Source: Proteiniborus sp. DW1
GTDB lineage: Bacteria; Bacillota; Clostridia; Tissierellales; Proteiniboraceae
NCBI RefSeq assembly: GCF_900095305.1
Contig: NZ_FMDO01000044.1
Coordinates: 1 to 64,000 of the forward strand
DNA length: 64,000 nt
Direction of reading: 5' to 3'
Below the pieces are notes generated by a model, which was not told the origin of the DNA, searched no databases, and worked only from the letters and a program-made list of their open reading frames with translations. How positions within the stretch are numbered: the stretch's first letter is position 1; every line of letters starts with the position of its first letter. Both the position numbers and the translations under genes were made by a program. Below, one piece after another: positions 1 through 64,000 of the stretch.

Positions 1-1
1 T

Positions 2-619
2 GAAGCAGCTGGTATTAAAAAGTGGGCACTGGCTGAAAAATCAGGAATTAGTCATACAGAAATTCATAGAATTGAAAATGGTGATAGAGCTAACCCATCA
101 ATCAAGAATATTAAGGCAATATGTAAAGCATTAAATATTCCCGTGGAGGAAGCTTTAAAAGCAGGAGGATATATTAGTGCTGCCACTGATATGGATTCTT
201 ATCTTGAAGAACTATTTAATGAATCTAATCCTAAAACCATTGCAGAAAAAATAAGATCTTTAAGAAAATCCAAAGGACTCAGTATTTCAGAATTAGCAAA
301 TTTATCCAATCTATCACCTCAAATAATTGAATCCATGGAGTCTGGCGATAACCTTTGTGATTATAATGATTTTGCTTCCATTACTAGAGTTTTTGGTATC
401 CCCGCTCTACGGGTATTATCAGAAACAGAGTCTGCGGAAGATCTAGTAAATTCTACTAAGAGTAGTGGAGATGAATTGCTTGAAGGCTTATCTAAGTCTG
501 AAGAATTAGTAAAAACACTATTTAGAGCAAAAGATGCTCCAAAAGAAACAATGGATAAAATGGCCGAATTCATTAATATCGTTTTAAAGCAAAGCGGAAT
601 ATCTGATGACAACAAATAA
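2..619 (+). CDS. Tandem XRE-family transcriptional regulator, 5' end outside window
   Basis: The reading frame is open from the window edge, so this gene is truncated on the left. A GTG at 143 is an internal valine inside the first helix-turn-helix, not a convincing start. The visible protein has two XRE-type HTH domains: the first runs from the edge to about base 140 (WALAEKSGISHTEIHRIENG), the second lies at about bases 250-410 (LRKSKGLSISELANLSNLSP), followed by an acidic tail. It ends 15 bp before the ImmA/IrrE-like protease gene. XRE plus ImmA pairs are known as repressor/antirepressor-protease switches in integrative elements, so I infer it controls the downstream helicase-nuclease gene. 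Family assignment is firm; the regulatory target is inference. Confidence 0.85.
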   Translation, partial: EAAGIKKWALAEKSGISHTEIHRIENGDRANPSIKNIKAICKALNIPVEEALKAGGYISAATDMDSYLEELFNESNPKTIAEKIRSLRKSKGLSISELANLSNLSPQIIESMESGDNLCDYNDFASITRVFGIPALRVLSETESAEDLVNSTKSSGDELLEGLSKSEELVKTLFRAKDAPKETMDKMAEFINIVLKQSGISDDNK

Positions 620-634
620 CAAAAGGAGGTGAAC

Positions 635-1900
635 GTGTTGGCAGCTAAACGCATTCCAAATAAGCCCAGATATGATTACGTAAAACGCACAGCACGTAAA
701 ATTTTATTGTCAAACAATATAAATTCACTTCCGACTGATATTGATTTGATTTTTAAAGCTAACAATATCATTTTATTTTCTGAATCTGAAGCTGAACAAA
801 TTGCTATGAGCGATTTACCCCATGAATTTAAGAACAACAAAGATATTCAAGCTATTACACAAAAGAGAATTATTCAAGGAAAATCAATATATATATCTAT
901 TGTAAAAGATCGTAATAGGGTTCCGGGTAATGTTCGTTTTTCCAAAGCACATGAATTAGGACATATATTCTTGAAACACTTTGAGGAGTTCGATCTTCCG
1001 TCCTCGCTAAACATTAGTAATTCTCACGAATATTGGGTTCTAGAGCGTGAAGCTGAAATGTTTGCTGCAGAATTACTTGCCCCTACAGCAATTCTCCGCG
1101 CATGCAATTGCTTTGACAAAGAAAGTATAAAATCACTTTGTAATTTATCTGAAGAAGCTTCAGAATATGTAATATGTGATATTAGACGCGATTATCATCT
1201 CATGGAGCGTGAAAAAGCTGCACTTGAATGCCAGTTTGATGACTTCATTAGAAATAAAAAATACTTACTTCTCACATCACCTGCATTTTGTGGCAATTGT
1301 GGAGCACCATTAAAACCTGCAGATCGATACTGCATAATGTGTGGATTTAAAACGACCAATAACGTAAACATAGATAAGGTATTTTTATACCCAACAACTA
1401 TTCCGTTAAAAAGCACTGGACGTGTCTACTATTGCTTGAGATGTGGAGAAATTGACTTACCCTTATCTTCAAAAATATGTAATGTCTGTTCGGCTCCATT
1501 ATACAATCTTTGTACAAACTGTAACAGTAAACTATCTGGAAATGATAGATTCTGCGGTTCTTGTGGAGGGGTATCATCTTTTTTCCAAAGCCGCTTACTG
1601 GAGAGTTGGGCTGAAGTACAAAATAGTTTGAATAGCGTACACAAGAATCAAATACTCAACTATAGAAAAATTAATTTTTGGGATTATATCATAGAAAAAC
1701 TATTAGACAAAAATAAACTTGATGTCCATAGGGCTTTATTTGGGTCATGTGGTTATGATGATTGCGGTAAATTGATTATTGCATTTGAATCAGAAAGTAA
1801 TAATTTGATTGATAAGGATGTTATTCTTGATGAAATAAATGCTATTTGTTTGCCATATTTTGATACTACATATGACGATATAGATATTATACTTACTTAA
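635..1900 (+). CDS. ImmA/IrrE-family metallopeptidase with C-terminal zinc ribbons
   Basis: The N-terminal half carries the zinc-protease motif AHELGHIFLKHF with a downstream glutamate (EREAEMFAAELLAP), the ImmA/IrrE (COG2856) signature. Unusually, the C-terminal half adds double zinc ribbons: CGNC...CIMC, CLRC...CNVC and CTNC...CGSC pairs. A perfect AGGAGG at 624-629 sets the start: GTG 635 (5 nt spacing) or TTG 638 (8 nt) are plausible, and a GTG at 629 overlaps the SD itself and is rejected. ImmA proteases cleave XRE repressors, and the gene immediately upstream encodes a tandem XRE protein. It may relieve repression of the helicase-nuclease gene that begins 71 bp downstream. The ribbons could sense nucleic acid or a partner; that is speculation. 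Confidence 0.85.
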   Translation: MLAAKRIPNKPRYDYVKRTARKILLSNNINSLPTDIDLIFKANNIILFSESEAEQIAMSDLPHEFKNNKDIQAITQKRIIQGKSIYISIVKDRNRVPGNVRFSKAHELGHIFLKHFEEFDLPSSLNISNSHEYWVLEREAEMFAAELLAPTAILRACNCFDKESIKSLCNLSEEASEYVICDIRRDYHLMEREKAALECQFDDFIRNKKYLLLTSPAFCGNCGAPLKPADRYCIMCGFKTTNNVNIDKVFLYPTTIPLKSTGRVYYCLRCGEIDLPLSSKICNVCSAPLYNLCTNCNSKLSGNDRFCGSCGGVSSFFQSRLLESWAEVQNSLNSVHKNQILNYRKINFWDYIIEKLLDKNKLDVHRALFGSCGYDDCGKLIIAFESESNNLIDKDVILDEINAICLPYFDTTYDDIDIILT

Positions 1901-1927
1901 ACAGCTCAATAATAAAATTTCTGATAG

Positions 1928-1947
1928 GACAAGGTAGCTCCTTGTCT
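1928..1947 (+). promoter_or_regulatory. Hairpin between the ImmA-like and helicase-nuclease genes
   Basis: A 7-bp perfect stem (GACAAGG / CCTTGTC) with a 5-nt loop lies in the 71-bp gap, just before the AGGAGGAGGG ribosome binding site at 1957-1966. No T-run follows, so it is not a classical terminator. It could be an operator dyad or an RNA element setting the nuclease level. Confidence 0.45.
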
Positions 1948-1971
1948 CTATCTCGTAGGAGGAGGGTTTTT

Positions 1972-4824
1972 ATGATTTTTAATAGTATATTTTCTAAAAA
2001 GTATACTTCGTGGGTGGAGTTAGAGGCTGCAATTGAATCAATTGAAATTCCTAAAGAGAAAGGTACTGCTTTTGAACAGTTTGTCTTTGCCTATTTCACA
2101 TATTTTAAGGATTTGTATCTTATCTCAGAGCTATATATGGAAAACTCAATTCCAATTGAATTGAGAAAAAAAGTAAAACTAGAGAAACGAGATAGTGGTG
2201 TAGACGGCTTAATAGTTAAAGAAGATGGAAAAACTGTAGCCTACCAGGCGAAATTCAGAAGCGGCCAATTATCCCCTTCTTATGATGAACTAACTTCATT
2301 TTGGGCTGAGTCTGAGCATGCCGATGAGCGATGCATTTTTGCAAACTGCTATGAGCTTCCCCAACAAGCTTACAAAAAGAAAGATCAATTTTTTGTATTA
2401 AGAAATGAATTAAGTAGCCTAGAACCAGATTTCTTCGAATGGTTGTACTCTTATGCGACAACTGGTGTAAGCGAAACACGTATTCAAAGGTATACACCTA
2501 TGCCTCACCAAGTTAAAATGATATCCGATGTTCTTGAGGGATTCGCAACAGAAGAAAGAGGGAAAATGCTTGCCGCTTGTGGCACTGGTAAGACCCTTAC
2601 TGCATTATGGATAAAAGAAGGTTTATTGGCAAAAAATGTACTATTTGTTGCTCCGAACCTTGCTCTCATAAAACAAACTCTTGAAGCTTGGATGCCACAG
2701 GCAAAAGCTCCATTCACCTACCTTTGTGTATGTAGTGATGCGACAGTAGCCGAGAATGCAAAACATCTAGAAAATGATGATTTCCAGGCAGATGCTTCAT
2801 ATATCGGTGTTCCGGTTACTACCGATCCAGAGAAAATCCTTAATTTTATAAAATTCGAATCACCGAAAGACAAGGTTATATTTTCAACATACCAATCGTT
2901 AGATGCCATAGTTGGAGCATTAGAAAAAATTGATAGATTTACTTTTGATATTGCCTTCTTCGATGAGGCTCATAGGACTGCCGGTAATAAAGATACTCAA
3001 ATGTTCATTATGGGTATGAATGATGCTTTTATCCCTTCCGAAAAACGGTTATTCATGACAGCTACAGAAAGATTTGTTAATCCTCGTATAGTAGGGAGAG
3101 CACGTGAATATAATTATGAAGTCTTTTCTATGGATAACTATGAACAGTATGGCCCGACATTTACCTCACTTCCTTTCAGATCTGCTATTGAACAAGGAAT
3201 AATCAGCGATTACAAAATAGTTCTTTGTTGCATGAAAGAAGGAGAACTAAAAAGTATAATTGATAATAATCTTGTTCTAAACATTGGCGATAGGGAAGTG
3301 GATTCGCAGAATCTATTCAAACAAGTTCTTCTCGCAAAAACCATGAATGATATTGGAATTAGTAAAGCTATTTCCTATCATCGCGATATTGAATCTGCAA
3401 AACGCTTTATTTCATCTGCAAATGGGACTAACTTAAACGAAGTAGTATCTGGTATTTCTGGAGATATAGTCGTTTCAGATGTATATTGTGACCATATAAA
3501 TGGAAGCATGTCTGCTGGAGCTAGAAAAGCAATTTTTGACGATTTTATAACATCTCCATTTGGTGTAATTTCTAATGCTAGATGTCTCACAGAAGGTGTT
3601 GATGTACCGATAATTGATGCTGTATACTTTGCTGACCCCAAAAACTCAGTTATCGATATTATTCAAGCTGTGGGGCGTTCATTAAGAAAAGTAAAAGATA
3701 ACCCAGACAAAATTTCGTATATAATAATTCCGGTTATTATCGCTGATGAGGTTTCTAGTTTTGAAGATATTGATCCCGAGAATTTCAGCACACTGCATAC
3801 TGTTGTACAAGCATTAAGAGACCAAGATCGAATTCTTGCAGACTATATTGACAAACTAAATCTAAAACTAGCAACAGGCGAGAGGCCTAGGGGTGAAGAC
3901 GATGGCGACTCCCCAATAATCATAGAGGCAACAGAGCAACTAGGAATTGACGATATAGCTGGGAAAATTCTCTTACGAGTTGCTGAAGTAAATAGAGACC
4001 CAGCAAATATATCCCGGGAATTTATTTTTGAACCTAAGTCTCGTACATCAGGAGTAGAAAGAGGAGATTTTACTACTATCGGAGACTATAATCTTGAATC
4101 ATATTGGAAATCATGTGTAATAGCTACTTTGCAAAAATATGAATCTTTTGATGTAGGGCTTCCACGTACTGCTATAGCGATTGATCATAACAATGTTTCA
4201 CATGCTGTGAAGATCGGTGCTATAATCGAAAAAGAACGTAAATTCTATGTAACTGATATTGGCCGTAAGTTATTTGCATGTTCTTCTTTTGAAGAAGCTG
4301 CACCGATATTTGAAGAACAATTATTAAAGTTTAACAAATTAGCGGCAATCACTAGGTTTCCACATTTTCCGTACCGTTATGCTTTAAGGGTATTAGCACA
4401 AGTAGGTAAAATATCGAAATTTGAATTTGCCTATGCATTATTTATAGCTAAAAATATTGGAGTGCGCGGGGTTAGTGAAGCCTGTGAAAGGATATCATAC
4501 CTTAGAGATACTTATCCTCGTATTGAAAGTTTAAGTGAAGCTAACAAAGAAATAGTTTTGGCTGCTCTTAACGAAAAGTTCGATACAACACTTAAGCTCA
4601 TTGACATTTGGTCATCTAGAACAACCCTTTACAACCAGTTTAATTACCTTAAGAAGCACCTTGCAATATGGCCCGGAGTAACTATCTCAGGAACTCCAGA
4701 AATAACGCTTGCCCCTAATGGAGCGGATAAAATTAAAGAGCTTCTGGAAAAAACAAACGAGATAGAAACATGCCCTATGGATAAGCTTATAACGAACTTT
4801 ATTACTTTCAAAAGTTGGCTTTAA
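1972..4824 (+). CDS. Mrr-like nuclease fused to SF2 DEAD/DEAH helicase (restriction-type)
   Basis: 950 residues from ATG 1972, which follows TAGGAGGAGGG; an in-frame TTG at 1942 lacks an RBS. Residues about 20-150 look like a PD-(D/E)XK/Mrr-type nuclease: GTAFEQFV, then DSGVDGLIV and the catalytic-type Q-A-K in VAYQAKFRSGQ. Residues about 185-620 are an SF2 helicase: ACGTGKT (Walker A), FFDEAHRT (Walker B), FMTATE (motif III) and QAVGRSLRK (motif VI). The last 300 residues form a helical, winged-helix-like region that may recognise DNA. The layout matches the nuclease-helicase half of single-chain Type ISP enzymes (COG4889-like), but with no methylase in the chain; two separate methyltransferase genes lie convergently next door. 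Probable restriction or defence effector; the exact system type is unassigned. Confidence 0.85.
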   Translation: MIFNSIFSKKYTSWVELEAAIESIEIPKEKGTAFEQFVFAYFTYFKDLYLISELYMENSIPIELRKKVKLEKRDSGVDGLIVKEDGKTVAYQAKFRSGQLSPSYDELTSFWAESEHADERCIFANCYELPQQAYKKKDQFFVLRNELSSLEPDFFEWLYSYATTGVSETRIQRYTPMPHQVKMISDVLEGFATEERGKMLAACGTGKTLTALWIKEGLLAKNVLFVAPNLALIKQTLEAWMPQAKAPFTYLCVCSDATVAENAKHLENDDFQADASYIGVPVTTDPEKILNFIKFESPKDKVIFSTYQSLDAIVGALEKIDRFTFDIAFFDEAHRTAGNKDTQMFIMGMNDAFIPSEKRLFMTATERFVNPRIVGRAREYNYEVFSMDNYEQYGPTFTSLPFRSAIEQGIISDYKIVLCCMKEGELKSIIDNNLVLNIGDREVDSQNLFKQVLLAKTMNDIGISKAISYHRDIESAKRFISSANGTNLNEVVSGISGDIVVSDVYCDHINGSMSAGARKAIFDDFITSPFGVISNARCLTEGVDVPIIDAVYFADPKNSVIDIIQAVGRSLRKVKDNPDKISYIIIPVIIADEVSSFEDIDPENFSTLHTVVQALRDQDRILADYIDKLNLKLATGERPRGEDDGDSPIIIEATEQLGIDDIAGKILLRVAEVNRDPANISREFIFEPKSRTSGVERGDFTTIGDYNLESYWKSCVIATLQKYESFDVGLPRTAIAIDHNNVSHAVKIGAIIEKERKFYVTDIGRKLFACSSFEEAAPIFEEQLLKFNKLAAITRFPHFPYRYALRVLAQVGKISKFEFAYALFIAKNIGVRGVSEACERISYLRDTYPRIESLSEANKEIVLAALNEKFDTTLKLIDIWSSRTTLYNQFNYLKKHLAIWPGVTISGTPEITLAPNGADKIKELLEKTNEIETCPMDKLITNFITFKSWL

Positions 4825-4866
4825 ACAAACTGCCGCAGATGATTTTCTCACCTGCGGCAGTTTGTT
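4825..4866. terminator. Bidirectional terminator between convergent island operons
   Basis: A 14-bp perfect stem (4825-4838 with 4852-4865, GC-rich core CTGCCGCAG) with a 13-nt loop sits in the 40-bp gap between the helicase-nuclease and the SPPY methyltransferase. A-rich and T-rich flanks on the two sides allow termination in both directions. Confidence 0.8.
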
Positions 4867-6202
4867 ATTCTTTCACCAATTCTACTATGCTCTCCCTTAA
4901 TACATTTTTTAAATAAGGAAAACGCTGCAATTGTTGAGCCGATGTTCGGCACTTTCTGCATTCTATGATACTTTCCACTCGAAATCCAACTTGCTCAGAT
5001 AAATAAGCTAACAACAAATCCGTTGGAACTATAACACCAACATAAGCAGATTGATCAATAACTATATATGTTTTTTTGCCTTTTTCAAGGCAAAGACCGC
5101 ACTGCCTAATTATTTCCTGCATGTCAGAAAAATACCCCTTAATCATATTAGGAACCTTTCTGGTTCGCGAGTCCCTTTTTCCAGTCTCTGCTTCTTTTAT
5201 AGGAATCGCCTTTTCAATTTCTTCTGCGATAATATTTATATATTTATCTGACTCTTTTTGCTCTTTTACACCAACAAATGACCTTACCGCTTGCTTTCTA
5301 AAATCGTTAATCCCTTGAATATTAGTAGCAAAATCGCCAAAAACAAGTTCTAATTTATATGATTCGAAATAATCAAATGAATTCGGGTATGGTGGTGAAA
5401 AAATAATTGTCCCGGCCTTTAAATTCTTTGATTCGTAATTCTGTTTAAATATTTGATATAAGTTTTTAGCACTATCAGCAATACATTCTCCTTTGCCTTT
5501 TAAATTACTTGATGTAGATTCTAAATCGTTCAGAATTTCAATTGCTTTATTAATAAAAACATCTCTTACATCTGAGACCTTTGTGTTAACTGTTTTTAAA
5601 CCATTACCATCTCTCCGACGGTTAGAAGAACTCTCAATAATACAAAGGAAAGCAGTTTTCAAAATCAATTGCACTCTCGTGTCACCTATGTTGTCTATAT
5701 AATCTTTCAAACTGCAAAGCGTCTCAAAATTTCTTTGAGTGAAATACTTTTTTATGTCATCATATTTATTTGTCCTAGATGTTTTAAATTCTGGTAAATC
5801 CCTCACTAAACTTTTACATAATTGCAACTCATTTTGCGTGTATTGCTGCATTTTAACATTAGCTATAAACGCTGATAATGGATTTACGTCTATGCCAAAT
5901 CCATAGTATCCATTAAGAACAGCAACCACAGGAGTTGTTCCAGATCCACTGAATGGATCAATTATTACTTCACCTTTAGCAGCACCAGAATCTCTAATTA
6001 ACTCCTTTATTAAATTACCTGAAAACCCTTCTCGATAGCGAAACCATTGATGAAATGGTACGTCAGCGTTCTCGGAAAAATTTACAGAATTACTATATTT
6101 ATATGATAAGTCTTTAATTTCATATCGACACTCTAATTGTAAAATAAACTGCTGTAATTCTTTACTTTCATATATCTGCCTTTCATTAAGAAGTTCTTTC
6201 AT
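4865..6202 (-). CDS. DNA methyltransferase, SPPY type (probable N4-cytosine)
   Basis: SAM-dependent DNA methyltransferase of 445 residues. Motif I (DPFSGSGTT) follows an N-terminal motif typical of N4/N6 methylases (FHQWFRYREGFSG), and the catalytic motif IV is SPPYPNSFDYFE. SPPY is usual for N4-cytosine methylases, DPPY for N6-adenine, so I favour N4-cytosine. ATG 6202 is preferred because AGGAG lies 10 nt upstream; an ATG at 6235 would overlap the upstream methyltransferase gene by 29 nt. With this start the intergenic gap is 4 nt, so the two methylase genes are co-translated. With the opposing helicase-nuclease it plausibly provides self-protection. Target sequence cannot be read from the protein. 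Confidence 0.85.
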   Translation of the reverse strand: MKELLNERQIYESKELQQFILQLECRYEIKDLSYKYSNSVNFSENADVPFHQWFRYREGFSGNLIKELIRDSGAAKGEVIIDPFSGSGTTPVVAVLNGYYGFGIDVNPLSAFIANVKMQQYTQNELQLCKSLVRDLPEFKTSRTNKYDDIKKYFTQRNFETLCSLKDYIDNIGDTRVQLILKTAFLCIIESSSNRRRDGNGLKTVNTKVSDVRDVFINKAIEILNDLESTSSNLKGKGECIADSAKNLYQIFKQNYESKNLKAGTIIFSPPYPNSFDYFESYKLELVFGDFATNIQGINDFRKQAVRSFVGVKEQKESDKYINIIAEEIEKAIPIKEAETGKRDSRTRKVPNMIKGYFSDMQEIIRQCGLCLEKGKKTYIVIDQSAYVGVIVPTDLLLAYLSEQVGFRVESIIECRKCRTSAQQLQRFPYLKNVLRESIVELVKE

Positions 6203-6206
6203 AGCA

Positions 6207-8075
6207 TTACTGCTCCTTTTTGACCCATTTTTCATTAATGTAATTTAGCTTTTTCTTTAACAAATTATCTACATAGTCATCGGAATATGTTTCAACTTTA
6301 AGCATTTCCTCCTCGTTGTCAATATGTTCTACAATATATGCCATAAGCACGCAGACAAGCTTGGAGAATATTTTTTGATACAGCTCAGTGGTAGAATACC
6401 TTTTGCGTTTCTTATATAGCTGTTCAATCTGCATATCAATATTTTTCTCAATTACCTGCTGCAACGTATACCCATTAAGAACTGAAATTGCAGGGTTCTT
6501 TCCTTTAACAAACGAATATATGAAATCACCATGGATATTTCCTGCGTATCTTAAATGCGCAGTATTTTTATAAGATTTAATAAAATCTTGGAAGATTACT
6601 CCATCATCCGGAAGATAAAAGCCAGCCCTTGCAACAGCCTTCATCATTGCAATCCAAACCTTAATATTCTTATTGTTGAATGTAAAGACCATATAACCGC
6701 CGTCTTTCAAAACTCTATTACACTCTGCGTAGATTTTATATAGTAACTCCTCATAATCCGTTTCAGTCTTGGCCCCTGATACTTTTACCTTTCTATTGAC
6801 AACTGCTTCTTCATCCTTAAAAATATAAGCATTTAATCCACTAAAGGATTCGTACCATGCATTCCAAACAGCTGATAATTCAGCATATTGTACGTTACTC
6901 CCATAAGGCGGGTCTGTTATTACTACATCGATAGATTTATCGGGTATTGGAAGATCACTTGAACTTCTGTTTAATACTAGATAGCCACCTTTTTTTCGTA
7001 ATTCATCGAAAGAATGCGCCTCTTTACACCCTTCAGGTAAATTCTGCTTTGAATATTTAACTCCAGCAAGTATACTTTTTGCTCTTTTGAAAATGATATC
7101 TACAACGTTGGTTTCTACATATTGATTCGGAAGCCAATATGCGTGTTTGTCCATTGAAGTAGGGTTACCGTTTTCCCAATTATCTGTAACCCTTGTCATA
7201 TTATTTGTATACCTCAATGCTGAGCTAAATAGAAAATATAGCATCTCAAATATATCCTTTGGTAATTCTGATTTTTTAGAAATAATATCGTTAAAAATAG
7301 AACAGTTTATAGCATAGTTTCTATCTGTAAAAAGATCCTTATATTCAGTAACACCTCGTTCTTTTAGCTTATCTTCATGTTGTCTATCCCAATCCATGGG
7401 TATCTCAAAATTAGGACTATATTTTAGCTTATTTACTGTATCTAATAACTCGTTATAATTGCAAATTTGCGTTTTTGAATCTATTGCCCTTGTTTTGATT
7501 TCATTGGTTGCATTCGATCTATAGCGCACACGTATCGGAAGACTACCATTTGGTATACCTTCAATCCTTCTAACTCCACTGTGACCCTCGCAAGATTTAT
7601 TCGAACACTGATAAATGCCATTCTTTATTTTATTATCTTCTGTTAGAACTATTTCTTGACCACAATGAGGGCAAAGAACAATATACACCCATTCAGTCCA
7701 TTCACAAATGCCACTATCATCACCAAAGTCAACAAAATACCATCTTTCATATTTCTCCCGAATCTGGCTACAGAAGTCTTCGTAAACTTTCTTTAATAGA
7801 TCAATATCCCCATTGAACATCTGCATCCTTGTGATAAAAGTTGCTAATGGATTTATATCTACACCTATTACTTTTCTCTCTAAAGACGCCCCTTCAAAAA
7901 CTGTTACTCCACCACCACAAAAGCAATCCAATATAATATCATTCTTATTTGAATAATGTCTAATTAAATTATTAAAAACATTATAAGGTCTTCTGGCAAA
8001 GTATTTATGCATTCTATATTGAGGAGTATGTCCTTTAGCTTCAATTGATTTCTTTATTGGTTTTACCTTTTTCAT
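6207..8075 (-). CDS. DNA methyltransferase with Zn ribbon, DPPY type
   Basis: 622 residues. The N-terminus has the MHKYFARRPYN motif and motif I DCFCGGGVTVFEG, and motif IV is TDPPYGSNVQYAEL. A zinc ribbon (CPHC ... CSNKSC) lies at about residues 135-165, between the N-terminal SAM motifs and the catalytic domain. This resembles COG1743/DUF1156-like adenine-specific methylases with Zn ribbons. The gene overlaps the upstream XRE gene by 35 nt and precedes the SPPY methylase by 4 nt. Two methylases with different active-site motifs suggest one enzyme per strand of an asymmetric site, or modification of two sites. That is inference from architecture. Confidence 0.85.
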   Translation of the reverse strand: MKKVKPIKKSIEAKGHTPQYRMHKYFARRPYNVFNNLIRHYSNKNDIILDCFCGGGVTVFEGASLERKVIGVDINPLATFITRMQMFNGDIDLLKKVYEDFCSQIREKYERWYFVDFGDDSGICEWTEWVYIVLCPHCGQEIVLTEDNKIKNGIYQCSNKSCEGHSGVRRIEGIPNGSLPIRVRYRSNATNEIKTRAIDSKTQICNYNELLDTVNKLKYSPNFEIPMDWDRQHEDKLKERGVTEYKDLFTDRNYAINCSIFNDIISKKSELPKDIFEMLYFLFSSALRYTNNMTRVTDNWENGNPTSMDKHAYWLPNQYVETNVVDIIFKRAKSILAGVKYSKQNLPEGCKEAHSFDELRKKGGYLVLNRSSSDLPIPDKSIDVVITDPPYGSNVQYAELSAVWNAWYESFSGLNAYIFKDEEAVVNRKVKVSGAKTETDYEELLYKIYAECNRVLKDGGYMVFTFNNKNIKVWIAMMKAVARAGFYLPDDGVIFQDFIKSYKNTAHLRYAGNIHGDFIYSFVKGKNPAISVLNGYTLQQVIEKNIDMQIEQLYKKRKRYSTTELYQKIFSKLVCVLMAYIVEHIDNEEEMLKVETYSDDYVDNLLKKKLNYINEKWVKKEQ

Positions 8076-8403
8076 GATGTTCTTCCTTTCCCTCGTCCAT
8101 TTTCTTTGCCCGAATTTCTTCTAATAAATCTTCCCTTTCCAGTAAGTAATCATATATGTCGACTGGAATTTCCCTCCGCTCACTAGCAGCTAAGTCAAAA
8201 AACTCAACCTTTTCTTCTTCACTTAACTGCAGTGCTTCTGCCAACGCATATTGAGTTTTCTTATCTGGAGGATTCTTTTTCTTTTTTATAATTTCACCAA
8301 GATAAACAGCCGAAATATTAGCTAAAGAAGCAAGCTTACTGTTAGTAAGATTTATAGCATCTCGTTTACTTACTAAAAATGAACTGAATGATTTATATTT
8401 CAC
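8041..8403 (-). CDS. XRE-family regulator of the methyltransferase operon
   Basis: 120 residues with an N-terminal XRE HTH (NSKLASLANISAVYLGEI) and a charged helical tail. The start is GTG 8403, 7 nt after a GGGGG Shine-Dalgarno. The 3' end overlaps the DPPY methyltransferase by 35 nt, so the first gene of the operon is its likely regulator, in the manner of restriction-modification controller proteins. Three CATAAAG repeats lie between its promoter and start codon and could be its operator. Function as a controller is inferred from position. Confidence 0.8.
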   Translation of the reverse strand: MKYKSFSSFLVSKRDAINLTNSKLASLANISAVYLGEIIKKKKNPPDKKTQYALAEALQLSEEEKVEFFDLAASERREIPVDIYDYLLEREDLLEEIRAKKMDEGKEEHHEKGKTNKEIN

Positions 8404-8425
8404 CGATTAACCCCCATTCTATAAT

Positions 8426-8446
8426 CTTTATGCTTTATGCTTTATG
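8426..8446 (-). promoter_or_regulatory. Three tandem 7-bp repeats (CATAAAG on minus strand), candidate XRE operator
   Basis: Three perfect head-to-tail copies of CTTTATG (plus strand) occupy 8426-8432, 8433-8439 and 8440-8446. They lie downstream of the -10 box at 8464-8469 and upstream of the XRE start codon, where a bound protein would block transcription. Spaced direct repeats resemble controller-protein sites. Confidence 0.45.
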
Positions 8447-8463
8447 CATTTAGCTAATTGCTT

Positions 8464-8492
8464 ATTATAACATTTTTTCTGCAAAAACGCAA
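8464..8492 (-). promoter_or_regulatory. Sigma-A-type promoter of the XRE-methyltransferase operon
   Basis: On the minus strand: -35 TTGCGT (8487-8492), 17-nt spacer, -10 TATAAT (8464-8469), about 60 bp ahead of the GTG start at 8403. Good match to the vegetative consensus. Confidence 0.65.
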
Positions 8493-8619
8493 TGAGTTTC
8501 TTCGATTCCTGATATCTATCCTGTCTCCTCAACCCCTACAAAAATAAGCGTTATCTAACCTGTCAACTCAACCCTATCACTTTCAGGGCAGTGGATATGT
8601 TACCGCAAACAATAAAAAT

Positions 8620-8687
8620 AAGGGTTTCCTGACATTATCACCTCTGGCAAAGTAGCCGAGAGAAAAGCTCAATGTCTGGAAACCCTT
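8620..8687 (-). repeat. Long imperfect inverted repeat at island edge, possibly the rlmD terminator
   Basis: Arms of 17 nt (8620-8636 AAGGGTTTCCTGACATT and 8671-8687 AATGTCTGGAAACCCTT) pair with one mismatch around a 34-nt centre. On the minus strand the structure follows rlmD by about 25 nt and is followed by TATTTTTATT, so it may terminate rlmD. The long loop is unusual for a terminator and the arms look like transposon ends, so it could instead mark the island boundary. Apart from this repeat, the XRE promoter and the CATAAAG repeats, the gap 8404-8711 shows nothing recognisable. Confidence 0.5.
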
Positions 8688-8711
8688 TATTTACAGGCAT
8701 TTGCAATTCTT

Positions 8712-10082
8712 CTATTTCTCAACCCTTGACATCAATACCACACACTCAACGTGCACCGTATGAGGAAACATATCAACTGGCTGACATTCCAATACCTTGA
8801 ATCCATTTTCACTTAGCATTTTTAAATCTCTAGCCAGTGTTGATGGATTGCAGGATATGTATATCACTTTTTCTGGTTTCATTTTAGTAATTGTTTCAAT
8901 GACTTTAGGTTCACATCCTTTTCTTGGAGGATCTACCACTACTACATCTGCTTTTATTCCTTTCTCATATAGCTTAGGAAATATGTCCTCAGCATTACCA
9001 CAGTGAAATTCTACGTTCCCTATTCCATTGATTCTTGCATTTTCTTTTGCATCCTTGACAGCTTGACTTACTGACTCAATTCCATATACTTTTTTGGCTT
9101 TCTTAGCTAAGAAAAGGGATATGGTTCCTATTCCACAATATATATCAAAAACTACTTCGTCTCCTTTTAAGTCTGCATATTCTAATGCTTTGTTATACAG
9201 TACTTCCGTCTGAATAGGGTTTACTTGAAAAAAAGATTCTGCTGATATATTAAACTTCAACTCTCCTATATAATCTACTATCTTATCTTTTCCATAAATC
9301 ACATATGACTTGGTTCCCATGACTAGATTCGTTTTTTTAGTGTTTATGTTTTGTATTACACTTCTAAGCTCTGGTATCTTATTCTTTAACATTTTAACCA
9401 GTTCACTTGAATAGGGTAGTATGTTTCCATTAGTAACTAGAACAACCATAGTATCTCTTGTTTTAAAGGAATTCTTCACTATTATATGTCTTAAAAGGCC
9501 GTTGCCAGCTCTGTTATCATATGGTTCTATTTTAAACTCATCAATGTATTCTCTTATGACTTCTATTACTTTATCTACTACATCATGCTGAATATTGCAG
9601 GTATGCAAGTTTACAATATTATGGCTTCCCTTTTTATAAAAACCAATAATTGCTTCACCATTCTCTATGCCTACTGGTATTTGAACCTTATTTCTATATC
9701 TATTTGGATTATCCATTCCTATGATATGATGAATAACTACATCATCTAGCCCACCTATTTTCCTTAAATCATTCTTTACTTTGTTTGTCTTGAATTCTAA
9801 TTGCATCTTATAGTCTAAGCCTTGAAGTGGGCATCCACCACAATACTCGGAAATGTCACACTTGCTATCCACTCTATATTTAGAAGGCACTATTATTTTA
9901 ATGGTTTTTCCCAGGGAATATTTCTTTTTTATTTCTGTAATTTTAACAGCTACCTTATCTCCTATTAATCCACCTTCGGTAAATATTGTATATCCTTCAA
10001 GCTTAATTACGCCTTTGCCTTCATGGCTTATATCTATTATTTCTCCTTCAATTATATCATTCTTGTTAACTGGAATCTCCAT
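8712..10082 (-). CDS. rlmD: 23S rRNA (uracil-C5)-methyltransferase RlmD/RumA family
   Basis: 456 residues. A TRAM domain (residues about 1-60) is followed by the iron-sulfur cysteines CDISEYCGGCPLQ, a Rossmann methylase motif VFDIYCGIGT, and the catalytic cysteine region VIYISCNPSTLARDL with C-terminal PVDMFPHTVHVE. These are diagnostic for the RumA/RlmCD family, which methylates C5 of specific uridines in 23S rRNA using SAM. In Firmicutes one enzyme often does both RlmC and RlmD positions, so the exact uridine is not fixed. Monocistronic, divergent from the GerMN gene, and the first housekeeping gene after the defence-like island. Confidence 0.93.
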   Translation of the reverse strand: MEIPVNKNDIIEGEIIDISHEGKGVIKLEGYTIFTEGGLIGDKVAVKITEIKKKYSLGKTIKIIVPSKYRVDSKCDISEYCGGCPLQGLDYKMQLEFKTNKVKNDLRKIGGLDDVVIHHIIGMDNPNRYRNKVQIPVGIENGEAIIGFYKKGSHNIVNLHTCNIQHDVVDKVIEVIREYIDEFKIEPYDNRAGNGLLRHIIVKNSFKTRDTMVVLVTNGNILPYSSELVKMLKNKIPELRSVIQNINTKKTNLVMGTKSYVIYGKDKIVDYIGELKFNISAESFFQVNPIQTEVLYNKALEYADLKGDEVVFDIYCGIGTISLFLAKKAKKVYGIESVSQAVKDAKENARINGIGNVEFHCGNAEDIFPKLYEKGIKADVVVVDPPRKGCEPKVIETITKMKPEKVIYISCNPSTLARDLKMLSENGFKVLECQPVDMFPHTVHVECVVLMSRVEK

Positions 10083-10193
10083 TTAATCTCTCCTTAAATA
10101 ATATATACATCTGTAAGTCTTCCATCAAAAACACTGTCTTATTTTATTCCTAATATATAAATATTAAGGGAATATATTATATTTTGCAACATT

Positions 10194-10222
10194 TTGACTT
10201 GTTTTATATGTTTATATATACC
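10194..10222 (+). promoter_or_regulatory. Candidate promoter of the GerMN gene
   Basis: -35 TTGACT (10194-10199), 17-nt spacer, -10 TATACC (10217-10222), about 60 bp before GTG 10281. The surrounding region is very AT-rich and a second -10-like TATAAA lies further downstream, so the choice is tentative. Confidence 0.4.
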
Positions 10223-10280
10223 TAATTTTAGTATAAAATGATATTATAGACATAGAACATGAACGAGGGGAGGAAATATT

Positions 10281-11606
10281 GTGTTAAAGGCTATTGGCAA
10301 TCTACTCTTAATACTGCTTATATGCGTTGGGGCTTCTGGCATTTCCATATTTTATAGTCCTGTTTTAGAACAAAGTATATCATTAGATGATAATAGCGAA
10401 GAATTAGTTTTAATGGCTTCAAGTGATGTAGATGAAGCACTTTTAAATCCAAGTAGTATTTATATAAAATACAAAACAAATAAAAATGTACTATTAAACT
10501 TTAATGAAGACTTTCAGTTCATTGCAAAAATTTATAAGGGAAATAAGATATATAAAACTCACGACATTCATCATAATGGACCAGCTCAAATAGAATTTAC
10601 CAAGGATACCCCCTACACTGTAGAAATTGATATTTCCAAGAGCAATTTAGATTTACCTAATGGAGAGTATAAAATTGAAATCATACCTAATGTATTAGAC
10701 AACTCTCTTAACGTAGAATCTCTTACATTAGATGTAAAGTATCTAAGCGACGTTCCCTACATACCTGCCATAAGCACCATTCCTGATGGAAAAATGGCTC
10801 TAAACCTATACTTTATAGATAATAATAGTTCTGTTAGGCAGCTAATTGGCGTTACAAGGTTTATTGATAGTAATAGTAGACCATTAGTTTCTATTGTAGA
10901 CGAACTAAGAAAAGGACCAACTTTTGAATCAGGTCTTAATATGAACCCAATTGTTGGAAAATATAATTATGTAACTATTAAGGGTACTACGGCATATGTC
11001 GACTTGCCATCAAAAGAAAGCATCTATACAGAAGAAAGTGTAAGAAGTGAGGCTGCTATGAATGCTTTCATAAAATCTCTTGGCAGTTATCCTGGAGTTG
11101 ACAACATTAGATTTCTAGTAGATTATAATAGAGCTAGTACTTTTTTTAATAATCAGGATGTAACTATATCTTATTCTATAAGCAGTGTAAATAAAGCATT
11201 TCTAGCTTTTGATTCTCCTAACAGGTACTTCTTAGTTGAATGTGATGTAGATGATATCACTGAAGAAACACCAATTAAAGATAAAGTAGATATGATTTTT
11301 AAATCCTTGCAAAATAGCAAATTTGATTATCTATCATCTACAATACCATCAGAAGTAGAACTTTTAAACTCAAGATTGGAAAATGATGTTTTAACTGTCA
11401 ATTTCAACTCAAAGTTTTTAGATGCATATAATGACAACAATAATCTAAATAGAATGATGCTTGATTCTATTTTGTTCTCACTAACCAGCCTAAAAGAAGT
11501 CAATAAGATTAAAATTCAAGTAGATGGAGAGTCAATAAATAGCTTTGCTGGGGTTGATTTGTCTTCTGAAATAGTAAGACCCCTATTCTTAAACCCAGAA
11601 AATTAA
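10281..11606 (+). CDS. Exported protein with two GerMN domains
   Basis: 441 residues from GTG 10281 after GGGGAGG. An N-terminal signal or anchor segment (GNLLLILLICVGASGISIFY) is followed by a beta-rich region and two GerMN-type repeats. The first (about residues 170-290) includes ALNLYFIDN, LRKGP and TTAYVDLPS; the second (about 315-430) includes FLVECDVDD, NDVLTVNFNSKF and IKIQVDGES. GerMN domains occur in spore germination protein GerM, in LpqB-like lipoproteins and in other cell-envelope proteins of sporeformers. Role: probably extracytoplasmic, in envelope or spore processes. It has its own promoter and terminator and converges on fprA. Confidence 0.8.
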   Translation: MLKAIGNLLLILLICVGASGISIFYSPVLEQSISLDDNSEELVLMASSDVDEALLNPSSIYIKYKTNKNVLLNFNEDFQFIAKIYKGNKIYKTHDIHHNGPAQIEFTKDTPYTVEIDISKSNLDLPNGEYKIEIIPNVLDNSLNVESLTLDVKYLSDVPYIPAISTIPDGKMALNLYFIDNNSSVRQLIGVTRFIDSNSRPLVSIVDELRKGPTFESGLNMNPIVGKYNYVTIKGTTAYVDLPSKESIYTEESVRSEAAMNAFIKSLGSYPGVDNIRFLVDYNRASTFFNNQDVTISYSISSVNKAFLAFDSPNRYFLVECDVDDITEETPIKDKVDMIFKSLQNSKFDYLSSTIPSEVELLNSRLENDVLTVNFNSKFLDAYNDNNNLNRMMLDSILFSLTSLKEVNKIKIQVDGESINSFAGVDLSSEIVRPLFLNPEN

Positions 11607-11622
11607 TGGGCAGTGGATAATT

Positions 11623-11660
11623 AAAGCTACTAGTTTATGATTCTAGTAGCTTTTTTTCCT
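11623..11660 (+). terminator. Intrinsic terminator of the GerMN gene
   Basis: Perfect 11-bp stem (AAAGCTACTAG 11623-11633 with CTAGTAGCTTT 11643-11653), 9-nt loop, followed by a run of T. It lies in the gap before the convergent fprA and may serve both genes. Confidence 0.8.
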
Positions 11661-11662
11661 TC

Positions 11663-12886
11663 CTATTTTACTACTGCTCTGACTTGGTTTACTAAATCTC
11701 TAACTCTATTTTCAATGATTTCTAAGTCCTTATCTCTTGGATTTCCTTTAAACTCTACTGGCTCTAAGAAGTCCCATTTCATACAGTACTTACACATAAT
11801 TTCATCCAGCTCTTTTTGTGCTCCACCTGACCAGCCGTAGGAGCCTAGCCTAAAGGCTTTCCTGCCTAACACCTTCTTCTTCCCTAACTCTTCTAGAATT
11901 GCAGCCATTGGAGGGAACATCTTATATTCATAGGTAGGCATAGCAAGAATTATTCCTGTTGAAGTCCAAGCAGATGCTAGAATTGTTCCCCATGATGTCT
12001 CTGGAACACGGTGTACATGGAACTCTATTTTCTCCTGTTCTAACACTTTAATCACATGTTGTATTGCCTTTTCCGTCATTCCATACATTGAACCCCATAT
12101 TATCGTTATTTCTTCTTTTGCTGGTCCTTTCTGATATGAAGAATATCTTAAATAGTCTTCAACTATTTTTTTAGGATTCTTTCTCCATACTATTCCATGT
12201 CCAGGTGCTATAATTTTAATAGGCAAGACTGAACACTTTTCAATTGCCTTTTTAACTGGCAATGAGAATGCAGCAACAATATTTGAGTAGTATCTTACAG
12301 CTTCTTTTTCATAAAAATCAATCTCATCATCTGTAAGCATATCATCATAATTTGAATCCGTAGCTTTTCCAAAGGAACCAAAGGCATCACAGGAAAATAA
12401 AGTTCCTGTTAAAGTATCAAAGGTTACAATTGTGTCAGGCCAATGTACATTAGGTATTTCATAAAACTCTAGGATATGGTTTTCCCCTAAATCTAGAGTA
12501 TCACCATCCTTGACACATATAACATTTTCAGAATGCTCATAAAATGCTTCTAAAAGTTCTGCTGATTTCTGGCTACACAATACCTTAAAATTTGGATTTA
12601 TTTTCTTAAAATCTTCTATCCATCCTGAATGATCTGGTTCCATGTGGTTTATTATAAGGTATTCTATAGATTCAGGCGCAATATCTAGCTTATCTAGCAA
12701 AGCAAATAAGCTTTCTGGTACACCATCCCAACCACAAACTCCATCAACAATCGCTGTCTTTTCTCCTTTAATTATATAAGAGTTAAGTGCAACTCCATTT
12801 GGTATTTCCCATAATCCCTCAAATAATATATTGTCTACATTTACTGAAAGCTGATAGATACCCTCAGCAACTCTTGTAACATTCAA
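11663..12886 (-). CDS. FprA-type flavodiiron protein
   Basis: 407 residues. The N-terminal metallo-beta-lactamase-like domain has the di-iron ligands HMEPDHSG, then NVHWPDTI and APGHGIVW. The C-terminal flavodoxin domain has the FMN-loop IWGSMYGMTEKA and YEYKMFPP. Flavodiiron proteins reduce O2 (or NO) to water (N2O) and protect strict anaerobes. The start is taken as TTG 12886, 7 nt after AGGAGG; the longer frame to 12931 begins upstream of that Shine-Dalgarno and is unlikely. A TATAAT sits at about 12913-12918. The gene is single, between convergent GerMN and the ABC importer operon. Confidence 0.92.
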   Translation of the reverse strand: MNVTRVAEGIYQLSVNVDNILFEGLWEIPNGVALNSYIIKGEKTAIVDGVCGWDGVPESLFALLDKLDIAPESIEYLIINHMEPDHSGWIEDFKKINPNFKVLCSQKSAELLEAFYEHSENVICVKDGDTLDLGENHILEFYEIPNVHWPDTIVTFDTLTGTLFSCDAFGSFGKATDSNYDDMLTDDEIDFYEKEAVRYYSNIVAAFSLPVKKAIEKCSVLPIKIIAPGHGIVWRKNPKKIVEDYLRYSSYQKGPAKEEITIIWGSMYGMTEKAIQHVIKVLEQEKIEFHVHRVPETSWGTILASAWTSTGIILAMPTYEYKMFPPMAAILEELGKKKVLGRKAFRLGSYGWSGGAQKELDEIMCKYCMKWDFLEPVEFKGNPRDKDLEIIENRVRDLVNQVRAVVK

Positions 12887-13093
12887 ATTTCCCCCTCCTA
12901 ACATCAATACGCTTATTATAGATGCTAACATAATTACTTTAAATTTAACTAAGTAATTATTTCTATCTATAATTATATATTACTCAATATCTTAATAATA
13001 ACAATATTTTCACAAATTCTCTAGTACATTTTTCTTTTACCCCTGATGTGCTTTATTAATCATAAATAGTTAGCAAGTAGACCATATATATAC

Positions 13094-13124
13094 TTGAATC
13101 GGTACGCTTCGCATACCGATTCAA
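13094..13124 (-). terminator. Strong hairpin after the ABC importer operon
   Basis: 11-bp perfect stem (TTGAATCGGTA 13094-13104 with TACCGATTCAA 13114-13124) around a short centre containing TTCG. It lies 34 bp beyond the permease stop. No clean T-run follows on the minus strand, so it may be a transcript-stabilising 3' hairpin rather than a classic terminator. Nothing else is visible in 12887-13157. Confidence 0.5.
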
Positions 13125-13157
13125 ATATCTGATTAATAACTTTCTAAACTTATTTTC

Positions 13158-13922
13158 TTAATTATTTATTGTCCAATATAATATTCTAGATTTAATAAGA
13201 TCAAATAAATACAATATAATTACGAGAACCATAGCCATAAATAAAAAGCCTACAGCAACTAAATCAAAACGTCCAAAATCCGAATAATACTGTATGAAAT
13301 ACCCCATACCTGAAGTGGCTCCAAACATTTCAGCTACAGCAAGTAACGTAAATGAAAACTTAAGAGCTATAGTGCAGCCTGCTAAAATAGAAGGTGAGGC
13401 TGCAGGCAGAATAATTCTAAATAGCCTTTCAGCTTTAGTTATCTCAAGAGTTGAAGCATTTTCAAGGTACCTCTTATCAATTGTCATAACTGCAGATATT
13501 GTAGTCCCTAAAATAATCCAAAAACAACCTAAAAATATGATAAACATTGATGCTGCCCTAAAAGAAGGTAAAATATTTATTGCATATGGTGTAAGTAGAG
13601 TTACAGGAATAGCACTAAAAGCATTAATAAATGGAGTTAAATTTTTTCGTGCAAGATTCCTAGTGCCTAAAAATGCTCCAAGGGATATCCCTACAACAAG
13701 TGCCAATAAAAAAGAAATAACTAATAAGGACATTGAACTTTTAAATCCCTCTATGAGCTGTGGTAAATATTCTTTGAAAAGTGGTGGTATAGTTGTTATG
13801 CTTTTAAATAGAAAAGGATCTAAAACTCCAAACACATCCGTAAGCAATACATATGTTATAATAATTCCAATAAAAATAATTATAATACCAAGTCTCTTTT
13901 TAATAAAATTGATTATCTTCAT
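13158..13922 (-). CDS. ABC transporter permease (SsuC/TauC-like)
   Basis: 254 residues with about six hydrophobic segments and a BPD_transp_1 cytoplasmic loop (FRIILPAASPSILAGCTIAL, with the EAA-type glycine and proline pattern). It is the membrane component of an importer whose binding protein and ATPase lie just upstream in the same operon. Start ATG 13922 follows AAGGAG. Family: aliphatic sulfonate, nitrate or thiamine-precursor type importers. Substrate is not decidable from sequence; see the methyltransferase at the head of the operon. Confidence 0.88.
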   Translation of the reverse strand: MKIINFIKKRLGIIIIFIGIIITYVLLTDVFGVLDPFLFKSITTIPPLFKEYLPQLIEGFKSSMSLLVISFLLALVVGISLGAFLGTRNLARKNLTPFINAFSAIPVTLLTPYAINILPSFRAASMFIIFLGCFWIILGTTISAVMTIDKRYLENASTLEITKAERLFRIILPAASPSILAGCTIALKFSFTLLAVAEMFGATSGMGYFIQYYSDFGRFDLVAVGFLFMAMVLVIILYLFDLIKSRILYWTINN

Positions 13923-14043
13923 TTTACAAAACTCCTTACTATAACTGTTTTTGTATTAACTTAAGGTAAGATACTTTTATAATTTTACATTATAGATTAT
14001 GGAGATGGTCTGTTATATTATAATTTACTACGTTTAGGAAACC

Positions 14044-15177
14044 CTAGTTATTTGCTTTAAACTGCTCCATCTTATCTTTAAAAAATTGGCTATCAGGATA
14101 ATCTTTTATAAGGGATTCTAGAGCTCTTTTATAGATTTCAGTATTCAAATGATTATCTAAGTCAATTTCTCCCACTTTTAAATATCCAAAATTGGCCATT
14201 TTGTTCCACATTATCTTAACACTATTTGAGTATGGGTCAGTATCATATTTCATATGTGGGCTTAATACAAAACTATCAGCAGTTTCTTTTTCAATATCTA
14301 GATTTTCAACTACTAAATCTGAAACCTCTTGCATATTATCTTGCATATATTCTTCTGCTCTCAAATATGAACGCAATAGTCTGTAAAGAGTTTCTTCATT
14401 CTCAGCAACGTAAGAATTTGTTGCAAGCATACGGCAACATGAATGATCATTCCATAGTTCATCTGGCCACATTTTAACTTCAAGTCCTAATTCTCTTGCC
14501 TGAATCTGATACCCAGTTGCTGTTGCCCCAAAATCAACTTCACCTTTTGATATAGCTTGTAATACATCTGTGTTTTTCTTATATTCTATAAACTCTATCA
14601 TATCAGGATCATCTGGCTCTCCTATAACTGTTGTGCCTCCATAGGTAAACGAATATCCAGCATCATATAAAATCCCCTTTAATACTATGTCAGGTGTTCC
14701 TCCTCTAGTAATACCTATTCTCTTGCCTTTAAAACTAGATAAATCTTTGTATTCCATTTCTGGTTTCCCGTATACAGGTGTTTCCCCTATTATCATATAG
14801 CCTGCAAACATGTTAAAATCTTGTCCATTTGCAATCTGAGTCAAAGGTCCCCCTGTACCGTATGTTGATAGAACATCTACTTGACCAGCTGTAAGTGCTG
14901 AAGCAGCATCAGAAAGATTTGAAAGCCAAACCATCTCTACCTCTATACCTTCTTCAGCATTAAAACCATGTTTTTCAGCTATAAATTGAAATACTTGTCC
15001 AGAAGTAGGCTGTGCTGCTACTCGAACTTTTAAGACATCAGTGTTATTAGATGCAGGAGAATTATTAGAAGTATTATTAGGCGCAGTACCAGTGGTATTG
15101 TTGCTACCACATGCAGTAAGAACCAAAATTAAAGAAAAAGCAAGTATCATCATACGTATTGTTTTAGCAAATTTCAT
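14044..15177 (-). CDS. ABC transporter substrate-binding lipoprotein (NMT1/SsuA-like)
   Basis: 377 residues from ATG 15177, which follows GGAGGA. Signal peptide and lipobox ILVLTACGSNN, then an Asn/Ser/Thr-rich linker. The mature protein has the NMT1/THI5/SsuA fold signatures: VRVAAQPTSGQVFQFIAEKHG, a hinge region AALTAGQVDVLSTYG and FKGKRIGITRGGTPD. Such proteins bind small organic anions, sulfonates or pyrimidine precursors and deliver them to a permease. It lies between the permease and ATPase genes. The ligand is unknown. Confidence 0.88.
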   Translation of the reverse strand: MKFAKTIRMMILAFSLILVLTACGSNNTTGTAPNNTSNNSPASNNTDVLKVRVAAQPTSGQVFQFIAEKHGFNAEEGIEVEMVWLSNLSDAASALTAGQVDVLSTYGTGGPLTQIANGQDFNMFAGYMIIGETPVYGKPEMEYKDLSSFKGKRIGITRGGTPDIVLKGILYDAGYSFTYGGTTVIGEPDDPDMIEFIEYKKNTDVLQAISKGEVDFGATATGYQIQARELGLEVKMWPDELWNDHSCCRMLATNSYVAENEETLYRLLRSYLRAEEYMQDNMQEVSDLVVENLDIEKETADSFVLSPHMKYDTDPYSNSVKIMWNKMANFGYLKVGEIDLDNHLNTEIYKRALESLIKDYPDSQFFKDKMEQFKANN

Positions 15178-15286
15178 AATAGATTCCTCCAATATTTTAA
15201 ATTAATAATACAACATATTTATAACCACCATATAAAATGGTATATCAAATTTCCCTGATATATTTGTTCATAGCATTTTTATTAAG

Positions 15287-16081
15287 TTATTCCTTTGTAG
15301 CCCTTATTTCAGCATCCTCATGTATGAGCTTGATAAGATAGTTTCTTAAATCTATAATTTCAGGTTCACGGTGCAAATTACTCCTTGTTGGCTTAATCTT
15401 GCCTTCGAAGGAATGTGAATACATAATGTTTGCTGGTGATTGACTTAAAACTGATATATGTGTAGCTAGTAGAAGCGCCTCATCAACTTCATGAGTTACA
15501 AAAAATATAGTTTTCCTATTTTCTTTCTCTTGCTGCCATAGACGCAAAATCAAATCCTGAAGCTTAGCTTTCGTAACAGCATCTAGTGAACCGAAAGGTT
15601 CATCCATTAAAAGTATGGGAGGGTCAATTGCGAATGCTCTAGCTATACCACAGCGCTGTTTTTGACCACCAGAAAGCTCTCCAGGCAACTTATTATATAA
15701 GGATTCATCCATATCAACATTTTTCATCCAATATAAAGCTCTTTCTTTTTGTTCAGCCTTATTCATTTCAGGGAAACGATGTTTAATAGCAATTGTAATA
15801 TTTTCTCCTGTAGTCATCCACGGAAAAAGACCATAATCTTGAAATACAACACCTCTTTGAAGACTTGGACCTTGTATGGGGCTTCCATCAATAAGTATTT
15901 GTCCTCTAGTAGGCTTTTCGAGACCCGCCAACAACCTTAATAGTGTACTTTTCCCACATCCTGATTGTCCTAAGAGACAAACAAAATCACCTTTTTTAAC
16001 TTCCATATTAATATCACCTAAAACCATCCCTTGTTTGTCATTATAGGAAAAGCCTAGGTTTTTTATTGATACATCTAGCAT
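15287..16081 (-). CDS. ABC transporter ATP-binding protein (SsuB/TauB-like)
   Basis: 264 residues. Walker A LGQSGCGKST, Q-loop VVFQDYGLFPW, signature LSGGQKQRCG, Walker B ILLMDEPFGSLD and H-loop FFVTHEVDEA are all present. ATG 16081 is chosen because AAAGGA lies 8 nt upstream; the frame is open to 16117 but without an RBS. The gene is the second in the methyltransferase-ATPase-binding protein-permease operon. Confidence 0.9.
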   Translation of the reverse strand: MLDVSIKNLGFSYNDKQGMVLGDINMEVKKGDFVCLLGQSGCGKSTLLRLLAGLEKPTRGQILIDGSPIQGPSLQRGVVFQDYGLFPWMTTGENITIAIKHRFPEMNKAEQKERALYWMKNVDMDESLYNKLPGELSGGQKQRCGIARAFAIDPPILLMDEPFGSLDAVTKAKLQDLILRLWQQEKENRKTIFFVTHEVDEALLLATHISVLSQSPANIMYSHSFEGKIKPTRSNLHREPEIIDLRNYLIKLIHEDAEIRATKE

Positions 16082-16173
16082 CCAAATTATCCTTTCTATT
16101 TTTTTAATTTTAATCATCCAATTTTAAATAATCAAAGTCTGTGAAACATATTTAATAATATTCTCCACAATAT

Positions 16174-17298
16174 TTATTTTTCAGAAACACATAGTCCTTT
16201 AGGAAGCTCACCTATTTTGGCATCTCTACCATATTTCCTTGCTGCATAAATAAAGGCATCTAAATTTTCTTTTGGTGTTCCTATTGGTACTTGGCATCCA
16301 GTAGCTAATATATAACCTTTTGGTGAAGTAGCCCCCTTCCTAATGCAATCTTTTACACTCTCTATTACATCATCAATGGTGCCTTGTCTCAAAACTTCTA
16401 CTGGCGGAACATTTCCAAGTATAGGGAATGTGTCTCCTAATACTTCACATACTTCTCCAAGATCTTCACAATCATCTACACTAAATGATGAAATTTCAAG
16501 TTCTTTTAAATCTTCCCAGATTCCTTTCGTATGACCGCAAATATGTAAAGAAGGTTTTAATCCTGTAATTTCCTTAAGTCCTTTTACAAGTCTCTTTAGC
16601 TCTGGAAATGCAAATTCTTCAAATTGACTTCTGCTTATTATATCTGTGCATGCAACAGGGTCTGATATAGAAGCAGTTGCTGCTCCAAATTCCTTTGTGA
16701 ATACTTCAACCCATCTTAAAGAATTATCTACACCTAGAGCAATTAACTCTTTTAACTTCTCTGGATTTTTTCTCGTATCTCTAAGAACTTTTTCAATCGG
16801 TCTAATTGCAATTGCAGTAGACAAGGGACCTACTACACCTGTACTCAATTGCATATCAGGAAACCTCTTCCTAAGCTTATCTGCTTGTTCCAACATTGGA
16901 GTTAAAATTTTATTATTATATGGATCTGGATCTATCATTTTGTCCCAATCTTCATAATCCTGTAGTATAAACTCTTCAATATTATCAATCCCATGCTCCG
17001 GATAGTGAAGAGTTGAACCCATAGCTGCACCCATAGATCTTAAACTCAATCTTACATTAACTCCTTCAATACCAAGCTCCTCCCTAGCTCTTTCAATTAT
17101 CTCTGCATATATATCAAAATCTGCATTCATCTGACTAGTCGTATATCCATGGATTTCAGCTAAAGCAAAATAAACTAAATGTAAACTGTAGGGCATATGG
17201 TCTACTCTTTCTCCTGCAAAGTACTTTTTGACTCTTTCCCCTGGACTCATTTCAGACTTTATATTTTTCATTTCTTCTTTTAATTCCTTATAATCCAT
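16174..17298 (-). CDS. Uroporphyrinogen decarboxylase-family (MtaA/CmuA-like) methyltransferase
   Basis: 374 residues of the UroD superfamily. The zinc-binding pattern of corrinoid-dependent methyltransferases is visible: LHICGHTKGIW (His-x-Cys) and a later cysteine in ATGCQVPIGTP. True heme-pathway UroD lacks this pattern, so this is more likely an MtaA/CmuA-like enzyme that moves methyl groups from a corrinoid protein to a thiol. No corrinoid protein gene is in the window. It heads an operon with an SsuABC-like importer, suggesting the imported solute is a methylated compound that is demethylated in the cytoplasm; that link is inference. A cre box and strong promoter lie upstream. Confidence 0.8.
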   Translation of the reverse strand: MDYKELKEEMKNIKSEMSPGERVKKYFAGERVDHMPYSLHLVYFALAEIHGYTTSQMNADFDIYAEIIERAREELGIEGVNVRLSLRSMGAAMGSTLHYPEHGIDNIEEFILQDYEDWDKMIDPDPYNNKILTPMLEQADKLRKRFPDMQLSTGVVGPLSTAIAIRPIEKVLRDTRKNPEKLKELIALGVDNSLRWVEVFTKEFGAATASISDPVACTDIISRSQFEEFAFPELKRLVKGLKEITGLKPSLHICGHTKGIWEDLKELEISSFSVDDCEDLGEVCEVLGDTFPILGNVPPVEVLRQGTIDDVIESVKDCIRKGATSPKGYILATGCQVPIGTPKENLDAFIYAARKYGRDAKIGELPKGLCVSEK

Positions 17299-17484
17299 AT
17301 TATCTCTCCTCGCTTATCTCCATTTTACGCGCCGAAGTTAATCCTTTCCTTTGCAAAGTACTACTAAAGAAATAAAGTTATGTATTGATATATTAGCCTT
17401 GTTTCCTATTTTTGGGATTTCCCTTCTTTAAATCTAACAAAATCGATGGAATTTGATAATAAATTATCATTGACAGCCAGGTTA

Positions 17485-17513
17485 ATTATATATTCATCCC
17501 TTTTTATTGTCTA
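17485..17513 (-). promoter_or_regulatory. Sigma-A promoter of the methyltransferase/ABC operon
   Basis: Minus strand -35 TAGACA (17508-17513), 17-nt spacer, -10 TATAAT (17485-17490). The predicted transcript has a leader of about 180 nt before ATG 17298; no riboswitch family was recognised in it. Confidence 0.65.
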
Positions 17514-17556
17514 ATTAAATTTTCCAATAGTTAATAAATTATTATTGAAAAAGTTT

Positions 17557-17572
17557 ATGAAAACGTTTTCAT
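17557..17572. promoter_or_regulatory. Catabolite responsive element (cre), perfect palindrome
   Basis: The 16-bp site ATGAAAACGTTTTCAT fits the CcpA cre consensus WTGNNARCGNWWWCAW at every position and is a perfect palindrome. It lies about 44 bp upstream of the -35 of the methyltransferase/ABC operon, a position more typical of activation than roadblock repression. The rest of 17573-17870 shows no supported gene. Confidence 0.6.
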
Positions 17573-17878
17573 GAGTAAGGTTTTGCTTTAAGTTTAGATT
17601 CAAATAATAAGTTCTACTGTATTAAATTGATATAGAAAATTTTCGGTTTAAAGTTATTTCAGTCTCTTCTTCATTGAATCTACTTTCATATAAAATTGTA
17701 TATAGCTTGTTATATTATTTGTATTAGTGACACATACATATGAATTAGTTTCTCTAAAGATCTAAGGCTATATAAAATAAAAGTCTCCATTGAGCAAAAT
17801 AAATAAAGCTTTTCTTGAAACTCATTGACAAAAAATTTTTGATTATAGAAATTATGAGGTGATTTTTTATTAGATGCA

Positions 17879-17903
17879 AAAAAAAGACACGCCTTTAGCG
17901 TGC
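17879..17903 (-). terminator. Small terminator after the aldo/keto reductase
   Basis: On the minus strand a short GC stem (CACGC / GCGTG, 17888-17902) is followed by a T-run (plus-strand A-run 17878-17885). It lies about 80 bp past the aldo/keto reductase stop. Confidence 0.55.
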
Positions 17904-17982
17904 CAAGACTAGAACCAGTATACCCCATATTATTTTAATCATAGTATTTATTATTAACACTTATATACTAATTTATACATAA

Positions 17983-18993
17983 TTATCCTAAAATATTCAC
18001 AACTTTCTTCAACATCTTCCTTATTGGTAAATCATAAGGACACCTAGTCTCACATTGACCACATTCTATACAGTCACTTGCTTTATTAGTAAAGCTTGTG
18101 TACCTTTCCTTTGCCCAGTCCTTGAGATTATATCTTGAATAGTATCCTTCCATTAAAAATTGAACAGGTATATCAATTCCCTGTGGACATGGCGCACAGT
18201 AGCCGCATCTTCTACAGAACTCTGTCCCTAAGTCTTTAGCTTCTGCTAAAATAATTTCTCTTTCAGCATCACTTAGTCTTTTGTACTCATTCCCAACTTT
18301 AGCATTTTCTTTAATTTGCTCTATACTATCCATTCCTGGTATTGCAGAAGATATATTTGAATTTTCCAGTACAAATCTTAATGAAAGCGCTGCATTAATA
18401 ATTGCTCCTCCTGCTAAAGGCTTCATCACTATTACGCCCATTCCTAATTTATTTGCTCTTTCAAATAACTCTTCTGCTTGTCTTTCTACTGGATTGTAAG
18501 GAAATTGAATAGTTTCAAAATAACCTGATTCAATTGCTTTTTCAAGTATATTTAAATCATGACTAGTTATACCTATATGCTTTATCTTACCCTCAGCTTT
18601 TGACTCTTCAAGTGCCTTTAATGCCCCATCTTCACCTATTATGTTATCATACTCTGCTTCTGTTCTGACATTGTGTAATTGGTACAGGTCTATGCATTTA
18701 GTTTTCAGGTTATTTAAACTTGTTTCAATTTCATTTTTCATACCTTCATAGTCTCTAGCCATTGACTTAGTTGCTAATACAAACTTATCTCTTCCAACTT
18801 TCTCCAATCCATATCCAATTAATTCTTCACTTACTGTATAGCCTCTAGCTGTATCTATAAAATTGATTCCTTGAATACTTAATTCCTTTATTAAATCTAT
18901 AGCTTTTTCTTTATCTAATTTTTGTATAGGAATACCTCCAAAGCCAATTACTGATACTTCTAAACCTGTTTTTCCTAAAAATCTTTTTTCCAC
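17983..18993 (-). CDS. Aldo/keto reductase with C-terminal 4Fe-4S domain
   Basis: 336 residues from GTG 18993 after AAGGGGGAG. The TIM-barrel AKR has the catalytic Asp-Tyr-Lys-His tetrad (DTARGYTVSEE, ATKSMA, YQLHNV) and the C-terminal third carries ferredoxin-like cysteines CRRCGYCAPCPQG and CIECGQCETRCPY for two clusters. Such fused reductases are common in clostridia; electrons probably pass from reduced ferredoxin or NAD(P)H to an aldehyde or ketone. Physiological substrate unknown. It follows the thioesterase gene by 29 bp, so the two may be co-transcribed. Confidence 0.92.
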   Translation of the reverse strand: MEKRFLGKTGLEVSVIGFGGIPIQKLDKEKAIDLIKELSIQGINFIDTARGYTVSEELIGYGLEKVGRDKFVLATKSMARDYEGMKNEIETSLNNLKTKCIDLYQLHNVRTEAEYDNIIGEDGALKALEESKAEGKIKHIGITSHDLNILEKAIESGYFETIQFPYNPVERQAEELFERANKLGMGVIVMKPLAGGAIINAALSLRFVLENSNISSAIPGMDSIEQIKENAKVGNEYKRLSDAEREIILAEAKDLGTEFCRRCGYCAPCPQGIDIPVQFLMEGYYSRYNLKDWAKERYTSFTNKASDCIECGQCETRCPYDLPIRKMLKKVVNILG

Positions 18994-19022
18994 TGTTTCT
19001 CCCCCTTAGAAATATACGAATT

Positions 19023-19436
19023 TTATTCAATACTTTGATTTAATAAATTCCATACCTGTGGCATTTTCTTTTTAAAATTCACAGGCTTAAGTTCCTTATT
19101 AACAAAGGCATGCTTTGTATACCCTTCAGCTAGTAAAACATTGTCAGATTTTCTTATTATTTCGTATCTGAATTCAAGTCTAACACCTTTTAAGGAAGTG
19201 AGTCTGGTTTGAATAATTAGCTCATCATCATATTTTGCTGATTGCATGTATTTACAACCAACATCTATTACTGGAAGTAAAATATTCTCTGCTTCCAAAT
19301 CTTTATAGTCCATATTAAGCTGCCTGAAAAATTCTGTTCTTCCAATTTCAAACCAAGTAAAATAATTTGCGTGATATATGACTCCCATTTGGTCAGTCTC
19401 TGCGTATCTTGTTCGAATAATTGTTTTACCAATCAT
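19023..19436 (-). CDS. Acyl-CoA thioesterase, YbgC/FadM hotdog family
   Basis: 137 residues with the hotdog-fold signature RYAETDQMGVIYHANYFTWF; the aspartate within it is the catalytic residue of the 4-hydroxybenzoyl-CoA thioesterase/YbgC group. Start ATG 19436 follows GGAGG. It hydrolyses acyl-CoA thioesters; chain-length preference is not visible. It sits between pyk (with an intervening terminator) and the aldo/keto reductase. Confidence 0.9.
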   Translation of the reverse strand: MIGKTIIRTRYAETDQMGVIYHANYFTWFEIGRTEFFRQLNMDYKDLEAENILLPVIDVGCKYMQSAKYDDELIIQTRLTSLKGVRLEFRYEIIRKSDNVLLAEGYTKHAFVNKELKPVNFKKKMPQVWNLLNQSIE

Positions 19437-19492
19437 ATTATTTTTCCTCCAAAGTTTGATTCAATTCCTTAGAATATTATATCAATTCAACC

Positions 19493-19526
19493 CAAAAAAT
19501 AAAAGTCAGGCGTCCTTGAACGCCCT
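19493..19526 (-). terminator. Intrinsic terminator of pfkA-pyk
   Basis: On the minus strand a stem (GGCGT / ACGCC, 19509-19524) with a 6-nt loop is followed by CTTTTATTTTTT. It lies 20 bp after the pyk stop and before the thioesterase gene. Confidence 0.6.
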
Positions 19527-19544
19527 TAAAATACTTGCTTTATA

Positions 19545-21302
19545 CTATAATACTGTTGTTTCTCCTCTATATACTAATCCTCTTATACTATCTACTGTAA
19601 TAACTTCCCCATCCTTTAATATTTTTGTTGCATCAGTTGCTCCTACAATTACTGGCTTCCCAATATTTAACCCTACTATTGCAGCATGTGAAGTAAGTCC
19701 TCCATGCTCTGTAATAATAGCACTAGCTCTCTCCATATAGGAAACCATGTCTCTATCTGTGCCAATTGATACAATTATATTGCCATCGACAAATTTATTT
19801 TCTAAATCCTTTAAATTATTTGCTATACATACCTGACCTGTTGCTGAACTGTTTCCTATTCCTGTTCCCTTCACTAGAATCTCCCCTACTATATGAACTT
19901 TTATTAAGTTAGTACTACCAGCTACTCCAACTGGTATTCCAGCAGTGATTACTATTAAATCTCCTTGTTTTATATAGCCTTTTTTTATAGCACTTTTTAC
20001 TGAAGAATCAATCAATTCATCTGTTGAATCTACTCCCTTAGCATATATTGCATATACTCCCCATACAAGCATAAGCTTCCTCATAACATCTTTTCTTGGA
20101 GTCACAGCTACAATAGGTGAACAAGGTCTAAACTTAGAGACTGCCCTGGCAGTATATCCTGATGAAGTAGCTGTTACAATTGCTGCTGCGCCTAAATCTT
20201 CAGCAGTAGCACAAGTAGCATGACTAATTGCATTAGTAACTGTTATATTCTTTCCTATTGACTTATTACGTAGCAATTCATTATAATCTAGAGAATGCTC
20301 TGTTCTAAGTGCTATATTAGCCATGGTCTTCACAGCTTCAACAGGATATTTTCCTGCTGCTGTTTCTCCTGAAAGCATAATAGCATCTGTACCATCAAAA
20401 ATTGCATTTGCAACATCAGTGACCTCAGCCCTTGTAGGTCTTGGATTTCTCATCATAGAATCAAGCATCTGGGTAGCTGTTATAACTGGTTTTCCTGCTT
20501 CATTACATTTATTAATTATGCTTTTCTGAACAAGGGGTATATCTTCAGTAGGAATCTCAACTCCAAGGTCCCCTCTTGCAACCATAATCCCATCTGAAAC
20601 CTGAATGATTTCTTCAATATTATCTACGCCTTCTTGGTTCTCTATTTTTGATATTATTTGGATATCATTAGCTCTATGTTCCTCAAGAATTTTTCTTATT
20701 TCTATAACATCTGATGCTTTTCTAATAAAAGATGCAGCAATAAAATCTATGTCATTTTCTATACCAAATAAAATATCTTCTATATCTTTCTGTGTTATTG
20801 CTGGTAGATTTATTTTAATTCCTGGTACGTTCACACCTTTGTGATTCTTCACTGGTCCTGGATTGATTACTGTACATTTTATATCAGTTTCATTAGTTAT
20901 TTCTAATACCTTAAGTTCAATAAGTCCATCATCTATTAATATACTATCTCCAACATTAACATCCTTAGGTAAACCCCTATATGTAACACTACAAATACTA
21001 CTATTTCCCAAAATATCTCTAGTAGTAATAATAAATTCTTGACCTTCAACAAGCTCAGCTATACCATTTTCAAAGTTTCCTGTTCTAATTTCAGGTCCTT
21101 TAGTGTCTAGCATAATGGCTACTGGTACATCTAACCTTTCTCTAACTGCCTTAATAGTATCAATTCGTTTTTTGTGCTCCTCATGTGTACCGTGAGAAAA
21201 ATTCAATCTAGCTACATTTAGACCATTTAGAACTAATTTTTCAAATACTTGTTCGTTCTCAGAAGCGGGTCCTATTGTACATACAATTTTTGTTTTTTTC
21301 AT
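19545..21302 (-). CDS. pyk: Pyruvate kinase with C-terminal PEP-utilising swivel domain
   Basis: 585 residues, the long form of Firmicutes. Visible motifs: [11 protein letters not shown] and [10 protein letters not shown] at the N-terminus, the active-site region [25 protein letters not shown], the allosteric C-domain [17 protein letters not shown], and an added PEP-utiliser-like domain with [17 protein letters not shown]. It converts PEP and ADP to pyruvate and ATP, the last glycolytic step. The gene begins 13 bp after pfkA, so both glycolytic genes form one operon ended by the terminator at 19493-19526. The extra domain is common in Bacillus and clostridia; whether it transfers phosphate is unclear. 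Confidence 0.96.
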
Positions 21303-21315
21303 GTAATCTTCACCC

Positions 21316-22287
<972 letters not shown>

Positions 22288-22367
22288 TTAAGCCACTATG
22301 GTCATTAAATGTCCCAGGCTATTTAAAAATTTATTGTTTTTAATTAAATACGAGTTTTAAAATTGCC

Positions 22368-22565
22368 TTAGTATCCTAAACCTAAATCTATTAGAACAGT
22401 CTGAGCATCGTCTGCCTCAAACTCTGGGACTAGGATTTTGTAAACTATATTGTCTCCCTCTTTCGCAAATGGCTTTACCTTAACTAGAAACCCTTCAGCT
22501 TTAAGTTTCTCTCCTAATTCTTTAGCTGCTTCAGCACCTTCTACCATGTATATTGCTGTCCACAT
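22368..22565 (-). CDS. Small conserved hypothetical protein between dnaE and pfkA
   Basis: 65 residues, start ATG 22565 after GGAGGT. The sequence is an alternation of short strands and helices (WTAIYMVEGAEAAKELGEKL, then VKVKP and YKILVPEFEADDAQ), suggesting a compact ferredoxin-like fold such as the DUF2007 type. I do not recognise a catalytic motif. Its position between dnaE and pfkA, with spacing of about 90-120 bp on both sides, suggests a conserved clostridial gene. Function unknown. Confidence 0.7.
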   Translation of the reverse strand: MWTAIYMVEGAEAAKELGEKLKAEGFLVKVKPFAKEGDNIVYKILVPEFEADDAQTVLIDLGLGY

Positions 22566-22684
22566 ATTTGACCTCCAAAGCTTCTATTTCTATAGTTATT
22601 TGATGAATATTATTATAAATGGATACTATAAGCATATTATACCATAAATTAATAATTTTCCACTATAGTTTATAATTTTATAGA

Positions 22685-25600
22685 TTAGCAAACTTTTACA
22701 CAATCTTTCCCTAGCAAGCTTTCAAGTTTATTTAAAAGTTCACTATTTTCAACATCTACCCATAAATCTCTATCTGCCATAAAAGTACTTTTATTCTTTT
22801 CAATATATACATAAACAGGCACTGCTCCATTATACTGAGATAATACCATTTTTATATCCTCAAGAAAATTAATAGGTTTTGAACTAGGTATTTTTATATA
22901 CATCTTTTCTTTTTTAGTCTTAACAAGAGGTTTAATAGTTTCAACTATTATCTTAGGGTCCTCTTCCTCATTAATGCTTAACCTTCCGTCTACTATTACA
23001 ATACTGTCTTCATATATAAACTTATTGTATTTTTCAAAAGTTGCAGGGAATATAATAAGCTCTACTGTACCATATAAATCTTCTAAGGTTGCAAATGCCA
23101 TCATATTATTATTTTTAGTAATTTTATTCTGTTTTTTTACTATTATTCCTCCTATGATAACTTTGTTTCCGTCACCTACTGAGCCTGTACTTAAACCTAT
23201 ATTATCTACTGCTTCACTTATATCAAAGGTTGTCACATTTGAAATTCTTTTTAGTTCTTCTGTGAAGGATGAAAGGGGATGTCCGCTAATGTATACTCCT
23301 ATCATTTCCTTTTCCATTGATAATAAAGTCCTTTCAGGAAATTCTTTAATATTTGGCAATATATCTAGACTTATATCTGGATTATCTTCAGGGCTTATAA
23401 CTTCAAATAATGAAAACTGCCCCTCCACATTTCTTTTCCTGTCTTGATTCATGCCTTCTAATATTCTTTCATATATGGCTAAAAGCTGTGCTCTATTAGC
23501 TCCTAGAGAATCAAAGGTTCCGCATTTAATCATGCTCTCAATCATTCTTTTATTTATTACATTTAAATCCACTCTCTGGCAAAAGTCTACAAAGCTAAGA
23601 AACTTCCCGCCTCTTTTTCTTGTTTTTACTATGGAATCGATTGCAGAAGCACCTACATTTTTAATAGCTGCTAAGCCAAATCTAATAGCTCCATCTTTTA
23701 CTGTGAATTTTGAATAGCTCTCATTAATATCAGGAGGAAGTATTTTTATACCAAGTCTTTTACACTCTTGGATGTAGAGTGAAACTTGGTTTGTATTTCC
23801 CATAATACTTGTGATTAACGCAGCCATAAATTCAACAGGATAATAATACTTCAGCCAAGCTGTTTCATATGCTACCACTGCATATGCAGCAGAGTGAGAT
23901 TTGTTAAATGCATAGTTTGCAAAATCTATCATCAAGTCATATATTTTATTAGCAGTCTCTTCATCTACTCCATTTCTTATGGCTCCAGGTATCTCTATTT
24001 CCCCTTTATCATTGACTTTACCATAAATAAAGTGTTTCCTCTCTTGTTCCATTACATCCATCTTTTTCTTTCCCATTGCTCTTCGTACTAAGTCTGAGCG
24101 TCCCATAGAAAAGCCGCCTATATCTCTTACTATTTGCATTACCTGTTCCTGATATACCATACAACCGTAAGTGACATTAAGGATAGGTTCTAGCTTAGGA
24201 TGTAAATATTCAATAGACTCAGGATTGTTTTTATTTTCTATATATCTAGGTATCTGATTCATAGGCCCAGGTCTATATAATGAGTTTGCAGCTACTATAT
24301 TCTCAAAGCCAGTTGGCTTAAGTTCTTTTAAAAATTGTCTCATTCCTGAGCTTTCAAATTGGAATATACCTAGAGTTTCTCCCTTAGCAAACATATTATA
24401 AATATTTGGGTCATTATAGTTAGAATTTGAGAAATCTACTTTTACCCCGTGATTTTCCTCTATAAGTCTTACTGCATCTCTTATAACAGTAAGTGTTCTA
24501 AGACCTAAGAAATCCATTTTTAGTAGACCTAGTTCTTCAAGCTCAGTCATTGTAAATTGTGTAATTATACTGTCATTATTTCTTGCCAGTGGAACATACT
24601 CTGTAATAGGAAGCTTGGAGATAACTACTCCCGCAGCATGGGTGGAAGTATGTCTAGGTAAGCCTTCAACAGCCTTTGCTAGGTCTATAAGTTCTTTTAC
24701 AGAGTCATTATCTTCATATAATTCATACAACTTTTTATTTATTTCTAATGCTTTATCTATCGTCATCCCAATTGCCATTGGTATTTGCTTGGCTATAAAA
24801 TCCACTTCGCCGTAAGGCATATTAATTGCTCTACCTACGTCTCTTATGGCACCTCTTGCAGCCATAGTACCAAAGGTTGCAATTTGCGCCACCTTATCAG
24901 CCCCATATTTAGATATTACATAATCTATTACTTCTTCTCTTCTTTCATAGCAAAAATCAATATCTATATCTGGCATAGATATTCTTTCTGGATTTAAAAA
25001 TCTTTCAAATATTAAACCGTGCTTTATTGGGTCAATGTCTATAATTCCTAATGTATAGGAGACTAGGCTTCCTGCTGCAGAACCACGACCTGGCCCTACC
25101 ATAATTCCATTATCCTTTGCATATTTTATGAAATCCCAGACAATAAGGAAATAGTCCACATAGCCCATATTTTCAATAGTCTCTATTTCATACTCAAGTC
25201 TGTCTATTAACTCTTGAGTTATATTCTTATATCTCATCTTTAAGCCATCATAGCAAAGTTTTCTTAGATACTCTTGATTTGTTAACCCTTCAGGTGCACT
25301 AAAGCCTGGTAAATGTAGGGTATCAAAGTCTAACTTCACATTGCATCTTTCTGCTATCTTTACTGTATTTGATATAGCATCATCAAAGCTGCCAAACAAT
25401 GCATACATTTCTTCATATGATTTTAAATAGAATTCAGAAGAAGGAAACTTCATTCTATCTTCATCGTCTAATGTCTTTCCAGTTTGTATGCATAGAAGTA
25501 CATCATGAAATTTTGAATCTTCCTTATTTATATAGTGGACATCATTTGTAGCTACTAGTGGAATATTTTCTTCTCTACTAAGTCTTAATAGCTGTTGATT

Positions 25601-26173
25601 AATTAACTTTTGCTCCCTTATGCCATGGTCCTGAAGCTCTAGAAAAAAATTGTTTTGCCCAAAAATATCATTATATATTAAGGCAGTTTGCTTTGCTTTA
25701 TCATAATTTCCATCGTTAATATATTGCTGTACTTCTCCTGCTAAACATGAACTTAACGCAATTATTCCCTTGCTATATTTTCTAAGTACTCCATAATCTA
25801 CTCTTGGTTTATAGTAAAATCCATTAACAAAACCTTCTGATACTATTTTAATTAAGTTAGAATATCCCTCCATATCTTCAGCAAGAAGAACAAGGTGATA
25901 CTGACTTTTATCCCTATTAGGATCCTTTTCAGTATATTTCCCCTTTGATATGTATACCTCACAGCCTAATATAGGCTTGATCCCTTTCTTAACAGCAGTT
26001 TTATAAAAGTCTACTATTCCGTACATTACCCCATGGTCTGTTATGGCTATGCTATCCATTCCTAATTCTTTGACTCTATCTATGAGCTTATTTGTCCTAG
26101 AAGCACCATCTAAAAGACTATATTGGGTATGGACATGAAGATGTACAAATTTGCTTTTTAGATTATTACTCAT
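22685..26173 (-). CDS. dnaE: DNA polymerase III alpha subunit, DnaE
   Basis: 1162 residues from ATG 26173, preceded by AAGGAAGTGAG; an upstream extension of the frame to 26290 is repeat-derived sequence. The PHP domain starts with FVHLHVHTQYSLLDGA. The polymerase domain has GPGRGSAAGSLV and the catalytic aspartates MPDIDIDFCYERR, then helix-hairpin-helix and OB-fold regions (KVIIGGIIVKKQNKIT). It is the DnaE-type replicase; low-GC Gram-positives also have PolC, not in this window. Same strand and order as pfkA-pyk. Confidence 0.97.
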   Translation of the reverse strand: MSNNLKSKFVHLHVHTQYSLLDGASRTNKLIDRVKELGMDSIAITDHGVMYGIVDFYKTAVKKGIKPILGCEVYISKGKYTEKDPNRDKSQYHLVLLAEDMEGYSNLIKIVSEGFVNGFYYKPRVDYGVLRKYSKGIIALSSCLAGEVQQYINDGNYDKAKQTALIYNDIFGQNNFFLELQDHGIREQKLINQQLLRLSREENIPLVATNDVHYINKEDSKFHDVLLCIQTGKTLDDEDRMKFPSSEFYLKSYEEMYALFGSFDDAISNTVKIAERCNVKLDFDTLHLPGFSAPEGLTNQEYLRKLCYDGLKMRYKNITQELIDRLEYEIETIENMGYVDYFLIVWDFIKYAKDNGIMVGPGRGSAAGSLVSYTLGIIDIDPIKHGLIFERFLNPERISMPDIDIDFCYERREEVIDYVISKYGADKVAQIATFGTMAARGAIRDVGRAINMPYGEVDFIAKQIPMAIGMTIDKALEINKKLYELYEDNDSVKELIDLAKAVEGLPRHTSTHAAGVVISKLPITEYVPLARNNDSIITQFTMTELEELGLLKMDFLGLRTLTVIRDAVRLIEENHGVKVDFSNSNYNDPNIYNMFAKGETLGIFQFESSGMRQFLKELKPTGFENIVAANSLYRPGPMNQIPRYIENKNNPESIEYLHPKLEPILNVTYGCMVYQEQVMQIVRDIGGFSMGRSDLVRRAMGKKKMDVMEQERKHFIYGKVNDKGEIEIPGAIRNGVDEETANKIYDLMIDFANYAFNKSHSAAYAVVAYETAWLKYYYPVEFMAALITSIMGNTNQVSLYIQECKRLGIKILPPDINESYSKFTVKDGAIRFGLAAIKNVGASAIDSIVKTRKRGGKFLSFVDFCQRVDLNVINKRMIESMIKCGTFDSLGANRAQLLAIYERILEGMNQDRKRNVEGQFSLFEVISPEDNPDISLDILPNIKEFPERTLLSMEKEMIGVYISGHPLSSFTEELKRISNVTTFDISEAVDNIGLSTGSVGDGNKVIIGGIIVKKQNKITKNNNMMAFATLEDLYGTVELIIFPATFEKYNKFIYEDSIVIVDGRLSINEEEDPKIIVETIKPLVKTKKEKMYIKIPSSKPINFLEDIKMVLSQYNGAVPVYVYIEKNKSTFMADRDLWVDVENSELLNKLESLLGKDCVKVC

Positions 26174-26224
26174 ATTCTCACTTCCTTTGGAAATAAAGCT
26201 TTTGACATAAGTAGTGAAGCATTC

Positions 26225-26370
26225 ATAAAATCGGGTTAGGTCATTTTCCTCAGTCTCGCTACACAAATTTATTTGTTCGCTGATGCTCACATAAATTTGG
26301 TGCTCATTGCGTTTGACCTACCATCGATTTTCTGAAAAAGACATTCAGAAAATCGGGTTAGGTCATAAAA
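26225..26370. repeat. Repeat element upstream of dnaE
   Basis: Two copies of AAAATCGGGTTAGGTCAT lie at about 26238-26255 and 26349-26366. The second copy pairs with TGACCTACCATCGATTTTCTGAA just upstream to form a long imperfect hairpin with a 7-nt loop. Between them CAAATTTA and TAAATTTG form a further small dyad. The element sits in the dnaE leader and explains the spurious N-terminal extension of the dnaE frame. It has no coding sense and looks like a dispersed intergenic repeat. Confidence 0.6.
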
Positions 26371-26434
26371 AAAGATAGTGTATTCCACTACCTTCATTAT
26401 ATCAAAACACATATTTAGTTACAATTTTGTATAT

Positions 26435-26623
26435 TTAAAATAATTCAATATCATCTACAACTCCAGCTACTTTAATAGAATCTTCTGACTCAAATAAATC
26501 TATTAAGTATAGAGCCTTTAACTTCTCTCCTATATTATTATATAGCATTCTCACTGTAGGTCTTGATATATAGTTCTTTTTATTGGAAGCTACATATCCT
26601 TTAAAGCCCCTATTCAGTATCAT
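26435..26623 (-). CDS. C-terminal piece of a split HD-GYP protein
   Basis: 62 residues starting at ATG 26623, whose ATGA overlaps the stop of the HD-GYP frame. The sequence (GFKGYVASNKKNY, then ISRPTVRMLYN) resembles the short beta-strand tail that follows the HD-GYP domain in clostridial proteins. A one-base frame change joins it smoothly to the upstream frame, so either a frameshift has split one gene or the tail is now translated separately by stop-start coupling. Not recognised as a stand-alone family. Confidence 0.6.
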   Translation of the reverse strand: MILNRGFKGYVASNKKNYISRPTVRMLYNNIGEKLKALYLIDLFESEDSIKVAGVVDDIELF

Positions 26624-27513
26624 ACCCAATCTACTGGATGTCTGACAATATTGCTTATGAAATTCTCAACAATTTTATCATCAAACTGACTTCCTGATAC
26701 AGAAGCAATGTAATCTAAAGCTTCATCCGCACTTATTTTATTTCTATATACTCTGTTGCTAGTTAAAGCATCATACACATCAGCAATTGAAACTATTCTA
26801 GCAAATTCATGAATATCATCACCTTTTATGTTGTGAGGATATCCATTACCATCATATCTTTCATGATGAGACAATGCAATTATTTTCGAATCAAAGCTTA
26901 AATTCTTAACACTATCTAGAATCTCATATCCAAGTATAGTATGTTTTTTTATATGTTCAAATTCACTTTTAGTAAGACTAGAAGGCTTGTTTAGTATATC
27001 TAAACAAAGCTTAGTTTTCCCTATATCATGAAGCAATGCTCCTATACCTAAGTCTATCAGTTTTTCCTTATCATATCCTAAATTTAAAGCTGTTATCATA
27101 GATAATATAGACACATTTACACTATGTCCATATGTATAGTTATCTATTGCCCTTATTTCGCAAAGATTTACTAAAACATCTTCTATTTCTAGTAAAATAT
27201 CGACTATGCCAGTAATGATACCTCTTATCCTCTCTACTTCACTTTCGTCAAAGCAGCAAATATTATTCATTATTCTATTTATGACCGAGTAAGAGTCCAT
27301 CCTTAGCTCTTTTCTAACAGTATCATGAATTATCTCTTTATCACCTAAATCGTCCCTTACGTATATGCAATTTATTCCTAACTCTAAAAGCTTATCCAAA
27401 TAGTTTTTTTTGATTACAACACCTTCATCAAGTAATATAAAATCTCTACTCGTATATATAGGCCGAGCATTTATCATTCCTTCTTTAATCATGTTTAATG
27501 GCAAAAATATCAT
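26620..27513 (-). CDS. HD-GYP domain protein (c-di-GMP phosphodiesterase family)
   Basis: 297 residues. The N-terminal part is a DUF3391-like region; the HD-GYP domain spans about residues 125-290 with HSVNVSILS, LLHDIGKTKL, HHERYDGNGYPH and ADVYDALTSNRVYR. The key metal ligands HD and the GYP signature are intact, so the enzyme may hydrolyse c-di-GMP. The frame stops at PVDWV and the expected tail continues in another frame (62-residue piece). Start ATG 27513 follows AGGGGAGA. The gene lies between HPr and dnaE. Confidence 0.88.
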   Translation of the reverse strand: MIFLPLNMIKEGMINARPIYTSRDFILLDEGVVIKKNYLDKLLELGINCIYVRDDLGDKEIIHDTVRKELRMDSYSVINRIMNNICCFDESEVERIRGIITGIVDILLEIEDVLVNLCEIRAIDNYTYGHSVNVSILSMITALNLGYDKEKLIDLGIGALLHDIGKTKLCLDILNKPSSLTKSEFEHIKKHTILGYEILDSVKNLSFDSKIIALSHHERYDGNGYPHNIKGDDIHEFARIVSIADVYDALTSNRVYRNKISADEALDYIASVSGSQFDDKIVENFISNIVRHPVDWV

Positions 27514-27667
27514 AGTTTAGTGTCTCCCCTTAAAAATTAGATCTCTTAATTTAACATTATACATGATTATATACAATAAATCGACTTTTTCACGTCAATT
27601 CCTGCCAAATTAGGAATATTAGCCTATAAATTGTTACTTTTCTGTCAAATATTAAGGAATTCTCCTG

Positions 27668-27934
27668 TTATTGTTGATCTAATCTGTTTTCAATTAAGTC
27701 CATTATATCTTTTATAGCTGCCTCTTCGTCAACTCCATCTACTATTATCTTTATCTCTTCATTAGGGTATACACCTAACGCCATTATGCCCATAATACTC
27801 TTTGCATTAACCTTTTTCCCGTCTTTTTCTACGAAAATATCACTTCTATATTTAGTACAAGTTCTTACAAATAATGCTGCAGGTCTTGCATGAAGTCCTA
27901 CGCTATTTTTGATTTTTGCTATTTTTGTAATCAT
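27668..27934 (-). CDS. HPr-family phosphocarrier protein
   Basis: 88 residues with both regulatory sites of HPr: the phosphorylatable histidine in VGLHARPAALF and the HPr-kinase serine in NAKSIMGIMALG. The histidine distinguishes it from Crh, which lacks it, although the position directly after whiA is where Bacillus carries crh. It can therefore act in PTS sugar uptake and, when serine-phosphorylated, as CcpA corepressor; this fits the cre box found at 17557. ATG 27934 follows AGGAGG, immediately after the whiA stop. Confidence 0.93.
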   Translation of the reverse strand: MITKIAKIKNSVGLHARPAALFVRTCTKYRSDIFVEKDGKKVNAKSIMGIMALGVYPNEEIKIIVDGVDEEAAIKDIMDLIENRLDQQ

Positions 27935-28894
27935 TTATAGTTTCCTCCTCTCTCTTAATTGCTCTGCGATTTCTTCAAGTTTTCTTAGTCTATGATTCAC
28001 CCCAGATTTCCCGATACTTGGAGTGAGCATCATTCCCAGTTCTTTTAGACTGGCATCACGGTGTGAAAGCCTTAACCGTGCTATATCAACTAAGTTTTCA
28101 GGTAGGTTCTCTATTCCTATTGTTTTATCTATATATTCAATGTTGTGTATCTGTCTTAGGGATGCATTTATAGTTTTTTCTAAATTAGCAGTTTCACAGT
28201 TCACTAACCTATTTACATTATTTCTCACTTCTTTGAGTATTCTTATATCTTCAAGCTTAAGTAGAGCAGAATGTGCTTCCATAATATTTAAAAGATCCAC
28301 AATCTGTTCCCCTTCTTTAAGATACACTACATAACACTCTTTACGCAATACTATTTTTGAGTTAAGGTTAAATGTATTTATTAACTTAGATAAGTCCTTG
28401 CTGTGCTGCTCATTATGAGTAACAAATTCAAGATGATAAGTCTTTTCAGGATTGCTAATAGATCCTCCTCCTAAAAAAGCTCCTCTTATATATGACCTTT
28501 TGCAACATCTATTCTCTACTAATTTCTTAGGTATACCATAGTTTATAACATATTGTTTCTTGTTATCTTTTTTTAATACTCCTGAATCTAAAAGAATTTT
28601 TTCTACATCATTTGAGTTGCTTACAATTATTAAGTAACTATTATTCTTTTTTAATTGTTTATTCTTTCTTACCATCACTTCAGTGTTCACACTATATAAT
28701 GACTTAAGTAAAGAAAATATTCTCCTAGCAATAGCTGCATTTTCTGTTGTAAATTTAAGACTTACTTTGCTTAAGCCACTAACTTGAACTGAACCACTCA
28801 TTCTAATAAGTGCAGCTAATTCTGCCAATATACAGCAGTTGTTTTCTGTTTGTATCCTAGATAATTCGTTTTTAGTTTTTGATGAAAAAGACAT
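27935..28894 (-). CDS. whiA: DNA-binding protein WhiA
   Basis: 319 residues from ATG 28894 (GGTAGG upstream). The N-terminal two-thirds is the LAGLIDADG-homing-endonuclease-like fold ([23 protein letters not shown]) and the C-terminus is a helix-turn-helix ([25 protein letters not shown]). WhiA is conserved in Gram-positives and affects cell division and chromosome segregation. It abuts HPr downstream and the Nudix gene upstream. In many Firmicutes rapZ-yvcK-whiA are adjacent; here whiA is 5 kb from yvcK. Confidence 0.95.
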
Positions 28895-28922
28895 ATGCCA
28901 CACCTACCATTAAAGAATTCTA

Positions 28923-29327
28923 TTACATACTTTGTATAGCCTTGATAATTATTTTTTTCTCGTCTTCATACTTTGCTATTTGACTTGCTCTATTAATGTG
29001 AACAAATAATGCATCTACAAAGCCTTCTTGTCTTTGTGGAATGCATTCCATACTTCTTGCCTCCATTAGAAACCAGTGTACTGTCTTACTGACTATCTCA
29101 GCTTCTTCTCTTGTATTCCTAAAGGTATAGTGTATTTTTCCTAAATACTTTATAATGTTGGCTTTTACTCCTCCCTCTTCTAGTACCTCTCTAATGGCTG
29201 TTTCTGCAATATCTTCATTAATTTCTACTTTCCCTTTAGGTAAAACCCAGTCTCCATTATATTTTCTTAGCAATAATATAGCATTACCAAAGACTACAAC
29301 CCCTCCTGCGCTTATTTCATTTCTCAT
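28923..29327 (-). CDS. Nudix hydrolase
   Basis: 134 residues from ATG 29327, preceded by AGGGGTG. The Nudix box is clear: GKVEINEDIAETAIREVLEE followed by GG, with Gly, Arg and paired Glu residues of the GX5EX7REUXEEXGU pattern. It hydrolyses a nucleoside diphosphate linked to another group; the substrate is not predictable. It lies 28 bp before whiA on the same strand, so they may be co-transcribed. Confidence 0.88.
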   Translation of the reverse strand: MRNEISAGGVVVFGNAILLLRKYNGDWVLPKGKVEINEDIAETAIREVLEEGGVKANIIKYLGKIHYTFRNTREEAEIVSKTVHWFLMEARSMECIPQRQEGFVDALFVHINRASQIAKYEDEKKIIIKAIQSM

Positions 29328-29516
29328 GTGAAACACCCCTATGCTAAAAATCCGTATCTAATATTTAAATATATATACAATTAAATTATCACATAAGTCA
29401 AAATCTTTCAACCATCCAAGAGTCATTAAATATTGTCTTATTTACTATTCAAATTATTTGATGTAGAATTAAATTAGATTAGATTATATATAATATTTTC
29501 CAAGGAGGTTTAGCAA

Positions 29517-30554
29517 ATGGTTGATATGCAATATTGTATTAATAAGCTCGTTAAGATTCTAAAGACTCCAAGCCCTACAGGCAATACTAGGACAGTTATG
29601 GATGTTGTAGAGAATGAATTTAAGGAGCTTAGCATTGATACATATAGAACTAAAAAAGGAGCCTTGATAGCTACTATAAAGGGTGAAAATGATAATATCC
29701 ATAGAACTTTATCTGGTCATATTGATACCCTAGGAGCAATGGTAAAGGAAATTAAGGGCAATGGTAGGCTTAAGATAACACAAATCGGTGGCTATTCATG
29801 GAATACTATAGAAGGGGAGTACTGTGTAGTAGAAACTTCAGATGGTAAAGAATATTCTGGAACTATTTTAACAACTAAGGCTTCTACTCATGTTCACGGT
29901 GGAGAAACAAGTAAGATTGAAAGAAACGAAAATAGTATAGAAATTAGGCTTGATGAAAAAGTTAAGTCTGCAGAAGATGTTAGTAAGCTTGGGATTTCTG
30001 TTGGAGATTTTGTATTCCTTGACCCAAGAACTACAGTAACTGAAAGCGGATTCATTAAATCTAGACATTTAGATGATAAGGCAGGAGTAGCAGCTATACT
30101 TGCAGTGGCAAAGTATTTTAAAGACAATAATTTAACACCAAAATATACAACTCATTTCTTTATAAGCAATTATGAAGAAGTAGGTCATGGTGCTTCTGCT
30201 TCTATACCAGAAAAAACTGCTGAGTTCATTGCCATCGACATGGCTGCTCCTGGAGATGGTCAGACATCTGATGAGTTCAGTGTCACTATTTGTGCTAAAG
30301 ATTCAAGTGGTCCTTATGATTTAGAATTAAAAAACAAATTAGTAAAAATCGCAAAGCAAAATAATATTAATTATAAAATAGACATATATCCATACTATGG
30401 TTCAGATGCAAGTGCTGCATTAAGAGCTGGATGGGAGTTTAAACATGGCTTAATTGGACCTGGAGTAGATGCTTCACACTCTCATGAAAGAACTCATAAG
30501 GATGCTATTGAGAATACTATTAAGCTAGCTATCAATTATTTATTGGCAGAATAA
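29517..30554 (+). CDS. M42-family glutamyl/deblocking aminopeptidase
   Basis: 345 residues, ATG 29517 after CAAGGAGG. All co-catalytic metal ligands of the M42 peptidases are visible: SGHIDTLGAMV, SRHLDDKAGVAA, NYEEVGHGAS (Glu general base), AIDMAAPGDGQ and the C-terminal DASHSHERTH. These are large tetrahedral dodecameric aminopeptidases that clip peptides in the cytoplasm of anaerobes. It is the first plus-strand gene of a block that separates whiA from yvcK. Confidence 0.93.
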   Translation: MVDMQYCINKLVKILKTPSPTGNTRTVMDVVENEFKELSIDTYRTKKGALIATIKGENDNIHRTLSGHIDTLGAMVKEIKGNGRLKITQIGGYSWNTIEGEYCVVETSDGKEYSGTILTTKASTHVHGGETSKIERNENSIEIRLDEKVKSAEDVSKLGISVGDFVFLDPRTTVTESGFIKSRHLDDKAGVAAILAVAKYFKDNNLTPKYTTHFFISNYEEVGHGASASIPEKTAEFIAIDMAAPGDGQTSDEFSVTICAKDSSGPYDLELKNKLVKIAKQNNINYKIDIYPYYGSDASAALRAGWEFKHGLIGPGVDASHSHERTHKDAIENTIKLAINYLLAE

Positions 30555-30576
30555 CATAGGGTTTAGGGGATAACCT

Positions 30577-30789
30577 ATGAATATCTTTGGTAAGCTAGGA
30601 ATTCTTAATATAATCTTTATTTTAGGAGTTTGGACTCTTTCTTTTTATTGCTTAGTTTTGTTAATAAGATTAGTCCAAAAAGGAATTAAAGCTTTAGATA
30701 TTTATATTAAAAAAATAGTAATAACTACTAAATACGACTCTTCCGGGTCGTATTTTTTATCCAACAATTGCATTCCTTTACTTTATTAA
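30577..30789 (+). CDS. Small putative single-pass membrane protein
   Basis: 70-residue frame with one hydrophobic segment (LNIIFILGVWTLSFYCLVLL) and a basic tail. ATG 30577 follows GGGGATAACCT, 22 bp after the M42 gene. The last 20 codons overlap a convincing intrinsic terminator (30730-30758), so the natural stop may have been lost or the frame may be fortuitous. No family recognised. Confidence 0.45.
   Translation: MNIFGKLGILNIIFILGVWTLSFYCLVLLIRLVQKGIKALDIYIKKIVITTKYDSSGSYFLSNNCIPLLY
30730..30758 (+). terminator. Intrinsic terminator after the M42 peptidase unit
   Basis: 9-bp perfect stem (AAATACGAC 30730-30738 with GTCGTATTT 30747-30755) ending in a six-base T-run. It lies inside the 3' part of the small membrane-protein frame. 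Confidence 0.7.
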
Positions 30790-30839
30790 GATGTTTAATT
30801 ACATATAAAAGTAGCAAAATAAAATAAAAAGGTGATTTT

Positions 30840-31382
30840 ATGTCGATTAATGAAAAATTTATTATAAATCTTCAAGGAAAGTCATTTGTAACATATGAGG
30901 GTCTTTTGGATTTAGCACATCAGAAAAATTTAAAATCAATACATGTAGAGCTGGTACAGGCACCAACAAAAGAGAATAACATGACTGCTATCTGTAAGGC
31001 TACGGTAGTTACTGACAAGGGAACTTTTATTGACTATGGTGATGCAAGTCCAGCCTCTGTGAATTCCAAAATTCAGCCTCATATTATTAGAATGGCATCT
31101 ACTCGGGCTAAAGCACGAGCCTTAAGAGATTTGACTAATGTTGGCATGACTGCAATAGAAGAAATTAATTTAGATTCAGAAGAAGCTTTGAGTAGCTCCT
31201 ATGAATCTTCTACCTATATTCCTAATGATTTTTTTAATGAACCTCCTACCAAAAGACAGGTAGATACTATTTTAAAGCTATCTAGTGATTTGAAAAAGGA
31301 AATTGATTTATCTACTCTAGATAAAAAAAGTGCAGGAATTTTGATATCTAGTTTATTGGAGGAAAAATATAAAAAGCATTAA
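30840..31382 (+). CDS. Rad52-like or ssDNA-annealing-like small protein (tentative)
   Basis: 180 residues, ATG 30840 after AAAAAGG. The N-terminal two-thirds has the pattern of Rad52/DdrA-like annealing proteins: FVTYEGLLDLAHQKNL, ATVVTDKGTFIDYGDAS and IRMASTRAKARALRDLTNVG. The last 40 residues (KRQVDTILKL ... LDKKSAGILISSLLEE) are a small helical domain often attached to such proteins. If correct it would pair DNA single strands or process plasmid/phage ends. It stands alone with no recombinase neighbour. I recognise the motif pattern but could not search for relatives. Confidence 0.5.
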   Translation: MSINEKFIINLQGKSFVTYEGLLDLAHQKNLKSIHVELVQAPTKENNMTAICKATVVTDKGTFIDYGDASPASVNSKIQPHIIRMASTRAKARALRDLTNVGMTAIEEINLDSEEALSSSYESSTYIPNDFFNEPPTKRQVDTILKLSSDLKKEIDLSTLDKKSAGILISSLLEEKYKKH

Positions 31383-31445
31383 AAAGTATTACTCTAAACG
31401 TCACCATAAGGCACTCTTAATTAATGTCCTGACTGACAAGAACTA

Positions 31446-31481
31446 GGGTTAGGGAAGACTATATATATCCTTCACTAACCC
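31446..31481. terminator. Hairpin between convergent small-protein and tnaA genes
   Basis: 12-bp stem with one mismatch (GGGTTAGGGAAG 31446-31457 with CTTCACTAACCC 31470-31481) around an AT loop. It lies between convergent genes and probably ends both transcripts, though no clean T-run is adjacent. Confidence 0.5.
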
Positions 31482-31514
31482 CCATAATGACAGTTTAACT
31501 TTTTTAGAACATCT

Positions 31515-32903
31515 TTATTCCACAGGCTTCAGTCTAGCTATAAAGTGTCTTAGTACCTTTGGTTCATAAGTAAACTCATAGCCCTTAAGCTCATCTTTTC
31601 TCTTAGCAATATTGATTAAAGCTTCTGCTACTACATCCATGTGATTGTTTGTATATACTCTTCTAGGTATAGTAAGTCTAAGTAGCTCTAGTGGAGATTC
31701 TAGCTGCTCTCCTGTATCAGGATCTCTTCCCAATAAAAATGAGCCAACTTCGACTCCTCTAACTCCAGCTTCAATATATAACTCTACACATAGTGCTTGA
31801 GCTGGGAATTGATAATATGGTATATGTGGCAATAGCTTTTTAGCATCTACGAATACTGCATGACCTCCAGCAGGTTTTTGAATCGGTATTCCTGCATCAT
31901 CTAGTCTCTTAGCAAGGTATTCAATTTGACCTATTCTAGTTTGAAGATAAGGCTCTTCAATTGCTTCTCTAATACCTCTAGCTAAGGCCTCCATATCTCT
32001 ACCTGTTAATCCTCCATAGGTTGGGAAGCCTTCCATAGGAATTACCATCTGTCTTACCCCATCAAATAGAGCTTCATCCTCTTTAATAGCTACCATACCA
32101 CCCATGTTTACTATGCCATCTTTCTTAGCACTCATAGTAAGGCCTTCACCATAGGAGAACATCTCTCTTACTATCTCTTTAATACTTTTATCCCTATATC
32201 CTTCTTCTCTTTGCTTTATAAAGAAAGCGTTTTCAGCAAACCTAGCAGAGTCAAAAAATACCCTTAGACCATATTTATCAGCTATATTTTTTACAGCTTT
32301 TATATTTTCTATAGAAACAGGTTGCCCTCCTGCACTATTACATGTAACCGTAATCAATATAAAAGCACAGTTTTCTACACCCTTTTCATTAATGAAGGCT
32401 TCAAGCTTTTCTAGATCAAAGTTCCCTTTAAATGGATGTTCTTTCTGAGTATCATATGCTTCTTCTATTACGAAATTTGCTGCTCTTCCTCCCTTAAGCT
32501 CTATATGAGCCTTAGTAGTATCAAAGTGCATGTTTCCTAGAACATATTGACCTGGTTTGATTAATAATGGAAATAGAATGTTTTCTGCACCTCTACCTTG
32601 ATGTGTAGGCACAAAGTATTTGTATCCTATTATTTCTTGAACAGTATCTTGTAAGTTATAGAAGTTTCTGCTGCCGGCATATGCTTCGTCGCCTAGCATT
32701 AGCCCAGACCATTGATTATCACTCATAGCGCCAGTTCCACTATCAGAGAGTAAGTCTATGAATACATCCTCTGATTTTAATGCAAATTGATTGTAGCCAG
32801 CTTCTTGTATCTTCTTTATTCTTTCTTCTTTTGGTATTAATCTTATGTTTTCAACCATTTTAATCTTAAATGGCTCTGCCATTTTTGCATAGATTTCACT
32901 CAT
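31515..32903 (-). CDS. tnaA: Tryptophanase
   Basis: 462 residues, PLP-dependent beta-eliminase; ATG 32903 after AAGGGGG. The PLP lysine lies in [13 protein letters not shown], and [13 protein letters not shown] and [11 protein letters not shown] are conserved. The family also contains tyrosine phenol-lyase (TPL). Two discriminating sites favour tryptophanase: [15 protein letters not shown] has no TPL-type arginine at the substrate site, and the C-terminus VLRHFIARL has the tryptophanase histidine where TPL has Phe. The first 150 residues are rather TPL-like. It cleaves tryptophan to indole, pyruvate and ammonia. No TnaC-type leader was recognised. The 262-bp gap to the divergent TIM-barrel gene holds both promoters; a TATAAT at 33113 serves the latter. 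Confidence 0.85.
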
Positions 32904-33165
32904 AAAAATCCCCCTTTACTTTATCGATTTAAACCACTAAAATTGTTTAAAGCCTTCAAAATTTCTACATATAACTTATTCTATAAAGAAATTTTATTTC
33001 CTTTATATTTCTATTTTTTAATAATATTCTGAACACCTTCATAGCATGTGCATAACTATATAAGCTCTTTACTATTAAATAAATTCTAATAGATTTTTTA
33101 TCATCGTGATGCTATAATTAAATTACTTCAATGGAGCACATTATATTTTATTATGGGAGATGAGT

Positions 33166-33834
33166 ATGGAAAATAGAAAAATACCTGTAATCTCAAGTTA
33201 TTTGAAAAGAAACATTATTTATGTGCCTGAGGTAATCGATAAGGCATCTGGAATAAGAGTTAATGGAAAATTGATTCGTTCACTAGTATTTTCTACTGAT
33301 GTAGCAATATTAAAAAATATAAATGCTGATGCTATAATGGCTGTATATCCTTTCACTCCACAACCTGTCATAACTCAAGCTATAATGACTGCTGCTTCTG
33401 TACCTGTATTCTGTGGTGTTGGAGGTGGCATTACCACTGGCAAGAGGTCTGTTAACCTTGCATTACATGCTGAATTTCAGGGTGCAATAGGCGTAGTAGT
33501 AAATGCACCTACTACAAACGATGTAGTGCGAGAGTTAGCAGATACTATTGACATCCCAGTGGTAGTTACAGTCACTACAATTAATACGGATATTCTTGAA
33601 AGAATTAAAGCTGGAGCAACTATATTAAATGTATCTGGAGCTAACAAAACTCCTGAAATTGTTGCTTCCATAAGACAGGACTTTCCTGATATACCTATTA
33701 TCGCTACTGGTGGTCCTACCGATGAAAGCATATTAAAGACTATAGAAGCAGGAGCCAATGCAATAACTTATACTCCACCAACTTCTCCTGAATTGTTCTC
33801 TGAGCTAATGAACAAATATAGGGGAGAACTCTAA
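33166..33834 (+). CDS. TIM-barrel protein of unknown function
   Basis: 222 residues from ATG 33166 (GGGAG 6 nt upstream). A beta/alpha-barrel is evident from the phosphate-loop style GVGGGITTGKR and IIATGGPTDESI and from the regular strand pattern IPVVVTVTT, TILNVSG and AITYTPP. It resembles small phosphate-binding barrels such as indole-glycerol-phosphate synthase or ThiG-type proteins, but I see none of their catalytic residues. It is divergent from tnaA, which makes a link to indole or tryptophan metabolism tempting but unproven. Confidence 0.65.
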   Translation: MENRKIPVISSYLKRNIIYVPEVIDKASGIRVNGKLIRSLVFSTDVAILKNINADAIMAVYPFTPQPVITQAIMTAASVPVFCGVGGGITTGKRSVNLALHAEFQGAIGVVVNAPTTNDVVRELADTIDIPVVVTVTTINTDILERIKAGATILNVSGANKTPEIVASIRQDFPDIPIIATGGPTDESILKTIEAGANAITYTPPTSPELFSELMNKYRGEL

Positions 33835-33872
33835 AAGAACTGAGGACAAACCCCTCAGTTCTTTTTCTTTTT
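33834..33872. terminator. Bidirectional terminator between TIM-barrel gene and yvcK
   Basis: 12-bp perfect stem (AAAGAACTGAGG 33834-33845 with CCTCAGTTCTTT 33853-33864) and a T-run. It overlaps the yvcK stop codon at 33855-33857. Confidence 0.8.
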
Positions 33873-34877
33873 CGAAACTAAATCTATAATTATTTCACTA
33901 AGACTAACAGCATCATGTCTGATGTAATTCTTTTTAATATCTATAAGATGATTCTTAATAACTTCAATATTCATTTCTTGAAGCTTTTTCTCTTCTTCTT
34001 CTGTAATAATTACTGGTCTTGCTCCATCTTTAATATATTTGCTTAGGGTATCTTCTGGTATTTCTTCAATATTTGCTATGACATAATCTATTATATCCGT
34101 TTTAGAATGCTTAATAATAGCTTTTATGTGATCTAAAACGCCATAATTATCAGTCTCACCTGGTTGAGTCATGACATTAGATATATATATCTTAATCCCA
34201 GGAGATTTGTCTATTTCCTCTACGATACCTTCAACTAGAAGATTTGGAATCACACTTGTATATAAACTTCCAGGGCCTAATACTATACAATCTGCTTCCC
34301 TAATGGCTTCTAAGGCGTCATCTACAGGTTTAGCCTTTTCTGGTCTAATATACACATGATCTATTTTGCTTTTATACTCGCCATTTTTTACTGGTATACT
34401 TGATTCACCTTCTATAATATGTTGATCTTCTAGCTTAGCATAAAGCTTAACATCTTCCAATGTCATAGGAAGAACCTTACCTGTGACAGCTAGTACACTG
34501 CTCATCTCTTTAATAGCAGTCTCAAAGTTCCCATATATTTCATTCATTGCGGCTATGAATAAATTCCCAAAGCTCTGACCTTTAAGCATTCCTTCTTTAA
34601 ATCTATGTTGTAAAAGTTTCTCCATAGCTGGCTCAGTATTAGCAAGAGCAAGTAAACAGCTTCTAATATCTCCTGGAGGTAACATACCTAAATCCTCTCT
34701 AAGAATTCCAGAGCCCCCACCATCATCAGCCACTGTCACAATAGCAGTAATATTAGAAGTGAATTCTTTTAATCCTCTAAGCAAAACTGAAAGACCAGTT
34801 CCACCTCCTATAACTACTACACTTGGGGCAAGTGCTAGCTTTTTCTTTTTAAAATATGTTTTATTAGTTAATTTCAT
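33855..34877 (-). CDS. yvcK: Gluconeogenesis factor YvcK/CofD-like
   Basis: 340 residues; ATG 34877 after AAGGGGAAA. The nucleotide-binding glycine-rich start VVIGGGTGLSVLLRGLK, the TVADDGGGSGILRE and PPGDIRSCLLALA motifs and VLGPGSLYTSVIPNLL define the CofD/UPF0052 family. In Bacillus YvcK is needed for growth on gluconeogenic substrates and for cell-wall synthesis. It follows rapZ by 12 bp in the murB-PHP-rapZ-yvcK unit. Confidence 0.94.
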   Translation of the reverse strand: MKLTNKTYFKKKKLALAPSVVVIGGGTGLSVLLRGLKEFTSNITAIVTVADDGGGSGILREDLGMLPPGDIRSCLLALANTEPAMEKLLQHRFKEGMLKGQSFGNLFIAAMNEIYGNFETAIKEMSSVLAVTGKVLPMTLEDVKLYAKLEDQHIIEGESSIPVKNGEYKSKIDHVYIRPEKAKPVDDALEAIREADCIVLGPGSLYTSVIPNLLVEGIVEEIDKSPGIKIYISNVMTQPGETDNYGVLDHIKAIIKHSKTDIIDYVIANIEEIPEDTLSKYIKDGARPVIITEEEEKKLQEMNIEVIKNHLIDIKKNYIRHDAVSLSEIIIDLVSKKKKN

Positions 34878-34889
34878 ACTATTTCCCCT

Positions 34890-35747
34890 TTATGTTTTTT
34901 CACAATCTCTATGATTCATAATAACCCTATATCCTTTTTCCTTCAAGTCCTCATATAGTACATTGGCTATAGTAACTGAACGATGCTTTCCACCAGTACA
35001 TCCAATAGCTATAACTAACTGACTTTTACCTTCTTTTATATAATAAGGAATTAAAAAGTCTACCATATCTATTAGCTTATCAATAAATGTATTAGTCTGT
35101 TCCCATTTCATTACATAGTTTCTCACATTCTCGTCGTTTCCAGTAAAGTCCTTAAGTTCAGGAATATAGAAAGGATTTGGTAAAAATCTGACGTCAAATA
35201 CAAGGTCTGCATCTAATGGAATTCCTTTTTTAAATCCAAAGGATACTATTGATACAGTTAAATTTTTTGCTTCCTTACCTTCTACAAAAATGCTCTTTAT
35301 TTCTTCTTTCAGCATAGCAGATGTTAGATTTGAAGTGTCTATAATATAGTTAGATTTCATTTTAACTTCATTTAATTTTTCCCTCTCTCTTTCAATACCA
35401 TCTATTATCCTACCTTCGGTACTTAGAGGGTGGGGTCTTCTTTGCTCCTTAAATCTCTTTATAAGCACTTCATCTGATGCATCTAAAAACAATATCTTAT
35501 ATTCAAATCCTGATTCTTCCAAATCATAAAGGCTTTTAAACAAGTCATTAAAAAACTTGCCTCCTCTTATGTCTACAACTACTGCAACCTGCTCGATATT
35601 TCTTTTAGAGTATAGACATAAGTCTGCAAAGTCAGGTAATAATGCAGGTGGCAGGTTGTCCATACAATAGTATCCTATATCTTCAAGCACTCTAACTGCT
35701 TGGCTCTTTCCTGCGCCAGAAAGACCAGTTATTATAATAAACTTCAT
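34890..35747 (-). CDS. rapZ: RNase adapter/nucleotide-binding protein RapZ (YvcJ)
   Basis: 285 residues; ATG 35747 after AGAGAGGTG. Walker [13 protein letters not shown] at the N-terminus, the [11 protein letters not shown] motif, and the C-terminal sugar-phosphate-binding region [13 protein letters not shown] are all present. In E. coli RapZ controls glucosamine-6-phosphate synthase RNA; in Firmicutes it is a GTP/ATP-binding protein linked to competence. The gene is followed at 12 bp by yvcK. Confidence 0.95.
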
Positions 35748-35766
35748 TATAAAGCACCTCTCTCAA

Positions 35767-36498
35767 TTAATTAACAGCGTTTATTATTCTATCTACACTT
35801 AGGTTCGCCTCTAGTGCCCTTTTTATTCCTTTCTCTACCTTTCCTACATCCTCAGGTTTATGGGCATCACTATTTATCATAAATTTTACACCCTCTTGAG
35901 CTGCAATTTTAATATATTCAACAGTTAAAAAGCCATGACTAGCATTTATTTCTAAAGCAGTTCCTCTTTTAAATGCAGCCTTTGCTAATTCCTTAGTATC
36001 AATATCCACTTTAGCCCCTGGGTGGGTAATTAAATCAATATCGTATCTATTTATTGCCTTGATTAATGCTTGAGTATTTAGCTTTCTAGCCTTATCTGCA
36101 ATACTTTTAGAGTGTTTACCTAGATAATTTAATACAAACATTTTATAGGCATCACCCATAGACCTTGGAACTGCTCCAAAATGGAAGCCAACCAAGAGTA
36201 TATCTATCAGATTGATTATCTCTTCATCTACATCTATTTCTCCATCATAACCTACAATATTTGCCTCTACTCCCAGTAGAATATTTATGTCTTTATATTC
36301 CTTGTTTAAATCATCTATCTCATTTCTCATTTTTTGAAAGTTTCTTCTCTTAACTCCAAAGCCTGCATGCCTTGGTCCATGATCGCATATGGCTATTTCC
36401 TTAAGCCCCTTTTTTATTGCACTCTCAACATTTTCTCTAATAGTACCTTTTCCATGACTATATATAGTATGCGTATGGTAGTCCCCTGTAATTCTCAT
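35767..36498 (-). CDS. PHP-domain phosphoesterase (YcdX/DUF-type)
   Basis: 243 residues, ATG 36498 after GAAGGAGG. Trinuclear metal ligands of the PHP fold are visible in order: DYHTHTIYSHGKG, ICDHGPRHAG, LGVEANI, GFHFGA, LITHPGAKV and MINSDAH. Likely a metal-dependent phosphatase with an unknown phosphorylated substrate. It sits 19 bp upstream of rapZ in a conserved clostridial cluster. Confidence 0.9.
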   Translation of the reverse strand: MRITGDYHTHTIYSHGKGTIRENVESAIKKGLKEIAICDHGPRHAGFGVKRRNFQKMRNEIDDLNKEYKDINILLGVEANIVGYDGEIDVDEEIINLIDILLVGFHFGAVPRSMGDAYKMFVLNYLGKHSKSIADKARKLNTQALIKAINRYDIDLITHPGAKVDIDTKELAKAAFKRGTALEINASHGFLTVEYIKIAAQEGVKFMINSDAHKPEDVGKVEKGIKRALEANLSVDRIINAVN

Positions 36499-36590
36499 TA
36501 GTAGCCTCCTTCAACTTTTCATATTTTGCATATATCAATAAAATACTAAAAAATACTAAGCAAACTTCAAACCTAATACCATAGTTTCCC

Positions 36591-37508
36591 TTACTCTTCT
36601 CCCATAATCTTAACCTCTGTTTCAAGTTCTACTCCAAACTTATCTGATACAGTCTTTTGAACTACTTTAATAAGGTTAACTACATCATCACTTGTTGCAT
36701 TTCCCACATTTACAATGAAGCCACTATGCTTTTCAGAAACCTGTGCATCTCCTAATCTAAGCCCTTTTAACCCTGCATCTTCGATTAATTTTCCTGCAAA
36801 ATGACCTTCAGGTCTTCTAAATACACTTCCTGCGCTCGGAAGATTTAGTGGCTGTTTTGATGTCCTCTTTTCAGTAAGTTCATCCATATGAGCCTTTATA
36901 TTTTCGTATTTACCTTCCTTCAGCTCCATTTCCACTTGTACAACTATTAAGTTCTCACTTTGAACCCTACTTTGTCTATATCCAAAATTCATATCTTTAT
37001 TTTCATATTCTATGAAGATTCCATCAGTATCTAAGCATAAAACCTTTGTCACTACGTCCTTCATTTCTCCACCATAGGCACCTGCATTCATAGCTATTGC
37101 TCCACCTAAAGAACCAGGTATCCCACTTGCAAATTCAAGTCCTGACAGTGAGTTTCTAAGTGCTACCTTTGACACTACCGATAATAGAGCACCTGCTTCT
37201 GCAGTTATTCTTGTACCTTCCACTTTTATATTGCTCATTTTTTCTGAAATTTTTATAACAACTCCACGCAATCCCTTATCTCTAATAACTAGGTTACTTC
37301 CATTTCCCATAACAAAATATTTTAGTCCTTCATTTTTACATAGTTTAATTGATCTAGCTAACTCTTCTATTGTTCCGGGCATAACAAAAACATCTACAGG
37401 ACCTCCAATTTTAAAAGATGTGTGCTTGCTCATAGATTCATCTGTTAAAACAGTTCCTTTTTCAATTATGCTCCTAAACATTCTATAAACATGGTTTTTA
37501 TCCAACAT
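36591..37508 (-). CDS. murB: UDP-N-acetylenolpyruvoylglucosamine reductase
   Basis: 305 residues. FAD-binding motif VMGNGSNLVIRD and GLEFASGIPGSLGGAIAMNA, the active-site SAGSVFRRPEG serine and the C-terminal glutamate in LETEVKIMGE are intact, matching MurB. It reduces the enolpyruvyl group to form UDP-MurNAc in peptidoglycan synthesis. Start is best at ATG 37508 (6 nt after GGGAG); the upstream frame to 37571 lacks a ribosome site. First gene of the murB-PHP-rapZ-yvcK unit. Confidence 0.95.
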   Translation of the reverse strand: MLDKNHVYRMFRSIIEKGTVLTDESMSKHTSFKIGGPVDVFVMPGTIEELARSIKLCKNEGLKYFVMGNGSNLVIRDKGLRGVVIKISEKMSNIKVEGTRITAEAGALLSVVSKVALRNSLSGLEFASGIPGSLGGAIAMNAGAYGGEMKDVVTKVLCLDTDGIFIEYENKDMNFGYRQSRVQSENLIVVQVEMELKEGKYENIKAHMDELTEKRTSKQPLNLPSAGSVFRRPEGHFAGKLIEDAGLKGLRLGDAQVSEKHSGFIVNVGNATSDDVVNLIKVVQKTVSDKFGVELETEVKIMGEE

Positions 37509-37677
37509 CATCAACTCCCATACAAGCAATATCATATATTTTAGTATATCTTTTTTTATTATAATTAACAACTAACAACGTTGTATATATATAAATCCAT
37601 GAAAATAATCAAAGTATTAGAGACCAAATAAGTTTTAATAGCCAACTACTAGCTAAAAGCTTATAATATTATCTTCA

Positions 37678-39015
37678 TTATTTATCCTTACGGCTTAATT
37701 GCATTACCTGCCTTCTTGCTTCCTCAATGGCCTCTTCAGCAGTTTTTTCTCCTATAATAGCTAATCTAATTTGATTCTGCAATATCCTATCTATTTCATT
37801 CCACTCCCTATGCTTAGGTAATGGAATAGTATATGATAGACAGTCCTCAATTTTTCTCATATTATGGTCGTCAATATATATATCATTAATGGCACTTTTA
37901 ACAGGAAATACTCCTAACCGTTCTAATTCTTTTTGATAATTATCCCTAGTAATGAACTTTAGAAACTTAACACACATATCTAGCTTGCCCTTGTCTTCTT
38001 GCTTAAGGATCCCATATGCACTAACACTATTATTCAAGGATATAGGCAGTCTTCTATAACCTATAGGATAGTTTGCTACTACATACTCAAAGCCTTCACC
38101 TGATTGGTATTTATCAGCAAGAATTTTTGCAGCCCATGAGTCGGTAGGGTAAACTGCTACTTTTCTCTGATTAAAGAACAGGTTCCATGATTCATTTTCA
38201 TCATATAGTCCGAAATCTTCAGGAGTAACATTATACTTGTACTTCAAATCAACAGCCTTCTGGAGCCCACTTATGGCTTTTTCACCATAAAAGGTATATT
38301 CTCCTCTTTCATTAACTATTTCGGCGCCATCACTTAATATTATACCCCATAAATTATAAAAATCAGGTTTAATTGGCGATACAAAACCAAAATAATCCAG
38401 GTCACCATCTCCATTATCATCCCATGTCAAAGCCTTCATTTTTTCAACAAATTCTTCATATGTCCAGTTGCCATCTAGGGGTAGGTCTACTCCTCTTTCC
38501 CTAAATAAATCAGCATTTAAAAACATAGAATATGTAGTCATCATAAAAGGTACTCCCCACATTTTTTCGTCCTTTGTAACTGCATTTATAGCTAAAAATT
38601 TAAATTCTTTAAGTTCATCCTTTGTAAAATATGCATCTAAGGGCTCTAAAATAGATTCATTCATGTATATATATTCTGTAGCTATAGGTGCTATATCAGG
38701 TAAATTTCCTGTTTTAAGGGCTACTTCAAGTTTATTGGGGCCCTTTTTCCAATCTAATGGCACTAATTCAATGAATACTCCAGGGTTTTGTCTCTCAAAT
38801 TTTCTGATTTTATCTTGTATCCATCCATATCTGCTCCCTGTTTTTGAATCAACCCTTGGAAAATCCCAAAGCTGAATCACGCCCTTCCATTCCTCTGACT
38901 TTTTATTATTCATTTCTTCTATCTTTGCTGGTTTGTATATGAAAACATATATAGGCCACATAATAATAAAAACTATCAAAATCACAGCTATTGCAATCTT
39001 ACATATCTTCTTCAT
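37678..39015 (-). CDS. Orphan extracellular solute-binding protein (sugar ABC type)
   Basis: 445 residues, ATG 39015 after AGGAG. An N-terminal hydrophobic stretch (IAIAVILIVFIIMWPIYVFI) anchors or exports it; there is no lipobox cysteine, unlike most Gram-positive binding proteins. The rest has the family-1 SBP features: LKTGNLPDIAPIATEY, GVPFMMTTYSMFLNADLF, TYEEFVEKMKALT and a calcium-like DDNGDGDLDYFGF loop. No permease or ATPase adjoins it, so it may share a distant transporter or be a receptor. Sugar specificity unknown. Confidence 0.82.
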   Translation of the reverse strand: MKKICKIAIAVILIVFIIMWPIYVFIYKPAKIEEMNNKKSEEWKGVIQLWDFPRVDSKTGSRYGWIQDKIRKFERQNPGVFIELVPLDWKKGPNKLEVALKTGNLPDIAPIATEYIYMNESILEPLDAYFTKDELKEFKFLAINAVTKDEKMWGVPFMMTTYSMFLNADLFRERGVDLPLDGNWTYEEFVEKMKALTWDDNGDGDLDYFGFVSPIKPDFYNLWGIILSDGAEIVNERGEYTFYGEKAISGLQKAVDLKYKYNVTPEDFGLYDENESWNLFFNQRKVAVYPTDSWAAKILADKYQSGEGFEYVVANYPIGYRRLPISLNNSVSAYGILKQEDKGKLDMCVKFLKFITRDNYQKELERLGVFPVKSAINDIYIDDHNMRKIEDCLSYTIPLPKHREWNEIDRILQNQIRLAIIGEKTAEEAIEEARRQVMQLSRKDK

Positions 39016-39079
39016 GTTATCACTCCTTAGAATATAAATATTCTAAGGATATGTCCATTATGTAATTATAATTAAATTC

Positions 39080-39130
39080 AAAAGGGGCAGTTCTACAGTG
39101 TCGCTGTATTGACAACATTATAGAACTGCC
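39080..39130 (-). repeat. Inverted repeat downstream of nucleoside hydrolase pseudogene
   Basis: 10-bp arms (GGCAGTTCTA 39086-39095 with TAGAACTGCC 39121-39130). On the minus strand it is followed by CCCTTTT, so it may be the old terminator. A diverged relative (GGGCCAATTCTAC ... GTAGAACTGCCC) lies at 44668-44715, next to another nucleoside hydrolase remnant. Confidence 0.5.
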
Positions 39131-39150
39131 TCCTAAGCTCAATCAACTAT

Positions 39151-39953
39151 TTAATTATAAGCTTTCATCATTTCCTTAAGCATTTCAATAAATCTTTTTC
39201 TATCTAGACCTAGGGCTACTTCTACATTAGGCTTGTTCCCAGTAGTCTTCTTCATATCTATTACAGCCGCTACTGCCAATGCATCGTGAATAATAGCTCC
39301 ATCCAAACCCTCACTTTTTTTACGAAAATCAGCATTGAATTCTAAAAGCTCTTTCACTGCATCAGAGATTCTACTATTTATAGAATATATCTCCTTAATT
39401 TCATTTTCATATACTACAGAGTTATTTGTAGCATCTAAAGGTACCATTCTAATAGGTATTCCTGATTTAATGCTGCCTCTGCATCTGCGTATATGTTAAA
39501 CTCTGCTGATGGAGTTGTGTTGCCTAGGTAAGATGAACCACCCATCAGTGTTATTTTTTCAATTTTATCTTTTATATCTGGATATACAGTTAATGTAATA
39601 GCTATATTTGTAAGTGGTCCAAGACATATTAACTGAAGCTTGCCTTCACATGCTAGCGCTTCTTCGTAAATAGTATCCCAAGCCTTTTTATCATAAATTG
39701 GTTCATTATTTTCAGGCAATACCAAAGTGCCGAGGCCTGTCTTTCCATGTACCCATTCAGCAGTTTCAAGTGTCCTTATTAGTTGTCTCTCTGCTCCTTT
39801 TGAAACTTTTGTCTCCTTACCTATATAACCCACTAGGTCTAGTGCATTTCTTGTAGTTCTTTTAATAGGAATATTTCCTGCTACTGTAGTTAGTGCTTTT
39901 ATATCCAGTCTGTCTGATGAAAAAGCTAGAAATATAGCAATCGCATCATCCAT
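39151..39953 (-). pseudogene. Nucleoside hydrolase pseudogene (two frames, internal deletions)
   Basis: Two overlapping frames (39435-39953 and 39151-39447) together align to the intact nucleoside hydrolase at 51701-52630. The N-terminal IIDTDPG metal-binding motif is missing: homology starts at MDDAIAIFLAF and the bases upstream are GGGACGG-type repeat remnant. After AEA the copy loses about 10 bases (AEAALNQEY against AEAADIVFK), shifting the frame, and later a block of about 26 codons is deleted near the C-terminus (VAAVIDMKK). It cannot make a working enzyme. Confidence 0.9.
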
Positions 39954-39980
39954 CCCTTTGCTTACCCTTGCTTCCTCCCG
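39954..39980. repeat. REP-like remnant replacing the pseudogene 5' end
   Basis: Sequence CCCTTTGCTTACCCTTGCTTCC abuts the nucleoside hydrolase pseudogene and resembles the outer half of the RAYT-flanking repeats (compare 57010-57032). It marks the breakpoint where the first codons were lost. Confidence 0.55.
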
Positions 39981-40136
39981 TTTGATTCTTCATTTTGACT
40001 TAAGTTTATTAAGTACACTTATAAACCCCTTCTGTTAAAATAAAATAAGTCCAGACATAAATGCGAGAATCAAGGTTACAGTCAATTGCACCCAATTTAT
40101 ATATTAGGAAAGATTTAAACAAAAACATATCTTTAG

Positions 40137-40781
40137 TTAGCAATAAAACTTCTTGTTTTTATATACACCAATTACCAAAAATACAACTGATAGCAATAGT
40201 ACTACTAAGTATTTTGTTATAATTACATGAATTGTCACTCTATTTCCATTTTCAAATATGCTTATATAAGTAGTAAACTCAGATCTTATAAAAATTGCAA
40301 ATAGTTCGTAGATAAGCAAGAACATAAAGCTAATAATAGTTGATTTTAGCGTATATATTAGCATATATGCTAATGATGTGAAAAAAAAGCATTGAATAGC
40401 TGTTTTTAAAAATTCAAAAAAAACATTATCCCAAAATATACTGTAAACTAGAAACAATATGCTTATATGTATAATATACAAAAGGTATATTATAAGTATT
40501 TCAAAAACCTTTACTTTACCATGACTGTCAATACAGTACAAGACTTCATTTCCGTCTTCTGAAATATATTCTTTAAATATAAAAGTAGTCCACCATATAG
40601 ACATAATGGGTATATATTTTTCGGCTTCTCTAAATATCAACAAATAAGAGCTTTCTAAATCCTTGGACATAGCTACCATGCCAATATTCAAAACTGGGAG
40701 AAAAATATATAAGACAACCAAGGGAATAAAATAATAAAGTTTCAAATTTTTAAAGGAAAGATATATTAGTTGAATATTCAT
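40137..40781 (-). CDS. Hydrophobic membrane protein, probable ABC-2-like permease
   Basis: 214 residues with about six transmembrane segments (YYFIPLVVLYIFLPVLNIGM at the start, then FLVYSIFW, SLAYMLIYTL and LLSVVFLVIGVY near the end). It follows the ATPase gene by 3 bp, so it is the second membrane partner of this exporter. No substrate motif visible. Very low in conserved residues, as usual for ABC-2 permeases. Confidence 0.7.
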   Translation of the reverse strand: MNIQLIYLSFKNLKLYYFIPLVVLYIFLPVLNIGMVAMSKDLESSYLLIFREAEKYIPIMSIWWTTFIFKEYISEDGNEVLYCIDSHGKVKVFEILIIYLLYIIHISILFLVYSIFWDNVFFEFLKTAIQCFFFTSLAYMLIYTLKSTIISFMFLLIYELFAIFIRSEFTTYISIFENGNRVTIHVIITKYLVVLLLSVVFLVIGVYKNKKFYC

Positions 40782-40784
40782 AAG

Positions 40785-41624
40785 CTATATACCTTTTATT
40801 ATGCACATATACCCATCTTCTATAGTAGGGTGTAAAGGCTTATATCCTAATTTTTTATTTGAAAGCACCCGTAAAAATTTCTCCCCATTTTTTAAAAAGG
40901 ATTTTTGAATATAGCAATCAGGGTCAATATAATTGCCTTCTTTTACCTCAAAAACTTTTTCCTCTGCCATAGAAATAATATCTTGGCAGCTGCCTGATTT
41001 TAACACCCTTCCATCATTCATAATTATCAATTTATTGCAGCATGCTTCAACGTCCTCCACAATGTGAGTAGAGATTATAATTATTCTATTTTTCTTAATA
41101 GAGGATAGTATATTTTTAAATCTTAATCTTTCTTCTGGGTCAAGTCCAGCAGTTGGCTCATCAAAGATTATTATTTCGGGCTCCCCAAGTATTGCTTGCG
41201 CAATTCCCAGTCTCCTAATCATACCACCGGATAAGGTTGATACTCTATCATTGACTTTATCATCTAGATTTACTATTTTGAGAATCTCTTTAATACAAAC
41301 ATCTATAGAGTTTTTAGGTATTTTTTTTAATACACTGAAATATTGAAGATTGTCATATACAGTCAATTCTTTGAACAATCCAAATTTTTGGGGAAGATAG
41401 CCAATGCTTTCTGCAAAAGAACCATTATTCTTTATTTCAATACCTTGGAATTTTATACTCCCTTTGTTGATATTATAAAGACTAACTATACATCTTATTA
41501 ATGTTGTTTTACCTGATCCATTTGGGCCTAGTAATCCATATACTCCAGGTTCAAGACTTATTGATATATTTTTTAACACTTCTTTTTTCTTAAATGATTT
41601 ATCTAAATCCAAAATTTCTAACAC
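40785..41624 (-). CDS. ABC transporter ATP-binding protein (exporter/immunity type)
   Basis: 279 residues from GTG 41624. Walker A GPNGSGKTTLIR, signature LSGGMIRRLG, Walker B IIIFDEPTAGLD and the H-loop IISTHIVEDVE are present. It belongs to the CcmA/BcrA-like exporter ATPases used for bacteriocin immunity and lipid or peptide export. Its AAAGGAGG ribosome site lies inside the end of the large permease gene, so the two are translationally coupled. Confidence 0.9.
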   Translation of the reverse strand: MLEILDLDKSFKKKEVLKNISISLEPGVYGLLGPNGSGKTTLIRCIVSLYNINKGSIKFQGIEIKNNGSFAESIGYLPQKFGLFKELTVYDNLQYFSVLKKIPKNSIDVCIKEILKIVNLDDKVNDRVSTLSGGMIRRLGIAQAILGEPEIIIFDEPTAGLDPEERLRFKNILSSIKKNRIIIISTHIVEDVEACCNKLIIMNDGRVLKSGSCQDIISMAEEKVFEVKEGNYIDPDCYIQKSFLKNGEKFLRVLSNKKLGYKPLHPTIEDGYMCIIKGI

Positions 41625-41625
41625 T

Positions 41626-43569
41626 CTAAAGGCCTCCTTTTGTTAAGCTTCTAATAAAGCTAATTGGATCTCTTCTATCATCTTTATCGCATAAAAAATC
41701 ATAAATACTCTTAATAACATAGTCTTCACCTAATTCCTCTACTTTTTCAAAAAACAACCTACGCAATTCAAAAGCTTTATCATCTCCGAACTGTACTTTA
41801 GGTATGTTAAAAGTTCTATCTTCATATATTAAATATTCAAAAAACATATTTTTTATTTCCATCTTCTGAGAATCTTGAGGAATAGTAGACTGTAAAAAGC
41901 CATATGTTAGATTTTCTTCATCTAAACTACGCACAAAAATATGGTCATCATAGCTAACTATTCCGCTTCCTAATACATTGTAAGAAAATGTGTCTGGTGC
42001 TTGAAAAATCTTTTTATCCATAATATTAAGTCTCTCCATATGTGGAAATATACTGATATAAGGTTTTAAAAAATTGTCAATTTCCAATAATATAGTAATA
42101 TCTTCCTCTTCTAGTACTAAACCATAAAAGGTAATATCACCTAATTTCCTTTCCTCTACAAACCCTCCAACTAAAGTCATTACTTGTGCTTGACCTGAAA
42201 AATTATTCCCATTTTTATTTAAATTAGAATAAATATCTAGCTTAGATTTTATTGTCACATCGAAATTAACATCATAATCTCTTGTTATTGGAACAAATAC
42301 TGATTGTTGTTTTACATATATCTTATAATATCCTTCTATTGGATAATAGGGGAAGCTACCTGGAAGTAAAACACCCTGTGAGTTACTATAGAATACTGGA
42401 CTGTATCCACTATAAGTAATTCTTATTTCTTCTAGTTTATCAGAAGTAGGGTTTAATATTTCTAAATAGTCTCCATCCCTTTTAAATTCCAATACTTTAT
42501 TATCTTTATCAAGTATTTTCTTAACCTTATAATTCCTATATAATGTGAATTTGTAGCTATCTAAAGGCTTCTTTTCATTTAAAGAAATTTTTATATCACT
42601 ATATAATTGCCTATCTATAATTAATTCCATGTTGTAAGCCGATATACTAAAGTCTGCGTTTTCTTCTTTTTGTACATCATGTCTATAATATAATTCATCA
42701 AAAGCAACATATCCTTTAGGATTATAATCCTTCTTTACTATACTACCTGAGTTTGTATATAAATAAAAATTGAAAGCCGAAAATAATAGTAAAGACATAA
42801 TTATTAAATTTAGTAGTTTTGATTTTTTAATTCTTAGCTTTAGTAGAATAAAAGAACTTAAAAGGCATGTCCAAAATAATTGCAGATTCCATCTATAAGG
42901 TTCTATGGATAAACCATAAAGTTTCTCTTCAAACCAATCTAAATTTGGTGGCAAAATATTAAATATATCTCTAAGAGGATATATATCTATCCCAAACCCC
43001 TTGAAGAAAACATAGGGCACAAATTCAAAAATAGGACTTACTAAAATTCCCAAAAATATCATTAGAAGATATGCCGAAAACTTTTTCAGATATAGAGAAA
43101 TTAAAATTCCAATACAACAACCTAAAAATGATACTAAGAAAATATTTAAGAGGCTATTTAAAAATATATGATATGCAAAAGATATTGATTTTATATTCAT
43201 TGTAAAGTATGCAATATAATTATATACCATTATATTTAAAGTCATCATAAATATAATTATTACTAAGACTATAAACTTAGAAAAATATACTTTTAGTATT
43301 CCTCGCTCCATAGCTAAAAAACATTCTAACATATGATCATTTTTACTTTTCATTAAATATTCATAGGATACAAATAGAAAGAAAATGAAATATACTATGC
43401 TCAATTTTTGACTAATTTGAAGATAATATAAAGCATCTTTATGAATTGACAGCTTATATATGCCTTCAATTAAATATGAATTTATTATAATAAAAAATAC
43501 AATAAAGCCTAATAATAAGTATCTGTTTTTTAAAAAAAGCTTAATATTATTTTTTACTAAAAATAACAT
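41626..43569 (-). CDS. Large ABC-2-type membrane protein with extracellular beta domain
   Basis: 647 residues. The N-terminal 280 residues hold about seven hydrophobic segments (FIVFFIIINSYLIEG, IVYFIFFLFVSYEYL, FIVLVIIIFMMTLNIMVYNY and others), then about 350 residues of predicted extracytoplasmic beta-rich sequence. Part of this (RDYDVNFDVTIKSKLDIYSN) looks like the N-terminal beta-saddle of M1 aminopeptidases, but no HEXXH is present. Such fused permeases exist with Gram-positive export or sensing modules. It precedes the ATPase by 1 bp. The substrate is unknown; the small secreted protein upstream is the best candidate. Confidence 0.7.
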   Translation of the reverse strand: MLFLVKNNIKLFLKNRYLLLGFIVFFIIINSYLIEGIYKLSIHKDALYYLQISQKLSIVYFIFFLFVSYEYLMKSKNDHMLECFLAMERGILKVYFSKFIVLVIIIFMMTLNIMVYNYIAYFTMNIKSISFAYHIFLNSLLNIFLVSFLGCCIGILISLYLKKFSAYLLMIFLGILVSPIFEFVPYVFFKGFGIDIYPLRDIFNILPPNLDWFEEKLYGLSIEPYRWNLQLFWTCLLSSFILLKLRIKKSKLLNLIIMSLLLFSAFNFYLYTNSGSIVKKDYNPKGYVAFDELYYRHDVQKEENADFSISAYNMELIIDRQLYSDIKISLNEKKPLDSYKFTLYRNYKVKKILDKDNKVLEFKRDGDYLEILNPTSDKLEEIRITYSGYSPVFYSNSQGVLLPGSFPYYPIEGYYKIYVKQQSVFVPITRDYDVNFDVTIKSKLDIYSNLNKNGNNFSGQAQVMTLVGGFVEERKLGDITFYGLVLEEEDITILLEIDNFLKPYISIFPHMERLNIMDKKIFQAPDTFSYNVLGSGIVSYDDHIFVRSLDEENLTYGFLQSTIPQDSQKMEIKNMFFEYLIYEDRTFNIPKVQFGDDKAFELRRLFFEKVEELGEDYVIKSIYDFLCDKDDRRDPISFIRSLTKGGL

Positions 43570-43668
43570 TGTAATTTCTCCTTTGGATAGTACTTGTAGA
43601 TATTATTTAGATGGTGAAAAATTCACCATCTAAATAATTTAGTTTAGTAAGTAAAAAAATTTTAGCAA

Positions 43669-44046
43669 CTAATATTTTATTTCTCCTACAGCTTCGCACC
43701 CTATAAATCCCCATCCCCAAGGATTTAGCTGTAACTTCCAACTAGCCTCTTCTTTTTCACTTAATCTTCCAGAAGAACTAGTACCAGCATCCATAAGAGA
43801 TTCTTTTACTTTATACCAGCCTTTTCCTGGGAAAGAGCGATGTACAATAGCATAAACATCAAATAAAGAATTAGGTGAGTTAGCTGCATAATAGTCTACA
43901 CTTTTACTTAAACCTATAACTCCTGAAATAGCTGATGACTGATCAGCTCTTAAATAAACAGTAGCACTTTCAGCACTTACAGTAATTGATAGACATACTA
44001 AAATAATACATACCACTAAGAACTTAGTAAGCTTATTTTTTTTCAT
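43669..44046 (-). CDS. Small secreted protein upstream of ABC cassette
   Basis: 125 residues, ATG 44046 after AAGGGGG. A signal peptide (FLVVCIILVCLSITVSAES) leaves a mature protein of about 100 residues rich in Ser, Gly and Trp, with one cysteine (GWGFIGCEAVG) near the end and a WKLQLNPWGWG motif. No known family recognised. It lies first in the unit with two membrane proteins and an ATPase on the same strand, after a 100-bp gap, so it could be the cargo or a bacteriocin-like product for which the ABC proteins give export or immunity. That is inference. Confidence 0.65.
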   Translation of the reverse strand: MKKNKLTKFLVVCIILVCLSITVSAESATVYLRADQSSAISGVIGLSKSVDYYAANSPNSLFDVYAIVHRSFPGKGWYKVKESLMDAGTSSSGRLSEKEEASWKLQLNPWGWGFIGCEAVGEIKY

Positions 44047-44465
44047 TTTTAAACCCCCTTACAATTATTGTTTTATACTAAATAGCGCACCATTTAGTTT
44101 TATTTTATATATGCATATATAATCATTAATAATGAACCTAACTCTATATCCTCAGTGCAAAGAACAGAGGATTAGATAGTTTTCGATATTACATTTGCTG
44201 GTATCTCTATCAACCTTGCAATCTAGTTGTTAGAACTCCAGTGTTTTATTAAATCGCTAAGCATTTCTTTATTTCTATTTTTGATTTATCTGATAGCATA
44301 ATTACTTTCATTTTAAAATTTTCATCAATATTTCAATTAACTTATATTGCCTTCATTATCTAATTTTTTCTAAATTAAAAGTACCACTGTTCTATTCTTA
44401 ATGCAAGCCTTTTGGCATAAATGGTCGTTTTAAAGGCATAAAAGACATGACTCTAGAATTTTTCA

Positions 44466-44656
44466 TGCAAGCACAGGCACAAGCACAGGGGCACAAGCAC
44501 AGGACAAGCACAGGGACGGGACAAGCACAGGGACGGAGTTATTGCTTGGGAAAGCAAAGGGACGGGGTTGTTGCTTCGGGAAAGCAAAGGGACGGGGTTG
44601 TTGCTTCAAGGAAAAAGCAAAGAGATGAGGTTGTTGTTTAAAGATAGAAGCAAGGA
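44466..44656 (+). repeat. Tandem array of GGGACGG REP-like repeats
   Basis: Degenerate head-to-tail copies of about 25-30 nt with the core AGGGACGGGGTTGTTGCTT, each preceded by AAGCA(C/A)AGG; six to seven units are seen, decaying leftwards into AAGCACAGG only and rightwards into AAGCAAAGAGATGAGG. The ends AAGCAA/TTGCTT can pair. The same core flanks the RAYT transposase copies. The rest of 44047-44465 has no supported gene. Confidence 0.75.
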
Positions 44657-44739
44657 GGAATACATAAGGGCCAATTCTACTTTGTAATTTTTCTAACAAC
44701 ATAGTAGAACTGCCCCACTGTATTTGCCAACTTAATTCT

Positions 44740-44837
44740 AAATTGTAGAACTTAGTTATTTTCTTAAACATCTCAATGGGTCTTTCGTTACCTAAAGCTG
44801 GCAATATATCTATATTGGCATTACTATTAGTATCCAT
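44740..44837 (-). pseudogene. C-terminal remnant of a third nucleoside hydrolase
   Basis: About 32 codons read SNANIDILPALGNERPIEMF then KKITKFYN, which aligns with the C-terminus of both other nucleoside hydrolases (NAEVTLGLDRERFIEMLKEM). Upstream sequence has no homology, so only the tail survives. An inverted repeat related to 39080-39130 lies next to it. Confidence 0.5.
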
Positions 44838-45001
44838 TTTCTTATCTAAAACTATTCTGGTTTATCGTCAATACCTATTAAACTGATTGAGTAAGCTTAT
44901 ATGCTTATATAAGTTTTTATAAATGTAACTCCTAGTTCTTCTCATAATAGAACCATATAAAACTAATTGCTCCTATAAGTCTTTTATGAATCTACGGAAT
45001 T

Positions 45002-45994
45002 CTATAATAAATTTGCACATAAATCCTCGATAGTTCTATTTGAAATATACCTTAAAGGTATATCAAATACAGTCTTTACTCCATTGTGCCCTTCCTCATT
45101 TAAGCGATATACAGCTCTTGCATAAGCTACCAGTACGCTGGCTGTATACTCAGCATTATTATCTAGTTTCAGGGAAAACTCTGATATGTGATTATTTGTA
45201 CAATCATTATCTGTCCACCCACTTCTGATAACAAAACCACTATGAATCATCTTTGAATGTTTCTCCTTTATTTCTTCTTCTGTAACGAAATTTACAGTAG
45301 TATCATATCCAGAAAAGTAATTAGCCATCGAAGTAATTTTCTCAATAATTTCTTCCTTGTTTACACCTTCTTCTACTGCCACGAAACACTGTCTTGTATG
45401 TCTATCTTCATTTTTTAAAGCTGGTGTTTCTCCATTCCTTATTCTTTTGACAACATTTTTCTTAGGAATTGTATACTGAACTGCATTTTTAACTCCTGGT
45501 ATCCTTCTTATAGCATCTGAATGACCTTGGCTAATACCTGGGCCCCAAAATGTATAGGTTGCTCCATATGGTAGAACAGATTCAAATAGAATTCTATTCA
45601 TAGAAAATAGACCCGGATCCCATCCTATACAAACTGCACTAGTCTTATTGCTTGTCATAGAAGCCTCATTCATAGCTCTTATATATTCTGGAATTTTTCC
45701 ATGATTATCATATCCGTCTACGGTATTAAACATACTTGCAAAATGAGGACCTTGAACTGGAAGATCCGTTGCAGAACCACCACATAAAATCATGACATCA
45801 ATATCTTTCATATAGTCACATGCTTGATTTACATCCACAATCTTTAAATTCCCATTATATTTCTTTATAGACTCCGTAGCCCTTCTAGTAAATACAGCTA
45901 TCAGTTCCATATCTTCATTTTTGCTAACAGCCAACTCTACTCCTCTGCCCAGATTTCCATATCCTACAATTCCAATTTTAATTTTATTTTCCAT
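45002..45994 (-). CDS. ddh: Meso-diaminopimelate dehydrogenase
   Basis: 330 residues, ATG 45994. The N-terminal Rossmann motif IGIVGYGNLGRGVEL and the substrate domain signatures FWGPGISQGHSDAIRR, CIGWDPGLFSMNR and GWTDNDCTNNH identify NADP-dependent Ddh. It converts tetrahydrodipicolinate directly to meso-DAP in one step, replacing the succinylase or acetylase branch. It is the last gene of the lysine operon, 67 bp after dapB. With dapA, dapB and lysA the route from aspartate to lysine is complete in this operon. Confidence 0.95.
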   Translation of the reverse strand: MENKIKIGIVGYGNLGRGVELAVSKNEDMELIAVFTRRATESIKKYNGNLKIVDVNQACDYMKDIDVMILCGGSATDLPVQGPHFASMFNTVDGYDNHGKIPEYIRAMNEASMTSNKTSAVCIGWDPGLFSMNRILFESVLPYGATYTFWGPGISQGHSDAIRRIPGVKNAVQYTIPKKNVVKRIRNGETPALKNEDRHTRQCFVAVEEGVNKEEIIEKITSMANYFSGYDTTVNFVTEEEIKEKHSKMIHSGFVIRSGWTDNDCTNNHISEFSLKLDNNAEYTASVLVAYARAVYRLNEEGHNGVKTVFDIPLRYISNRTIEDLCANLL

Positions 45995-46060
45995 ATCACT
46001 GTCCTCCCTAAGTACTAATATATACTTAAACTATTAGAAGACTTGATGATTTATGCATAC

Positions 46061-46846
46061 TTACTTGTTGGAAACAAAAATATCATCCATTGAATAAAGC
46101 CCTCTTTCAACTGTAATTATAAAGCGTGCTGCTCTTATGGCTCCTAAAGCAAAATTTCTCTTAGATAAAGCCGTATGCTTTATTTCTATAATTTCATCAG
46201 TACCAGCAAAAATCACTGTATGTTCTCCTGGTATAGTTCCGCCACGAACAGCATGGATTCCGATCTCATTTGCTTCTCTTTTTGCATCTTTACCATATCT
46301 GCTGTAAATAAATTTTTTGCTATTACCTAAAGATTCATTAATCACATTAGCTAATAAATATGCTGTACCACTAGGTGCATCAAGTTTTCTACTATGATGC
46401 TTCTCAATAATTTCTATATCAAAATCTTCACTTAACATCTGACTTATTTCTCTCAAGGCTCTAGTTAGTACATTAATACCTAAAGAATAATTTGAAGAAT
46501 AAAAAATAGGGATTTTCATAGATGCTTTTTTTATCTTTTCTACCTGCTCATCAGAATATCCAGTTGTAGCAATAACCAAGGGTATTTTTCTATCTAGAGA
46601 GAAATCCAACATTTGCTCTAAACAAGATGGATGAGAAAAGTCAATAATTACATCTACTTCTCCATTATAATCATAAGGATTACTATATACAGGATACAGC
46701 CCAGTATTGTTATTAACATTTTTATCTATTCCAGCTACAATCTTCATATCAATTTCTTTTATTAGCTGTTCACTTAGTACCTGACACATTTTCCCACTAG
46801 AACCATATATGATAACTTTAATAATTGGAAGCACCCCCAATTTCAA
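46061..46846 (-). CDS. dapB: 4-hydroxy-tetrahydrodipicolinate reductase
   Basis: The conserved start of DapB (IKVIIYGSSGKMCQ) is present, along with EKHHSRKLDAPSGTAYLL (catalytic HHxxKxDAPSGTA) and IPGEHTVIFAG. No ATG lies near the start. Candidates are TTG 46846, TTG 46840, GTG 46834, or a rare ATT at 46825 that sits 8 nt after GGGGG and overlaps the dapA stop; the last has the best ribosome-site geometry. The coordinate given is the longest frame and is uncertain. It reduces HTPA to tetrahydrodipicolinate, the substrate of Ddh. Confidence 0.92.
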   Translation of the reverse strand: MKLGVLPIIKVIIYGSSGKMCQVLSEQLIKEIDMKIVAGIDKNVNNNTGLYPVYSNPYDYNGEVDVIIDFSHPSCLEQMLDFSLDRKIPLVIATTGYSDEQVEKIKKASMKIPIFYSSNYSLGINVLTRALREISQMLSEDFDIEIIEKHHSRKLDAPSGTAYLLANVINESLGNSKKFIYSRYGKDAKREANEIGIHAVRGGTIPGEHTVIFAGTDEIIEIKHTALSKRNFALGAIRAARFIITVERGLYSMDDIFVSNK

Positions 46847-47717
46847 ACCCCATTTTCAGCAAGCTTTGTACCAATATTTCCTTATTTTTTGGTTCCATAT
46901 CTGTTAATGGTAATCTGAGTTCTCCAGCTTCCATTCCTAACAAGTTCATAGCTGTTTTAATTGGTATTGGGTTGGTTTCTATAAATAGTGAGTTTACTAA
47001 TCCATTTATTCCAAGCTGTTTTTTTCTTGCCTCATCAATTCTACCTCCCAAGAAACTAAATATTAAATCATGGGTCTCTTTTGGTAAAATATTGGCTACC
47101 ACAGAAATGGCACCCTTTCCTCCAAGAGATAAAATAGGTACTATCTGATCATCATTCCCTGAATAGATTCTAAAGTTATCTGAACATAACCTTGCTATCT
47201 CTGCCACTTGACTTATATCCCCACTAGCTTCTTTAATTCCTTGTATTCTTGGGTGGATTTCAAGCTCGGCAACTGTCATAGGTAGTAAATTGACTCCTGT
47301 CCTCCCAGGAACATTGTATAATATAATGGGAATATTCACTTGGTCAGCAATAGCCATAAAATGTTGTAATAAGCCTTTTTGACTTGTCTTATTATAATAT
47401 GGTGTTACTATTAAAAGTCCATCCACTCCTGCAGCTTCTGCAGATTTACTCATTTCTATAGCATCAGCTGTATTATTGCTACCTGTCCCTGCTATTACAG
47501 GAATCCTGCCATCAACCTTATCTACTGTAAAGCTTATTACTTTCTTTTTTTCTTCTTTTGTAAGAGTAGCCGCTTCTCCAGTTGTTCCACAGCTTATTAT
47601 TGCATCTGTTCTATTTTCAATATGCCAGTCAATTAACTTCCCAAGTATTTCATAGTTGACTTGATTGTTCTTAATAGGTGTCACAAGAGCTACACCAGAC
47701 CCTTCGAAAAGTATCAT
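46818..47717 (-). CDS. dapA: 4-hydroxy-tetrahydrodipicolinate synthase
   Basis: 299 residues from ATG 47717, 8 nt after GGGAG (a GTG at 47726 is too close to the SD). The class-I aldolase signatures are intact: ISCGTTGEAATLTKEE, ILYNVPGRTG with the catalytic tyrosine, and the Schiff-base lysine in GIKEASGDISQ. It condenses pyruvate with aspartate semialdehyde, the committed lysine step. It follows asd by 5 bp. Confidence 0.95.
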   Translation of the reverse strand: MILFEGSGVALVTPIKNNQVNYEILGKLIDWHIENRTDAIISCGTTGEAATLTKEEKKKVISFTVDKVDGRIPVIAGTGSNNTADAIEMSKSAEAAGVDGLLIVTPYYNKTSQKGLLQHFMAIADQVNIPIILYNVPGRTGVNLLPMTVAELEIHPRIQGIKEASGDISQVAEIARLCSDNFRIYSGNDDQIVPILSLGGKGAISVVANILPKETHDLIFSFLGGRIDEARKKQLGINGLVNSLFIETNPIPIKTAMNLLGMEAGELRLPLTDMEPKNKEILVQSLLKMGFEIGGASNY

Positions 47718-47722
47718 TTTCA

Positions 47723-48712
47723 TCACTCCCTTAACAACAGTTCTGCAATTTGAACAGTATTTGTAGCAGCACCTTTTCTAATATTATCAGCTACTACCCA
47801 CATATTGAGCCCATTATCAATACTAAAGTCTCTTCGTATTCTACCAACATATATATCATCCCTTCCCTCTACATAAATCGGCATAGGATAAATATTCTCC
47901 TTTGTGTTATCCTGTACAATAATTCCTTTGGCTTTACTCAAGAGATTATAAACCTCTTCAATATCAAATTGCTTTTCAAACTCTATATTAATAGATATAC
48001 TATGTCCATTTCTAACTGGCACTCTTACTGTTGTTGCTGTTATTTTCAGGTCTAATCTGCCAAGTATTTTTTTCGTTTCTTCAATCATCTTAATTTCTTC
48101 CTTTGTATACCCATTCTCCATAAAAGCATCAATATGTGGTAAACAATTAAAGGCTATTGGATGTGGATACTTAGTATGTTCTAATCCCTTCATTCCATTT
48201 TCTAAATCATTAATACCTCCAACACCTGAACCAGATACTGCTTGATAAGTAGAATATACAATTCTTTTAATTCTAAACCTATCATCTAGAACCTTTAAAG
48301 GTACCACTGCTTGAATAGTACTACAGTTTGGATTAGCAATAATCCCTTTATGCCATCTAACATCTTCAGGATTTACTTCTGGTACAACTAAAGGTACCTC
48401 TTCGTTCATTCTCCAAGTACTACTATTATCTACAACTATAACCCCTTTATCTCTAGCAATAGGTGCAAACTTCTTACTTATGTCCCCACCTGCTGAAAAT
48501 AATGCTATATCTATTTCTCTTTCAAAGGTTGATTCATTAAGCTCTTCTACCATGTAGCCTTTATTTCTAAATCTAATTGATTGCCCTTTTGACTTAGATG
48601 AAGCAAAAAAATATATTTGATTAATCGGGAAATTTCTTTCCTCTAAAACCTTAATAATTGTTCTACCTACCATGCCTGTAGCTCCAATAATAGCTAAATT
48701 CACCTTTGCCAT
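47723..48712 (-). CDS. asd: Aspartate-semialdehyde dehydrogenase
   Basis: 329 residues. NADP-binding start IIGATGMVGRTIIKVL, active-site cysteine ANPNCSTIQAVVPL, and VPVRNGHSISINIEF are present. It reduces aspartyl phosphate to the semialdehyde shared by the lysine, threonine and methionine branches. ATG 48712 is 28 bp after lysC. The gene directly follows aspartokinase, so the common pathway is under the same lysine riboswitch. Confidence 0.95.
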   Translation of the reverse strand: MAKVNLAIIGATGMVGRTIIKVLEERNFPINQIYFFASSKSKGQSIRFRNKGYMVEELNESTFEREIDIALFSAGGDISKKFAPIARDKGVIVVDNSSTWRMNEEVPLVVPEVNPEDVRWHKGIIANPNCSTIQAVVPLKVLDDRFRIKRIVYSTYQAVSGSGVGGINDLENGMKGLEHTKYPHPIAFNCLPHIDAFMENGYTKEEIKMIEETKKILGRLDLKITATTVRVPVRNGHSISINIEFEKQFDIEEVYNLLSKAKGIIVQDNTKENIYPMPIYVEGRDDIYVGRIRRDFSIDNGLNMWVVADNIRKGAATNTVQIAELLLRE

Positions 48713-48740
48713 TTTATCCTCTCCCCCTTAGTCATAAATA

Positions 48741-49946
48741 CTACAGATTAAAAGCTTTGCATAAGACATTTATAGCTTTTTGCTTATCTGATGCATCAAT
48801 AGTATAGGAAATACTAATCTCAGAAGTAGTGACTTGCTTGAAGTTAATAGAGTTATCTGCGAAAAGATGAAAAACCTTTGATGCAACACCTGGTTCATTT
48901 CTCATTCCCATTCCAATCACTGATATTTTGGTTATATTATTGTCTTTTTTCACCTCCATTGTAAAAATCTCATTTTTCAACTCCTCCATTACCCTATTAA
49001 CTGTTGGTTCATCTTCCTTATTTGCAGTAAAAGATATATTAACATACCCTCCTTGTGGTGATGTTTGGCTAATCATATCAATGTTCACTTCTTGACTTGC
49101 TAGTTTACCGAAGATTTTTGAAATATTCTCTGGTGAATAAGGAATCCTGCTTATAGTAACCATCAAAACATTATCACTTACACTTAATCCAGTTATACTT
49201 TTTTGTTCCATATCTTTGTCAATCTCCTTTATATATGTTCCTTTAGTCCTCTTGTGACTAGAAGCCACATAAATTGGTATTTTATATTTACATGCTATCT
49301 CTACTGACCTAGATTCCATAACCTTGGCTCCTAGACTAGACATTTCCATCATTTCCTCATAGCTAATATAATCTAGTTTTTTTGCTTCAGGAAAAAGTCT
49401 TGGATCTACGCTATAAATTCCTTCAACATCAGTATATATCTCACAAGTACATTGTAACTTAGCTGCTAATGCAACTGCTGTTGTATCTGACCCTCCTCGA
49501 CCTAGTGTAGTTATATCTCCAAACTCATTGATTCCTTGAAATCCAGCTACAACTACTATTTTCCCTTCTTCTAGATATCTCTTAACCCTACCAATATCTA
49601 TCTCTACGATTCTACTTCGTGTATGAATCCCTTCTGTCCTGATACCTGCCTGAGCTCCTATTAAAGAAATAGCGTCATACCCTTTTTCATTAAATATCAT
49701 AGATAGTAGAGAAATAGACACTTGTTCTCCTGTTGCCATGAGCATGTCAAGATCTCTTTTACAAGGATTATTAGAAATCGACTTAGCCATTTCTATGAGA
49801 TTATCAGTCGTTTTTCCCATAGCAGAAACTACTATAACAATATTGTATCCCTCTTGCTTTTTTCGAATTACCTCATCTGCTATTCTCTGCATATTCTCAA
49901 CGGTCCCTACTGCTGTTCCTCCATACTTTTGTACTATTGTGCTCAT
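48741..49946 (-). CDS. lysC: Aspartokinase with tandem ACT domains
   Basis: 401 residues from ATG 49946, preceded by GGGGGG. The kinase motif VQKYGGTAVGTVENMQR, GRGGSDTTAVALAA, and the C-terminal pair of ACT domains (SPQGGYVNISFTA, EPGVASKVFHLFAD) identify a monofunctional aspartokinase. It phosphorylates aspartate; ACT domains suggest feedback control by an amino acid, most likely lysine given the operon. It begins 17 bp after lysA. Confidence 0.94.
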   Translation of the reverse strand: MSTIVQKYGGTAVGTVENMQRIADEVIRKKQEGYNIVIVVSAMGKTTDNLIEMAKSISNNPCKRDLDMLMATGEQVSISLLSMIFNEKGYDAISLIGAQAGIRTEGIHTRSRIVEIDIGRVKRYLEEGKIVVVAGFQGINEFGDITTLGRGGSDTTAVALAAKLQCTCEIYTDVEGIYSVDPRLFPEAKKLDYISYEEMMEMSSLGAKVMESRSVEIACKYKIPIYVASSHKRTKGTYIKEIDKDMEQKSITGLSVSDNVLMVTISRIPYSPENISKIFGKLASQEVNIDMISQTSPQGGYVNISFTANKEDEPTVNRVMEELKNEIFTMEVKKDNNITKISVIGMGMRNEPGVASKVFHLFADNSINFKQVTTSEISISYTIDASDKQKAINVLCKAFNL

Positions 49947-49963
49947 AATGCTCCCCCCTGAAT

Positions 49964-51265
49964 TTAGAAACATACATCATTTCTTATAATATCTTCATAG
50001 GTTTCTCTCTTAACAACACATCTAGATTTTCCGTTCTTTACAAAAACTACTGGTGGTCTTGGAAGCCTGTTGTAGTTACTAGACATACTATAGTTGTATG
50101 CACCTGTACTTGATACTGCAATAATATCTTCATTCTTTGGATTTGGTAAGGCAATATTTCTTACAATTATATCGCCTGATTCACAACACCTACCAGTGAT
50201 GGTGTATATATCATCTGCTTCTTCATTCATCCTATTAGCTATAGCTGCTTCATATTGTGCCCCATAGAGAGATGTCCTAAGATTATCATTCATACTGCCA
50301 TCGACAAAGATATAGTTTCTTCCACCATATGTTCTCTTGACACTGCCTACCCTATATAATGTAGTTCCTGCATTAGCTACTATAGCCCTTCCTGGCTCTA
50401 TCATCACCTTAGGATAGCTTATTCCAAATTCCTTAGCTTTTTCTTTAACTCTATTCAACATATTGCAAAGAAGATTATTTAGGTCAACTGGAATATCTCC
50501 TTTTGAGTAGTATGTTCCGAAGCCTCCCCCTAAGTTTAACTCTCTGATAACTACTCCACATCTTTCACTAACATTATTAGCAAAATCCATCATTACGTTA
50601 ATATGTTCATAAAAGGATTCTTCTTGGAAGATCTGAGAGCCTATGTGGCTATGAAATCCTTTGAAGTCCATATATTCGCTACTGTTAAGCCTATTAATAA
50701 TATTAAATGTATCATCACTAAAAATGCTTTCTCCAAACTTCGAATTATTATTGGTAGTCTTAATATACTCATGGGTGTGAGCTTCAATGCCTGGATTTAC
50801 CCTTAATAAAACCTTAATCTTTTTTTTAATTGATTTGCATATATTTTCAATCAAATCTACCTCATATCTATTATCAATGATTATCCTGCCTACTTCAGAT
50901 TTTATTGCCATACTCAATTCTTCTATAGTTTTGTTATTTCCATGCATATAGATTCTATGAGCTGGAAAACCAGCCTTTAGGGCTGTGTACAGTTCCCCAC
51001 CAGAAACTACATCTAGTGACAATCCCTCCTCTTTTATTAACTTGCACATAGCTAAGGTAAGAAAGGCCTTAGAGGCATAAATAACATCAGTCTCAATATC
51101 ATCATCTCTAAAGCTTGTTTTGAAAAGATTACATCTTTCTCTAATTAACTCTTCATCCATAACATATAAAGGAGTTCCATAATCTCTGGCTAAGTCAACT
51201 GAATCACATTTTCCGATTTCTAGGTGTCCTTTTTCGTTAATCTTCATTGTCCCAAAAAGCTTCAT
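49964..51265 (-). CDS. lysA: Diaminopimelate decarboxylase
   Basis: 433 residues from ATG 51265 (GGTGA upstream). The PLP lysine is in DVIYASKAFLTLAM, and the fold III features GFHSHIGSQIF, ELNLGGGFGTYY, MIEPGRAIVANAG and the active-site CCESGDI are intact. It decarboxylates meso-DAP to lysine, the last step. It is the first gene of the operon, directly after the lysine riboswitch. Confidence 0.95.
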   Translation of the reverse strand: MKLFGTMKINEKGHLEIGKCDSVDLARDYGTPLYVMDEELIRERCNLFKTSFRDDDIETDVIYASKAFLTLAMCKLIKEEGLSLDVVSGGELYTALKAGFPAHRIYMHGNNKTIEELSMAIKSEVGRIIIDNRYEVDLIENICKSIKKKIKVLLRVNPGIEAHTHEYIKTTNNNSKFGESIFSDDTFNIINRLNSSEYMDFKGFHSHIGSQIFQEESFYEHINVMMDFANNVSERCGVVIRELNLGGGFGTYYSKGDIPVDLNNLLCNMLNRVKEKAKEFGISYPKVMIEPGRAIVANAGTTLYRVGSVKRTYGGRNYIFVDGSMNDNLRTSLYGAQYEAAIANRMNEEADDIYTITGRCCESGDIIVRNIALPNPKNEDIIAVSSTGAYNYSMSSNYNRLPRPPVVFVKNGKSRCVVKRETYEDIIRNDVCF

Positions 51266-51328
51266 TAAATCACCACTTTCTTCTGATATCATTAGTACAA
51301 GCTAAATAAATCACAGCTTTGTGCGAAC

Positions 51329-51369
51329 AAAAACAAAAACAGCTATGAGCAAAAGGACTCATAACTGTT
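51329..51369 (-). terminator. Attenuator terminator of the lysine riboswitch
   Basis: On the minus strand the stem AACAGTTATGAG / CTCATAGCTGTT (plus 51358-51369 with 51338-51349) has one G-U pair and is followed by TTTGTTTTTGTT. It is the expression platform between aptamer and lysA. Confidence 0.85.
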
Positions 51370-51550
51370 CTATAATCGCCTTTCGCCCCAATGTGTTAAG
51401 CGCTCCATTAGAAAATTGGGCAATTTTCTAATGACAGTACTATACTTATTCAGCATAGTCCCAATACAGGTATCCTGTATTTCGGCGACTGTTCCTTTCC
51501 TACAGTTTATTTTACTGTAGTACTATTAACAAATCGCGGCCTCTTAATCA
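51370..51550 (-). promoter_or_regulatory. Lysine riboswitch (L box) controlling lysA-lysC-asd-dapABddh
   Basis: The minus-strand leader carries L-box core sequences in order: AGAGGCCGCGA, AGTA, GGAAAGGAACAGTCGCCGAA, then a long TTAGAAAAT/ATTTTCTAA arm followed by GGAGCGC. The arrangement matches lysine aptamers such as that of Bacillus lysC. Lysine binding would favour the downstream terminator and switch off the six-gene operon. Confidence 0.9.
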
Positions 51551-51566
51551 CATTGCTATACTAAAA

Positions 51567-51616
51567 CAATTGTATTTAATTTCATCCAGTTGTATATAAT
51601 TACATCTAACTGTAAT
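51567..51616. repeat. Tandem 20-bp direct repeats upstream of the lysine operon
   Basis: Two adjacent 20-bp copies (CAATTGTATTTAATTTCATC, 51567-51586; CAGTTGTATATAATTACATC, 51587-51606) and a partial third (TAACTGTAAT). They lie just upstream of the riboswitch, in or near the promoter. No family recognised; could be a regulator site. Confidence 0.4.
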
Positions 51617-51700
51617 GGATTTTAACATAAATAGAATTCAATGTCAACCATAAACTTCAAAATTAATTAATCCAAGGAAATAGAATTAGGTCAAGCTCAC

Positions 51701-52630
51701 TTATTTATAAGAGTTCATCATCTCTTTAAGCATTTCAATGAATCTTTCCCTATCTAGACCTAATGTCACTTCTGCATTAGGCTTATTTCCAGTAACCTTT
51801 TTCATATCTATTACAGTTCTGCCATAAGTAAGTTTTCCTTCAGTTTCTATGGCTACATAATAGTTTTCTTTTTGGATTATTGTAGGCTCTATGACAGCTG
51901 CTACTGCCAATGCATCGTGTACAATAGCACCTTTAAAACCTTCACTTTTTATACGAAACTCGGCATTAGAATCTAGAAGCTCCTTTACTGCATCAGATAT
52001 TTTACTCTCAATTGACCAAATTTCTTTCATTTCATTTTCATGAATTACTGACTTATTTGTAGCGTCTAGAGGTACCATTGTAATAGGTATTCCTGATTTA
52101 AATACTATATCTGCTGCCTCTGCATCCGCATATATATTATACTCTGCTGATGGAGTTGTGTTACCTAAGTAAGAGGAACCACCCATTAGTGTTATTCTTT
52201 CAATTTTATCTTTAATATCTGGATATATAGTTAATGTAATAGCTATGTTTGTAAGTGGTCCAAGACATATTAGCTGTAGCTTACCTTCACATGCTTGCGC
52301 TTCTTCGTAAATAGTATCCCAAGCCTTTTTACTATAAATTTCTGCATTGCTTTTAGGCAATACTAGTGTGCCAAGTCCTGCCTCTCCATGTACATACTCA
52401 GCTGTCTCTAATGTCCTTATTAAAGGTCTCTCTGCTCCTCTTGACACTTTTGTTTCTTTGTCTATATATCCTACTAAATCTAAAGCATTTCTTGTTGTTC
52501 TTTCTATAGAGATATTTCCAGCTACAGTAGTTAAGGCTCTTATATCAAGATTTTTTGCTGAAAAGGCTAAAAGTATGGCAACCGCATCATCCATACCTGG
52601 ATCTGTATCAATAATTACTGGTACTTTCAT
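51701..52630 (-). CDS. Inosine-uridine preferring nucleoside hydrolase
   Basis: 309 residues from ATG 52630, after GAGGAGAG. Calcium-binding motif IIDTDPGMDDAVAILLAF at the N-terminus, TTVAGNISIERTTRNAL, LGPLTNIAI, MGGSSYLGNTTPSAEYN and C-terminal HDALAVA are intact. The enzyme hydrolyses the N-glycosidic bond of nucleosides for salvage. A decayed paralogue lies at 39151-39953 and a tail fragment at 44740, so the family was copied in this region. Confidence 0.94.
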   Translation of the reverse strand: MKVPVIIDTDPGMDDAVAILLAFSAKNLDIRALTTVAGNISIERTTRNALDLVGYIDKETKVSRGAERPLIRTLETAEYVHGEAGLGTLVLPKSNAEIYSKKAWDTIYEEAQACEGKLQLICLGPLTNIAITLTIYPDIKDKIERITLMGGSSYLGNTTPSAEYNIYADAEAADIVFKSGIPITMVPLDATNKSVIHENEMKEIWSIESKISDAVKELLDSNAEFRIKSEGFKGAIVHDALAVAAVIEPTIIQKENYYVAIETEGKLTYGRTVIDMKKVTGNKPNAEVTLGLDRERFIEMLKEMMNSYK

Positions 52631-52740
52631 AAAATCTCTCCTCATCTAAGTGTTCTATTATAGCAAATATATCTATTATTCGATTTATTATTTAGAAATC
52701 CTTTAAAGCAATCTTAATTAGTTATGCCTTAAAATTAGAA

Positions 52741-52764
52741 AAGGATAGCGATAATGCTATCCTT
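52741..52764 (-). terminator. Terminator after the DUF1062 gene
   Basis: 9-bp perfect stem (AAGGATAGC 52741-52749 with GCTATCCTT 52756-52764) and a T-rich minus-strand flank (TTTTCTAATTTT). It lies 20 bp past the DUF1062 stop. Confidence 0.65.
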
Positions 52765-52784
52765 ATTTCAGCTAATATATATTA

Positions 52785-53387
52785 TTATTCATTTAAAACA
52801 ATATAATTATTGTTAATATAAATTTGCATCCCATCATAGGCTTTTAACTTCAAAATATTCTTATTCTCCTGTGTATAAATTGCTCCATTTTCATATAAGG
52901 TTCTTATCTTGCTTCTGGAGACTTGTAGTTTCTCAGAAAGTAATTTATCTGCTCTTAATTGAAGTGGATACTTGCATCTGATAATATATTGCTGTTCATC
53001 TTCTCTTTCATTTGTTTGACTCATTTCTCTTGTGATAATATTATACCTGACACTTTCCCATATGGCTTCTACTTTATTTTTTTTGTGAATATTTATATCT
53101 AATCCATAATGCAAAGCTAAATCTCTATCATTTGATTGAAATTTTTCGTACTGTATCTTTGAAATTGCATTTGGTTTTATTCTCTCATGGATAGTCATGT
53201 TCCAAGTTGAACTGCATTTTTCACATTGATAAATTAACCATATATCGATAAGGGAACCATTAGCATTTACTCGAAACTTTTCACTATTTATATAATGCTT
53301 CTTATCTCCACATTTAGGACAATTTCTTTTTACCTGTGGTGTAGTATCAGGAATGATTTCCCATTCAATTATATTTAAATAGCTCAT
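52785..53387 (-). CDS. DUF1062 family protein with zinc ribbon
   Basis: 200 residues from ATG 53387 (GAGGGAG 6 nt upstream). An N-terminal zinc ribbon (CPKCGDKKHY ... CEKCSSTW) is followed by a helical middle and a C-terminal S4-like segment (QLRADKLLSEKLQVSRSKIR). DUF1062 proteins are of unknown function; the S4-like tail hints at RNA binding. Its leader carries a dyad almost identical to the one before the neighbouring CD3324-type gene, suggesting common control. Confidence 0.8.
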   Translation of the reverse strand: MSYLNIIEWEIIPDTTPQVKRNCPKCGDKKHYINSEKFRVNANGSLIDIWLIYQCEKCSSTWNMTIHERIKPNAISKIQYEKFQSNDRDLALHYGLDINIHKKNKVEAIWESVRYNIITREMSQTNEREDEQQYIIRCKYPLQLRADKLLSEKLQVSRSKIRTLYENGAIYTQENKNILKLKAYDGMQIYINNNYIVLNE

Positions 53388-53414
53388 TTGCATCTCCCTC
53401 TTATTTAATTTCTG

Positions 53415-53498
53415 GGATAAGCAAAAGCTATTTCACTATATTCTATTATAAGTATAATGCAATAGCCTTTGCTATGCATTAATAACATATCTTCTCAT
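53415..53498 (-). promoter_or_regulatory. Leader dyad of the DUF1062 gene (copy 1)
   Basis: Arms GATAAGCAAAAGCTATT (53416-53432) and AATAGCCTTTGCTATGC (53461-53477) with a conserved outer block ending TATCTTCTCATA. A second copy lies ahead of the CD3324-type gene. Conserved dyad plus flank suggests a regulator operator or RNA hairpin rather than a terminator. Confidence 0.5.
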
Positions 53499-53588
53499 AT
53501 ACACATAACCCTCCTATCTTTTTGTATTCATATATATTTTATACGTTTTAATACATATTAAGTACCTTAAACTCATTTCAGAAACAAA

Positions 53589-53621
53589 AATAAGCCAATG
53601 CAAATTGTGCATTGACTTATT
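53589..53621 (-). terminator. Terminator of the CD3324-type gene
   Basis: 14-nt arms (AATAAGCCAATGCA 53589-53602 with TGCATTGACTTATT 53608-53621) form a near-perfect hairpin; on the minus strand it continues into TTTTTGTTT. It overlaps the stop codon of the gene. Confidence 0.75.
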
Positions 53622-53901
53622 CCTTATTATTCTTCTTTTTTTCCTGTAATATAATTCTTTGAATACTCTTTGATGATAAATAATACTTCTCTGCTAGAGT
53701 ACTCACCTTGATTCCTAATAGATAATCTCTATAGATGTTGGAGTTTCTCAAATCCAATTGTTTTCTTCCAGAAGTTAGAGTTCCCCATTCTTTTCTGTTC
53801 TCTTCTTTTCTAGGAATATATATATATTCACCATCAACATACGTTTGTATTAGTTCTACCAATTCCATAGGTAAAATACTAGTCGCCTTTTTATAACTCA
53901 T
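53617..53901 (-). CDS. CD3324-type small regulator-like protein
   Basis: 94 residues, ATG 53901. The pattern MSYKKATSILPMELVELIQT, then YVDGEYIYIPRKEE and a C-terminal helix-turn-helix-like YLLGIKVSTLAEKYYLSSKS, fits the CD3324 family, small proteins with a resolvase-like HTH tail. Function unknown; the HTH suggests DNA binding. A dyad like that of DUF1062 lies upstream, so it may bind these two sites. Confidence 0.75.
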   Translation of the reverse strand: MSYKKATSILPMELVELIQTYVDGEYIYIPRKEENRKEWGTLTSGRKQLDLRNSNIYRDYLLGIKVSTLAEKYYLSSKSIQRIILQEKKKNNKE

Positions 53902-53936
53902 ATTGCCTTATTGCCCTCCCAAACATTAATTCTGTT

Positions 53937-54012
53937 AGGATTAGCAAAGGCTATTTTTTTACTTATTTTTTGCAATAGCCTTTGCTATGCAAAAATAACG
54001 TATCTTCTCATA
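53937..54012 (-). promoter_or_regulatory. Leader dyad of the CD3324-type gene (copy 2)
   Basis: Arms TTAGCAAAGGCTATT (53941-53955) and AATAGCCTTTGCTATGC (53974-53990), followed by AAAATAACGTATCTTCTCATA. Copy 1 has the same right arm and flank with three substitutions. Located 36 bp upstream of the CD3324-type start. Confidence 0.5.
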
Positions 54013-54205
54013 AACTGCCCTCCTTAATATATATAAATAGTAACTTCTTACAGTCATAACATAATCTCTTATAATAATTTTTATATTTCTCTTCTCTATA
54101 GATGCTACTTGGAAAGACTTCTAAACTTACTATATTTTATCACGTTCCTCATGGCGATTCAATAACCCTCCTTACATTCTATACATATCTTTAGAACTAC
54201 ATGCT

Positions 54206-54533
54206 CAAGCACAGGCAAGCAGCAAGCACAGGCAGCAGCAAGCACAGGGACGGAGTTATTGCTTCAAGCACAGGGACGGAGTTATTGCTTCACAGTCTCT
54301 ATTTTCACTTTTTGCTCTTGCTTTTCTTGGCGCAAACACCACCCTTTTCTGGTATAACATGGGGTTGTTGTAAATCTATCCTACACCCTCTTGCCCCTAC
54401 TTGTTTATATATTGGTTTAAAATAAAAAAGGGTATGACTTTCCGGTTAATAATAATTTATGAAATCACTTACAATGAAAAGTTAAAAATGAAGCAATAAC
54501 CCCGTCCCCTTGTTTCCACGTCCCCTTGTTTCC
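54206..54533. mobile_element. Internally deleted RAYT element (MITE-like) with REP ends
   Basis: The left end (54206-54292) is a GGGACGGAGTTATTGCTTC tandem; the right end (54489-54533) is the inverted form AAGCAATAACCCCGTCCCCT. The middle (54303-54488) matches the sequence around the start of the RAYT gene (GCTCTTGCTTTTCTTGGC, ACACCACCCTTTTCT) and its upstream leader, with the start GTG mutated to GCG and about 240 codons missing. It is therefore a non-autonomous derivative of the element at 56016-57033. No other gene is visible between 54013 and 54780. Confidence 0.75.
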
Positions 54534-54780
54534 GCCAAAAAAACTCAAATATTATTATGGGACAAGTATACTTTTTTGTGCAGTCTGCCCTTCCCTTGCT
54601 TTATACACAGTAATTAATAGTCATAAGTCCTAACTTTGTTCCTTCTGTGTCTAATTCCACCAATTATAGTTCTAATAATAATTTACTTTCTAACGCTTTT
54701 GTAATCTTTCATTTAAATCACATACTTATATTGTGAATTTATAAATCGGCTGTAAATATTAACATTAGATTTTATCAACA

Positions 54781-55908
54781 TTATGAATTCAAATCTATTT
54801 TCATAATTTCACCATTAATCAAATTTATCCTATATAGAGATTTTTCAAGAATATTATTGGGATTATCTGAAACTAAAAAAAACAGCCAATCACCTTGGAT
54901 ACCAAATTGATCAACCCAATACTCATCATACACCACTTCATAGCCTTTTTTAGTAATCTTCAATAACTCTCTTGTTGTCGAAAACTGGTCTCTTTTATTT
55001 CCTATAGCATATATTGCATCGTTATAATATTTTATTGTATCAATAACATATTCATCTAAATCAATCTTAATCAAATCCTCAGAACTACCTGTTTCCAAAT
55101 TAAATATTTTAAAATCTAATCCATTAAAAGTTAAAATAGCCTCATCAGTAATAGAATAAAGGTTACCTGAATCTTTTAATACGAGTTCTATATCGTCATT
55201 TTCAACGGACATCTTATAAACTGAATTATCATTTTCATATAAATTAAAAAATATATACCCGTCCTTATAGATTAGATTGGAACAACCCCCATGGGGTTTT
55301 GTAATAGGTATCAAAACAGTATAGTCTGTACCATCAAGTCGCATTTTGCTCATTTGGGAAACATATTCTTTCTCTGAGGCTTCGGTAAAATATATCCATC
55401 CATCAACTATAATATACTCCCATATTCCTTTATTGGGACTTACTAAAGTAGTTGAAAAATCAATTAACGAAAGTGCATACAATCGTTGCTCATCATTTAG
55501 GTACCACACATTATCTCCATTGGCTTCTTCCAAAACTTTCCTAACATCCATCTCATTATGTTCTATTAAATACCTAAAGTCATCTAAATAGTACAAATAG
55601 TCTTTATCTATTACTAAGCCCGAAATACTCACATCTTCTAAAACTTTTTCTATTTTAGTTCCATCACTTTTCATCCTATATAAGGTACCAAAGTTATCGT
55701 GTTTATTTGTAGAATTTTTCTGTGAAAAATATATCCATTCTGAATTTTCAGTTGTTACAAAGTTATAACTTTGCTTAATCATTGATATGATCTTGTAATC
55801 CAGCCACGAATCAGTAGATTTTTCATAAATCCTGAAAAGTACAAAAAAAATAAATAATGCGGAAAGAAATACAATAGATAATAATATTTTCCTATTATTT
55901 GTTTTCAA
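54781..55908 (-). CDS. Membrane-anchored DUF5050-type beta-propeller protein
   Basis: 375 residues from TTG 55908, 8 nt after GGGGG. A signal anchor (ILLSIVFLSALFIFFVLFRI) is followed by repeated propeller blades with the YYLD, WIYFTE and LYRINL patterns (YRMKSDGTKIEKV, MRLDGTDYTVLIP). DUF5050 proteins are extracellular propellers of unknown role, common in clostridia. A second, larger DUF5050 lipoprotein lies at 60837-62720; the two are not tandem copies. Confidence 0.75.
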   Translation of the reverse strand: MKTNNRKILLSIVFLSALFIFFVLFRIYEKSTDSWLDYKIISMIKQSYNFVTTENSEWIYFSQKNSTNKHDNFGTLYRMKSDGTKIEKVLEDVSISGLVIDKDYLYYLDDFRYLIEHNEMDVRKVLEEANGDNVWYLNDEQRLYALSLIDFSTTLVSPNKGIWEYIIVDGWIYFTEASEKEYVSQMSKMRLDGTDYTVLIPITKPHGGCSNLIYKDGYIFFNLYENDNSVYKMSVENDDIELVLKDSGNLYSITDEAILTFNGLDFKIFNLETGSSEDLIKIDLDEYVIDTIKYYNDAIYAIGNKRDQFSTTRELLKITKKGYEVVYDEYWVDQFGIQGDWLFFLVSDNPNNILEKSLYRINLINGEIMKIDLNS

Positions 55909-56015
55909 AGACTATACCCCCTTGCACAAATATATTTGGTGCATAATATGTACATATGGTATTTTTAGTTAATATCATTAGTATATGTCGGCAATGAAAC
56001 ATAAGTATTTAATTA

Positions 56016-57033
56016 GAGCACAGGCGTAAAGCACAGGGACGGGTAAAGCACAGGGACGGAGTTATTGCTTCATAATCTCCATATTACATTAGGTGATACC
56101 CCTGTCACTCTAGCAAGCTGTCTTGTTGATATCCCCTTGATTTTCAATAGTTCTCTTAGAATTCTTTCCTTTTCTTCTTTAGGTTTATTTTGTATCATAA
56201 TTGACTTCACTTTAAACTTTTGTTCAATTATTTTCATAAGCTCTTCATCAGATAATCTTATTGCTTTTTCTTCAATTTCTAGACACTCATCATCATTATT
56301 CTCTTCAGTATATTTAACAAACTCTTTTATAGCTTTGCTTTTGTCCTCGCTAAACATTTTTAAGACAAATTCCCTATCTGTCAAGCCCTTATCCTCTATA
56401 TATTCTATATAACTACTCCATTTATAATTTTTTATATCTTTTGCTATACCTGCTTTTATCGGATTTTGATGTATGTATCTTAATACAGTGATGAAGTACT
56501 TATCATCTTCTACGGGCTCACTTTTAAAACGATCTTGAAAAAGATTACCTATTCGATGATATTTCCTATTGTACCAATATACATAGCTTCCACAAATACG
56601 TCTCATAATCTGTTCAAGTGGATCTGTTCCTACTTTAAGCAATAGATGAAAATGATTATTCATAAGACAAAAAGCGTATAACTGATATTCACATATTTCT
56701 TTATAATGTGCAAGTGTTTCAATTAATTTATGTCTATCTTCATCATCTAGGAATATAACCTGATGATTTATCCCTCGTAATATTATATGATATATACCAC
56801 TTTCACTTTTTACTCTTGCTTTTCTTGGCACAAACACCACCCTTTTCTAGTATAACATGGGAATTGTTGTAAATCAATCCCACACCCTCTTGCCTCTACT
56901 TGTTTATATATTGGTTTAAAATAAAAAAAGGTTATAATTTTCCAGTTAATAATAACTTATGAAGTTACTAACAATAAAAAATTAAAAATAAAAATGAAGC
57001 AGTAACCCCGTCCCCTTGCTTCACCCTTGCTTC
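56016..57033 (-). mobile_element. REP-flanked RAYT element, intact copy
   Basis: The transposase gene is bounded by REP-like repeats: GAGCACAGG and AGGGACGGAGTTATTGCTTCA at 56016-56073 on its 3' side, and GAAGCAGTAACCCCGTCCCC plus TTGCTTC at 56996-57033 on its 5' side, in inverted orientation. The stop codon of the transposase is inside the 3' repeat. The whole makes a REPtron-like unit. Confidence 0.75.
56070..56831 (-). CDS. REP-associated tyrosine transposase (RAYT, Y1_Tnp family)
   Basis: 253 residues from GTG 56831 (AAGGGTGG upstream); the typical start MPRKARVKSESGIYHIILRG is kept. HUH motif NNHFHLLLKVG and the catalytic tyrosine in YVYWYNRKYHRIGNLFQDRF are intact, with a C-terminal HTH (GISTRQLARVTGVSPNVIWR). 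RAYTs are single-strand tyrosine transposases related to IS200/IS605 TnpA and act on REP sequences. Its stop TGA is the first bases of the REP. It lies between DUF5050 and a lipoprotein gene. Likely active; mobility not shown here. Confidence 0.88.
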   Translation of the reverse strand: MPRKARVKSESGIYHIILRGINHQVIFLDDEDRHKLIETLAHYKEICEYQLYAFCLMNNHFHLLLKVGTDPLEQIMRRICGSYVYWYNRKYHRIGNLFQDRFKSEPVEDDKYFITVLRYIHQNPIKAGIAKDIKNYKWSSYIEYIEDKGLTDREFVLKMFSEDKSKAIKEFVKYTEENNDDECLEIEEKAIRLSDEELMKIIEQKFKVKSIMIQNKPKEEKERILRELLKIKGISTRQLARVTGVSPNVIWRL

Positions 57034-57041
57034 TTACCGTG

Positions 57042-58169
57042 TTATCTTGATTTGAATAAATAAAACCTGTTTTTACTATCCTTAGTATTGATTAATACTC
57101 CTAAATCATCTGAAAAACAAAAATTATTTATTCCACTAGAAACATCACTGAACAATACTAATTGTTCTTTTTCAGTGTCATAAATATATGGTTTTTCATC
57201 ATAATAATTTACCCATGCAACAAATCTATTATTTGACCTAAGATTCGCAATAGATGAATATGTCGATAAAACTGGTTTGTTTTTAATCATATCTGTAATT
57301 TGAAAAAGTGTTGTTTTTGTTGTATGATTTGTTTCTTTGTTTTCAATACAATAAAATCCGTTTTCATTTGCTACAATGTCCTTAAGATCTCTAGTATTGA
57401 TCAGTACTATATTATCATTAGAAACAATATCTTTGAACTTACCCTCGCTGTTTTTTCTGAAAGATGCAACATTTCCATTATAAAGCATGGGGTTTTGAGC
57501 ATCTTCGAACAAAGTTATTAATTTCTGTTCTTCTATTGTATATTCATATAGATTTACTCTTATCTTCCCGTTTGTATCCATGTAAAAGTCATCAAAATAA
57601 ACTTTATCATCAATTAACAAAATGTTGTTTTCGCTTTGAAAATATAAAGCATTTGTATTTGTATCTACAGTATATGAAAAGAACTTTACTAAATCCATCT
57701 TTGTAAAGTTGTAGTAATATAATTGGCAAGTTCTCCAATCATCTTCTGAAAGTTTAACAATCATATAATTATCATTAGAAGTGCAAATCTCAAAATCCAT
57801 ATTTTTATCAATATTAATTAATTTCTTATATCTATCAGTTTCAAAGTTATACATTCCTATTTCATGTATTACAATATTTGGACTTTCTGTATATAAAACG
57901 ACTATTACATTAGATTCGTTATATATTTTACTACAAGACATATTCATACCATTCAATTTTTCAGGTAACATAACTTCTTCAATTTTTAGCACTTCGTTCG
58001 CATCACATATAGGAACATAAATTTCATAAATGCTTTCCACATTTTCATATGAATTAACATTTTGTGAAGTAATATTTTTTACCTCAGAAATATTTTGGTT
58101 ACACGCAATGAGAGAAAAACAAGCTATTAAAGCGAATAAAAATTTTATTAATTTATTTGCTATAGACAT
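57042..58169 (-). CDS. Putative beta-propeller lipoprotein
   Basis: 375 residues, ATG 58169 after AAGGAGG. Signal peptide and lipobox ALIACFSLIACNQNI. The mature protein has repeated short blades of the TolB/DUF5050 type (MYNFETDRYKKLINID, LYEYTIEEQKLITLF, YIYDTEKEQLVLFS). Function unknown; membrane-bound extracellular propeller. It lies 66 bp after a C39-like peptidase gene, with a strong hairpin in between, and may be its cofactor or substrate receptor. Confidence 0.75.
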   Translation of the reverse strand: MSIANKLIKFLFALIACFSLIACNQNISEVKNITSQNVNSYENVESIYEIYVPICDANEVLKIEEVMLPEKLNGMNMSCSKIYNESNVIVVLYTESPNIVIHEIGMYNFETDRYKKLINIDKNMDFEICTSNDNYMIVKLSEDDWRTCQLYYYNFTKMDLVKFFSYTVDTNTNALYFQSENNILLIDDKVYFDDFYMDTNGKIRVNLYEYTIEEQKLITLFEDAQNPMLYNGNVASFRKNSEGKFKDIVSNDNIVLINTRDLKDIVANENGFYCIENKETNHTTKTTLFQITDMIKNKPVLSTYSSIANLRSNNRFVAWVNYYDEKPYIYDTEKEQLVLFSDVSSGINNFCFSDDLGVLINTKDSKNRFYLFKSR

Positions 58170-58195
58170 GTATAAGAACCTCCTTCCATATGAAA

Positions 58196-58226
58196 CCTGA
58201 ACACAGTGAAATACACTGTGTTCAGG
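58196..58226 (-). terminator. Hairpin between C39-like peptidase and lipoprotein genes
   Basis: 13-bp perfect stem (CCTGAACACAGTG 58196-58208 with CACTGTGTTCAGG 58214-58226), 5-nt loop, no T-run. It may reduce read-through or stabilise the upstream message. Confidence 0.5.
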
Positions 58227-58235
58227 TAAGTTACA

Positions 58236-59120
58236 TTACCAAACAATACCTTTTGATTTTGCATAGGCTGCCAACTTAGTAGATGTAATAGAATAATAAG
58301 CAGATATATTATCAGAAAAGCTAACTTCATCTGATTTAGCTGGATCAACAATCCAAATTTCATCACCATCTAACTTATATCCATCAATTGCTAACCAATG
58401 TCCAATTTTTCTTGCAGGATATCCTGGCAGTATACTTTCGTGACCCTTAATGTTCCCATATGATATTCCACATACTACAAGCCCATGATCAGAATCAATT
58501 GTCGAAACAATTCTCCAATCAATATCAGATGCTTCAATATTTGTAGTTCCAGCTTCACCATAAGGATATGGAACATAATAAAATCCTATTTCATCAGTTA
58601 AATAGTTTGGTACAGGAAACTGGTCTCGAGAGTTACCATTAGAAATATACCAAGGACATGAAGAATATCTGTCATATACTTCTTCTGCAATAACTGATTG
58701 GGACTTATTTATATTTTCATAGTCAAGAAGGCTTTTTATTGCAGCATAGCCACACCAATAATCTTTCTCTTGAGGTACTTGATAAATAGCTAACCTTTTC
58801 CCTGAATAAAGTGGAACTAAACTATATTCTGGTTCATTAGCTACTTCATCATAAGTTGCTTTAATTTCACTCAGTATGCTACTTGCAAGTATAGAATTTC
58901 CAGACATTTTTGCTCTGTAATATTCTTTAGCTTTTTGCTCTTTTCTGGCTATCTTAGCAGCATACTCACTATCATACTGAAAATCCCCTATAACTGGAGC
59001 ATAGTCTTCAATTTCATAATTGTCATTTCTTCTATACTCAGTGTTCGCAAACACAACTGGGATTCCAGATGTACTTATTATCATTATCATTAGCAGTATC
59101 GCAATATATCTTTTTATCAC
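58236..59120 (-). CDS. Exported C39-like cysteine peptidase (papain-like fold)
   Basis: 294 residues from GTG 59120, 8 nt after AGGAG; longer frame to 59177 lacks a ribosome site. Signal peptide IAILLMIMIISTSGIPVVFA is followed by a helical propeptide-like region and a C39_2-like domain: catalytic Cys in KDYWCGYAAIKSLLD, His in RKIGHWLAIDGY and Asp in IWIVDPAKSD. It would be active outside the cell. No ABC transporter is fused, unlike bacteriocin-processing C39 proteins. Followed by the propeller lipoprotein. Confidence 0.82.
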   Translation of the reverse strand: MIKRYIAILLMIMIISTSGIPVVFANTEYRRNDNYEIEDYAPVIGDFQYDSEYAAKIARKEQKAKEYYRAKMSGNSILASSILSEIKATYDEVANEPEYSLVPLYSGKRLAIYQVPQEKDYWCGYAAIKSLLDYENINKSQSVIAEEVYDRYSSCPWYISNGNSRDQFPVPNYLTDEIGFYYVPYPYGEAGTTNIEASDIDWRIVSTIDSDHGLVVCGISYGNIKGHESILPGYPARKIGHWLAIDGYKLDGDEIWIVDPAKSDEVSFSDNISAYYSITSTKLAAYAKSKGIVW

Positions 59121-59239
59121 CTTAAACACTCCTCGTATAATATGTTTAAACCCAATTATTTTATGATGTTTAAGCATATTTATTTTTAATACAATTTTTA
59201 ATTGGTATATCCTAATACTACAATAGTATTAAGAATAGT

Positions 59240-59477
59240 TAGCAAAGGATAATTCTTTCACTCCTAGCAAAACCATTTGGTTATTGCTTAAAAAAGCATG
59301 CTTCCTGACTTAGCTGTCACATTCTGCTTACTTCAGTTGCTGCATCTCTTTGATTAGCTCATCAGCAAGATAGTTTTCAAAGATGAATGCTAATAATGCG
59401 AGGTTTCAGTCAGCAGCTAAGATTAGGATATCTCTTTTACTATTTGTTCCCCATTTCATAAGAAAGGTGGTGATTTT
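59240..59477 (+). other. IS110 left-end noncoding region (possible bridge-RNA remnant)
   Basis: About 240 bp ahead of the IS110 ORF without a reading frame. In IS110-group elements such as IS621 this left-end region encodes the bridge RNA that guides the recombinase. Short dyads are visible (GCTTAAAAAAGC, GTCAGCAGC). Ascribing a bridge RNA here is inference. The rest of the gap 59121-59239 shows no gene. Confidence 0.4.
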
Positions 59478-59900
59478 ATGAAGAACAATATTCTTTCAAC
59501 TTTATTCGTAGGTATTGATGTAAGCTCAAAGACTAATGTCTTATGTGCTCTTGATTTTGAAGGCAATAAACTTCTTAACCTAAAGGCTTTAAATAATCAA
59601 CCTGGTACTGAGTCTATCTTAGTTAACATTATTGGTTATTTAGTTTCTAATAACCTAAAATATGTTGTTATTGCCTTGGAATCTACTTCTTTTTACAGTA
59701 CTCACATTGCAAACTTTCTAGCTTCAAATGAAATACTATTAGCATACAAGCCTCTTGTATACTGTCTTAATCCTACAACCATTGCTAATTACAGAAAGTC
59801 ATTTGTTGATATGGATAAGACTGATCCTTTAGGTGCCTATGTTATTGCTGATTTTGCTAGATGTGGAAGAATCACATCTAAACCTTATTACATTAGGTGA
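59478..59900 (+). pseudogene. IS110-family transposase, 3'-truncated
   Basis: 140 codons; ATG 59478 after AAAGGTGG. The DEDD (RuvC-like) N-terminal domain is present: FVGIDVSSKTNVLCALD, VVIALESTSFYS and DMDKTDPLGAYVIADFARCG. After residue 136 the frame runs into RAYT element sequence (YYIR then stop). The serine-containing C-terminal domain is absent, so the protein cannot recombine DNA. Confidence 0.88.
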
Positions 59901-60634
59901 TACCCTGTCACTCTAGCAAGCTGTCTTGTTGATGTCTCCTTGATTTTCAATAGTTCTCTTAGAATTCTTTCCTTTTCTTCTTTAGATTTGTTTTGTATCA
60001 TAATTGGCTTCATTTTATACTTCTGTTCAATTATTTTCATAAGCTATTCATCAGATAATCTTATTGCTTTTTCTTCAATTTCTAGACACTCATCATCATT
60101 ATTCTCTTCAGTATATTTAACAAACTCTATTATAGCTTTGCTTTTGTCCTCGCTAAACATTTTTAAGACAAATTCCCTATCTGTCAAACCCTTATCCTCT
60201 ATATATTCTATATAACTACTCCATTTATAATTTTTTATATCTTTTGCTATACCTGCTTTTATCGGATTTTGATGTATGTATCTTAATACAGTGATGAAGT
60301 ACTTATCATCTTCTACGGGCTCACTTTTAAAACGATCTTGAAAAAGATTACCTATACGCTGATATTTCCTATTGTACCAATAAACATAACTTCCACAAAT
60401 GCGTCTCATAATCTGCTCAAGTGGATCTGTTCCTACTTTAAGCAATAGATGAAAATGATTACTCATGAGACAAAAGGCATATAATTGATATCCACATATT
60501 TCTTTATAATGTGCTAGTGTTTCAATTAATTTATGTCTGTCTTCATTATCTATAAATATATCCTGATGATTTATCCCTCGTAATATTATATGATATATAC
60601 CACTTTCACTTTTTGTTCTTGCTTTTCTTGGGAC
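59886..60634 (-). pseudogene. RAYT transposase copy, broken and fused to IS110
   Basis: Near-identical to the gene at 56070-56831 (roughly 8 differences in the first 196 residues; HUH and tyrosine kept). A GAG-to-TAG nonsense change truncates it at residue 196, and further down one C is lost in a C4 run (ATACCCTGTC against ATACCCCTGTC), so the C-terminal HTH is not made. Its left REP has been lost at the junction with IS110 (59886), while the right REP at 60783-60835 survives. Confidence 0.85.
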
Positions 60635-60782
60635 AAACACCACCCTTTTCTAGTATAACATGGGAATTGTTGTAAATCAATCCCACGCTCTCTTACTTTT
60701 ATATATATTGGGTTAAGATGAAAAAGGTATAATTTTTCGATTAATAATAGTTTGTAAAATTACTAACAACAAAAAATAAAAA

Positions 60783-60835
60783 TGAAGCAGTAACCCCGTC
60801 CCCCTGCTTCAGCAGTAACCCCGTCCCCCTGCTTC
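60783..60835 (-). repeat. REP pair upstream of the broken RAYT copy
   Basis: Two tandem copies of AGCAGTAACCCCGTCCCCCT + GCTTC. Same motif as at 56996-57033. It lies between the RAYT pseudogene and the DUF5050 lipoprotein gene, two bases from the latter's stop. Confidence 0.75.
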
Positions 60836-60836
60836 C

Positions 60837-62720
60837 CTAACCAACATGCTTTTCTATTACATCTTTTATAAAATCGAGATTGGATTTAATCTTCAGCAAA
60901 TCTTCCATTCTGATACCTAAATCTATTATACCTTTAGGAGTAAGTCCTAATAAGTACTCTAAATCATAATACTCTCCATCTTTATTTAGTACTATAAAAT
61001 CTTTCAATGATATTTTATTAGGTATATCTTTGCGCATCAACCACTTAAAAGATGTCGTTTCAATATCCTCGAACAATATATCTTCATCTATCATTGTCAG
61101 GTCAATGAATTTACTTTCATTATCTATGCTCTGGATATAATTATTGGCTTGTAGGTAATCTAAAAAATCCCTAAAATAATCAATTATCTCGATTGCATCA
61201 CTTATTTCCTCTTCATCTATTGTAATAAATTCTTCTTTATTCTCAACTAGAGTTTTATAATACTCTAATCTAAACTTAAGTATATCTAGTTCCTCCATTA
61301 TAATATTTGCATTTGATATTTCATCTGGAGTCATTTTAAATAAATCATCTAAACTATAAAAAAAATTGTCCTCACTTACCACCCCAAAATTACTAAACGG
61401 ATATTTATTTTCTAAAGCTTTTATTGTTAGAAAGTTTAAGTATTCTCCATTATAGTGACCTTTTTGTGAGAAATACTCTATAATTTCTTTGATTTCATCT
61501 ATCTTATTCTTGGCTTCATATTTCTCTTCATCACCAATCGCAGAATATGGTTCAACTAATACTTTAGTTTCTTTTCCATCTAAACTCAATGCATATTGAG
61601 TTCCATATGCAGTATATAAAATCCAATCACCTACAATACTAAATCTGGTGTTGCTATTATCCCTAAACTCAGCGAGAATTTCTCTATTGTTTTTATCTAG
61701 CCTAAAAATTTGCATATCTAAATCATTATTCTTTTCATTAGAAAAATAGATGTTACCATAAAGCCATCCATTTTTTATATTAAAGGTATATAACTCGATA
61801 TCTATAAGCTCTTTTTTCGTAGAATCTTCAATACTTTTTTCTACAATACATGTTTTATCATTTCCTATGTCGTAATATACAATCCTATTATCTAAAGTTG
61901 TTAGGTGTGTTCCTGATATAGGATTCTCTAATACTATTTCATAATTGATTTTATTTTTTTCTAGTTTTTCATTCCTTAAATCATCTCTTTTTATTCGTAT
62001 TATACCACCCTGTGCATATTCTGCTTCGTAACTCACATCTCTTCCATATATATACTTATCATCATAACTAAAGTCCGATATTTCTATATCTAATATTCTT
62101 TGATAATCACTACCGTCTATCCTCATCCTAGAAAATGCTGTAGCTAGATAAGAGCCTGGTGAACCATGATATCCAATTCCTTGACCTTTCTTATTCAAAT
62201 ATTCATTGAAATATACCCACCCATCTATATAAATAAAATTAAACATTCTATGTTCATCATTTATTTTTCTTCTATCTGTTCCATCTGTTCTTATTTTATA
62301 AAAAGTCCTAAAATCTGAGTTATTAATATAATATATCCAATCATCTTTAACAAAAATATTAGATGCAGAATCATTTGACAGCTTTGTCACCCCAGTAGCA
62401 TCTTCTTTCATTTTATATAATTCACCTATTTCTAAAGTATCCCCATAGTTCATTTTTTTTCTACGGCTAAAATAAATCCATCCATTATCATAATATGCAA
62501 CACCCCCACCATTGCTTAGAAAACTATTAACCTGACTTGTAATTACTTTTTCTTCTTCAACATCCTTTATCTCTATAATAGGATCAACTTCATATGTCTT
62601 TAAAGTCTCATTTACAGATTTTGAGCTGTTGCAACTAACAATGCTAAAACTTGGCAAAAATATTAAAATTATCAAAACAAATAATTTATGACCTCTATTT
62701 TTAGGATTATTAAAATACAT
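60837..62720 (-). CDS. DUF5050-type propeller lipoprotein with repeated C-terminal domain
   Basis: 627 residues from ATG 62720 (AGGAAGG 6-9 nt upstream). Signal peptide and lipobox IFLPSFSIVSCNSSK. Residues about 50-390 form propeller blades (GWIYFSRRKKMNY, KIRTDGTDRRKINDE, WVYFNEYL, SRMRIDGSDYQRILD). The last 240 residues are helical with two copies of a short motif, NFFYSLDDLFKMTPDEI and EYYDLEYLLGLTPKGIIDLG, which also occurs once in the M23 peptidase just upstream. The function of the propeller and of this tail is unknown; location is the cell surface. Confidence 0.75.
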   Translation of the reverse strand: MYFNNPKNRGHKLFVLIILIFLPSFSIVSCNSSKSVNETLKTYEVDPIIEIKDVEEEKVITSQVNSFLSNGGGVAYYDNGWIYFSRRKKMNYGDTLEIGELYKMKEDATGVTKLSNDSASNIFVKDDWIYYINNSDFRTFYKIRTDGTDRRKINDEHRMFNFIYIDGWVYFNEYLNKKGQGIGYHGSPGSYLATAFSRMRIDGSDYQRILDIEISDFSYDDKYIYGRDVSYEAEYAQGGIIRIKRDDLRNEKLEKNKINYEIVLENPISGTHLTTLDNRIVYYDIGNDKTCIVEKSIEDSTKKELIDIELYTFNIKNGWLYGNIYFSNEKNNDLDMQIFRLDKNNREILAEFRDNSNTRFSIVGDWILYTAYGTQYALSLDGKETKVLVEPYSAIGDEEKYEAKNKIDEIKEIIEYFSQKGHYNGEYLNFLTIKALENKYPFSNFGVVSEDNFFYSLDDLFKMTPDEISNANIIMEELDILKFRLEYYKTLVENKEEFITIDEEEISDAIEIIDYFRDFLDYLQANNYIQSIDNESKFIDLTMIDEDILFEDIETTSFKWLMRKDIPNKISLKDFIVLNKDGEYYDLEYLLGLTPKGIIDLGIRMEDLLKIKSNLDFIKDVIEKHVG

Positions 62721-62753
62721 GTCCATCCTTCCTTCTGATTTCATTTTTTACAG

Positions 62754-62790
62754 GTATGTCCAAAAACCTAAATTAGATTTTTGGACATAC
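62754..62790 (-). terminator. Hairpin between M23 peptidase and propeller lipoprotein genes
   Basis: 13-bp perfect stem (GTATGTCCAAAAA 62754-62766 with TTTTTGGACATAC 62778-62790) around an 11-nt loop, located 33 bp after the peptidase stop. Partial terminator or attenuator between co-oriented genes. Confidence 0.5.
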
Positions 62791-62822
62791 TTATTCTAAT
62801 TATTTACAGGTAATTATTTGAT

Positions 62823-63674
62823 TTATTTCAAGTAATTACTTATAATCCTTAATTTGTTAAGGTCCGACTCGAAAATCATTTCCTTTACATAATCATCTGT
62901 AATAAGCACGTTTATATCTTCTTTAGAAATCCCTAATTTAGCAATTTCGATTTGTGTTAGTTTTAAAAGATCCTCAACTCCATAAAAGTTACCTTTTCTA
63001 TCAAAGACACCTAATGATTGGAAACTGATATTAGGGTAATAAATTAACGGGTCACGTGCGGCATTATTACTAGGATTTTTTTCGTCCATGGAACTTATAT
63101 CTCTGATTTCAAAATGTAAATGTACACCTGTAGATCCTCCTGTAGTTCCCATAGTTCCAAGTTTAGCGCCACGATTTACATTAGCTCCAGCTGTTACCGA
63201 AATAGTGTCGAGATGAGCATATCTGGACTGTCTTAGCAAAGTTATTGTTACATCCATTGGCTTAATGCCTTTTGAATTTGTTCCCTTATCATCTTCAGAA
63301 TAACTTTCTGGCTCAATACCAATATAGGTTTTTTCAATCTCTGAATTTAAATATACTACATTCCCATAGGTTCCAATGCTTCTAGCCTCCATTACTTTCC
63401 CTGCTGCAATTGCACTTATCTTGTCCCCTTTAACTTTTGCTTTAACAGGTGCGACATCTACCCCGTAATGCATTGCTCCCCCTCTCATTCCAAAATGCGA
63501 GTTAATTTTTGTCGAAGTAGTAGGCCAAATTATATCATAATAGATACCACCATAATTTTGAGGTTCTACATCATTTAATGTCTCTTGCCCAATCTTAATA
63601 TTTTCTTCAAGTGCAAAAGCCACACTACTAATCGTCATTAAACAGACAAGTATAAAACAAAAGCCTCTTTTCAT
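62823..63674 (-). CDS. Secreted M23 (LytM-type) metallopeptidase with extra C-terminal domain
   Basis: 283 residues, ATG 63674 after AAGGAGG. Signal peptide GFCFILVCLMTISSVAFA. The LytM zinc motifs are HYGVDVAPV (His/Asp) and VHLHFEIRD (HxH), with an insertion of about 35 residues between the GNVVYLNSEI strand and RYAHLD. After residue 215 comes a short tail with GNFYGVEDLLKLTQIEIAKL, the same motif repeated twice in the next gene's lipoprotein. It cleaves peptidoglycan peptide bridges. First gene of the pair. Confidence 0.87.
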   Translation of the reverse strand: MKRGFCFILVCLMTISSVAFALEENIKIGQETLNDVEPQNYGGIYYDIIWPTTSTKINSHFGMRGGAMHYGVDVAPVKAKVKGDKISAIAAGKVMEARSIGTYGNVVYLNSEIEKTYIGIEPESYSEDDKGTNSKGIKPMDVTITLLRQSRYAHLDTISVTAGANVNRGAKLGTMGTTGGSTGVHLHFEIRDISSMDEKNPSNNAARDPLIYYPNISFQSLGVFDRKGNFYGVEDLLKLTQIEIAKLGISKEDINVLITDDYVKEMIFESDLNKLRIISNYLK

Positions 63675-64000
63675 TTTTGCCCCTCCTTAGTTTATTGTTT
63701 TATCAAATTATTAGCAACTTACTAGGTATTGAAATTAAAGCTATTTGATTGTTAGCATAATAGAATATACAACTTGTTTTATGTAGTAATATGAACGATG
63801 CTTCTTAAGCGTTAATAACAATTAAAAATACTTACTTCCATTCCCAACGGAATCACCCTCTTAAAATCCAATTATAAAGTTCAAGAAGCTAAGAAACTGT
63901 GTTATTGCTTAAACTATTTTAAGCCCACCGGTAAGCTTAGTTAAATGGTAACATTTATTCCATCATTTGTTAACGCCTAAAGCAAATGTATTTGGTGAAG
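63675..64000. other. Noncoding tail, no gene recognised
   Basis: 326 bases up to the window edge. AT-rich, with a small dyad (GCTTAAACTATTTTAAGC at about 63908-63925) and the peptidase ribosome site and likely promoter near 63690-63760. No open frame or family is recognised; it may be the end of a further mobile element. Confidence 0.3.

What the first reader, a model, noticed from the sequence alone, without database searches (positions are those of the whole stretch)
54206..60835. RAYT family in three states: intact, chimeric and internally deleted
One intact copy with REPs on both sides, one copy with nonsense and frameshift changes fused to IS110, and one derivative that keeps only the ends and about ten start codons. 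This shows a Gram-positive REPtron generating MITE-like elements, and the REP includes the transposase stop codon.
Basis: seen in the sequence. Interest (0 to 1): 0.65.

Follow-up and report, generated by a model that had tools for sequence, protein, structure and literature searches.

The report
Clostridial transposase with hairpin-bounded ends
A bacterium related to clostridia carries a small family of jumping-gene relics bounded by short DNA hairpins, and the same kind of hairpin, with a fixed loop and a changing stem, is found beside related transposase genes in many Gram-positive bacteria.

Summary
The window has one intact 256-aa REP-type tyrosine transposase gene (56070-56840, -). A second copy has a stop codon, a 1-nt frameshift and a lost 3' end at an IS110 remnant. 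A 277-nt derivative keeps both ends and 13 N-terminal codons. A fourth, broken copy lies just outside (C44:64030-64784). Copies are 85-99% alike in their first 200 nt and share nothing detectable outside their repeat ends.

The reading is partly right. The ends are REP-like hairpins, but not canonical GTAG REPs. The protein has signatures of TnpA_REP subclass 2.1 / TIRYT, for which a 2018 survey found no REPs. In 104 related loci a GGGWC core lies within 230 nt downstream in 89 and upstream in 83 (control 4 of 208). Loop type follows the transposase tree (6 changes, shuffled 37.9), while stems differ between element families. Chosen relatives hold REPIN-like inverted pairs and two miniature derivatives.

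A further regularity: truncated end copies pile up on the loop's 5' side (49 versus 8 mirror units).

Mobility is not shown. The host has one MITE-like copy; presence/absence at two solo sites suggests past gain.

The parts
44468..44607 (+). Array of truncated and fuller repeat units of the same family, not beside any transposase copy
54201..54239 (+). Outward ladder of truncated repeat units (outer arm kept, loop cut short)
54240..54516 (-). MITE-like derivative: both end repeats, upstream region and 13 N-terminal transposase codons; most of the gene missing
54240..54291 (+). Two tandem 26-nt downstream end repeats of the derivative
54490..54516 (-). Upstream end repeat of the derivative; a truncated unit follows at 54517-54532; this repeat folds poorly (-0.4 kcal/mol)
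56017..56045 (+). Outward ladder of truncated units outside the downstream repeat of the intact copy
56046..56072 (+). Downstream end repeat (hairpin) of the intact copy; contains the TGA stop at 56070-56072
56070..56840 (-). Intact transposase gene, 256 aa, HUH (NHFH) and YIHQNP motifs, C-terminal HTH-like segment under the curated cut-off
56995..57022 (-). Upstream end repeat (hairpin) of the intact copy; a truncated unit follows at 57023-57033
59128..59882 (+). IS110 remnant: 5' region and first ~135 codons of its transposase; homology to another remnant ends at 59871
59883..60643 (-). Transposase pseudogene: one nonsense codon, one 1-nt frameshift, 3' end and downstream repeat lost at the IS110 junction
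60786..60835 (-). Two identical tandem 25-nt upstream end repeats of the broken copy, abutting the stop codon of the gene at 60837-62744

Best explanation
This is a family of REPtron/TIRtron-type elements. A single-strand HUH tyrosine transposase of the TnpA_REP class (subclass 2.1 / TIRYT-like) is bounded by two inverted REP-like hairpins, each with an element-specific stem (here GAAGCA/TGCTTC) and a loop shared by the transposase clade (GGGGACGG...). Inferred mechanism: the transposase recognises the loop in single-stranded DNA, cuts near the hairpin and moves or copies the stretch between two inverted hairpins. Internal deletion then leaves 277-nt MITE-like forms, closer pairs (REPIN-like) and solo hairpins. 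Repeated joining of a 3' end in the loop to a site just outside the 5' arm would build the polar ladders of truncated ends. Shown: the anatomy, copies bounded by the repeats with unrelated flanks, loop-clade association, REPIN-like pairs in relatives, presence/absence at two sites. Inferred: recognition, cutting, strand transfer and mobilisation in trans.
For: Four copies 85-99% identical in the first 200 nt and unrelated 60-260 nt outside. Core within 230 nt: downstream 89 of 104, upstream 83, both 71, neither 3; control 4 of 208. Own stems longer than swapped ones in 101 loci (mean 5.23 v 3.67; 6 or more in 40% v 11%). Loop type on the transposase tree: 6 changes, shuffled mean 37.9, 0 of 200 as low; 85 of 101 rows labelled. 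AGGGGACGGTTCT in 15 of 16 chosen genomes, 58 hits in one, many as inverted pairs 32-44 nt apart; the backward control has 1 hit in the 16 genomes together. In that genome 5 of 7 transposase homologues have a hairpin of this kind, with different stems that recur at solo sites. Ladder polarity 49 v 8; 73 outward v 12 inward copies at 137 ends. Solo repeats at C7:83303 and C14:25498 are missing at the orthologous places of two same-genus genomes.
Against: One MITE-like copy in the host. No precise empty site with both flanks intact was found. Host copies differ by 1-15%, so no recent burst except copies 3 and 4 (99% alike at the 5' end). Single hairpins fold weakly (-2.1 to -3.8 kcal/mol) and one end of the derivative barely folds. 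Perfect stems of 5 or more: 51 downstream and 36 upstream ends of 104, both ends in 18. 28 of the 64 carrier genomes have a single match. In G125 two of seven homologues have no such hairpin. 7 of the 11 repeat sites that I count in the host lie on one 195-kb contig, so local duplication could play a part. The tree is a quick one with 46 of 98 inner branches under 80 support.
Confidence: 0.7

Rival explanations
1. The hairpins and ladders arise from replication slippage and recombination at palindromes; the transposase is a domesticated enzyme and moves nothing.
For: Ladder units often carry a few nt of host flank, as slippage would. 28 of 64 carrier genomes have a single match. No movement was observed.
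Against: Slippage at a palindrome should act on both sides, but truncated units favour the loop's 5' side (49 v 8 mirror units; 73 v 12). Slippage does not place the same hairpin at dozens of sites as inverted pairs, nor tie the loop to the transposase clade.
Confidence: 0.2
2. The four copies in this contig spread by ordinary segmental duplication, and the repeats are only their shared edges.
For: All four lie within about 11 kb, in one orientation; 7 of 11 repeat sites are on this contig.
Against: Flanks 60-260 nt outside show no similarity (local scores 16-24 against a shuffled mean of 20.3 and maximum of 29).
Confidence: 0.05
3. The solo hairpins are kept as gene-end signals (terminators or stop suppliers) and spread by selection.
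For: One hairpin supplies the stop of rimI (named by NCBIfam), another that of the gene before C14:25498; one abuts the stop at 60837.
Against: Few sites were examined and no genome-wide test was run; the single hairpins fold weakly; at C14:25498 both relatives, and at rimI G001, show terminator-like hairpins with T-runs by eye instead.
Confidence: 0.05

Closest known systems
TIRtron / TIRYT (Di Nocera 2013, PMC3733652; section 16 and passages seen)
   Same: Tyrosine transposase gene between inverted repeats sharing a GGGG-rich motif (GGGGWSAS); in some genomes the repeats also occur singly, in dimers and in groups; some overlap the gene ends.
   Different: The window's motif GGGGACGG misses the consensus at one position (GGGGACAG types in relatives fit). 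Here the motif sits in the loop of a hairpin whose stem varies. Text searches of that paper gave no hits for Firmicutes, Clostridium or Desulfotomaculum or for words beginning Clostr or Desulf; its figures, which list species, were not seen.
TnpA_REP subclass 2.1 (Quentin 2018, PMC6006769; passages and sections 13 and 20 seen)
   Same: NH[YF]H, FQ, Y[IV]H-NP and SS motifs, length near 240 aa, C-terminal HTH-like tail.
   Different: That paper found no REP-like sequences near these genes; here REP-like hairpins stand at both ends.
REPtron / RAYT / REPIN (Nunvar 2010 PMC2817692, passages; 2011 REPIN paper PMC3116915, listing and abstract start; PMC8266576, passages)
   Same: Inverted hairpins at both ends of the gene, solo copies, inverted pairs, different hairpin families beside different transposase genes.
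   Different: No GT[AG]G foot; the shared part is the loop.
IS200/IS605 elements
   Same: Y1 HUH core.
   Different: No Y---Q motif, longer protein, inverted hairpins at the two ends.

Membership tests
TnpA_REP (class 2 Y1 / RAYT) | HUH motif and Y---NP motif | tested here: met
   NHFH and YIHQNP; N62, H63, H65, Y122, N126, P127 invariant in 13 sequences; Pfam Y1_Tnp; profile match to 4er8, TnpA_REP, E 7e-7. NCBIfam REP_Tyr_transpos 79.7 v cut-off 80.
TnpA_REP subclass 2.1 | NH[YF]H, FQ, Y[IV]HLNP, SS motifs | tested here: met
   NHFH, FQ and WSSY present; YIHQNP has Q where the paper's table gives L. Compared by eye; no profile or tree with that paper's classes was run.
TnpA_REP subclass 2.1 | C-terminal HTH domain | tested here: inconclusive
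   HTH_24 19.9 bits (cut-off 21.9) in the window protein; 2 of 13 members match HTH_24 at E 0.01.
TIRtron / TIRYT | Gene bounded by inverted repeats | tested here: met
   core on both sides in 71 of 104 loci.
TIRtron / TIRYT | GGGGWSAS motif in the repeat | tested here: inconclusive
   Window GGGGACGG misses position 7; 30 of 85 labelled loci have the GGGACAGG type, which fits if a G precedes it.
Canonical REPtron | GT[AG]G tetranucleotide at the hairpin foot | tested here: not met
   Read by eye from the repeats of the host and of the fetched sites; no formal scan.
REPIN | Two REPs in inverted orientation a short distance apart, in many copies | tested here: inconclusive
   Found in relatives, above all G125 and G016, and in G001; in the window only the 277-nt derivative.
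MITE | Several non-coding copies with the parent's ends, target duplication | tested here: not met
   One such copy in the host; no target duplication seen by eye. Two similar derivatives in G125.
IS200/IS605 | Y---Q motif, about 150 aa | tested here: not met
   YIHQNP, 256 aa; definition from PMC6006769.
REPtron/TIRtron | Transposase cuts and joins its own hairpins as single strand | not testable with these tools
   Needs biochemistry.

The most novel reading that the evidence does not exclude
The elements use an inverted REP code: a clade-specific loop read by the transposase and an element-specific stem that gives each lineage its identity. The enzyme also performs one-ended strand joining that adds truncated ends mainly on the loop's 5' side, so the ladders are a fossil record of its cutting polarity. 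Bacillota would then carry REPIN populations driven by a transposase subclass reported to have no REPs.
Probability: 0.4. Interest if true: 0.7.

Novelty: new variant of a known kind. Interest (0 to 1): 0.5.

Why it matters
Subclass 2.1 is reported as the second largest subclass of this transposase superfamily and as lacking REPs, so what it acts on was open. A loop tied to the transposase clade with a variable stem gives a specific substrate to test in vitro, and the polar ladders predict where the enzyme cuts. It also extends REPIN-like populations to Gram-positive bacteria, where their spread could be studied in cultured species such as Geosporobacter ferrireducens or Desulforamulus putei.

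Tried and rejected
Canonical REP: rejected for lack of a GT[AG]G foot, read by eye. CGTC-tagged REPs (Di Nocera 2013): the reverse strand reads CCGTCCCC, but those repeats are reported to have no transposase association and a CGTC at the end, not in the loop; not pursued. Segmental duplication: rejected by flank comparison. Working IS110-transposase fusion: rejected, opposite strands. Synteny search of the cluster in G001 and G002 gave no clean empty site. At C14:28034 the downstream flank could not be aligned, so the site was not used as presence/absence evidence. Of the five genomes with a single pattern hit, looked at, G015, G029 and G079 (no homologue at E 1e-20) and G028 show no clear family hairpin; G039 does, and it has one broken and one more distant intact homologue. 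Motif-word search of the paper library (40 of 465 listed) showed only titles on unrelated subjects. Searches for RAYT/REPIN with Firmicutes, Clostridi, Gram-positive or Bacillus and for TIRYT/TIRtron listed no paper that, by title and abstract start, describes these Bacillota hairpins; that library lacks most subscription journals. Bertels 2017 was not held. No structure prediction was run.

Rows dropped; loci with an up/down alignment score of 28 or more and a readable core, leaving 137 ends. Searches left out L063, L081, L082 and L085 of the 30 loci; one search repeats the counts with all 109 loci given, less 3 near-duplicates (L080, L128, L151) and 2 without an intact ORF (L063, L180), so 104. 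One search left 16 of 101 rows unlabelled (no loop type or more than one). One search did not list all places. may count one truncated unit for two neighbouring hairpins; 2 of the 8 mirror units (L331) are not in a repeat of this kind; its off-pattern counts are 7 (5'-arm units on the 3' side) and 2 (3'-arm units on the 5' side).
Full report
What is there. The window is G000:C44:1-64000 of a 3.12-Mb genome in 62 contigs. Its 'same order' set includes the genome of Thermohalobacter berrensis (locus L062 of G038 lies in L128), so the host belongs to the Bacillota, by inference Tissierellales. At 56070-56840 on the minus strand lies an intact 256-aa Y1 transposase gene. It is bounded by inverted repeats: downstream TGAAGCAATAACTCCGTCCCTGTGCTT, upstream GAAGCAAGGGGACGGGGTTACTGCTTCA. 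The TGA stop is the first three bases of the downstream repeat. Each repeat can form a hairpin with a GAAGCA/TGCTTC-type stem (-2.1 and -3.7 kcal/mol as DNA, z -2.1 and -2.6).

Copies. DNA searches of the own genome find copies at 54240-54516, 56040-57030, 59883-60811 and 64030-64784. Copy 3 is 93% identical to copy 2 and carries a TAG, a 1-nt deletion and a lost 3' end at an IS110 remnant; the own-genome search found only partial matches to this IS110 elsewhere. Copy 4, beyond the window edge, has an internal deletion and stops. The 277-nt derivative 54240-54516 keeps both ends and 13 codons. Within the first 200 nt the copies are 85-99% identical; 60-260 nt outside they are no more alike than shuffled sequence. 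The derivative is 91%, 85% and 86% identical to copies 2, 3 and 4, so it is its own lineage. The repeats therefore behave as element boundaries.

Repeats elsewhere in the genome. The repeat pattern has 18 hits in the host and 0 for the pattern read backwards; 7 of 120 genomes have a hit, five of them a single one, and the backward control has one hit in the 120. I count 11 separate host sites, 7 of them on C44, which is 6% of the assembly. A second repeat type (GAGACAAGGGGAC...) occurs on C49, C5 and C58.

Orthologous sites. At C7:83303 the repeat replaces the last codon and stop of rimI (TIGR01575, 157.5 bits, cut-off 86.4): the protein ends MWRIGEARGRS where same-genus G002 and G001 end MWRVK and MWRIK. 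The gene after it looks the same in G001 (by eye). At C14:25498 a repeat sits at a gene end and supplies the stop; G001 and G002 have none there. At C44:144.4k and G001:C30:28.6k repeats occupy the same intergenic place: blastn matches of 74% and 78% flank both. G001 has only a broken transposase relic at E 1e-20. So repeats are gained or replaced within the genus and can outlive their transposase. No precise empty site with both flanks intact was found.

Protein class. The motifs NHFH, FQ, YIHQNP and SS match the published subclass 2.1 signature with one letter different in the Y motif. A C-terminal HTH is suggested but under the curated cut-off. The only solved relative by sequence at E 0.01 is 4er8, TnpA_REP. 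The 2018 survey states that neither automatic nor manual searches found REP-like sequences near subclass 2.1 genes, and says that the subclass probably corresponds to the TIRYTs. The 2013 paper gives the motif GGGGWSAS for some TIRYT repeats.

Generality. 64 of 120 genomes searched, the host included, hold a homologue at E 1e-20; 28 of the 64 have one match. The named loci are nearly all Bacillota by record title; L133 (Desulfovibrio MAG) and L173 (Atribacteria MAG) are not. In 104 transposase loci a GGGWC core lies within 230 nt downstream in 89, upstream in 83, on both sides in 71 and on neither in 3, against 4 of 208 control stretches inside the genes, none with a stem. A perfect stem of 5 or more was found at 51 downstream and 36 upstream ends, at both in 18. 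In 101 of these loci own stems are longer than stems made by swapping 3' halves between loci, and the inner hairpin end is within 6 nt of the stop in 28 of 51. Three loop types (GGTTC 37 loci, AGG 30, GGGGTT 18) need 6 changes on the transposase tree; shuffled labels need 37.9 on average and never as few in 200 (quick tree, 46 of 98 inner branches under 80 support). Sister rows can share flanking DNA by descent, but the median end branch is 0.29 changes per site.

REPIN-like pairs. AGGGGACGGTTCT occurs in 15 of 16 chosen carrier genomes, with 1 hit of the backward control in the 16 together: 58 hits in G125, 23 in G016, 18 in G123, 17 in G121. Many are inverted hairpin pairs a few tens of nt apart, such as L279 and L287, which fold at -36 to -37 kcal/mol. 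G125 has seven homologues. Five have hairpins of this kind nearby, with stems of the types AGACAA, GTGACA, GCGACA-like, (AG/A)AACA and, at a relic, GAGTCA; two (C7, C57) have none. The same stems recur at solo and paired sites. Two G125 sites, L271 and L295, share both ends with that GAGTCA relic and look like internally deleted derivatives, L295 on short matches; L274 shares only the repeats.

Ladders. Outside many repeats stand truncated tandem units that keep the outer arm and lose part of the loop, for example GAAGCAAGGGTA GAAGCAAGGGTA GAAGCAAGGGGACGGGG at C14:28011. At 137 transposase-gene ends there are 73 outward direct copies (43 ends) against 12 inward (9 ends), 6 outward and 14 inward inverted, and 2.0 expected outward from shuffles. 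Over 186 hairpins, including solo and paired sites, truncated 5'-arm units on the loop's 5' side number 49 and mirror units 8; off-pattern units number 7 and 2. The three sets other than the transposase loci alone give few: 7 such units at 42 hairpins. Units often include a few nt of host flank, about 12 in L083. Slippage alone predicts no side; a cut in the loop joined to a site just outside the arm does. This is inference from static sequence.

Verdict. It is a REPtron-like TIRtron of a transposase subclass not previously credited with REPs, in a phylum for which I found no description in the searched library. Transposition, recognition of the loop and the making of miniature forms in trans remain untested.

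Noticed in passing
G000:C49:1-15, 6287-6362, 7000-7088; C5:43760; C58:22604: A second repeat family (GAGACAAGGGGACG..., stem GAGACA) in the same genome, also in tandem; a different transposase gene lies at C58:23592-24332, about 1 kb from one copy.
   Followed up: partly
window 59128-59900; G000:C39:52823-53145: IS110 remnants; the C39 copy matches two separate parts of the query, so it too seems internally deleted. Several G001 matches to the 5' region lie at contig ends.
   Followed up: partly
G000:C7:82862-83323: rimI whose C-terminus and stop codon are supplied by a repeat, giving a predicted tail GEARGRS instead of K.
   Followed up: yes
L164 (Oscillospiraceae MAG): A ladder of GCCATTT units with a hairpin of another stem family (ACACAAGGGGACGGTTCTATTGTGT) inside it, suggesting repeats land in repeats.
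   Followed up: no
window 53439-53502 and 53952-54015: A 64-nt imperfect direct repeat (80%) containing GCAATAGCCTTTGCTATGCA palindromes, unrelated to the GGGACGG repeats.
   Followed up: no
L083 downstream end: A tandem unit made of about 12 nt of host flank plus part of the repeat, showing that ladder units can copy flank.
   Followed up: partly
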